The translations under genes were made by a program, and so were the position numbers. The notes beneath the pieces were generated by a model. It ran no database searches, was not told the DNA's origin, and saw nothing but the letters and a program-made list of their open reading frames with translations. Positions 1 through 30,385 of a DNA stretch of 30,385 bases are shown here, piece by piece (the first letter of the stretch is position 1; each line of letters begins with the position of its first letter). This DNA is from a virus, in IMG/VR virus record IMGVR_UViG_3300000176_000036, positions 1-30,385 of that record; one strand, given 5' to 3'.

Positions 1-1
1 T

Positions 2-2719
2 GGTGCCGCCGCTGGTGCCGCAGCCGGCGGAATAGCAGGCAATGCAGCCGGTGATTATGTAGGAGATAAAGCTACTGCCGCAGGCAATTTTATTGGAAAT
101 GCCGCTCAAAAAATTGGTCAAGTTGCCAAGGGAGCGTATCAAGGAGCAAAGCAAGCACTAAATCCTTCTGCTCCTGTTCAAGCCGCACCAGCAGCACCAC
201 AACCATATACGGTAGTTGCGGGCGATAATTTGACCAAAATTGCTAAACAAATGAAAACAACTCTGCCTGAATTGTTAAAAGCCAATCCACAATATCAAAA
301 AAATCCTAATTTAATTCATCCAGGTGATAAAGTTAATCCGCCAGCCGAAGGACCGCCAACTCCAACAGGTGGCGGTGCTAAATCTGATCCAGCTGTTCTC
401 AAACAACAACAAGAGTTAATTGCTAAAGGCGCAAAAATTCAAGCAGATGGCATTATGGGACCAGCTACACAAGCGGCTATCAAACAATTTGGTGGAGGAA
501 CACCAGCTCCGGCAGCAACAGCTCCAGCAGGTACACCGGCTGCAGCTACATCAGTTGATGCGGCCAAGGCGTCAGGTGCTGCAATGAATGCTCCGGCTCC
601 AGCACCAGCAGTTAATAACGGACCATGGCCAGCTGGTAGCCCACAAGCGGCAGCTTATTCTAAAATGAGTCCAGAAGATCAAAAGTGGTTAGGCGGCGCA
701 GATCCAACTGATGCTGCAATTTTATCCCGTGCTCCAAATGGTGGTAAACCTGTTGCGGCCCCTACTCCGGCGCCTGCAGTGCCAGGTGTTACTGCAGGCG
801 GAGGTGTGGTAGACACTCGCGGTGGTATTGCCGGACAAGACGAAATGGAGGAAAGCAAAAAATATTTTAAAGAAAATGCAAGATCTAAACCATATAATGG
901 TAAAGCCAATAAAGCTAATGCTTACAATGGTATGGAATTTGAAGGTAACGCATTTACTGGTAAACTTAAATCAACCCCTAAAGGTGGCAAGTTTAGCGTA
1001 GGTGGCAAAACTTATACTGACACCAGCGCCATTGAAGAAGCAATGACTCGCCAGCATTTCCGTCACACAGCCGAGTTGCTTAAACATATTGAAGATCCAG
1101 CAAAACGTATGGAACTTGCTAAACAGCATGCAGATATGTTTAAAGCTAGCAATCCACGTTTTAACCACGACAAATTTTACAAGGCTTGTGGTCTTGACGA
1201 ATGTGGAATGTATGAAGATGATATGACAGACGAAGGTAATGCCTTCACTGGTAAATTACATAGCACACCAAAAGGTGGAAAATTTAAATTAGGCAATAAA
1301 GAATTTACTGACACAAGTGATATTGACGAAGGATTTGCTGAAATGGATGCTTGGTTAAAGCAACGCGAAGCAGAAAAAGGCACAGGTAAATTTGATAAAC
1401 GTAAAACATCTACTGGTACAGTTTATACACGCAAGCCAGAAACATTTGATGAGCCAGAAGGTGACGATGATCAGCCCGCAGTTAAACGCGGTCGCGGTCG
1501 TCCTAGCAAAGCTCCGCAAGCGCATCGTTTTACCAAAGGAGCTTGGAAACATAAAGATCCAATGGCCAATGAAGATAGTGAACACGGCGACTCAATGACT
1601 AAAAATCAAATTCACACAATTCGCCGCGCCGCTAAAGAATTAGAAGCAGTAGTTCAAAGTGACGAGTCAGTTCCAGAATGGGTCAAGAGTAAAATTACTA
1701 TTGCTAGCGATTATTTAAAAACAGTTCGAGATTATTTGGAAAGTAATATTGAACGTAATATCGAACGTGCCACTGGCGAAGAAGGCGTTACTATTGGTGA
1801 AAAAATTACTAAGAAAACCCCAGCCGGCGAAATCATTAGTGATTTTGAAAAGTCTAAAAACCCAAAGTTTGCTGGTAAAAGCAAAGAACAACGCAAAACA
1901 CAAGCATTAGGTGCTTACTACGGCATGCATCCTGAAAAATCTAAAGAAGAAAGCGTTAAAAAAGATAATCGTGCTGAACGTGCCGGTAAAAAAGTAACTA
2001 AAGACATTGAGTATGATGAAAAGAAAGGCAAGAAAAAAGAAGTTGATGAAACAACAACTTCTGGGTCTGTATCTACAAGCACTGGTACTCCTAAAAAGTC
2101 CAGCGGTGGTATGAGTATTGGCAAAGGCATTTATGATTCTTTCAACCGCGAAGTTGAATCAATGATTAGTGAGTCATTACAAGTTAAATCTACTGTAGCT
2201 GAAAATATGATGGGTGATGAAGATTCAATTACTATTACAGCTACTGGTAATGATGTTCATCGAATTAAAGAGTTGCTACAGCATATGGGTATTTCACATA
2301 ACGGTGAAGCAGGGCACGAACACGGTGAAGAACCATGTGGAACTTGCGGTGGGATTCCTTGTCAATGCGATGAATTAGGACATGAACACGGTGAAGAATT
2401 AAACGAGTTAACAGCAGAGTATCCAGGTGGTAGTACAAATTTTAGTACTGGCGAAGTTAAGGGTTCATATACTCCAGCTCCAACTAAAGAAGCAGTTGAC
2501 GAAGCCGATGTAACAGTTGATGAAAATGATCCTGACTATCCTACTAATCAAGAATATGATGACGACGCACTACAATATAGCGGCGGATTAAATGGTCCAA
2601 AACATGATGTAGCTGGCAATGGCCAAACAACTATACCTGTAACGGCAGTAAGAGTCAAAGAAGATGCTGAACGCAGTATTGTTGATTTATACAAAGCAAT
2701 TGAAACACTTTCAAAATAA
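2..2719 (+). CDS. Large virion-type protein with LysM and peptidoglycan-binding-like domains (5' end outside window)
   Basis: The reading frame is open from the left edge, so the true start lies upstream. The first ~40 visible residues are a Gly/Ala-rich glycine-zipper-like stretch. Around nt 203-350 is a LysM-like module (YTVVAGDNLTKIAKQ ... HPGDKV). Around nt 385-490 is a PG_binding_1-like module (LKQQQELIAKGAKI, DGIMGPATQAAIKQF). Two copies of a ~31-residue repeat (GNAFTGKLxSTPKGGKF ... TDTSxI) lie at nt ~945-1035 and ~1236-1330. A Lys/Arg-rich middle carries an AT-hook-like RGRGRPSK (nt ~1489). Near the C-terminus two GHEHGEE copies flank a Cys cluster (CGTCGGIPCQC, nt ~2336-2370). LysM and PGBD modules bind peptidoglycan, so a role at the cell wall during entry or lysis is plausible. 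No catalytic lytic domain is visible here. A virion structural protein is the inference; its position in the particle is unknown. Confidence 0.75.
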   Translation, partial: GAAAGAAAGGIAGNAAGDYVGDKATAAGNFIGNAAQKIGQVAKGAYQGAKQALNPSAPVQAAPAAPQPYTVVAGDNLTKIAKQMKTTLPELLKANPQYQKNPNLIHPGDKVNPPAEGPPTPTGGGAKSDPAVLKQQQELIAKGAKIQADGIMGPATQAAIKQFGGGTPAPAATAPAGTPAAATSVDAAKASGAAMNAPAPAPAVNNGPWPAGSPQAAAYSKMSPEDQKWLGGADPTDAAILSRAPNGGKPVAAPTPAPAVPGVTAGGGVVDTRGGIAGQDEMEESKKYFKENARSKPYNGKANKANAYNGMEFEGNAFTGKLKSTPKGGKFSVGGKTYTDTSAIEEAMTRQHFRHTAELLKHIEDPAKRMELAKQHADMFKASNPRFNHDKFYKACGLDECGMYEDDMTDEGNAFTGKLHSTPKGGKFKLGNKEFTDTSDIDEGFAEMDAWLKQREAEKGTGKFDKRKTSTGTVYTRKPETFDEPEGDDDQPAVKRGRGRPSKAPQAHRFTKGAWKHKDPMANEDSEHGDSMTKNQIHTIRRAAKELEAVVQSDESVPEWVKSKITIASDYLKTVRDYLESNIERNIERATGEEGVTIGEKITKKTPAGEIISDFEKSKNPKFAGKSKEQRKTQALGAYYGMHPEKSKEESVKKDNRAERAGKKVTKDIEYDEKKGKKKEVDETTTSGSVSTSTGTPKKSSGGMSIGKGIYDSFNREVESMISESLQVKSTVAENMMGDEDSITITATGNDVHRIKELLQHMGISHNGEAGHEHGEEPCGTCGGIPCQCDELGHEHGEELNELTAEYPGGSTNFSTGEVKGSYTPAPTKEAVDEADVTVDENDPDYPTNQEYDDDALQYSGGLNGPKHDVAGNGQTTIPVTAVRVKEDAERSIVDLYKAIETLSK

Positions 2720-2731
2720 TAGGAAATAACA

Positions 2732-3229
2732 ATGAGCACGGCAAACGTTTACAGTGGAAACTTATCAAACTCCGTTTGGTATACAGATAAAGCAGAAATT
2801 GTAACAGGATCTAATCCTGTTACATATAACGTATATGTGCTGTCAACCGTTCAACCTATAACTATTGGCGGAAGTACCACTAACGGAGCTAATGTGCTAA
2901 CTACTACGGCTGCTCGCCCAGATATGGCAAATGCTACAATAACTGGCACTAACATACCAGCAAGTACAACTGTAGCTAATATAACACCTGGAATTAGTTT
3001 AACCTTAAGTGCTAATGCTACTGGTAATGTTAGTAATGGAGTTTTTACAGTAACACTACCAAATCCAGGCAATTTATATGGCAACAGCAATCCTCAAGTG
3101 GCTGCTAATTCTCGTCAACAAATTTATGTTGGCGCAGGAAATTATTTGACAATTACAGGTGGCAATAGTACTACTCGTGAGATTGGAACAGCTAGTTCTG
3201 CTCAAGCGAGTGTGTTTAGTCAAGGTTAA
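2732..3229 (+). CDS. Small Thr/Asn/Gly-rich structural-type protein
   Basis: This 165-residue protein has no recognised domain. Its composition is rich in Thr, Asn, Ser, Gly and Ala with few charges and no Cys, as is common for beta-rich phage surface or tail proteins. The N-terminus MSTANVYSGNLSNSVWYT and a C-terminal part ending GTASSAQASVFSQG show no signal peptide or membrane helix. AGGA lies 9 nt upstream of the ATG (TAATAGGAAATAACAATG), which supports the start. It sits 12 nt after the large LysM gene and 6 nt before the MRAREF cluster, so it is probably co-transcribed with virion genes. A head- or tail-decoration role is inference only. Confidence 0.65.
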   Translation: MSTANVYSGNLSNSVWYTDKAEIVTGSNPVTYNVYVLSTVQPITIGGSTTNGANVLTTTAARPDMANATITGTNIPASTTVANITPGISLTLSANATGNVSNGVFTVTLPNPGNLYGNSNPQVAANSRQQIYVGAGNYLTITGGNSTTREIGTASSAQASVFSQG

Positions 3230-3235
3230 TTTATT

Positions 3236-3604
3236 ATGCGAGCTCGCGAGTTTATTGCCGAGAATGCATCTAGTGAAACATTTTCCGTATCAGAGCGTGA
3301 TGTCATTCCAGACATGGAAAAATTTAATTCATTAGATAATTCTAATCCCTACGACATGTGGAGATTTATTGTTGCCGCCGCCGGAGAACCGTACAACGGT
3401 GATTCATTTCGCATGAAAAAATATGGCCCAACGGGACAAAAATTTGTCACAGTGGCATATACACAAGCTGATGCTGATATTATAAATGCTACTGCTAAAA
3501 CTTTGGGAGTAAAAGGCACACAAATTACCACTAAAAATTCTGATGAACCACCAGATACTAATATAACCAGTCCAATAAAAGGATTTAAAGGTTATCCAAA
3601 ATGA
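3236..3604 (+). CDS. MRAREF-family protein 1 (candidate capsid-targeted internal protein)
   Basis: This 122-residue protein is the first of three tandem paralogues. All three start with MRAREF and end with SP(I/V)xxFKGYxK. This copy begins MRAREFIAE|N and contains LDNSNPYDMWRF, an aromatic/Arg core, then AYTQADADII and the C-terminal SPIKGFKGYPK. From memory, the N-terminus resembles the T4 capsid-targeting peptide of the internal proteins (MKTYQEFIAE), which the gp21 prohead protease removes after (I/L)xE. The stop overlaps the next start (ATGA at 3601). The family looks widespread in marine T4-like phages, but I know of no assigned function. Packaging into the head is an inference from the N-terminal peptide. 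Confidence 0.7.
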   Translation: MRAREFIAENASSETFSVSERDVIPDMEKFNSLDNSNPYDMWRFIVAAAGEPYNGDSFRMKKYGPTGQKFVTVAYTQADADIINATAKTLGVKGTQITTKNSDEPPDTNITSPIKGFKGYPK

Positions 3605-3969
3605 GAGCTCGAGAATTTATAATTGAATCACTCAGAGGCAAACCTGATGCACATTTTCTTCATGCCAATCCTGGAATGATAGCTCCCAAAAATATGGAAA
3701 ATTTATATAGAAGCCGTAGCTATGATGAGTATCGCATAGGCATGCTTACTGGTATGGAGCCAGAAGACCTTGAAAAAATGGATACAGATAGTTGGGCTGG
3801 AAATAAACCTTTGTATACAGCTTATACTCCAGAAGAACACGATAAAATATTGCGAGCAATGAAAAAAATGGGTCACACAGCCGAACATCATGCTTATGTA
3901 GGCAGCAAAGAACATCCTGAAATTTATAAAACAAGCCCTGTGACATCTTTTAAAGGATACGGAAAATGA
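3601..3969 (+). CDS. MRAREF-family protein 2
   Basis: This is the second tandem paralogue, 122 residues. It shares MRAREFI(I)E at the N-terminus, a central YDEYRIGMLTGM segment aligning with YDMWRF of copy 1, then AYTPEEHDKILRAMKKMG and the terminal SPVTSFKGYGK. The middle differs strongly from copy 1, while the ends are conserved. That pattern fits a signal peptide and an anchor or fold element around a variable body. It starts in an ATGA overlap with copy 1 and ends in an ATGA overlap with copy 3, so translation is probably coupled. Function unknown; internal head protein is the best guess. Confidence 0.68.
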   Translation: MRAREFIIESLRGKPDAHFLHANPGMIAPKNMENLYRSRSYDEYRIGMLTGMEPEDLEKMDTDSWAGNKPLYTAYTPEEHDKILRAMKKMGHTAEHHAYVGSKEHPEIYKTSPVTSFKGYGK

Positions 3970-4340
3970 GAGCCCGTGAATTTTTAAATGAATTTGGTAT
4001 TCCTAAAATGCGTAATAATGTAGCAAACGCAAGTCGTAGTGTTCATTTGGCACGTGATCCTGATACAGTAGATAGAATATATCATCTAAATCGCATAGGA
4101 ATGGCTATGGGTATGGCTGATGGCAAAAGCCGTGATCCAGTAGACATGGATGAAAGTAGCTGGGCAGAAAAATACAACACTATTCATCCTTACACTCAAG
4201 AAGAAGAAAATATGTTTTATCAAGCTATGGCTACAATAGGTACTAAACATAAAATTCTAGTTAGTGATAGACGTTCTTTAGAATCAGAGGAAATACATAA
4301 AGTAAGTCCAGTAAAAGAATTTAAAGGATATGGTAAATAA
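3966..4340 (+). CDS. MRAREF-family protein 3
   Basis: This is the third tandem paralogue, 124 residues. It begins MRAREFLNE|F, has the central HLNRIGMAMGMADG motif matching YRIGMLTGME of copy 2, then PYTQEEENMFYQAMATIG and the terminal SPVKEFKGYGK. It is closer to copy 2 than to copy 1 in the middle (both keep a D-D/E-SSWA-like segment: DTDSWAGN and DESSWAEK). It begins on the stop of copy 2 (ATGA). The Ntn-hydrolase gene follows 3 nt after its stop. As with its siblings, the LNE|F junction fits the general (I/L)xE rule for T4 prohead protease cleavage, but this has not been shown. Confidence 0.68.
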   Translation: MRAREFLNEFGIPKMRNNVANASRSVHLARDPDTVDRIYHLNRIGMAMGMADGKSRDPVDMDESSWAEKYNTIHPYTQEEENMFYQAMATIGTKHKILVSDRRSLESEEIHKVSPVKEFKGYGK

Positions 4341-4343
4341 ACC

Positions 4344-5285
4344 ATGTGTGTAATTATTGCAAAATATTTTGATGACCATGGTTGGGTAGCAGTTAAAAAT
4401 CGTGATCGAAACTACACACCTGAAATTTCTTTCAAACAAAAAAGATCAGACGGAAACGAAATACTTTATTTCTGGGATGATATAACACAATACTGTGAAG
4501 GATTAAATGGCGCTGGTATTGGTGTACTATCTGCTAGTCTTATGGTGTTAGATGACGAAAAAGAAATTTCAGTTAGAACAAAAACACCAAGCAAAGATGG
4601 TAAAAAAATTAAAAAAGCATTGACATACGGCAATGTACAAGAAGTAGTTCGAAGTTTAATTGAAAATGAACTTACTGGAAATACAGTAATATTCGACAGA
4701 GAACACATGTATTTGTTAGAAGGTACTTGGATCGAAGGACAGTACGAAAAACGCGGTGGATATGAGCATCGTGTAAAAGAAATTCCAAAAAATCAAACTG
4801 TTGCCAGAACTAATCATGGTATTTGGATACCTTGGGCGGGATACCAACGTTGTGAAGAAAAAAATGAAACATTAAGTCGTATAAGTTCAGAAGCTAGATT
4901 GGCACAAGCAGAATATGTAGTTAATATGGCTAGCACGCCAGAAGAAATGATGGACGGGTTATGCCAAATATGGATTGATGATCCACAATTAAATGCCATG
5001 CGTACTAGTACAGAGGTTAAAAAAATGCGTACGACTGCCCAATTGATGATTATTGCCGAAGAAAATACTTTATATTGTCGCCCAATATCTAGTCACATAA
5101 CTTTTGATTTTTGGCAATTTAATGATCCTGATGTTAATACCTGGGTTGAAATTATAAGTAATAGGGCATTATATCAAAAACAAAAACAAGGCGAACCTCC
5201 GTTTAAAGATGTTCATGCCAAACATACAATTGAAGAAGCAACTAATCATTTAGCTCGTATTATTGAACTTAGTAAAATTAAATAA
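4344..5285 (+). CDS. Ntn-hydrolase of the choloylglycine hydrolase/penicillin acylase (PF02275-like) fold
   Basis: The 313-residue protein starts Met-Cys. In this superfamily Met1 is removed and Cys2 becomes the N-terminal nucleophile for amide hydrolysis. Supporting residues are NRDRN at 19-23 (Asp21 falls where choloylglycine hydrolases have their catalytic Asp), EGLNGAGIGVLSAS at 52-65 (like the DGxNExGL segment) and RTNHG at 155-159 (the conserved Asn-His segment). No signal peptide is present, so it acts in the cytoplasm, in the virion, or after lysis. The substrate is unknown: bile-salt-like amides, acyl-homoserine lactones, beta-lactams and peptide amides are all cleaved by relatives. 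It lies 3 nt after the MRAREF genes and 2 nt before a secreted nuclease gene. Fold assignment is fairly secure; substrate is not. Confidence 0.75.
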   Translation: MCVIIAKYFDDHGWVAVKNRDRNYTPEISFKQKRSDGNEILYFWDDITQYCEGLNGAGIGVLSASLMVLDDEKEISVRTKTPSKDGKKIKKALTYGNVQEVVRSLIENELTGNTVIFDREHMYLLEGTWIEGQYEKRGGYEHRVKEIPKNQTVARTNHGIWIPWAGYQRCEEKNETLSRISSEARLAQAEYVVNMASTPEEMMDGLCQIWIDDPQLNAMRTSTEVKKMRTTAQLMIIAEENTLYCRPISSHITFDFWQFNDPDVNTWVEIISNRALYQKQKQGEPPFKDVHAKHTIEEATNHLARIIELSKIK

Positions 5286-5287
5286 AA

Positions 5288-5995
5288 ATGAAAAAATATA
5301 TATTTTTAGCATTATTTTTATTGATGCCGCTATTTGCGTCTGCCCAAATTAATAAACAATGCCCACAATTTACTCCTAATGGAACCCCTCAGTATGTATC
5401 AAAAAGCGGCGACCAAGAATTATGTAAAGCCAACTATGCGGTTATACATCGATGTGCAACTAAAACGCCAATGGCTGTATTTGAACATTTAACCCAGGCA
5501 AATATTAATGGACCGGCTAAAAGATTAAACAATTTTCACGAAGATCCGGCAGTCAGCGTCGCGTGCCGAAGTACACTTAAAGACTATGACGGTGCGCCAT
5601 ATGATAAAGGCCATATGAGTCCTGCGGGTAATAACACAGTCAACGCTCAAATTATGACAGAGAGTTTTTTATTGTCAAATATGGTACCGCAAAATTCCAA
5701 TAATAATCGCGATATATGGCGTGAATTAGAATTTTGGGAACGTGGGTGGGCACTTAAAGGCGGCGATTTTTACATTATTTCCGGTCCAGTTTATGATCCC
5801 GGATACAAAACAATTGGAAATGGTTTAGGGGTTCCAACCCGTTTATTTAAAATTATATATGATAAAAGCACCAACAAAATTATGGCATATATGATGCCTA
5901 ATACTGCTCTTCCTGTCACAGATTTGTCAAAATATCAAACAACTGTATCTGCTATAGAACAAGCAACTGGTATGAATTTTGGATTAGGGCAATAA
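5288..5995 (+). CDS. Secreted DNA/RNA non-specific endonuclease (NUC1/EndoG family)
   Basis: This 235-residue protein has a classical signal peptide (Lys-Lys, hydrophobic core, likely cleavage after ASA at residue ~19). The family signature DKGHMSPA lies at 106-113, with His109 as the general base. It is followed by LLSNMVPQ and NNNRDIWRELE (131-148), the Asn that holds the catalytic Mg2+ and its surroundings. Relatives (Serratia nuclease, EndoG, NucA) cut single- and double-stranded DNA and RNA without sequence preference. Export to the periplasm or release at lysis would keep it away from the phage genome, for example to attack incoming DNA or debris. It follows the Ntn-hydrolase by 2 nt and precedes terL. 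Confidence 0.88.
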   Translation: MKKYIFLALFLLMPLFASAQINKQCPQFTPNGTPQYVSKSGDQELCKANYAVIHRCATKTPMAVFEHLTQANINGPAKRLNNFHEDPAVSVACRSTLKDYDGAPYDKGHMSPAGNNTVNAQIMTESFLLSNMVPQNSNNNRDIWRELEFWERGWALKGGDFYIISGPVYDPGYKTIGNGLGVPTRLFKIIYDKSTNKIMAYMMPNTALPVTDLSKYQTTVSAIEQATGMNFGLGQ

Positions 5996-5998
5996 CAA

Positions 5999-6006
5999 CA
6001 TAAATT
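5999..6006 (+). promoter_or_regulatory. Possible T4-type late promoter before terL
   Basis: CATAAATT matches TATAAATA at 6 of 8 positions and ends exactly 5 nt before the ATG. This is the same geometry as the better matches upstream of 21656 and 22186. It is the weakest of the set. Confidence 0.35.
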
Positions 6007-6011
6007 AATAT

Positions 6012-7574
6012 ATGTCATTTGATGCTTCATCGTTAGCAAAATCTCCTCATAAACAACAAGTTTATACGTCCCAACAGTTGGCTGAATTTGCAGCTTGTAC
6101 TGATCCAATTAATGGACCAGAATACTTTATGAAGCATTTTTTCTATATACAGCATCCAGTTCAAGGACGACAATTATATCAGCCATACGAATATCAAGAG
6201 AGATTAATTAACACATATCATAACTATCGTTTTGCGATTGCCATGATGCCACGCCAAACAGGTAAGTCAACATCAGCAGCAGGATATTTGTTATGGTACG
6301 CTATGTTTGTTCGAGACGCCACGGTATTAATTGCAGCACACAAATATGATGGTGCACAAGAAATTATGACACGTGTTCGCTTTGCTTATGAAATGTGTCC
6401 GGATCATATTCGTGCTGGAGCTACAAATTATAATAAAGGATCTATAGAATTTGAAAATGGATCCCGTATTATTTCAGCTACAACAACAGAAAATACTGGT
6501 CGTGGTATGTCTATATCATTATTATATGCGGACGAGTTTGCGTTTGTGCGACCAAGTGTAGCTCAAGAATTCTGGACTTCTATATCACCAACATTAACAA
6601 CTGGTGGTAAAGCAATTATCACTTCCACCCCTAACTCAGACGAAGACCAATTTGCGTTATTGTGGAAAGGTGCCAACAAAATGGAAGATTCGCACGGCAA
6701 TATGCAAGAAGTTGGCGTAAATGGATTTAGAGCTTTTCGCTCCTATTGGGAAGAACATCCGGATAGAGATGAGGCATGGGCCGCGGCTACTCGAAGTCAA
6801 TTGGGCGAAGATCGTTTCCGACGTGAGATGAATTGTGAATTTATTATTAACGACGAAACGCTAATTGCCCCAACTAAACTTATAGAATTAGAAGGAATCG
6901 AACCAATACATAGAACTAGCCAAGTTCGTTGGTTTAAAATGCCAGAGCCAGGAAAAATATATTGTGTTGGGCTTGACCCATCGTTAGGTACTGGCGGAGA
7001 TCCGTCGGCTATACAAATATTTGAAGCCAATACAACACAGCAAATAGGTGAGTGGAAACACAATCGAACACCCATTCCCGAGCAAATTCGTATCCTTGCA
7101 GACATTGTAAAATATTTGTATGGTATTGTTAAAGACGAAAACTCAATTTACTATTCAGTTGAGAATAATAACATTGGCGAGGCCGCCCTCATTTCCATTG
7201 AACAGTTTGGCGAACAAAATATAAAGGGTTATTTCCTCTCAGATCCTACCAGAGGAGCCGGCAGGTACCGTAAAGGTTTCAATACTAGCCCAAAAAATAA
7301 ACTTACAGCCTGTGCTAAATTTAAAACTTTAATTGAGTCAGGAAAAATGAAGATATTCAGTAAACCATTGATAAGTGAACTAAAGGATTTTATAGCCCAT
7401 GGACTAAGCTATGCTGCTAAACCAGGCTCTTCGGACGACTTAGTAATGGCTACTTTACTGGTTACAAGAATGATGATATTGTTACAAGAATATCACCCTG
7501 AAATGAATGTGCAAATGCGTGATTTTGGTGATACCATCGAAGCCCCAATGCCTTTTATTTCAACTATGTATTAA
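6012..7574 (+). CDS. terL: Terminase large subunit (gp17-like ATPase/nuclease)
   Basis: At 520 residues it is shorter than T4 gp17 (610). The ATPase domain shows Walker A PRQTGKST (80-87), Walker B LLYADEF (170-176) with catalytic Glu175, and the coupling motif TSTPNSDED (205-213). The RNase H-like nuclease domain shows GLDPSLGTGGD with Asp322, SVENNN with Glu384, and a late SSDDLVMA Asp pair. TerL pumps DNA into the prohead and cuts the concatemer. No small-terminase gene is visible next to it. There is no Shine-Dalgarno before the ATG. An imperfect T4-late octamer (CATAAATT, 5999-6006) ends 5 nt before it, so a leaderless late transcript is likely. Confidence 0.95.
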   Translation: MSFDASSLAKSPHKQQVYTSQQLAEFAACTDPINGPEYFMKHFFYIQHPVQGRQLYQPYEYQERLINTYHNYRFAIAMMPRQTGKSTSAAGYLLWYAMFVRDATVLIAAHKYDGAQEIMTRVRFAYEMCPDHIRAGATNYNKGSIEFENGSRIISATTTENTGRGMSISLLYADEFAFVRPSVAQEFWTSISPTLTTGGKAIITSTPNSDEDQFALLWKGANKMEDSHGNMQEVGVNGFRAFRSYWEEHPDRDEAWAAATRSQLGEDRFRREMNCEFIINDETLIAPTKLIELEGIEPIHRTSQVRWFKMPEPGKIYCVGLDPSLGTGGDPSAIQIFEANTTQQIGEWKHNRTPIPEQIRILADIVKYLYGIVKDENSIYYSVENNNIGEAALISIEQFGEQNIKGYFLSDPTRGAGRYRKGFNTSPKNKLTACAKFKTLIESGKMKIFSKPLISELKDFIAHGLSYAAKPGSSDDLVMATLLVTRMMILLQEYHPEMNVQMRDFGDTIEAPMPFISTMY

Positions 7575-7584
7575 ATTAAAGTAA

Positions 7585-7592
7585 ACTAAATA
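7585..7592 (+). promoter_or_regulatory. Late-type promoter octamer ACTAAATA
   Basis: ACTAAATA differs from TATAAATA at the first two positions. The same octamer also occurs at 21643 and 28016, upstream of other genes. It lies 4 nt before the ATG of the 818-residue structural gene, which has no clear Shine-Dalgarno. Confidence 0.45.
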
Positions 7593-7596
7593 ATGT

Positions 7597-10053
7597 ATGA
7601 CGCCAAATAACGCCAATAAAAAACTGTTTGACTTGCTAATTAGCAAAAACTTTGACCCACAAGCACTAAACAATCAGGGCAAACCAGCCCCATCTCCAGA
7701 TCAAGCAACACTTTTTTCGTTTGATTATAAAGGGCAATCTGGACAAGATTATGGCACAGTAGTATTGCAATTGGGTGACGATTTAGATGTTTATTGCGGC
7801 GATAATATTGGTAAAGCAATGGAAGATCAAAAGGATAGAACTGAATGGTTTGATGACTTTTTGTATCAATTAAAAAATTGGTCTGTAAGAAATGTCCCGG
7901 GCACTTTTAATTTAATGAATCTAAATAAATTAAAATACAGCATGCAAGGACAAGCAGCCATCAAAGAAGGTTTATTTGAAAGCTGGCAAGGGACAAAAAA
8001 TACATCATGGAATGGTGATGCTACACAAGCTCGCTTGATGATTAAACATAAAAAGAATTTAGGTGAAAACGACAAACGTTTTCGTTATATTGAATCATTG
8101 TTTATTGAAACTCAAGATGGAGAAAGATTTAAATTACCATTTTTAAAATTATCTGCCGGACGTGCCATGCTAGAGCATGTTAAACAAGGCGGAAAACCTT
8201 ATGATATTCGGGGCCAACATATTGTTACTATTGTAAGTGAAATGAATTTGCTAAGTCGTTTCCGTCGAGCCAATCACGGAAAAATATTTGAAGGCGAAAC
8301 GCAACAGTTAGTAGAACAAGCCACACATTATTACGAAACATTACAAAATACTTTAAAAAGTTTAAGCACAAAAAACGGATACGGAAAATATTTCGAGGGA
8401 TGGGATCCGGCTGCTCTTACTGATGAAGATGTTATAATTGAAGATTTACGTCACATGTTTATAGAACAAAACATTGACAGTCGTATTGAACAAGCATTGC
8501 CATTACTGGCAAAATTACAAAAGGAAAATGCTATGAAAGAAGCTAACATATTTGAAGATTGGGCTAATCTTATTATTGAAGGTACTTGGGAAATACCCGA
8601 TACTAAAGAAAAACAAAATGATTTGATAAAATTGTTAAGCAAAGAATTGCCAGTTGGTGCCGATGCTACTAATGCCACAGAACAATTATATAATTTGTTG
8701 GGCGACGACGAATTATTCGATCGTTTAGAAGAATTAGCTGAAGAAGATGCTGATGCAGATGGGCGTAAAATTATACTAGCTCGCTTAGAAGAATTAAAAA
8801 GTAATCCTGATATAGCAGAAGTTATTGGAAAAATTAAAACATCTCCTACTCCGCCTCCAGAAGATTTTTGGAATAGCCCTACTGACGACTCAAGTATCGA
8901 AGATCCAAACGCTACCGCACAGCCGCCGGCAGATGCTCCAGCACAACCTCAACCGCCAGCACAACCCCCTGTGGCAGAAAATGAAATGGGTGAGGATAAA
9001 TTTGAAATGGAAAGCATTTGCAAATTAGCTGGAGTAGCAGTTTTAAAAGAATCTGCTATGAGCGAAGTAGATATTCTACTACAAGACATAGCTCGCGGTG
9101 ATGTTGACATTTATAATGTTTATGCCAATCCAAAAACAAATGTGGAAAAATTTGTTTCAGACCAAATACATGAAAAAGTTGATAACCTTATGATTGACGC
9201 AGGATATCATAAAGATGATATAGAAGAAATGTTGCAAATCATTCACGATGAGTTAGCCAAAGATTATGGCACAGAACAAACTGACGAAACTGATATGGGC
9301 AAAACTATCGGATCAACGGCCGGAGAAATTATAGGCGGAATGGCAGGTTCCAGAATGGGGCAACCTGTCGCAGGTGCTGCCGCAGGATCGGCAATTGGCG
9401 GACATATTGGCGATAAAATTAGTGACATGATGTCTGATGACGAAGAAGCATTAGATGAAAATAATCAACAGTTATACAGAATAAAAGAAATGGCTGGGAT
9501 AACTAATGAAGGGCCTATAGGACAGCATCTTGGTAAATTGGCCGGCGAATTTATTGCTGGTGGTCCAGAAGATCCCTTAGCCCCGCATTTTGCAAAAATT
9601 GGTGCACATTATGGCGAAAAATTAGGCACTAAGATATCTGACCATTTTTTAAATAATATATTACCTAAATTACAAGATAAAATAAAAAATAAACTTGTTA
9701 AAAAAAATCAACCAACTGAAGAAGGAATTATAGGTAAGAGCCTTGGTGCTGCCGCTGGTGAATTAGTGGCTTTAGGACCTGAAAATCCATTATCATTTAT
9801 TACAGCACCAGCCGGGGCTTACATTGGTGACAAAATAGGCGATAAGGTTAGCGATATGTTTTCGCGTAGCAGTGATGATAGCGACACGCAAGATGAGGTA
9901 GAAACAGTAGCCGAAGGTAAAATGAAAGAAGAATCTGGTGACCGTACTCCGCTTGCAGGACAATATGGTCATTCTGGTAAACTTCAAACAGTTGATGGGA
10001 TTGATCAAGACATGATGGATCGTATTAAATTCTTAGCAGGTATTACAAAGTAA
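7597..10053 (+). CDS. Large structural protein with three glycine-zipper segments
   Basis: This 818-residue protein belongs to a type I associate with marine T4-like phages, without known function. Residues ~1-330 form a globular, well-conserved-looking part (GTVVLQLGDDLDVY, YSMQGQAAIKEGLFESW, KLPFLKLSAGRAMLEH). A Pro-rich linker (~420-455) follows. The C-terminal third has three Gly/Ala-rich helical segments (~566-610, ~638-685, ~710-755), each ending in G(D/T)KISD or GDKVSD. Glycine zippers can insert in or oligomerise at membranes. A short motif xxKxxAG(I/V) occurs three times: CKLAGV (~474), IKEMAGI (~628) and IKFLAGI (~809). A virion role, perhaps a membrane-active injection or internal protein, is inferred. 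A strong terminator follows. Confidence 0.75.
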   Translation: MTPNNANKKLFDLLISKNFDPQALNNQGKPAPSPDQATLFSFDYKGQSGQDYGTVVLQLGDDLDVYCGDNIGKAMEDQKDRTEWFDDFLYQLKNWSVRNVPGTFNLMNLNKLKYSMQGQAAIKEGLFESWQGTKNTSWNGDATQARLMIKHKKNLGENDKRFRYIESLFIETQDGERFKLPFLKLSAGRAMLEHVKQGGKPYDIRGQHIVTIVSEMNLLSRFRRANHGKIFEGETQQLVEQATHYYETLQNTLKSLSTKNGYGKYFEGWDPAALTDEDVIIEDLRHMFIEQNIDSRIEQALPLLAKLQKENAMKEANIFEDWANLIIEGTWEIPDTKEKQNDLIKLLSKELPVGADATNATEQLYNLLGDDELFDRLEELAEEDADADGRKIILARLEELKSNPDIAEVIGKIKTSPTPPPEDFWNSPTDDSSIEDPNATAQPPADAPAQPQPPAQPPVAENEMGEDKFEMESICKLAGVAVLKESAMSEVDILLQDIARGDVDIYNVYANPKTNVEKFVSDQIHEKVDNLMIDAGYHKDDIEEMLQIIHDELAKDYGTEQTDETDMGKTIGSTAGEIIGGMAGSRMGQPVAGAAAGSAIGGHIGDKISDMMSDDEEALDENNQQLYRIKEMAGITNEGPIGQHLGKLAGEFIAGGPEDPLAPHFAKIGAHYGEKLGTKISDHFLNNILPKLQDKIKNKLVKKNQPTEEGIIGKSLGAAAGELVALGPENPLSFITAPAGAYIGDKIGDKVSDMFSRSSDDSDTQDEVETVAEGKMKEESGDRTPLAGQYGHSGKLQTVDGIDQDMMDRIKFLAGITK

Positions 10054-10073
10054 CATAAATAAACATACAATAA

Positions 10074-10100
10074 AAAACGGTTAATCTAATTAACCGTTTT
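10074..10100 (+). terminator. Bidirectional-looking intrinsic terminator
   Basis: A perfect 12-bp stem AAAACGGTTAAT / ATTAACCGTTTT has a 3-nt loop (CTA). It ends in TTTT on the + strand and begins with an A run that would give a T run on the - strand. It separates the structural gene from the gp32 promoter. Confidence 0.85.
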
Positions 10101-10102
10101 AG

Positions 10103-10131
10103 TTGTAAACACAGACCTAGATGTGTATAAT
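10103..10131 (+). promoter_or_regulatory. Sigma70-like promoter for the gp32 gene
   Basis: A -35 TTGTAA (10103-10108) is followed by a 17-nt spacer and -10 TATAAT (10126-10131). The expected start near 10138 gives a leader of about 68 nt before the gp32 ATG. Confidence 0.75.
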
Positions 10132-10135
10132 AGCT

Positions 10136-10201
10136 AGGCAAGCAACGTAATTTAATCTAGTAATATAGATAGGCAACACATTTTAAAACTTGAAAGGCAA
10201 C
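10136..10201 (+). promoter_or_regulatory. gp32 mRNA leader with three AGGCAA copies
   Basis: AGGCAA occurs at 10136, 10171 and 10195; the last serves as the ribosome-binding region of the ATG at 10206. The leader is otherwise A/T-rich and poor in structure. T4 gp32 represses its own translation by cooperative binding to an unstructured leader, so this is a plausible operator, not a proven one. Confidence 0.35.
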
Positions 10202-10205
10202 TAAA

Positions 10206-11183
10206 ATGGCATCATTATCAGAAATCAGAGCCCGCTTACAAGCGGCAGACAGTAAACAAACAGGCGGTCAATCACAAGGCGATTCAGCAATTTATCCACA
10301 TTGGAATATTGCAGAAGGTACAGCCTCAACACTACGATTCCTTCCAGACGGTAACACAAAAAACACTTTCTTTTGGCAAGAACGTGCTATGATTCGTTTA
10401 CCATTTAATGGCATCAAAGGTGATTTAGAATCCAAACAAGTACAAGTTCGTGTACCATGCGTAGAAATGTGGAACGAAACTTGTCCAATACTTACGGAAG
10501 TACGCACATGGTTTAAAGACAAATCTTTAGAAGAAATGGGTCGTAAATATTGGAAAAAACGCGATTATATTTTCCAAGGTTTTGTTCGTGAGAATCCACT
10601 CTCAGATGACAAAGCTCCAGAAAATCCAATTCGTAGATTTATTATTGGCCCACAAATTTTCACACTTATTAAAGGTGCGTTAATGGATCCAGAGTTGGAA
10701 GAATTGCCAACTGACTATTTGCGTGGTTTAGATTTCCGTATCTCCAAAGGTGCCAAAGGTGGCTTTGCAGACTACAGCGGAAGTAAATGGGCCCGTAAAG
10801 AATCAGCACTTACTGAAGCTGAACAAGCCGCAATTGAGCAATATGGTTTAGCAGATTTAAGTACATTCTTACCCAAGAAGCCCGGCGAAGTTGAACTTAA
10901 AGTTATCAAAGAAATGTTTGAAGCTTCGGTTGATGGTCAAAGTTATGACACAGAACGTTGGGGACAATATTTCCGTCCAGCAGGGGTCAATGCTCCAGCA
11001 AGTGGCTCAGCTCCAGCAAGTACTGTAGATGAAGATGCTCCCGTGGCTAAGATAACACTACCTACGGTAAGCGATTTTGATGATGAAGATGCTCCTGTGG
11101 CTACTACCGCAGTTCAAGCTAAGCCAACATCGGACAAAGCCCAAGATATTTTGGCCATGATCCGTGCTCGTCAAAAAGCCTAA
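10206..11183 (+). CDS. gp32: Single-stranded DNA-binding protein (gp32-like)
   Basis: At 325 residues it is close to T4 gp32 (301). It coats ssDNA at the fork and in recombination intermediates and recruits helicase, primase and recombinase partners. The sequence shows a basic N-terminus, then an OB-fold core with the metal-site region CVEMWNETCP, GRKYWKKRDYIFQGFV and RRFIIGPQIF. A flexible acidic tail (after ~residue 265) has two DEDAPVA repeats and ends in DKAQDILAMIRARQKA. It stands alone between two terminators, next to uvsX, as in the recombination module of T4-like phages. It has its own sigma70-like promoter and a leader that may be autoregulatory. Confidence 0.92.
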   Translation: MASLSEIRARLQAADSKQTGGQSQGDSAIYPHWNIAEGTASTLRFLPDGNTKNTFFWQERAMIRLPFNGIKGDLESKQVQVRVPCVEMWNETCPILTEVRTWFKDKSLEEMGRKYWKKRDYIFQGFVRENPLSDDKAPENPIRRFIIGPQIFTLIKGALMDPELEELPTDYLRGLDFRISKGAKGGFADYSGSKWARKESALTEAEQAAIEQYGLADLSTFLPKKPGEVELKVIKEMFEASVDGQSYDTERWGQYFRPAGVNAPASGSAPASTVDEDAPVAKITLPTVSDFDDEDAPVATTAVQAKPTSDKAQDILAMIRARQKA

Positions 11184-11195
11184 GCATTTAACCAA

Positions 11196-11229
11196 ATAAT
11201 AACACAAGAGTTGCCTCTTGTGTTATTAT
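11196..11229 (+). terminator. Stem-loop terminator after gp32
   Basis: A 15-bp stem (11196-11210 with 11215-11229; core AACACAAGAG/CTCTTGTGTT) has a TTGC loop. The downstream T content is modest, so it may act as an attenuator or an mRNA 3'-end stabiliser. Confidence 0.65.
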
Positions 11230-11255
11230 ATCTACTATAACTTAAAGGATTAAAA

Positions 11256-12314
11256 ATGGCAAAGCCATATGACTTCAGTAAATTCCGCAAGGATATTACT
11301 AAATCAATTGACGGCATGTCAATTGGATTTAATGATCCAACTGATTGGATCTCAACAGGCAACTTTGCCTTAAATTATCTTATTTCAGGAGACTTTAACA
11401 AAGGTATTCCGCTAGGTAAGGTTACAGTATTTGCTGGCGAATCAGGTGCTGGTAAATCTTATATTTGTTCAGGCAACATTGTCAAAAACGCACAGGACCA
11501 AGGTATTTTTGTTGTGCTAATTGACACAGAAAATGCTCTTGATGAATTATGGTTACATAATCTTGGTGTTGATACAAGCGAAAGCAAACTGCTTAAACTT
11601 AATATGGCAATGATTGATGACGTGGCAAAGACTATTTCAACATTTATGCAAGATTACAAAACACTACCAGATGGTGAACGTCCAAAGGTATTGTTTGTAG
11701 TTGATAGTTTAGGCATGTTGTTAACTCCAACGGATGTAAATCAGTTTGAGGCTGGTGACATGAAAGGCGATATGGGTCGTAAACCCAAAGCACTTACAGC
11801 ACTAGTTCGTAACTCAGTTAACTTTTTTGGTAGTTATAACGTTGGAATGGTATGTACAAATCACACATACGCAAGTCAAGACATGTTTGACCCAGATGAC
11901 AAAATTTCTGGCGGACAAGGTTTTATCTACGCATCAAGTATTGTTGTTGCTATGAAAAAAATGAAACTCAAAGAAGATGAAGATGGTAACAAGATTACTG
12001 ATGTTATGGGTATCCGTGCTGGTTGTAAAGTAATGAAAACTCGTTATGCCAAACCGTTTGAAGGTATGCAAATTAAGATTCCTTACGAAACAGGTATGAA
12101 TCCTTACTCCGGTATGGTAGACTTAGCTGAAAAACGTGGCTTACTTAAAAAGGAAGGTAACAGTTTAGTATTTGTCACAGCAGATGGTGAAGTTATTAAA
12201 CAATTCCGTAAAAAGTGGGAAGCCAACGAAGATGGATGCCTTGATAAAATTATGGTAGACTTTGGAAATCAGCGTGAACCGGTAAGTACTGATGACACAC
12301 CAACGGAGGAATAA
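11256..12314 (+). CDS. uvsX: UvsX RecA-like recombinase
   Basis: This 352-residue RecA-fold ATPase (T4 UvsX is 391) catalyses strand exchange and starts recombination-dependent replication. Visible motifs are Walker A GESGAGKS (61-68), the catalytic-Glu region LIDTENALDE (88-97), Walker B VLFVVDSLG (~145-153), DNA-loop residues around MGRKPKAL and the Gln/His element TNHTYAS. The C-terminus is acidic (STDDTPTEE). The start is set by AAGGA 7 nt upstream of the ATG. The acidic small gene follows after 2 nt, then the uvsY-like gene, giving a uvsX-x-uvsY module. Confidence 0.95.
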   Translation: MAKPYDFSKFRKDITKSIDGMSIGFNDPTDWISTGNFALNYLISGDFNKGIPLGKVTVFAGESGAGKSYICSGNIVKNAQDQGIFVVLIDTENALDELWLHNLGVDTSESKLLKLNMAMIDDVAKTISTFMQDYKTLPDGERPKVLFVVDSLGMLLTPTDVNQFEAGDMKGDMGRKPKALTALVRNSVNFFGSYNVGMVCTNHTYASQDMFDPDDKISGGQGFIYASSIVVAMKKMKLKEDEDGNKITDVMGIRAGCKVMKTRYAKPFEGMQIKIPYETGMNPYSGMVDLAEKRGLLKKEGNSLVFVTADGEVIKQFRKKWEANEDGCLDKIMVDFGNQREPVSTDDTPTEE

Positions 12315-12316
12315 GA

Positions 12317-12571
12317 ATGTCAGTTGATTTAACAAAAGAAATTTGGAACGAACTCAAACGGTACGTTAATTCAGTAGACCGAGTAGACGCGGCAACCGCA
12401 TTTGTTGAAGTACTAATCGATAATGATGTTGATGCTGATGATATTAAATCTACTTTTAAATCTGACTCAGAAGTCAACCGTGCTCTAGCCAGCTATCTTA
12501 AAGATCACGAAGATGACGATGAATTTGAAGACGAAGAAGATTTTGAAATTGATGAGGACGAAGATTATTAA
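12317..12571 (+). CDS. Small acidic protein of the uvsX-uvsY module
   Basis: This 84-residue protein has a helical-looking N-terminal half (LTKEIWNELKRYVNSVDRVD). Its tail is a run of Asp/Glu from residue ~64, so it is strongly acidic. No known domain was recognised. Such tails can mimic DNA or bind positively charged partners such as ssDNA-binding or recombination proteins. Placement between uvsX and the uvsY-like gene suggests a recombination accessory role (inference). GGAGG lies about 5 nt before the ATG, and the stop overlaps the next ATG (TAATG). Confidence 0.7.
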   Translation: MSVDLTKEIWNELKRYVNSVDRVDAATAFVEVLIDNDVDADDIKSTFKSDSEVNRALASYLKDHEDDDEFEDEEDFEIDEDEDY

Positions 12572-13023
12572 TGTGGTATAGCCGCGTAACTTCGGATTTG
12601 AGTGCTATTCCAGATTTTATTGCGCACTATGAAAAAGAGTTGGAAGATTCCAAGCGTGACTGTAGAATAGGTGGGCTTGTAGAAAAGAACATTACTGCTT
12701 TACCGGGCATCACTGAGCATAGGTTTAATCAACTTCAAGAAATAGAAGCAGTATTAAATTATCTTAATATTCAAATCCGCAAAATTCGTCGTAAACATTT
12801 TCAAAAGTATTTAGAAGGGTATGCTCGTGCGTTAACCAGTCGAGATGCTGAAAAATATGTTGATGGCGAAGATGAAGTTATTGACTTTGAAACATTGATA
12901 AATGAAGTAGCATTGCTACGAAATCGTTATTTGGGAATCATGAAAGCCATGGAATCTAAGAACTTTATGCTTGGACATATTGTCAGATTACGGGCGGCCG
13001 GAATGGAAGATATTCAAGTATAA
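12571..13023 (+). CDS. uvsY: UvsY-like recombination mediator
   Basis: This 150-residue protein is close in size to T4 UvsY (137). The best match is the C-terminal helix (AMESKNFMLGHIVRLRAAG), which lines up with the T4 UvsY C-terminus (AIKSRGFAIKHIQDMR). The body is helical and charged (IQIRKIRRKHFQKYLEGYARAL). UvsY hexamers load UvsX onto gp32-covered ssDNA, and the position two genes after uvsX fits. The N-terminal half is not recognisably similar, so the call rests on the C-terminus, size and synteny. A weak hairpin (GTTGTA/TACAAC, 13026-13041) follows the stop. Confidence 0.65.
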   Translation: MWYSRVTSDLSAIPDFIAHYEKELEDSKRDCRIGGLVEKNITALPGITEHRFNQLQEIEAVLNYLNIQIRKIRRKHFQKYLEGYARALTSRDAEKYVDGEDEVIDFETLINEVALLRNRYLGIMKAMESKNFMLGHIVRLRAAGMEDIQV

Positions 13024-13055
13024 CCGTTGTAAAAATACAACAATATATCTTTTGG

Positions 13056-13084
13056 TTGACTGAATATTTCAATTTTGCTATACT
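13056..13084 (+). promoter_or_regulatory. Sigma70-like promoter
   Basis: TTGACT (13056-13061), a 17-nt spacer, then TATACT (13079-13084). It drives the 54-residue ORF at 13119 and probably the next small ORF. Confidence 0.75.
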
Positions 13085-13118
13085 AGTTTTATAGTAAAAA
13101 TTAACGAAAGGAAGCAAA

Positions 13119-13283
13119 ATGACCGTTTATAATGTAACTTATACAGCCTACGAAAAAGGTTCTAACAATGTAGTAAGCGAAGGTACTATGCCTATTAATA
13201 CCGAGTCAGCTTATGTAGCTGAGCAAACAGTTAAGGCAATGTTTAGCAGTACCGATATTATTATTCGTTATACTAGGGGTTAA
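13119..13283 (+). CDS. Small conserved-looking protein, 54 residues
   Basis: The ORF begins MTVYNVTYTAYEKGSNNVVS and ends DIIIRYTRG. Alternating polar and hydrophobic residues suggest a small beta/alpha fold. It has a strong Shine-Dalgarno (AAAGGAAG, 5-12 nt before the ATG) and a good promoter 35 nt upstream, so it is very likely expressed. No function is recognised. It is too short for most gene callers. Confidence 0.65.
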   Translation: MTVYNVTYTAYEKGSNNVVSEGTMPINTESAYVAEQTVKAMFSSTDIIIRYTRG

Positions 13284-13294
13284 TAGGAAACAGC

Positions 13295-13459
13295 ATAACA
13301 ACCCCACTTGAACAACATGAATTTGATAAAGAAAAAGTTGAGCGACGTCGGTACGAAAAAGCCGAATTTGATCATGTCAAAAGAACTGAAAAAGTGCGCC
13401 GGGTTGCCGCAAATTTTCGGGATCAGATTAAAGGAATTTTTAGACGTAAAAATAGTTGA
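13295..13459 (+). CDS. Small basic ORF with apparent ATA start
   Basis: The frame reads ITTPLEQHEFDKEKVERRRY ... and ends FRRKNS: 54 codons, rich in Lys, Arg and Glu. There is no ATG, GTG or TTG at its beginning, but AGGA lies 7 nt before an ATA codon (AGGAAACAGCATA). Reading ATA as the start would give MTTPLEQHEF. Codon third positions look like those of neighbouring genes, unlike the competing 49-codon frame at 13317-13466. Its stop codon lies inside the -35 box of the next promoter. It could be a real gene with a rare start codon, a mutated start, or a sequencing error. Confidence 0.4.
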   Translation: MTTPLEQHEFDKEKVERRRYEKAEFDHVKRTEKVRRVAANFRDQIKGIFRRKNS

Positions 13460-13484
13460 CTTGTAATTCAATTAACGCTATAAT
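13456..13484 (+). promoter_or_regulatory. Sigma70-like promoter for the AAA+ ATPase
   Basis: TTGACT (13456-13461), a 17-nt spacer, then perfect TATAAT (13479-13484). The leader to the ATG at 13518 is about 27 nt and contains AGGAG. Confidence 0.8.
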
Positions 13485-13517
13485 AGTTACTTAAAATATA
13501 AAAGTAGGAGCTAAAGT

Positions 13518-14537
13518 ATGTCAACAGTATTAATTAAAAATGGTGTGTATCGCAACAAAACAGTTCAAAATATTGCATTTACACTTGCTAAAGGTTATCA
13601 GACAGGCGTTAAAGGAGGCTACGTGACTGTAGAATCAGAAGGATATTTCGGAGAAGAATTCGATAAAGTTCGTATTAAAGTAAATTCAATAGAAGATATT
13701 GAGTTTACAAATGAATCAGTTCCAGTAGCAGAATTTGTTGCTCCTATTGTAACCCCTATAGAAACAGACGACGAAGTTATGGATCGCATTGAACAGCGAT
13801 TTGAAATTTTACAGCAAATGACTCGTGCTACTATTTCAGGTGACGTTCGTGCGATGATTGTAGTTGGTCCTCCGGGTGTAGGTAAAAGTTACGGTGTAGA
13901 ATTTGAACTTGAGAAATCAGGTTTGTTTGATAAGATTTCAGGTAAAAAAATTAAGTACGAAGTGGTTAAAGGGGCAATGACTCCGATTGGATTGTACTGT
14001 ACCCTTTATCGTCATAGTGACGCTAACAACGTTTTAGTGTTTGACGATTGTGATTCGGTATTCCAAGACGAGTTATCCTTAAATATTCTTAAAGCCGCCC
14101 TTGACTCTGGCAAGAAACGTAAGATTTTTTGGAATTCAGATTCAGCTATGCTACGCCGCGAGGGAGTTCCTGACCAGTTTGATTTTAAGGGCGGAGCAAT
14201 TTTTATTACCAACCTTAAATTTGAAAACATTCAAAGTAAAAAAATGAAGGATCACTTGGAAGCATTGCAATCACGTTGTCACTTTTTGGATTTGACCTTG
14301 GATACGATGCGTGATAAGTTTTTGCGTATTAAACAAATTTTCCGCCAAGGACAACTGTTTAGAGATTACGACTTTAGTCCAGAAACAGGTGAAAACATTC
14401 TAGCATTTATGGATGCTAATCAAACTAAACTACGCGAAATGTCGTTACGTATGGCATTAAAGTTAGCTGATTTAACTAAAGTATCAGAAGAAAATTGGAA
14501 GTCTTTAGCCTCGGCAACTTGTATGAAGAATGTTTAA
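13518..14537 (+). CDS. AAA+ family ATPase
   Basis: This 339-residue protein has Walker A GPPGVGKS (117-124), Walker B VLVFDDCD (172-179), a sensor-1 Asn after GGAIFITN (Asn232) and a helical C-terminal part. The ~110 N-terminal residues are unrelated to AAA+ and look beta-rich. It is not a convincing gp44 clamp loader: the arginine-finger SRC motif is absent, although LQSRCHFLDL (249-258) superficially resembles it. A target-remodelling or motor role is expected from the fold, but the partner is unknown. Its own promoter and an AGGAG site support strong expression. The stop overlaps the next start by 8 nt. Confidence 0.85.
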   Translation: MSTVLIKNGVYRNKTVQNIAFTLAKGYQTGVKGGYVTVESEGYFGEEFDKVRIKVNSIEDIEFTNESVPVAEFVAPIVTPIETDDEVMDRIEQRFEILQQMTRATISGDVRAMIVVGPPGVGKSYGVEFELEKSGLFDKISGKKIKYEVVKGAMTPIGLYCTLYRHSDANNVLVFDDCDSVFQDELSLNILKAALDSGKKRKIFWNSDSAMLRREGVPDQFDFKGGAIFITNLKFENIQSKKMKDHLEALQSRCHFLDLTLDTMRDKFLRIKQIFRQGQLFRDYDFSPETGENILAFMDANQTKLREMSLRMALKLADLTKVSEENWKSLASATCMKNV

Positions 14538-14757
14538 TAAATTAAAACAACAAGCCGGCATTCAGGACAATCCAGACCAAGAAGGATTAGACTTGTTTGC
14601 CGAGTTAATTGTGCGGGAATGTGTTAGTGTTACTGATGATTTAGTAAATCGTAATGTAGATGGCAGTTGGACCAGCAATGAACTATACACAGATTACAAT
14701 GGTGCTTTACATGAAGTTAAACGAAGAATTCAAGACCATTTTGGAGTTGCGGAATAA
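14530..14757 (+). CDS. Small FAELIVREC-type protein, copy 1
   Basis: This 75-residue protein has the core LFAELIVREC and a C-terminal RRIQDHFGV. The same layout recurs at 15459 (KFAELIVKEC ... IIKEHFDL). This small family is common in T4-like phages, where it has no assigned function. It overlaps the AAA+ gene by 8 nt, suggesting coupled translation. Confidence 0.7.
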   Translation: MFNKLKQQAGIQDNPDQEGLDLFAELIVRECVSVTDDLVNRNVDGSWTSNELYTDYNGALHEVKRRIQDHFGVAE

Positions 14758-14803
14758 AGATGTACCAACAGAAATTGAGGACATTAGAGGAAAAACATTA
14801 TGA
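14711..14803 (+). CDS. Possible overlapping 30-residue ORF
   Basis: An ORF MKLNEEFKTILELRNKDVPT ... DIRGKTL overlaps the end of the preceding gene by 47 nt. Its stop sits in an ATGA with the start of the next gene at 14800. It fills the otherwise empty gap and carries that gene's Shine-Dalgarno. There is no clear ribosome site of its own. It may be a coupling leader or chance. Confidence 0.25.
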   Translation: MKLNEEFKTILELRNKDVPTEIEDIRGKTL

Positions 14804-14988
14804 ATACAATTTATCCAACAACCACGATTGAATCACAAGGCCTTCAATACGCTTCAGTAATTGATATGGGTGATAAGGTGAGAATACAACTGTATCCTAA
14901 CCAAGTGAATAAAACAATGTTTATTAATATTGATAAACGAGTGGTATCTGAATTGATTAGAGCTTTAGAGAAAGTGGAGCAATGGTAA
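14800..14988 (+). CDS. Small VRIQL/IDKR-type protein, copy 1
   Basis: This 62-residue protein contains KVRIQLYPN ... MFINIDKRVVSELIRALEKVE. The same pattern recurs at 15284 (AVRIQLHAY ... YLTIDKRALPDLIRTLEQYE), so the two are paralogues. AGAGGA lies 8 nt upstream of the ATG. Function unknown. Confidence 0.65.
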   Translation: MNTIYPTTTIESQGLQYASVIDMGDKVRIQLYPNQVNKTMFINIDKRVVSELIRALEKVEQW

Positions 14989-15287
14989 TGAACGCAAATG
15001 AACTAGCTGATGAATTGGATATTCATGTGTCAATGGGGCAGAGTAAGTTTTTTAAAGAGTGTGCCGAAATGCTACGCCAGCTACAAAAGGAACGAGACCG
15101 GCTGTTCTCGGCACACTCACACGAAATGGTTCGAGCAGATGAATTGGCAGTTGAGAATGAATTATTAAAAGCTAAATTAGCACAAGCAGATCGGGTATAT
15201 GATTTTGATAATCCGTTATTAGATGTATGTAAACATGGAAATGATAGTGCTTGTAAAGAATGCTACCTGGAGGCAGTAAAGAAATGA
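14988..15287 (+). CDS. Coiled-coil protein with C-terminal Cys cluster
   Basis: The start at 14988 is preferred over 14982 because GGAG lies 8 nt upstream of it and it overlaps the previous stop (TAATG). The 99-residue product has a coiled-coil middle (MLRQLQKERDRLF, ELAVENELLKAKLAQ). It ends in CKHGNDSACKECY, a C-x8-C-x2-C cluster with an adjacent His that could bind zinc. Function unknown. Confidence 0.6.
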   Translation: MNANELADELDIHVSMGQSKFFKECAEMLRQLQKERDRLFSAHSHEMVRADELAVENELLKAKLAQADRVYDFDNPLLDVCKHGNDSACKECYLEAVKK

Positions 15288-15457
15288 TCACGATCAATGG
15301 CCCAACAGGTCTGCCGTATCTATCAGTATCAGACAATAAAGACGCCGTTCGAATCCAATTACACGCCTACGATGATATTGGTCCATATTACCTGACCATA
15401 GACAAGCGAGCACTACCTGATCTAATAAGAACACTGGAACAATACGAAGGATATTGA
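15284..15457 (+). CDS. Small VRIQL/IDKR-type protein, copy 2
   Basis: This 57-residue paralogue of the protein at 14800 starts MITINGPTGLPYLSVSD. The ATG at 15284 overlaps the preceding TGA and has GGAGG about 10 nt upstream. Function unknown. Confidence 0.62.
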   Translation: MITINGPTGLPYLSVSDNKDAVRIQLHAYDDIGPYYLTIDKRALPDLIRTLEQYEGY

Positions 15458-15458
15458 T

Positions 15459-15722
15459 ATGAACAAGCGGATTCGACAACTTGCCCTTGATGCTGGTATA
15501 GGATTTACCTTATGGGACGATAGTGGCAGAGAAATGATTGACAACTATACTCCTGAAGAAGACTTGGAAAAGTTTGCCGAGCTAATTGTTAAAGAATGTG
15601 CTGAACTAGCATATAGCTATAACATTTATGGTAAAGGGCGAGCCTGGAATTTAATTATTAAGGAACATTTTGATTTACCCATTACAGATACAGATTTACC
15701 ACCATATTTAAGAAATTTGTAG
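15459..15722 (+). CDS. Small FAELIVKEC-type protein, copy 2
   Basis: This 87-residue protein starts MNKRIRQLALDAGIGF and carries FAELIVKECAE and IIKEHFDL, the family core also seen at 14530. AAGGAT lies 9 nt upstream. It is the last gene before a double hairpin. Function unknown. Confidence 0.7.
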   Translation: MNKRIRQLALDAGIGFTLWDDSGREMIDNYTPEEDLEKFAELIVKECAELAYSYNIYGKGRAWNLIIKEHFDLPITDTDLPPYLRNL

Positions 15723-15758
15723 TATTCAACTGATGTTGGATATACACAAAGTAGCTCC

Positions 15759-15778
15759 TGAACTGTATAAACAGTTCA
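15759..15778 (+). terminator. First of two tandem hairpins
   Basis: An 8-bp stem TGAACTGT/ACAGTTCA with an ATAA loop lies just before the stronger terminator at 15785. It has no T-run and may be an RNA-processing or pausing element. Confidence 0.45.
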
Positions 15779-15784
15779 TTTTAT

Positions 15785-15816
15785 ACAGATACCTATAAAA
15801 CGGTATCTGTTTTTTT
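15785..15816 (+). terminator. Intrinsic terminator before uvsW
   Basis: A 9-bp stem ACAGATACC/GGTATCTGT with an 8-nt loop is followed by seven T residues. The T-run merges into the -35 box of the next promoter. Confidence 0.85.
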
Positions 15817-15844
15817 GACTTATCTTAATTAAATATGCTACAAT
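15815..15844 (+). promoter_or_regulatory. Sigma70-like promoter for uvsW N-half
   Basis: TTGACT (15815-15820), an 18-nt spacer, then TACAAT (15839-15844). The predicted start (15851±1) coincides with the ATG at 15852, implying a leaderless mRNA. Confidence 0.65.
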
Positions 15845-15851
15845 AGCAATA

Positions 15852-16883
15852 ATGCGAACAGCTACAATTATAATACGCGACGAGGTTAATATCAAAATTG
15901 AAGGTCTTGAGCTTGACGCACGACGAAAATTAGTTAATACCTTTAAATATGATGTACCCGGGGCTCGTTATTTACCGGCGGTTAGACTTGGTCGATGGGA
16001 TGGTAAGGTATCTTATTTTCAACTGGGCGGAAGTACCTTTACAAATTTACTGCCAGAAATTATTCCTATATTAGAAAGTTTTAACTATGATATCATACTT
16101 GATGATCAGCGTGATTATTCTACTAATTTTGTTTTTGAGCGAGTAAACGAAGATACATTTATTCATATTAATTGGGGGGCCGGCCACCCGATGGAAGGCC
16201 AGCCAATTAAATTGCGAGATTATCAAGTTGAAATCATTAATAATTTTTTAGAAAATCCTCAATCAATTCAGGAAATTGCCACCGGAGCAGGCAAAACTAT
16301 TATGACTGCGGCACTAAGTCAACGATGTGAACAACATGGTAGGACTATTGTAATTGTTCCCAACAAGTCATTAGTAACACAAACAGAAAAAGATTATCGC
16401 GGATTGGGGTTAGATGTCGGCGTTTTCTTTGGTGATCGTAAAGAATTTGGAAAAACGCACACAATTTGTACTTGGCAAAGTTTAAATATTTTGCTTAAAA
16501 ATACAAAAAATTCTACAGCAGAAATTACAATTCAAGATTTTCTTGAAGATGTAGTATGCGTAATGGTTGACGAGTGTTTTACTGCTGATAGTAAAGTTTT
16601 AACACCTTCGGGATATGTAGCAATCAAAGATATTAAAGCGGGCGATACAGTTATTAATTATTCAGAAGATACAAAAGAATTTAAGACCGACATCGTAGTT
16701 AAACAGCATATAAATTTAACCAATTCCTCTAGTGAAAAAATGTACAATTTGGAGTTCGATAATGGAAGTAAAATACAAGTTACTGGAAACCATAAATTTT
16801 TAACTAACGATGGATGGATACGGGCAGATAGATTGACAAAAAATCACGAAATAGTTTATACTAGTATAAATACAGTTAACTAA
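15852..16883 (+). CDS. uvsW: UvsW helicase N-terminal half fused to N-intein
   Basis: This product has 343 residues: 241 of UvsW followed by a 102-residue N-intein. The UvsW part has the N-terminal domain (RLGRWDGKVSYF, 46-57), helicase motif I TGAGKT (144-149), motif Ia IVIVPNKSLV and the start of motif II, VMVDE (237-241). The reading frame then enters the intein at Cys242 and stops after it. UvsW is a superfamily-2 helicase that remodels R-loops and branched DNA in T4. This half alone lacks the rest of motif II and motor domain 2, so it should be inactive until joined to the C-half. The product is inferred from intein motifs and the exact match of the broken DECH box. Confidence 0.92.
   Translation: MRTATIIIRDEVNIKIEGLELDARRKLVNTFKYDVPGARYLPAVRLGRWDGKVSYFQLGGSTFTNLLPEIIPILESFNYDIILDDQRDYSTNFVFERVNEDTFIHINWGAGHPMEGQPIKLRDYQVEIINNFLENPQSIQEIATGAGKTIMTAALSQRCEQHGRTIVIVPNKSLVTQTEKDYRGLGLDVGVFFGDRKEFGKTHTICTWQSLNILLKNTKNSTAEITIQDFLEDVVCVMVDECFTADSKVLTPSGYVAIKDIKAGDTVINYSEDTKEFKTDIVVKQHINLTNSSSEKMYNLEFDNGSKIQVTGNHKFLTNDGWIRADRLTKNHEIVYTSINTVN
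16575..16880 (+). other. N-terminal split intein (Int-N)
   Basis: The 102 residues run from Cys1 to Asn102. Block A is CFTADSKVLTPSGYVAIKDI (1-20), with KAGDTVINY after it. Block B contains VTGNHKFLT (69-77) with the typical Thr70-x-x-His73. No LAGLIDADG or other endonuclease domain is inside it. Its length matches known naturally split N-inteins (about 88-105 residues). Confidence 0.92.
16865..16872 (+). promoter_or_regulatory. Perfect T4-type late promoter inside Int-N
   Basis: TATAAATA lies in the last codons of the N-intein. The expected start near 16878 gives a ~19-nt leader for the endonuclease ATG at 16897, and the same transcript would run into the C-half of uvsW. Confidence 0.6.
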
Positions 16884-16896
16884 AGCGAAAGTATTT

Positions 16897-17799
16897 ATGA
16901 AACAGTCAGCCCAACAAATGATAGATCGATTTAACGCTAAGATGATAGATCATAATCAACTTACCAGAGTTATTGCGTATTCGGGTAACAGTATAACGTT
17001 ATCGACGGGAGTAACTTTGATTGATAATGATAAAGATAGGTTTTGCAGAAGATTATTAAGCACTAAAACTATATTATGGGTTAGTAACATTGATAACTTA
17101 CTAAACGGGTCAATCACTACTAACGAGATTAAGGCTAAGTTATCCTCTATTGGTGGCAACGCAGTTCAGGAAAAATATGGAGATATAATTAAACAAAACC
17201 TTAATACTGGTACTCCGTGGAATGCTGGCACCAAAGGACAAAATATAGGCACACTCAGTCCTAGACCGCAATCAGTCAAAGATAAAATTAGTAAAAAAAA
17301 TTCTGGTTCTAGCAACGGTATGTACGGTATTAAAATGTCAGTTGCTGATAAACAAGTAAGATCTGATATTATGAAAAAGAAAATATTAAACGGGGAATTT
17401 ACCCCGAATAGTAATAATAGAAATACCCACTGGAATTCGACATTCGACGATAAGCCTTACCGATCAAGTTGGGAAGCGTTATACCAATTTATTAATCAAT
17501 CTGCCGAATATGAAACATTGCGAATCGAATATAATTTACAAGGTATCACAAAAGTCTATATAGTTGACTTTGTGGATCATCAAAACAAAATAGTAGCCGA
17601 AGTTAAACCGCGTGAATTATGTGTGGGCGAAAAATTTAACTCAAAAATTATGGCATTGCACGAGTGGGCAAAAATAGCAGGATATACTGTGACTATAGCT
17701 GATCAAGATTGGCTACGATTGCAAAATATAGATATTGATTACTCACGTTTTGATGACAATACAGCAAGAAAAATTAAAGCATTATATGAAACTAATTAA
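16897..17799 (+). CDS. Homing endonuclease between the intein halves (PD-(D/E)XK/Vsr-like fold with NUMOD3-like motifs)
   Basis: This free-standing 300-residue gene sits between Int-N and Int-C. NUMOD3-like DNA-binding motifs appear at TPWNAGTKGQ (106-115) and KDKISKKNSGSSNGMYGIK (128-146). The C-terminal domain looks like a PD-(D/E)XK nuclease: YRSSWE (188-193), IVDF with Asp224, and AEVKP with Glu235 and Lys237, then a helix with Lys250 and Trp257. Such enzymes cut intein-free alleles and spread the locus by repair. Fractured genes with split inteins flanking Vsr-like homing endonucleases are known from phage-rich metagenomes; whether this protein belongs to that exact family is uncertain. 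The start has only a weak ribosome site (GCGAAAG). It overlaps Int-C by 14 nt. Confidence 0.8.
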   Translation: MKQSAQQMIDRFNAKMIDHNQLTRVIAYSGNSITLSTGVTLIDNDKDRFCRRLLSTKTILWVSNIDNLLNGSITTNEIKAKLSSIGGNAVQEKYGDIIKQNLNTGTPWNAGTKGQNIGTLSPRPQSVKDKISKKNSGSSNGMYGIKMSVADKQVRSDIMKKKILNGEFTPNSNNRNTHWNSTFDDKPYRSSWEALYQFINQSAEYETLRIEYNLQGITKVYIVDFVDHQNKIVAEVKPRELCVGEKFNSKIMALHEWAKIAGYTVTIADQDWLRLQNIDIDYSRFDDNTARKIKALYETN

Positions 17800-17890
17800 A
17801 AAAACTGAAATAACTAAACCGGCAGAAGTATATAATTTACATATAGAAAACAATCACAACTATGTAGTAGACGGGGCAGTAGTATCAAAT
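17786..17890 (+). other. C-terminal split intein (Int-C)
   Basis: 35 residues. Block F is VYNLHIENNHNYVVDG; block G is AVVSN, followed by extein Cys+1. The terminal Asn and Cys+1 needed for splicing are present. The usual penultimate His is replaced by Ser. Confidence 0.92.
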
Positions 17891-18628
17891 TGTCATATGG
17901 CAAAAGCCGATGCCCTAAAAAATTTAATGACAACAGTAATGAGTCGTGTTCCAATTCGATGGGGGCTAACAGGGACAATACCTAAAGAAGCATTTGAATT
18001 CCAAGCACTTAAAATAAGTTTAGGGCCAGTTATTAACCAACTTGCTGCTAGTGAGCTACAAGAACGGGGAGTATTAGCGCAATGCCATGTTAATATTGTT
18101 CAGTTAATAGACCACGCAGAATTTACAAATTATCAATCAGAATTAAAATTTTTATTAGAAGACTCAGATAGACTTGAGACTATATCCAAACTAGTGGCAC
18201 AAGTTAATGCCACTGGCAATACTCTTGTACTAGTAGACCGTGTAGCTGCCGGACATGCTCTAGTGTCATTGTTAGGAGACCATGCTGTATTTGTAAGCGG
18301 GGCAACAAAAGGAACAAAACGAGATGAAGAATATGATGAAATTGCGACAAGTACTGGAAAAATTATTGTGGCTACCTATGGTGTTGCTGCTGTTGGTATT
18401 AATTTACCCCGTATCTTTAATCTTGTTCTTATTGAACCTGGTAAATCTTTTGTGCGAGTTATACAGTCGATTGGTCGCGGTATACGCAAAGCAGAAGACA
18501 AAGACCATGTAGAAATCTGGGACGTAACCTCTACTTGTAAGTTTGCACGACGACATTTAACCAAACGCAAACAGTTTTACAAGGAAGCTAACTATCCATT
18601 TACTCAAGAAAAATTGGAGTGGAAATAA
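17786..18628 (+). CDS. uvsW: C-intein fused to UvsW helicase C-terminal half
   Basis: This product has 280 residues: a 35-residue Int-C and 245 residues of UvsW. The ATG at 17786 is chosen over in-frame ATGs at 17735 and 17753 because it gives a standard Int-C length, and it overlaps the endonuclease stop. The extein resumes with Cys-His-Met-Ala-Lys, completing the DECH box, followed by WGLTGTIP (motif III), LVLVDRVAAGHAL (IV), VATYGVAAVGINLP (V) and QSIGRGIRK (VI). Joined to the N-half it makes a 486-residue UvsW, near the T4 length of about 503. There is no strong Shine-Dalgarno, so translation may be coupled to the endonuclease gene. Confidence 0.9.
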   Translation: MKLIKKTEITKPAEVYNLHIENNHNYVVDGAVVSNCHMAKADALKNLMTTVMSRVPIRWGLTGTIPKEAFEFQALKISLGPVINQLAASELQERGVLAQCHVNIVQLIDHAEFTNYQSELKFLLEDSDRLETISKLVAQVNATGNTLVLVDRVAAGHALVSLLGDHAVFVSGATKGTKRDEEYDEIATSTGKIIVATYGVAAVGINLPRIFNLVLIEPGKSFVRVIQSIGRGIRKAEDKDHVEIWDVTSTCKFARRHLTKRKQFYKEANYPFTQEKLEWK

Positions 18629-18631
18629 AGG

Positions 18632-18660
18632 TTGCGTTGCATAAAATAATTTGTTATAAT
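18632..18660 (+). promoter_or_regulatory. Sigma70-like promoter, leaderless geometry
   Basis: TTGCGT (18632-18637), a 17-nt spacer, then perfect TATAAT (18655-18660). Six nt separate the -10 box from the ATG at 18667, so transcription should begin at the start codon. Confidence 0.65.
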
Positions 18661-18666
18661 AAGACT

Positions 18667-19167
18667 ATGAAAATATTAACCTTGGAAAACGAAGCATATG
18701 ATTTAGATCATCTACCTGACGAAATAGATGATATGAGATTTGCTATTCTGGATAATTCTAATCCGCAAGATCCTGATTATCATTATATTCCATTAATATT
18801 TTTGGAAAGTTTTAATGCTCCGGCATTGGTATTGCGTATAGGAGAGCACCGTGTACGCATGCCTGTAGATTGGCAATTATTAATAGGCGAACCAGACTTT
18901 GGAGATTTAGAAGTTATTCCGCTATCAGCATTAAATGATCGAGGATTTAAAGCATTTCAATTTAATCCATTAACTAGTTTTAGACCAAGTTTTTTAGATG
19001 TAGAAATTTTAGACGTGTATCAGGATGTGTCATGGTATGCTCCTAAACTTAAAAATGGACAAATGTTATGTGTGCCAATCAATGAGGACAAAGAACCTTT
19101 ATGTGTTTATTTTGTCAAAGATATTAGTCGTAACTGCGAGGTGGTTGACTACAATCGGGCGTTTTAA
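18667..19167 (+). CDS. Conserved hypothetical protein downstream of uvsW
   Basis: This 166-residue protein begins MKILTLENEAYDLDHLPDEI. An upstream in-frame start at 18619 would put the promoter's -10 box inside the gene, so 18667 is preferred. The body is beta-rich and well ordered (GEHRVRMPVDWQLLIGEPDF, FQFNPLTSFRPSF, VYFVKDISRNCEVVDYNRAF). It reads like a family conserved in marine T4-like phages, with no function known to me. It is first in a five-gene chain with overlapping starts and stops that ends in a DnaE-like protein, so a link to replication is possible. Confidence 0.75.
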   Translation: MKILTLENEAYDLDHLPDEIDDMRFAILDNSNPQDPDYHYIPLIFLESFNAPALVLRIGEHRVRMPVDWQLLIGEPDFGDLEVIPLSALNDRGFKAFQFNPLTSFRPSFLDVEILDVYQDVSWYAPKLKNGQMLCVPINEDKEPLCVYFVKDISRNCEVVDYNRAF

Positions 19168-19604
19168 TGGATAAGTTACATATTGCAAATGAAATGTCAT
19201 GTTTTGATCGCAAAGATCGAAATTTTTATAATTCCTTAACAGACGAAGAGCGTAAAAAATTTAGTAATTATCTCATGATTCGTTGGGGAAGTGCGGTGAC
19301 CGGTAGTAAGGATTTACAAGAATTTTACTTGATTAGTTGTAATGAAAGACTAAACAAACATTTTTTTAACATAAACAAACATCCACAATTACAATGGCTA
19401 TGTGCTACTTCAGTTAGCCCAGGATTAGGCGCCCAGAGACATCAGTGGATTGCTCCCAAGAAAAAAGCATCTGGTGGCAGTATTAAAAAACAGTTAGCAG
19501 AACTATTCCCTCATTTGAAAGATGATGAATTAGAAGTTATGGCTCAAATCAATACTAAAAAGGATATAGATGCTTATTTGCATAAGCTAGGCGTAGAAAA
19601 ATGA
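19167..19604 (+). CDS. Conserved hypothetical protein
   Basis: This 145-residue protein starts at a TAATG overlap. It contains DRNFYNSLTDEERKKFSNYL, LMIRWGSAV, FYLISCNERLNKHFF and HPQLQWLCA, then a C-terminal helical part (KKQLAELFPHLKDDELEVM). It is not recognisable as gp62 or another named T4 protein. The stop overlaps the next ATG (ATGA). Confidence 0.7.
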   Translation: MDKLHIANEMSCFDRKDRNFYNSLTDEERKKFSNYLMIRWGSAVTGSKDLQEFYLISCNERLNKHFFNINKHPQLQWLCATSVSPGLGAQRHQWIAPKKKASGGSIKKQLAELFPHLKDDELEVMAQINTKKDIDAYLHKLGVEK

Positions 19605-20275
19605 GCTATATTTGTCAGTACTGTAAAAAATCATTTATTAAAGAATCTTCTTTAACGGTACATTCTTGTGAACCACGCCGACGTCGGCAAGAACAAAACG
19701 AAGCCGGTGTAAGAATGGGATTTAACGCTTATTTAAAATTTTATGAACTTACACAAGGTTCAGCTAAACTAAAAACATTTGATGACTTTGCAGAGTCGCC
19801 ATACTATAAGGCATTCGTAAAATTTGGTAGATATTGTGTAAACACAAAAGTTATTAACCCAGCTCGTTTTACTGAATGGGTATTAAAACAAAATAAAAAA
19901 TTAGACTATTGGTGTAGTGACAAACTGTATGAAGAATATTTAATGTATTATTTGAAAGTAGAAAGAATGGAGGATGCGCTAGCCCGCGGAATAGAACACG
20001 CTATGAAGTGGGCAGAAGAAAAACAAGCTCCATCGCAAGATTTCTTGCGTTACGGAAATCATAATTCTATAACAAGCGCAATAGTTAATGGTCGTATTAG
20101 TCCGTGGTTATTATATAATTGTGAGTCAGGTCAAAAGTTTTTATCTGAAATGAATGTTGAACAACAAGCTATGGTATGGCCATATATTGACACAGATATA
20201 TGGCAAAAGAAATTAAAAGAAGATCCTGCCAATCGTATTGAAGCGCAGGAATTGTTAAAAAAGGCAGGCTGGTGA
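19601..20275 (+). CDS. Zinc-finger protein (C2HC) of unknown role
   Basis: This 224-residue protein has an N-terminal finger CQYCKKSFIKESSLTVHSC with Cys5, Cys8, His21 and Cys23, followed by an Arg-rich stretch RRRRQ. Both suit nucleic-acid binding. The rest is helical (KFGRYCVNTKVINPARFTEW, RGIEHAMKWAEEKQAPSQDF). It starts at an ATGA overlap and its stop overlaps the start of the next gene. Function unknown; a DNA- or RNA-binding accessory of the operon is inferred. Confidence 0.72.
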   Translation: MSYICQYCKKSFIKESSLTVHSCEPRRRRQEQNEAGVRMGFNAYLKFYELTQGSAKLKTFDDFAESPYYKAFVKFGRYCVNTKVINPARFTEWVLKQNKKLDYWCSDKLYEEYLMYYLKVERMEDALARGIEHAMKWAEEKQAPSQDFLRYGNHNSITSAIVNGRISPWLLYNCESGQKFLSEMNVEQQAMVWPYIDTDIWQKKLKEDPANRIEAQELLKKAGW

Positions 20276-20649
20276 TGAAAATTATTTGTATATTATTAGC
20301 GTTATTTGGTATCAAACATTTTATATGCGATTTTCTTTTACAAAATGAAAAGATGCTTAAGGATAAGGGAGTATATATGGCCCCGGGTGGTTGCAATCAT
20401 GCGGCTATACACGCACTCGGAACCTTAATTGTATTATTATTATTTTTCCCGTGGGACCCAGTTGCTCATATTTTTGCCATTGCAATTGGTTTACTAGATG
20501 GCGTAATACATTATCATATTGATTGGGCAAAAACAAATTTAAGTCAAGGGTTGACTCCTGCTGATCGTAAATTTTGGGTATGGTTCGGGGCCGACCAAGG
20601 TCTACACTATTTGACATATGTTGGAATAATTGCTATACTTGTTCTATGA
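20275..20649 (+). CDS. DUF3307-like small membrane protein
   Basis: This 124-residue protein has hydrophobic segments at ~3-22, ~48-66 and ~107-124. Conserved-looking polar pairs are HFICDFLLQNEKMLKDKG near the start, NHAAIHALG, HYHIDWAKT and ADQGLHYLT. This His/Asp arrangement matches the DUF3307 family found in bacteria and phages. ATG 20275 (TGATG overlap) is preferred over GTG 20272. Function unknown; it should sit in the inner membrane. Confidence 0.78.
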   Translation: MKIICILLALFGIKHFICDFLLQNEKMLKDKGVYMAPGGCNHAAIHALGTLIVLLLFFPWDPVAHIFAIAIGLLDGVIHYHIDWAKTNLSQGLTPADRKFWVWFGADQGLHYLTYVGIIAILVL

Positions 20650-21224
20650 GCGCAGATATTGATATTGACTTGGCAGACCGAGAACAAGTACTAAAACTTA
20701 TTCAAGCTATACCAGCACGGCAACTACATCAAGGTCAAGTCAGACGTCACGCATCGGGAGTTTATATTACTGATATTCCTTATGACCCAATAAATCAATG
20801 CGCGGCTATAGATTATGAAGAAGCAGAAAAACGCGGATATTTTAAAATTGATTTACTTAACATGTCGGTATACCAGTTAATTAAATCTCCTGAACATTAT
20901 CAAGAATTATTAGCAAAAGAACCGCCGTGGGAAAGATTGTGGAATGATTTGGAATGGGCAAAACAACTAGTACATATAGGCAACTATACTGATTTATTAT
21001 TGAAAATGAAACCAGATTCTATTCCGCGAATGGCAGCTTTTATAGCAATTATTAGACCAGGAAAAGCTCATTTACAAAATAAATCTTGGCCAAAAATCTT
21101 TGAAACTGTATGGGATGGGGATGATTCTAAAGGTTTTGTGTTTAAAAAAAGTCATTCAATTTCTTATGCAGCATTAGTAACCTTACACATGAACCTACTT
21201 GACGAAGTTACTCCATCTTCCTAA
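20646..21224 (+). CDS. Miniature DnaE-like (family C polymerase-related) protein
   Basis: This 192-residue protein starts at an ATGA overlap at 20646. It keeps, in DnaE order, the palm motif DIDID (4-8), RRHASGV (33-39, like the PHAxGV segment), DYEEAEKRGYFKIDLLN (56-72, with Lys67 and Asp69 like the KFDFLGL motif), LKMKPDSI ... IAIIRPGK (119-140, like the LKP/YRPG fingers segment) and FVFKKSHSISYA (164-175, like the FNKSHA segment). Bacterial DnaE has over 1,100 residues; PHP, thumb, beta-binding and OB parts are absent. All three catalytic Asp equivalents appear present. Whether it polymerises DNA is unknown. Similar short proteins seem to occur in other T4-like phages as hypotheticals. Confidence 0.7.
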   Translation: MSADIDIDLADREQVLKLIQAIPARQLHQGQVRRHASGVYITDIPYDPINQCAAIDYEEAEKRGYFKIDLLNMSVYQLIKSPEHYQELLAKEPPWERLWNDLEWAKQLVHIGNYTDLLLKMKPDSIPRMAAFIAIIRPGKAHLQNKSWPKIFETVWDGDDSKGFVFKKSHSISYAALVTLHMNLLDEVTPSS

Positions 21225-21585
21225 CTAAAGTAATAGATTTTCTTTTTGACTTTTTACGGGCTAATTCAGCTAAACTACAGACTGGTCCATGCATAATTTC
21301 GAGATCTTTGTTTATAAAAGTACGCAAATAAACTTTAAACGGATCCCATTCGTTTTTTAAGAAAATATTTATAGGTATAGATCTGTTGCTTTCCCACCAC
21401 CAAATGTTGGCTAATTTTAAGAAATCTTTCTTTATATCAAGGTCGCTTATACTTCCAAAGTCATAAATTGTTGTAATTATATCGTCCCGATTTTGTATAA
21501 TTCCCACATATTCTTGAGAAGCGTAAACACATAGCGTTATAAACGGGTATTTGTCAGTTAATTTAGTGAATATTTCAGTGCTCAT
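21208..21585 (-). CDS. Conserved hypothetical protein, the only minus-strand gene
   Basis: This 125-residue protein starts MSTEIFTKLTDKYPFITLCV, contains IIQNRDDIITTIYDFGSI and IWWWESNRSIPINIFLKNEW, and has a basic tail (ARKKSKRKSITLVRKME). It converges on the DnaE-like gene, with the 3' ends overlapping by 17 nt. It looks like a family from marine T4-like phages with no known function. An imperfect late octamer (CATAAATA on the minus strand, 21617-21610) lies 24 nt upstream. It could be a regulator, since it is compact and basic, but that is a guess. Confidence 0.75.
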   Translation of the reverse strand: MSTEIFTKLTDKYPFITLCVYASQEYVGIIQNRDDIITTIYDFGSISDLDIKKDFLKLANIWWWESNRSIPINIFLKNEWDPFKVYLRTFINKDLEIMHGPVCSLAELARKKSKRKSITLVRKME

Positions 21586-21609
21586 CTATTAGTAGTTATT
21601 CGTATGGGA

Positions 21610-21617
21610 TATTTATG
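21610..21617 (-). promoter_or_regulatory. Possible minus-strand late promoter
   Basis: CATAAATA (7 of 8 match to TATAAATA) reads toward the minus-strand gene. The predicted leader is about 19 nt. Confidence 0.4.
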
Positions 21618-21642
21618 TTCCAAAAGTTTATAGTTAAATATC

Positions 21643-21650
21643 ACTAAATA
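21643..21650 (+). promoter_or_regulatory. Late-type promoter ACTAAATA before the GIY-YIG gene
   Basis: ACTAAATA ends 5 nt before ATG 21656. With T4 late geometry (octamer at -13 to -6) the transcript would start on the A of the ATG. Confidence 0.5.
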
Positions 21651-21655
21651 TTAAT

Positions 21656-22177
21656 ATGAGTTTTAACCGACAACAACCGCCCTTAAATTTTTATGTTTAC
21701 TTGTATTTGCGAGAAGATGGAACACCTTACTATTGCGGTAAAGGATTAGGATCACGAGCATGGGCAACACACAGAACGCCCATCCCGCACAATGATCGCA
21801 TAAAAATAGTTGCACATAATTTAGCAGAAGTTGAGGCACTTTTGTTAGAAAAAAAACTTATCACGTATTATGGCCGCAAAGATTTAGGTACTGGATTATT
21901 ACATAATATGACAGAAGGGGGCGAGGGATCGTCGGGTAGAATAACTGAAGAAATAACAAAAAATAAAATATCTAAAGTAAAAACTGGAAAACCCAATAAA
22001 GGGGCAGGCTGGAATAGAGGTGTTAAATATACTGAAGAATTCAAACAACGATTAGATATGTCTGGTTTAGAAAAAGGACATGGCTGGAATAAAGGGCTTA
22101 AATTGTCAGAAACTCACAAAGAAAATCTTAAAAAAGCATGGGAAAAGCGAAAATTAGCTCAGCAAATTAATGTATAA
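21656..22177 (+). CDS. GIY-YIG homing endonuclease with NUMOD3 motifs
   Basis: The 173 residues contain the GIY-YIG core: YVYLYL (13-18), YYCGKG (25-30), Arg34, catalytic Glu65 in LLLEKKLI, and Asn84 in LLHNMTEGGEGSSG. It is followed by NUMOD3-type DNA-binding repeats (KNKISKVKTGKPNKGAGWNRG, split around 103-122, and GHGWNKGLKLSETHKENL, 141-158). It is a free-standing mobile gene, like the T4 seg genes, making double-strand or nicked breaks in related phages lacking it. It sits between a minus-strand gene and a tail gene and has a late-type promoter. No intron or intein signature flanks it. Confidence 0.92.
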   Translation: MSFNRQQPPLNFYVYLYLREDGTPYYCGKGLGSRAWATHRTPIPHNDRIKIVAHNLAEVEALLLEKKLITYYGRKDLGTGLLHNMTEGGEGSSGRITEEITKNKISKVKTGKPNKGAGWNRGVKYTEEFKQRLDMSGLEKGHGWNKGLKLSETHKENLKKAWEKRKLAQQINV

Positions 22178-22180
22178 ATA
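22173..22180 (+). promoter_or_regulatory. Perfect T4-type late promoter TATAAATA
   Basis: The octamer overlaps the end of the GIY-YIG gene and ends 5 nt before ATG 22186. T4 late geometry would place +1 on the ATG. No Shine-Dalgarno fits in the remaining space. Confidence 0.7.
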
Positions 22181-22185
22181 TATGA

Positions 22186-23346
22186 ATGTACTCCACAGAA
22201 GTTTTCCTCTATCAGCAACGAACTCAAGTAGTTTTATTGGATTCGAGCGGGCAGTATTTTACAATGAGGTACAATTCGGTGTATTCTAAACGCCTAACTT
22301 TAAATCTCGGAGTTGATAATGTGCTGTTATTTTCATTTGTCAATCAAGACGAAAAACCTGTAAATGTAAACGGATGCACTTTTATATTTCGGGTAACAAA
22401 TACTCAAGGAACTACATTGTTGCTACAAGAGCCAATGACTATTCTTAATGCCGCCGCAGGGCAAGTTAAAGTAACAGTTCCAGCAGAACACACTTTAGAA
22501 CTAATAGCACAACCAGCATCCTATTCAATCAGTGTACAAAGTGGTAATTTAAATCAAGCGGTCTTTACCAATGCTCAGTCTGGTGCTCGCGCTCCCATTG
22601 ATCTTGTTAATTCTGTATTTCCACAATTTGTACCATCAGCACCATTAACTATTCCAACTATAAAGTTAAGTGCTCAGTCAAGTTTAGACGGAGCCGGATA
22701 TGAAAATTTTCCAGGTTGGGCAGGGGTTGGATATTGGGGATCAGCAGCCAGTGGGTCGCCTTACTGGAACACTTACTCTAATTCCGAATATTATTCTAGT
22801 TTTATAGTACCAAAAAATTATATTACAACTATACAAATGGATTTAATTGGGTATACTGGTACTATAAAAGCTCAATGGGCACAAAATTATCAAAGTATTT
22901 GGTATAACATTACCGAAAGTACTACCTACTATAACGAAACTAGAACCATTTATATGAATGTGGTAGGTTGGTATCCTTTGTTGCGTTTGGGATTTAATAA
23001 TAGTATTTTTTCAGTACCAGACCAACCTGGTTATCCAGCTAACGCATTTGCCACATGCGTAGACGGAGTGGTTACTAACATTACTGTTCAAAATCCTGGT
23101 TCTGGATATTTGGCACCGCCACAAGTTAATATTTTAGGTAACGGATCAGGTGCTCGTGCCGAAGCTGTGCTTGGACCAAACGGCTCTGTTACTGGAATTA
23201 ATGTTATAAATGGTGGTTCTGGTTATTGGCCAATTCCTATTGGCGGCCCCGGAAGTAACGGGCAAATAAATCCTATTCCACCAAATAATTCTGGAGCTTT
23301 TGTGGCTATATCAACTGGATACGTTGTAAATTTAATGTATCGATAA
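22186..23346 (+). CDS. Tail/baseplate-type structural protein
   Basis: This 386-residue protein has an N-terminal part (~20-130) that reads like a BppU-type Ig-like domain: KPVNVNGCTFIFRVTN, AAAGQVKVTVPAEHTLEL and PASYSISVQSG. The middle is aromatic- and Ser-rich. The C-terminal part has the GSGY repeat found in phage fibre and neck proteins (NPGSGYLAPPQVNILGNGSG and NGGSGYWPIPIGG). It probably belongs to the distal tail. A perfect late promoter sits directly before it. Exact location in the virion is unknown. Confidence 0.75.
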   Translation: MYSTEVFLYQQRTQVVLLDSSGQYFTMRYNSVYSKRLTLNLGVDNVLLFSFVNQDEKPVNVNGCTFIFRVTNTQGTTLLLQEPMTILNAAAGQVKVTVPAEHTLELIAQPASYSISVQSGNLNQAVFTNAQSGARAPIDLVNSVFPQFVPSAPLTIPTIKLSAQSSLDGAGYENFPGWAGVGYWGSAASGSPYWNTYSNSEYYSSFIVPKNYITTIQMDLIGYTGTIKAQWAQNYQSIWYNITESTTYYNETRTIYMNVVGWYPLLRLGFNNSIFSVPDQPGYPANAFATCVDGVVTNITVQNPGSGYLAPPQVNILGNGSGARAEAVLGPNGSVTGINVINGGSGYWPIPIGGPGSNGQINPIPPNNSGAFVAISTGYVVNLMYR

Positions 23347-23348
23347 TG

Positions 23349-23377
23349 TTGTAATCAGCTGGTAATTATGCTATACT
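23349..23377 (+). promoter_or_regulatory. Sigma70-like promoter for primase-helicase, leaderless geometry
   Basis: TTGTAA (23349-23354), a 17-nt spacer, then TATACT (23372-23377). ATG 23383 follows after 5 nt. Confidence 0.65.
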
Positions 23378-23382
23378 GTAGC

Positions 23383-24363
23383 ATGATTGATGTAATTTCT
23401 TTTTTACCCGGTAAGAAAAAACACACAAGTTCTGGTTGGATTTCATTCAATGCTCCTTGTTGTATTCATCGCGGTAACACTCAAGATAAAAGACAACGTG
23501 GAGGAATTAAACCAACGCCGGAAGGTGGATGGAGTTATCATTGTTTTAATTGCGGTCTCACAGCAAGTTTTATACCCGGCAGAAGTTTATCATTTAAAGC
23601 ACGAAAATTATTAGAATGGTTCGGGGTTGATAATGTTACTATCGAACAAATAAATCTCGAAAGTTTACGCCATCGCACAATGCATGGCTTGCTTGAAAAT
23701 CAAAAAAATGTAATTAAAGCCGTAGAATTTGAAGAACGAGATTTGCCCGCCGAGCTAGAACTTATAGATGTTAATAATCCTAATCATATTCCATATATAG
23801 AATATTTAGAAGGACGCAGCGTAGATTGTACAGCGTATCCTTATATGGTAAGTTCTACGGCAGAAGGTAGACAATCCAAACGTATTGTCATACCCTTTAC
23901 GCATAACGGATTAATAGTTGGAAATAGCGCCAGGTATATAGATGGACGACAGCCTAAATTCATATCAGACACACAACAAGGATATGTATTTGGAGTTGAT
24001 TTACAAAAAGATAATTGGGAACATGCCATTGTAGTAGAGGGAGTATTTGACGCACTTGTCATAAATGGATTGGCAGTATTACATAATAATATTAATGACA
24101 CGCAATCGCAAGTTATTAAAAGTTTGGGAAAAACTATTACTGTAGTTCCAGATCAAGACCAAGCAGGTATGGCATTAGTAGATAGAGCAATAGAATTGGG
24201 GTGGGCTGTTAGTATACCAGAATGGCCACAAGGTATTAAAGATGTAAATGATGCGGTAAATTGTATGGGTAAGATAGCGACCTTGCTAACTATATTAAAA
24301 GCCAGAGAAACTAACAAATATAAAATTGATATAAAAAGGAAACAACTTGTTAAAAGATTATAG
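23383..24363 (+). CDS. gp61: DNA primase (gp61-like)
   Basis: Start 23383 (MIDVISFLPGKKK) is preferred over the in-frame ATG 23368, which would place the -10 box inside the gene. The 326-residue product is close to T4 gp61 (342). A zinc-binding domain holds CCIH (26-29) and HCFNCG (53-58), followed by a TOPRIM domain with VVEGVFDAL and VPDQDQAG, which bind catalytic metal. It makes the pentaribonucleotide-type primers for lagging-strand synthesis together with gp41. The 3' end overlaps the helicase start by 17 nt, indicating one operon. Confidence 0.92.
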   Translation: MIDVISFLPGKKKHTSSGWISFNAPCCIHRGNTQDKRQRGGIKPTPEGGWSYHCFNCGLTASFIPGRSLSFKARKLLEWFGVDNVTIEQINLESLRHRTMHGLLENQKNVIKAVEFEERDLPAELELIDVNNPNHIPYIEYLEGRSVDCTAYPYMVSSTAEGRQSKRIVIPFTHNGLIVGNSARYIDGRQPKFISDTQQGYVFGVDLQKDNWEHAIVVEGVFDALVINGLAVLHNNINDTQSQVIKSLGKTITVVPDQDQAGMALVDRAIELGWAVSIPEWPQGIKDVNDAVNCMGKIATLLTILKARETNKYKIDIKRKQLVKRL

Positions 24364-25750
24364 TATAGAAGTACAAAAATTATTTTTAGAAATGATGCTC
24401 AGCGATGCTGAATCATTTGTTCGCGTTCAAAATATATACAATCCCGAAAATTTCGATCGCAGTATTCGTACTGCCGCTGATTTTATTAAAAAACATTATG
24501 AAGAACATGGATCACTTCCGGTATTACAACAAGTTAATGCTACATCAGGGATTAAATTAAACGAATTGCCAGATTTACCAGATGGTAATATGGAATGGTT
24601 TATGGAAGAATTTGAAGGTTTTACTAAAAAAGAAGAACTTAGCAGAGCTATTCTTAAATCATATGACATGTTGGATAAAGGCGATTTTGACCCGGTTGAA
24701 AAATTAATTAAAGATGCCGTACAAATTAGTTTACAAAAAGACATGGGCACAGATTATTTTGCTGATCCTAGAGCCCGTAATGACAAATATTTTAATTCTG
24801 GCGGTCAAGTAAGCACTGGCTGGCCATCTTTGGATAAAATATTATATGGTGGATTTAGTCGTGGCGAACTGAATATTTTTGCTGGCGGATCTGGATCGGG
24901 TAAATCTTTGGTAATGATGAATATTGCTATCAGCTGGCTTGAACAAGGACTAAGTGGAGCATATATAAGTTTAGAGCTTAGTGAAGAATTGGTTGGATTG
25001 CGTACTGATGCAATGCTATCAAGCATGTCAACTAAAGACATCAGAAAAGATTTAGAAACAGCCGAATTAAAAGTTAAAATGTTTGGTAAAAAAGCCGGGC
25101 AATATCGTGTCAAAGCACTACCAGCACAAAGTAATATCAATGATGTACGCTCCTATTTAAAAGAAGTACAAGTACAAACAGATATTAAAATTGACTTTGT
25201 AATGGTTGATTATTTAGATTTATTAATGCCAGTTAGTGCCAAAGTTAGTCCCAACGATTTGTTTGTCAAAGACAAATATGTGTCGGAAGAATTGCGAAAT
25301 TTAGCCAAAGAATTGGGAGTATTACTAGTAACCGCTAGTCAGTTAAATCGTGCGGCAGTGGAAGAAATTGAATTTGACCATAGTCATATTTCGGGTGGTA
25401 TTAGTAAAATTAATACCGCTGATAATGTGTTTGGTATTTTTACAAGTCGTGCTATGAAAGAACGTGGGCGTTATCAATTACAATGTATGAAAACTCGTAC
25501 AAGTAATGGAACTGGGCAAAAAGTAGAATTAGAATATAATATTGAAACTATGAGAATTACGGATTTACCTGAGGAAACAACCCCTATAAATTCATTTAAA
25601 AAAGCTAATATTTACGATAGCATAAAAACACAAAGCAAAGTAATTAATTCAGAACCTATAGATGATGAATTAGGTGAAACTGGAAAAATTACTGCGGATG
25701 TACAAAGTGCTAAATTAAAGCAATTATTAGGACAAATTAAGCAGAATTAA
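24347..25750 (+). CDS. gp41: Replicative DNA helicase (gp41-like, DnaB family), TTG start
   Basis: This 467-residue protein is close to T4 gp41 (475). RecA-type motor: Walker A AGGSGSGKS (179-187), catalytic Glu in AYISLELSEE, Walker B FVMVDYLDLL, H4-like LVTASQLNRAA and an arginine-finger region KTRTSNGTGQK. It is a hexameric 5'-3' helicase of the primosome. The start is TTG with AAGGA 6 nt upstream. There is no nearby in-frame ATG before Met16, and the TTG gives the expected N-terminus. In related phages gp41 is itself a split-intein site; here it is intact. Confidence 0.93.
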   Translation: MLKDYSIEVQKLFLEMMLSDAESFVRVQNIYNPENFDRSIRTAADFIKKHYEEHGSLPVLQQVNATSGIKLNELPDLPDGNMEWFMEEFEGFTKKEELSRAILKSYDMLDKGDFDPVEKLIKDAVQISLQKDMGTDYFADPRARNDKYFNSGGQVSTGWPSLDKILYGGFSRGELNIFAGGSGSGKSLVMMNIAISWLEQGLSGAYISLELSEELVGLRTDAMLSSMSTKDIRKDLETAELKVKMFGKKAGQYRVKALPAQSNINDVRSYLKEVQVQTDIKIDFVMVDYLDLLMPVSAKVSPNDLFVKDKYVSEELRNLAKELGVLLVTASQLNRAAVEEIEFDHSHISGGISKINTADNVFGIFTSRAMKERGRYQLQCMKTRTSNGTGQKVELEYNIETMRITDLPEETTPINSFKKANIYDSIKTQSKVINSEPIDDELGETGKITADVQSAKLKQLLGQIKQN

Positions 25751-25774
25751 ACCAGACTACATAATTTAAAATGT

Positions 25775-25782
25775 AATAAATA
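25775..25782 (+). promoter_or_regulatory. Possible late promoter AATAAATA
   Basis: One mismatch to TATAAATA, 20 nt before ATG 25803. A/T-rich context makes chance occurrence possible. Confidence 0.3.
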
Positions 25783-25802
25783 ATAAAAAGGTTCTGGCAA
25801 AA

Positions 25803-26051
25803 ATGCAAAAGAAAACTCGTAGTATTCTAGAAGAATTAGACAGTTTATATACAGAGCGCGATAATCGTCATATTATTGAAAATCGTGCTAATAATATTAT
25901 TACTAGTGCTATACGCTTACTAGAACAGATTGATGAGTCTTACAGTCCTGAACAAGCAGATAATCTTACACGAAAATTAATTAATGCTATTAAACTTCGT
26001 GATCCAGGCAAGTTTACTCGCACCGTGAGGAAAACGGATGAAAATTTATAA
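25803..26051 (+). CDS. Small conserved helical protein
   Basis: The 82 residues are strongly helical and charged: RSILEELDSLYTERDNRHII, RANNIITSAIRLLEQIDE, LTRKLINAIKLRD, and end KFTRTVRKTDENL. It resembles short conserved proteins of marine T4-like phages without known function. It lies 27 nt before the nucleotidyltransferase/ligase-like gene. Confidence 0.7.
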   Translation: MQKKTRSILEELDSLYTERDNRHIIENRANNIITSAIRLLEQIDESYSPEQADNLTRKLINAIKLRDPGKFTRTVRKTDENL

Positions 26052-26078
26052 AATAACTGAACGTCAGCGATAATAACT

Positions 26079-27983
26079 ATGATATTAAAAGAAGGTGGTA
26101 ATGTATTTAAAAATTCCGATGGGCAAATACAGACACAACGTATTAATCAAATAGATGTTAAACCAACACTAGATTGGCTTGAACAAATGGTTGACCTTGA
26201 TTTGCAAAATAATACTTTAGGATCAACTGGACTTAAACCTACATCCGGTGATCTTGATGTAGCAGTTGATAGCAGTAAAATAACCCCCGAGCAGTTAATC
26301 GCCGAACTTACACAGTGGTGTAATAGTCATCAACTTAATCCCAGAGATTACGTTAAAAAAGGTGGCGGACAAATACATTTTAAAACACCCATTGCTGGTA
26401 ATCCTGATAAAGGATATGTACAAACAGATTTTATGTTTATGAAAAATTTGGGAGTAGGTAAATTCTTTTTATCGGCTCCGGCAAATTCAGAGTATTCAGG
26501 TCGAGATCGGCATATTATGTTTAACAGTATTGGGAAACCCTTGGGATATAAAATTGTCCCTCGTGAAGGTCTTGTAAGTCGGGATAGTAACCAAGTAGTA
26601 GAAACTGATCCGGACAAAATTGCAAAACTTTTATTAGGCAAATCTGCTACCAAAGAAGATTTATATAGCGTAGAAACCATGGTACAGGCCTTGCAAAATG
26701 ATTCACAGCGAGATTTAAAGTTGGCCGATGCTAGAGCATTCTTTAGTAAAGAAGGTGTACCATTTTTTGAAACTCGCGGCGAAAGCGATGTTAACTTTTT
26801 GGCAAGACTACGAGACCGCATTGTCAATCAAAAAATGACACAGCTAATTGAAGATACCCAAGTACAAGGTGGAAAAGCCAAAGGTATAGAACACATAGAA
26901 GATTTGGTATTCAGGCGTGGTACAGCTGGGATAAAAGATGCCTTGGCTGTAATTGATCATCTTAAAGATAATACCAAAACATCAACTTCAGTTAAATGGG
27001 ACGGTAAACCTGCAGTTATATTTGGTCGCCAACCTGACGGTGCTTTTGTATTAACTGATGTGGCCGGATTTACTGCTGTTGGATATAGCGGATTGTTTAC
27101 TAGCCCTCGCCAACTTACGCAGCAATTAGCACATCGTGACGCCGAAGCACGATCTAAGGGTAATCAAGCCACTCGAGTAGACGAGCTCGCACCAATTTAT
27201 CAAAAATTATGGCCCATGTTAGAAGCAGCCACTCCAGAAAACTTTAAAGGATTTATTCAAGGAGATTTACTTTATACGCAAACTCCTACCGAACAAACAG
27301 GAGCTTATGTGTTTAAACCTAACACTATAGCATACAGTATTCCCGCCGCCAGTGATTTAGGACAACAAATTGGAGCAAGTGAAGTGGGTATTGCCATTCA
27401 TACTCAGTACAACGAGCCAGGTGCTCCTAAACAAGCAATTGGAAAATTAAATTTAAATCCTGTTCCTGGGTTACTGTTAATTGAACCCATAAGACCTACA
27501 GAAAATGTTAAGCCCAAAGATAGTGGGAAAGTTAAACAATTAAAACAACTGATAAGCATTCATGGTAACAGTATTAATACTTTGTTTGATCCAACAGAGC
27601 TTAGAACTTTAAAAATTACAGATTTACCTAAACTTTGTATTGATTATATCAATAGTTTAGTAAAGAATGTTAATATTACTAATTTTGATCCTAATCAACT
27701 ATTACCAGAATTTGGTAAATGGCTACAGCAAAAAGTTACTCCTAGCAAGTATAATAATATTGTAGAATATTTACAAAGCCCCCGCTCAAATATGAATGGT
27801 ATTTCTGCCGCATTTTCGGCGTTTGTATTGTTACACGATATAAAAACTGATTTATTGCATCAACTGGACCTGCAGCACCCAGGGCAAGAGGGTTGGGTTA
27901 TAGCAATTCCCGGCGGAACTGTTAAATTTGTTAATAGATTTGACTTTAGTCGCGCCAATCGCCAGCAAAATAATCCTGTATAA
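26079..27983 (+). CDS. Two-domain protein: pol-beta-type nucleotidyltransferase plus KxDG ligase-like domain
   Basis: This is a 634-residue protein. The N-terminal domain shows the pol-beta superfamily signature: LGST (48-51), GDLDVAVD (57-64, Asp58 and Asp60), and the third carboxylate in VQTDFMF (Asp117). The C-terminal domain shows covalent-nucleotidyltransferase (DNA/RNA ligase and capping enzyme) elements: VKWDGKPAVIFG (305-316, Lys306 as adenylation Lys), FIQGDLLY (392-399), EGWV (604-607) and VKFV (615-618). A helical insert (~480-595) separates the last two. A nucleotide-adding activity joined to an end-joining activity suggests nucleic-acid end repair, for example of RNA cut by host defences. 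This is inference; no activity is known to me. Confidence 0.72.
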   Translation: MILKEGGNVFKNSDGQIQTQRINQIDVKPTLDWLEQMVDLDLQNNTLGSTGLKPTSGDLDVAVDSSKITPEQLIAELTQWCNSHQLNPRDYVKKGGGQIHFKTPIAGNPDKGYVQTDFMFMKNLGVGKFFLSAPANSEYSGRDRHIMFNSIGKPLGYKIVPREGLVSRDSNQVVETDPDKIAKLLLGKSATKEDLYSVETMVQALQNDSQRDLKLADARAFFSKEGVPFFETRGESDVNFLARLRDRIVNQKMTQLIEDTQVQGGKAKGIEHIEDLVFRRGTAGIKDALAVIDHLKDNTKTSTSVKWDGKPAVIFGRQPDGAFVLTDVAGFTAVGYSGLFTSPRQLTQQLAHRDAEARSKGNQATRVDELAPIYQKLWPMLEAATPENFKGFIQGDLLYTQTPTEQTGAYVFKPNTIAYSIPAASDLGQQIGASEVGIAIHTQYNEPGAPKQAIGKLNLNPVPGLLLIEPIRPTENVKPKDSGKVKQLKQLISIHGNSINTLFDPTELRTLKITDLPKLCIDYINSLVKNVNITNFDPNQLLPEFGKWLQQKVTPSKYNNIVEYLQSPRSNMNGISAAFSAFVLLHDIKTDLLHQLDLQHPGQEGWVIAIPGGTVKFVNRFDFSRANRQQNNPV

Positions 27984-28015
27984 TCTACACCAAAGATGCC
28001 ATTTTTAGTCATTTG

Positions 28016-28023
28016 ACTAAATA
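28016..28023 (+). promoter_or_regulatory. Late-type promoter ACTAAATA
   Basis: It lies 42 nt before the ATG of a probable abundant structural protein. Unlike the other ACTAAATA sites it is followed by a real leader with a hairpin and Shine-Dalgarno. Confidence 0.5.
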
Positions 28024-28025
28024 CT

Positions 28026-28057
28026 TGTAGGACTTTCGGGTCCACATACATAAGGAG
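28026..28057 (+). promoter_or_regulatory. 5' leader hairpin and strong ribosome site
   Basis: TGT-A-GGAC / GTCC-ACA forms a 7-bp bulged stem with a TTTCGG loop (28026-28046). It is followed by AAGGAG (28052-28057) 8 nt before the ATG. A 5' hairpin next to a strong site suggests a stabilised, highly translated mRNA. Confidence 0.5.
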
Positions 28058-28065
28058 ATTTAAAA

Positions 28066-28536
28066 ATGGCACAAATTCCATTAGTATCAGGTGGTTCACA
28101 ACCAGTATTCGCTATTGACACACTCAATGGCCCACAGTTAGCAGCAAACACAGCATATGCCCCAGCTGGCGTACCAGTAATGATTCAAGGTCCAAAACTA
28201 GACTTTTTTGGTGTTGGTCTTGGCAATTCAGGTTTTAATCAAGCTGGTGTTAACGGCGCAATTCAGCAAATTATCCAAGCTATTCAACAAACTTGTACAG
28301 TTGCTTTTTATCAAGTAGACAATACAAATAACGCAGTTGATTTTAGTTTGGCCGTTTATCCAACAGGCGCTTTTGGTAACATTGCTAACGCCCAAGCAGC
28401 AACAAACTTTGCCGCTACAATTACAGCATTGGGAAATATTTACAATTCCACAGCTAATACATATTGTAACGTAGCAGCTGCAACTGTAACAACAGTTGGT
28501 TTCCGTTTGGCTTCTACAGCAACTTCAGCCAGCTAA
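28066..28536 (+). CDS. Small, probably abundant structural protein
   Basis: This 156-residue protein starts MAQIPLVSGGSQPVFAID and is rich in Ala, Asn, Gln, Gly and Thr with very few charged residues. No signal peptide or named domain is visible. The late-type promoter, leader hairpin, near-perfect Shine-Dalgarno and strong terminator together indicate high expression as a single-gene unit, as for capsid or decoration proteins. It is not gp23 (far too short); a decoration, tail or neck protein is possible. Confidence 0.72.
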   Translation: MAQIPLVSGGSQPVFAIDTLNGPQLAANTAYAPAGVPVMIQGPKLDFFGVGLGNSGFNQAGVNGAIQQIIQAIQQTCTVAFYQVDNTNNAVDFSLAVYPTGAFGNIANAQAATNFAATITALGNIYNSTANTYCNVAAATVTTVGFRLASTATSAS

Positions 28537-28563
28537 TTTTAAAGGCAACTTTAAAATATCAGG

Positions 28564-28586
28564 AAAGCACCGCAAGGTGCTTTTTT
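28564..28586 (+). terminator. Strong intrinsic terminator
   Basis: An 8-bp stem AAAGCACC/GGTGCTTT has a GCAA (GNRA) tetraloop and a six-T run. It is the clearest terminator in the window and closes the structural-protein unit. Confidence 0.92.
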
Positions 28587-28587
28587 G

Positions 28588-28616
28588 TTGACATTAGTTT
28601 ACGTCCTTGCTAAAAT
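28588..28616 (+). promoter_or_regulatory. Sigma70-like promoter
   Basis: Perfect TTGACA (28588-28593), a 17-nt spacer, then TAAAAT (28611-28616). The predicted leader before ATG 28635 is about 12 nt. A GTTAAATA (28619-28626) could add late expression. Confidence 0.7.
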
Positions 28617-28634
28617 GAGTTAAATACATCTATT

Positions 28635-28889
28635 ATGACAGTTAGTAAGATTACCGAAGTTACCATTTTTGAATCTTTAGAAGGCGGCCGCACGGTTTAT
28701 GCTCGGCATCCTGGTTCAAACATTAGGAAATTGCATTCACAAGATCCAGCTTTGGAAAAGGATTTAGCAGATTTACGGGAGCAAGAACGCTGGCAATTTA
28801 TATTAGCCGCCAGAAAAGATAACCCGGTAATTAATGAATTGTGTGAGCAAGTCGAGATTTTATATGAATTGTCAAAAAACTCACAATGA
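28635..28889 (+). CDS. Small conserved hypothetical protein
   Basis: This 84-residue protein contains ESLEGGRTVYARHPGSNIRK, then a helical charged part (ALEKDLADLREQERWQFIL) and ends in a helix (NELCEQVEILYELSKN). No function is recognised. It opens a four-gene run with overlapping or near-overlapping junctions. Confidence 0.68.
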   Translation: MTVSKITEVTIFESLEGGRTVYARHPGSNIRKLHSQDPALEKDLADLREQERWQFILAARKDNPVINELCEQVEILYELSKNSQ

Positions 28890-29299
28890 AATTTTCATGT
28901 AAAACTTTTTTTGATATTACTGCCACTGGTATTACTGGGCACTACAAATCATCGCGAATACCATTTAAAGATAAAGCCGATCAATCTATTGAAAATGAAA
29001 TATTATGGAATCGTTCTAGAAATCAACAGAGGAATTGGGAAACTATTACCCAACTATTATCTATGCGTACCCAAATATTTGATTTAACAATACCAAAAAA
29101 GATAAAAAACGTTTGGGAATTTGAGTTTGAAGTTGAGGCTGTAGGAGTTTTTGAATCACAAGACAACCCAGTGGGAATACTATTAATAGATGCTGATGGT
29201 GTTCCCATGCTTACGGGGTTGACTGAAAAGCAAGGAATTGGGCCTGTTCTTGTGCCAAAAGGCGAAAATCAAAACATCTGGTTTAGCAAATTATTATAA
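28886..29299 (+). CDS. Conserved hypothetical protein
   Basis: This 137-residue protein starts at an ATGA overlap. It includes FDITATGITGHYKSSR, RNQQRNWETITQLLSMRTQI, VWEFEFEVEAVGVF and VPMLTGLTEKQGIGPVL. The RNQQRNWET segment reads like a family of marine T4-like phages without assigned function. Predicted alpha/beta, soluble. Confidence 0.7.
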   Translation: MKFSCKTFFDITATGITGHYKSSRIPFKDKADQSIENEILWNRSRNQQRNWETITQLLSMRTQIFDLTIPKKIKNVWEFEFEVEAVGVFESQDNPVGILLIDADGVPMLTGLTEKQGIGPVLVPKGENQNIWFSKLL

Positions 29300-29302
29300 A
29301 TA
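29295..29302 (+). promoter_or_regulatory. Perfect T4-type late promoter TATAAATA
   Basis: It overlaps the end of the preceding gene. The expected +1 near 29308 gives a ~25-nt leader for ATG 29333 and excludes the in-frame ATG at 29303 as the start. Confidence 0.65.
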
Positions 29303-29332
29303 ATGCAAAGAATTATAATAGAGGATTTAAAA

Positions 29333-29596
29333 ATGATTGAAGCTACCGATATCGAAAAGAAAAGCCTTGAGGCTCATGTAGAACTCTGCGCAGAAAGATA
29401 CAACGCACTAGAAAATAGATTAGACATATTAGACGAAAAAATTGAAGATAATAATTCTATGATTCGTGAAATTCGAGATATGGTCGTTGCAATGTCTTCT
29501 AAACGCAATGATCAAATTATTGCTTGGGGAACCGCATTAATAGGTGTTTTTGCTGGCACCACAGCTTGGTTAGTAATTCACTACGGTTTTAAATGA
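29333..29596 (+). CDS. Coiled-coil protein with C-terminal membrane helix
   Basis: The start at 29333 (MIEATDIEKKS) is chosen because GAGGA lies 8 nt upstream and the late promoter overlaps the earlier ATG. The 87-residue product has a coiled coil (CAERYNALENRLDILDEKIE, then EIRDMVVAM) and a C-terminal hydrophobic helix (IIAWGTALIGVFAGTTAWLV). A tail-anchored membrane protein expressed late could take part in lysis (holin- or spanin-like), but this is speculative. Confidence 0.65.
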   Translation: MIEATDIEKKSLEAHVELCAERYNALENRLDILDEKIEDNNSMIREIRDMVVAMSSKRNDQIIAWGTALIGVFAGTTAWLVIHYGFK

Positions 29597-30090
29597 ACTA
29601 TACAGCCGAATTTAAACATATACTTCGCGAAGAATTTGGTACGCTAACAAATAATCTTATTTGGAAAAACGACAATGGCGATTATGAAGTATTTGATCAC
29701 TATTTAATTGTCATTGAAAAAAAAGGCTACCGCGTATATTGTTCGGCCACTGACGTAGGACTTTTTAACAGCACTAAATCAGCTCTTAGTTGGTGTATTG
29801 CAGACAAATATAAACACTTTAATTTAGCAAGAGATATATTAACATTAGATAACAAATTAACTTCATTAATTAATGATATAGCAATTCGTGCTAATTTAGC
29901 AGACAGCAGTAAAAATCCTGTATTTCGCGAAACTATAGAAATCAAGCTAGAAACCAAGATTATACGCAAAAAACAAGTAGAACAGGAATTAACCAAATGT
30001 GTCAATTACGCTAAATACTGTCAACAACGAGGATTTAATAATGAAACTATTCGAACTGGCCGCCCAACAGCCGTCAAAAAAAGCCGCTAA
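29593..30090 (+). CDS. Conserved hypothetical protein
   Basis: This 165-residue protein starts at an ATGA overlap. The N-terminal half is alpha/beta with YRVYCSATDVGLFNSTKSAL and WCIADKYKHF. The C-terminal half is helical and charged (TLDNKLTSLINDIAI, EIKLETKIIRKKQVEQEL). The last 50 nt overlap the start of the next gene in another frame. Function unknown. Confidence 0.68.
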   Translation: MNYTAEFKHILREEFGTLTNNLIWKNDNGDYEVFDHYLIVIEKKGYRVYCSATDVGLFNSTKSALSWCIADKYKHFNLARDILTLDNKLTSLINDIAIRANLADSSKNPVFRETIEIKLETKIIRKKQVEQELTKCVNYAKYCQQRGFNNETIRTGRPTAVKKSR

Positions 30091-30385
30091 GGTATTCGAG
30101 AGCTATTTCGGTGATAGCATCAATGTTGATGTAATTTCACCAAAACAAGCCCGTATAATGTTGAGTAAAATAAACAAACTAGTAAACGAGCATCGTCAAA
30201 CTATAGAATTTCATCACAGTGAAAAGAATCCAACTTATCTTAAATTAATGATGATGGAACGTGTTTTATCCGCTAAAGTTAAAGAAACAGCCAGTGTTCC
30301 CGTTGGTGTAGCAGTAGGCGCTCCCGCCACGGCTGCCCAACAAAATGCACAAATTGCTCCGGTTAATCCTACAGTAGCAGCAGGA
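30041..30385 (+). CDS. Hypothetical virion-type protein (3' end outside window)
   Basis: The frame starts at ATG 30041 with GAGG 7 nt upstream and runs off the right edge. The visible 115 residues begin MKLFELAAQQPSKKAAKVFE, continue with a helical charged part (ARIMLSKINKLVNEHRQTIE, LKLMMMERVL) and then turn Ala/Pro/Gln-rich, like scaffold or core proteins of T4-like heads. It overlaps the preceding gene by 50 nt. Confidence 0.6.
   Translation, partial: MKLFELAAQQPSKKAAKVFESYFGDSINVDVISPKQARIMLSKINKLVNEHRQTIEFHHSEKNPTYLKLMMMERVLSAKVKETASVPVGVAVGAPATAAQQNAQIAPVNPTVAAG

What the first reader, a model, noticed from the sequence alone, without database searches (positions are those of the whole stretch)
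15852..18628. Fractured uvsW: a split intein placed exactly inside the helicase DECH box
The sequence shows VMVDE, then intein Cys1 with blocks A and B, then a stop. After a separate gene come intein blocks F and G, ending VVSN, then CHMAKAD. Removing the intein restores VDECHMAKAD, the motif II of UvsW (T4 has NDECHLATG). Split inteins with a free-standing endonuclease between the halves ('fractured genes') are known for phage gp41 and for NrdA, NrdJ and IMPDH genes; I am not sure a UvsW site has been described. Neither half can hydrolyse ATP alone, so trans-splicing would be essential for UvsW.
Basis: partly seen in the sequence, partly recalled or inferred. Interest (0 to 1): 0.87.

Follow-up and report, generated by a model that had tools for sequence, protein, structure and literature searches.

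The report
Mobile split intein fractures UvsW helicase
In a T4-like phage the repair helicase gene uvsW is cut in two, exactly in its ATP-hydrolysing motif, by a split intein with an endonuclease gene in between; the unit has recently jumped between phages, the same split gene sits in culturable Salmonella and Proteus phages, and in some relatives a deletion of the endonuclease gene has joined the halves again.

Summary
UvsW residues 1-241 end ..VMVDE, then come a 102-aa IntN and a stop, a separate 300-aa PD-(D/E)XK endonuclease gene (HEN), and a 35-aa IntC before CHMAKAD.. (245 aa). It is no assembly error: an identical copy lies on a 103-kb contig, over 100 further loci share the architecture, and so do isolated phages S16 (Salmonella) and PM2 (Proteus). 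It is a 'fractured gene' (a known kind) and a live mobile element. The window and L086 share about 98% identical intein and HEN inside uvsW genes only 79% identical; identity breaks at the 5' junction and about 60 nt past the 3' junction. In the window's clade, 57/57 intein-free alleles read DE-V-H and 65/65 occupied ones DE|C-H, so the unit carries its +1 Cys codon. Several alleles have lost the HEN; one deletion re-fused the halves in frame, leaving the HEN tail as a scar. Some relatives carry a second split intein at Walker A (GK|T). The same HEN family sits at Walker B (DE|C) in terminase, clamp loader, PhoH and another helicase. Splicing and cleavage are inferred. The founding paper (Dassa 2009) was unavailable, so priority of the uvsW site is unsettled.

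The parts
15815..15844 (+). sigma-70-like promoter (TTGACT-18-TACAAT, TG before the second hexamer) just after a terminator-like hairpin (15785-15810); possible promoter of the uvsW N half
   Evidence: the scan found no clear excess over shuffles, so this is only suggestive
15852..16574 (+). UvsW N-extein, residues 1-241, ending ..VMVDE (Walker A intact, Walker B broken after DE)
   Evidence: dN/dS 0.05 against L086
16575..16883 (+). IntN: 102 aa, Cys1, block B TGNH, stop TAA 16881-16883
   Evidence: Intein_splicing 5.6e-9; Cys1 in 56/56 distinct alleles, TxxH in 55/56
16865..16872 (+). T4-late-promoter-like TATAAATA upstream of the endonuclease ATG
   Evidence: TATAAATA at 16865; ATAAATA in 44/46 distinct IntN-HEN junctions, about 0.5 expected from background; junctions are homologous, so not independent
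16897..17799 (+). Free-standing endonuclease gene, 300 aa: NUMOD3-type middle, C-terminal PD-(D/E)XK core with invariant E193, D224, E235, K237
   Evidence: dN/dS 0.10-0.25; 50/51 distinct copies without an internal stop
17786..17890 (+). IntC: 35 aa, ATG overlaps the endonuclease 3' end by 14 nt, ends ..VVSN
   Evidence: terminal Asn in 56/56
17891..17893 (+). +1 Cys codon (TGT): splicing nucleophile, and third residue of motif II DECH in the spliced product
   Evidence: C in 65/65 occupied, V in 57/57 empty alleles of this sample
17891..18628 (+). UvsW C-extein, 245 aa, CHMAKAD.. (Helicase_C)
   Evidence: dN/dS 0.08 against L086
16572..17951 (+). Block shared with L086 at 90-100% per 30 nt inside uvsW genes 79% identical: footprint of a recent transfer, including about 60 nt of 3' extein
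   Evidence: the same pattern in other pairs

Best explanation
A mobile 'fractured gene' unit. The two uvsW halves are made as separate proteins tipped with IntN and IntC; the tips associate, fold into one HINT domain and trans-splice (Cys1 / terminal Asn / Cys+1), excising themselves and restoring motif II VDECH in a 486-aa UvsW. The gene between them encodes a TnsA-like PD-(D/E)XK endonuclease that cuts intein-free uvsW at or near the Walker B codons; repair from the carrier copies IntN, HEN, IntC and a short 3' flank with the +1 Cys codon into the recipient. Shown by sequence: anatomy, exact site, presence/absence alleles, repeated block transfer, selection on exteins and HEN, HEN-loss derivatives. 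Inferred: splicing, DNA cleavage, the cut site, late expression of the HEN from the ATAAATA element.
For: Anatomy and profiles; HINT fold of the contiguous allele. Same architecture at the same codon in over 100 IMG/VR loci and in phages S16 and PM2. Occupied and empty alleles interleave on the extein tree: at least 10 changes, at least 7 forced by well-supported branches. Block transfer: window/L086, L090/L093, L165/L169, L128/L134, L008/L009 and L192/L196 have intein and HEN 92-100% identical in exteins 60-78% identical; identity drops within 20-60 nt of the junctions. Perfect +1 Cys association in this sample. Clean pair S16 / STML-198. HEN: catalytic residues invariant in 26 sequences, dN/dS 0.10-0.25, best structural matches TnsA, then Vsr and I-Bth0305I.
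Against: No biochemistry. HEN fold matches are weak (best Z 7.7; Foldseek E 0.04). The penultimate intein residue is Ser/Ala/Thr rather than the usual His. Block transfer shows homing-like movement but does not prove that this HEN makes the cut. Intein-free DECH alleles also exist in more distant relatives, so Cys is not always brought by the unit.
Confidence: 0.9

Rival explanations
1. The halves work as a non-covalent two-subunit helicase without splicing, as for the NrdA gene in pieces created by a homing endonuclease insertion (Friedrich et al. 2007, own knowledge; cited in PMC3322345).
For: Phage genes split by endonuclease genes can stay active without splicing.
Against: Here both breakpoints carry intein halves with Cys1, TxxH and terminal Asn conserved in nearly all alleles; the break lies between the DE and CH of motif II; L003-type alleles are a single ORF with the same intein in frame.
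Confidence: 0.04
2. Dead or decaying locus: an intein/HEN wreck in a uvsW pseudogene, or an assembly artefact.
For: One HEN allele has an internal stop (L007/L151, one contig).
Against: Exteins and intein halves are open throughout, dN/dS 0.05-0.08 in the exteins; independent contigs and GenBank phages.
Confidence: 0.02
3. RNA-level joining (group I or II intron) or programmed frameshift instead of protein splicing.
For: T4-like phages do have group I introns with HENs.
Against: No Rfam match up to E 1 in 15700-18700 and none at gathering score in five relatives; ends are canonical intein motifs; contiguous alleles translate straight through the intein.
Confidence: 0.01
4. Block transfer is ordinary homologous recombination rather than HEN-driven homing.
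For: T4-like phages recombine freely; cleavage by this HEN is untested.
Against: Several independent transfers end within about 20-60 nt of the insertion point on both sides, and the HEN is kept under purifying selection.
Confidence: 0.08

Closest known systems
Fractured genes (Dassa et al. 2009, NAR 37:2560; not held, known to me from its abstract and from citations)
   Same: Conserved enzyme gene broken by a split intein with a free-standing endonuclease gene between the halves; phage-borne; control element travelling with the endonuclease gene.
   Different: UvsW DE|CH site (I cannot say whether it is among that paper's eight gene types); TnsA-like ExK endonuclease rather than the Vsr-like family reported for half of those loci; here also block transfer, HEN-loss and re-fused alleles, and isolated phages.
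gp41-1, NrdJ-1 and IMPDH-1 split inteins
   Same: Canonical split position (about 100 + 35 aa), class 1 motifs, HINT fold.
   Different: Different host gene and +1 residue context; penultimate Ser/Ala/Thr; splicing untested.
AceL-TerL, GOS-TerL and VidaL atypical split inteins (PMC13014065)
   Same: The Walker A intein of relatives (L087, L053) and the TerL inteins of T4-like phages (L198, L199, L201) have short IntN and long IntC with a HEN between.
   Different: Not the window's intein, which is canonically split.
Pseudomonas phage MIJ3 split DNA polymerase B with an HNH endonuclease (PMC6892783)
   Same: Same three-ORF layout in a cultured phage.
   Different: Different host gene, endonuclease family and intein.
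Mycobacteriophage TerL1 inteins at Walker A (GK|T) and Walker B (PMC5050341)
   Same: Inteins at the same ATPase motifs.
   Different: That paper mentions no split inteins; different host gene.
T4 SegE, free-standing GIY-YIG endonuclease acting on uvsW (PMC2988022)
   Same: uvsW is a homing target.
   Different: Outside the gene, no intein, other nuclease family.

Membership tests
Split (class 1) intein | Block A Cys1, block B TxxH, terminal Asn, Cys/Ser/Thr +1 | tested here: met
   56/56 distinct alleles with Cys1 and terminal Asn, 55/56 with TxxH; +1 Cys in 65/65
Split (class 1) intein | HINT fold | tested here: met
   on the natural contiguous homologue L003
Split (class 1) intein | Trans-splicing activity | not testable with these tools
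   needs co-expression
Fractured gene (Dassa 2009 kind) | Conserved enzyme broken in two by a split intein with a free-standing endonuclease gene between | tested here: met
Vsr-like (EDxHD) homing endonuclease | EDxHD active-site motif | tested here: inconclusive
   A3 conserves E193, D224, E235-x-K237, an ExK pattern; structure matches TnsA Z 7.7, Vsr 5.1, I-Bth0305I 4.9. The motif is recalled from memory.
PD-(D/E)XK nuclease | D..(D/E)xK residues on the alpha-beta core | tested here: met
   invariant D224, E235, K237; TnsA_N in 19/26 members, best 2.3e-7; fold matches consistent but weak
Homing endonuclease | Cuts the intein-free site and drives its own inheritance | not testable with these tools
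   block transfer between divergent phages is indirect support
UvsW helicase | UvsW N domain and SF2 motifs, DECH after splicing | tested here: met
   S16 and T4 uvsW occupy the same genome slot

The most novel reading that the evidence does not exclude
The split state is a reversible phase in the life of a Walker-B-specialised mobile element: one endonuclease family places split inteins at the DE|C codons of five kinds of ATPase (UvsW, terminase gp17, clamp loader gp44, PhoH, a megaphage SF2 helicase), brings its own +1 Cys where the recipient lacks it, and after the endonuclease is lost the intein either stays split or is fused back to a contiguous mini-intein.
Probability: 0.5. Interest if true: 0.8.

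Novelty: new variant of a known kind. Interest (0 to 1): 0.68.

Why it matters
It supplies what fractured genes lacked in the literature I could read: repeated recent block transfers, exact empty/occupied pairs in cultured phages (S16 / STML-198), and a deletion series from split-with-endonuclease to split-without to re-fused. Whether split inteins are a dead end, and how a mobile intein meets its +1 requirement, become directly testable. Alleles with inteins at both ATPase motifs would need two splicing reactions to make one helicase, and the set is a source of new split inteins for protein engineering.

Tried and rejected
RNA intron: no Rfam match. Bacterial homologues of the HEN: none by the pattern scan of 84,980 bacterial and archaeal genomes. 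PDB sequence search with the HEN profile: none. First guess that the +1 Cys always comes with the intein: corrected, because intein-free DECH alleles exist at 54-72% identity to the window's exteins and lie beside occupied ones; whether these are footprints of precise loss or pre-adapted sites is open. Two HEN dN/dS pairs (L007/L009, L090/L007) gave no usable value. Foldseek against PDB for the HEN gave nothing with E under 0.001. Dassa 2009, Carvajal-Vallejos 2012 and Aranko 2014 are not held. Prevalence was not estimated: searches were seeded with the intein-bearing alleles.

Full report
Observation. uvsW codons 1-241 end VMVDE; IntN (102 aa) follows in frame and stops at 16883; a 300-aa ORF runs 16897-17799; the 35-aa IntC starts at ATG 17786, overlaps that ORF by 14 nt, and is followed in frame by CHMAKAD.. 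to 18628. Removing the intein halves gives a 486-aa UvsW with motif II VDECH. The window is a 30.4-kb virus record with T4-like genes around.

Reality. A 100% identical locus lies on an independent 103-kb contig, and over 100 loci share the layout at the same codon. The isolated phages Salmonella S16 and Proteus PM2 have it too (MNDE|C..HN|CHLATG), annotated only as helicase / hypothetical / helicase. Intein-free STML-198 and Melville have uvsW as one 1.5-kb ORF with DECH at the site; S16 and STML-198 flanks are about 88-100% identical per 50 nt around a clean 1,227-bp insert. Contigs of 103 to 360 kb hold only the split uvsW.

Splicing domain. Motifs are canonical except for a penultimate Ser/Ala/Thr. 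L003 and L111-L115 carry the same intein as one ORF; its AlphaFold2 model (pLDDT 88) matches known inteins. Splicing was not tested.

Endonuclease. Profile A3 (26 sequences) has invariant E193, D224, E235 and K237. TnsA_N is the commonest Pfam hit (19/26), NUMOD3 next (15/26). The structure search gives TnsA first (Z 7.7), then Vsr and I-Bth0305I (about 5) among the nucleases, weak values that the tool itself warns about. Selection is purifying (dN/dS 0.10-0.25). A late-promoter-like ATAAATA precedes the gene in 44 of 46 distinct junctions; this is suggestive only.

Mobility. On an extein tree without the +1 residue, occupied and empty alleles interleave: at least 10 changes, 7 forced by supported branches. 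The window's closest extein by identity is the empty L016 (89%). Window and L086 share intein and HEN at 98% or more (dS 0.04-0.05 in IntN and HEN) in exteins at 79% (dS 1.2-1.6, saturated); the shared block begins at the 5' junction and ends about 60 nt past the 3' junction. Other pairs repeat this: L090/L093 100% against 75%, L165/L169 100 against 77, L128/L134 98 against 67, L008/L009 97 against 77, L192/L196 95 against 60 (HEN against extein), with identity falling within 20-60 nt of the junctions. This is the footprint expected of homing; that this HEN makes the cut is inferred.

The +1 residue. In this sample all 57 distinct empty alleles have Val at +1 and all 65 occupied ones Cys. A targeted scan found at least 11 distinct intein-free DECH alleles at 54-72% identity, some nested beside occupied ones. 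So Cys+1 appears to be carried in with the unit inside the Val clade, but may pre-exist or be left behind elsewhere.

Endonuclease loss. L053 keeps a stop after IntN and the last codons of the HEN before IntC. In L005, IntN runs into the HEN's final YETN and its stop. In L064, the IntN stop overlaps the IntC ATG and no HEN remains. In L003 and L111-L115 the HEN is deleted so that IntN reads in frame through the HEN tail (still visible in the other frame as SRFDNNTARKIKTLYETN) into IntC: a re-fused, contiguous intein. The scar gives the direction of that event. L117 and L118 are contiguous without a visible scar, and their history is unknown.

Wider pattern. Seven distinct alleles (L053, L087, L099, L101, L135, L153, L189) carry a second insertion at Walker A. 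In L087 it is a split intein at GAGK|T with a short IntN, another endonuclease ORF, and an IntC fused to the UvsW middle segment and the second IntN, so uvsW is in three pieces. The window's HEN family also sits in split inteins at Walker B DE|C of terminase gp17 (phiS, Thanatos-2, SG1, phiR1-RT; PspYZU05 and SEA1 have the same gene order), clamp loader (L105, L204), PhoH (CPt10) and a Lak megaphage SF2 helicase.

Novelty. The fractured-gene arrangement is known. Seven held papers contain both 'uvsW' and 'intein'; in the five... of them whose passages I read or whose listing I saw, none describes a UvsW intein, but not all seven were opened and the founding paper is not held. The new parts, as far as I could check, are the block transfers with the +1 codon, the HEN-loss and re-fusion series, the double-intein alleles and the Walker B pattern.

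Noticed in passing
L087:444-2987 (also L053, L135, L153, L189, L099, L101): Second split intein in uvsW at Walker A GAGK|T with a different endonuclease ORF (..IIEFNGEYWHADP..); with the DE|C intein this makes a three-piece UvsW.
   Followed up: partly
L122, L198-L201, L205 (TerL); L105, L204 (clamp loader); L203 (PhoH); L202 (Lak helicase): Same endonuclease family beside split inteins at Walker B DE|C of other ATPases in T4-like, Campylobacter and Lak phages, mostly annotated as endonuclease or hypothetical.
   Followed up: partly
window 21656-22177: Second endonuclease-like ORF with NUMOD-like repeats, weak match to a homing endonuclease PHROG.
   Followed up: no
window 20574-21224: Short ORF matching a DNA polymerase PHROG (phrog_11778, 1.7e-56), just upstream of that endonuclease ORF; possibly a piece of a broken polymerase gene.
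   Followed up: no
window 3236-4340: Three tandem paralogous ORFs of about 122 aa, all starting MRAREF.
   Followed up: no
L119: Fractured IMPDH gene with a different endonuclease ORF, the kind already known.
   Followed up: no
L120:2676-3311: S16 has an annotated homing endonuclease directly upstream of uvsW, in the slot of T4 segE, so uvsW there is flanked and split by different endonuclease genes.
   Followed up: no
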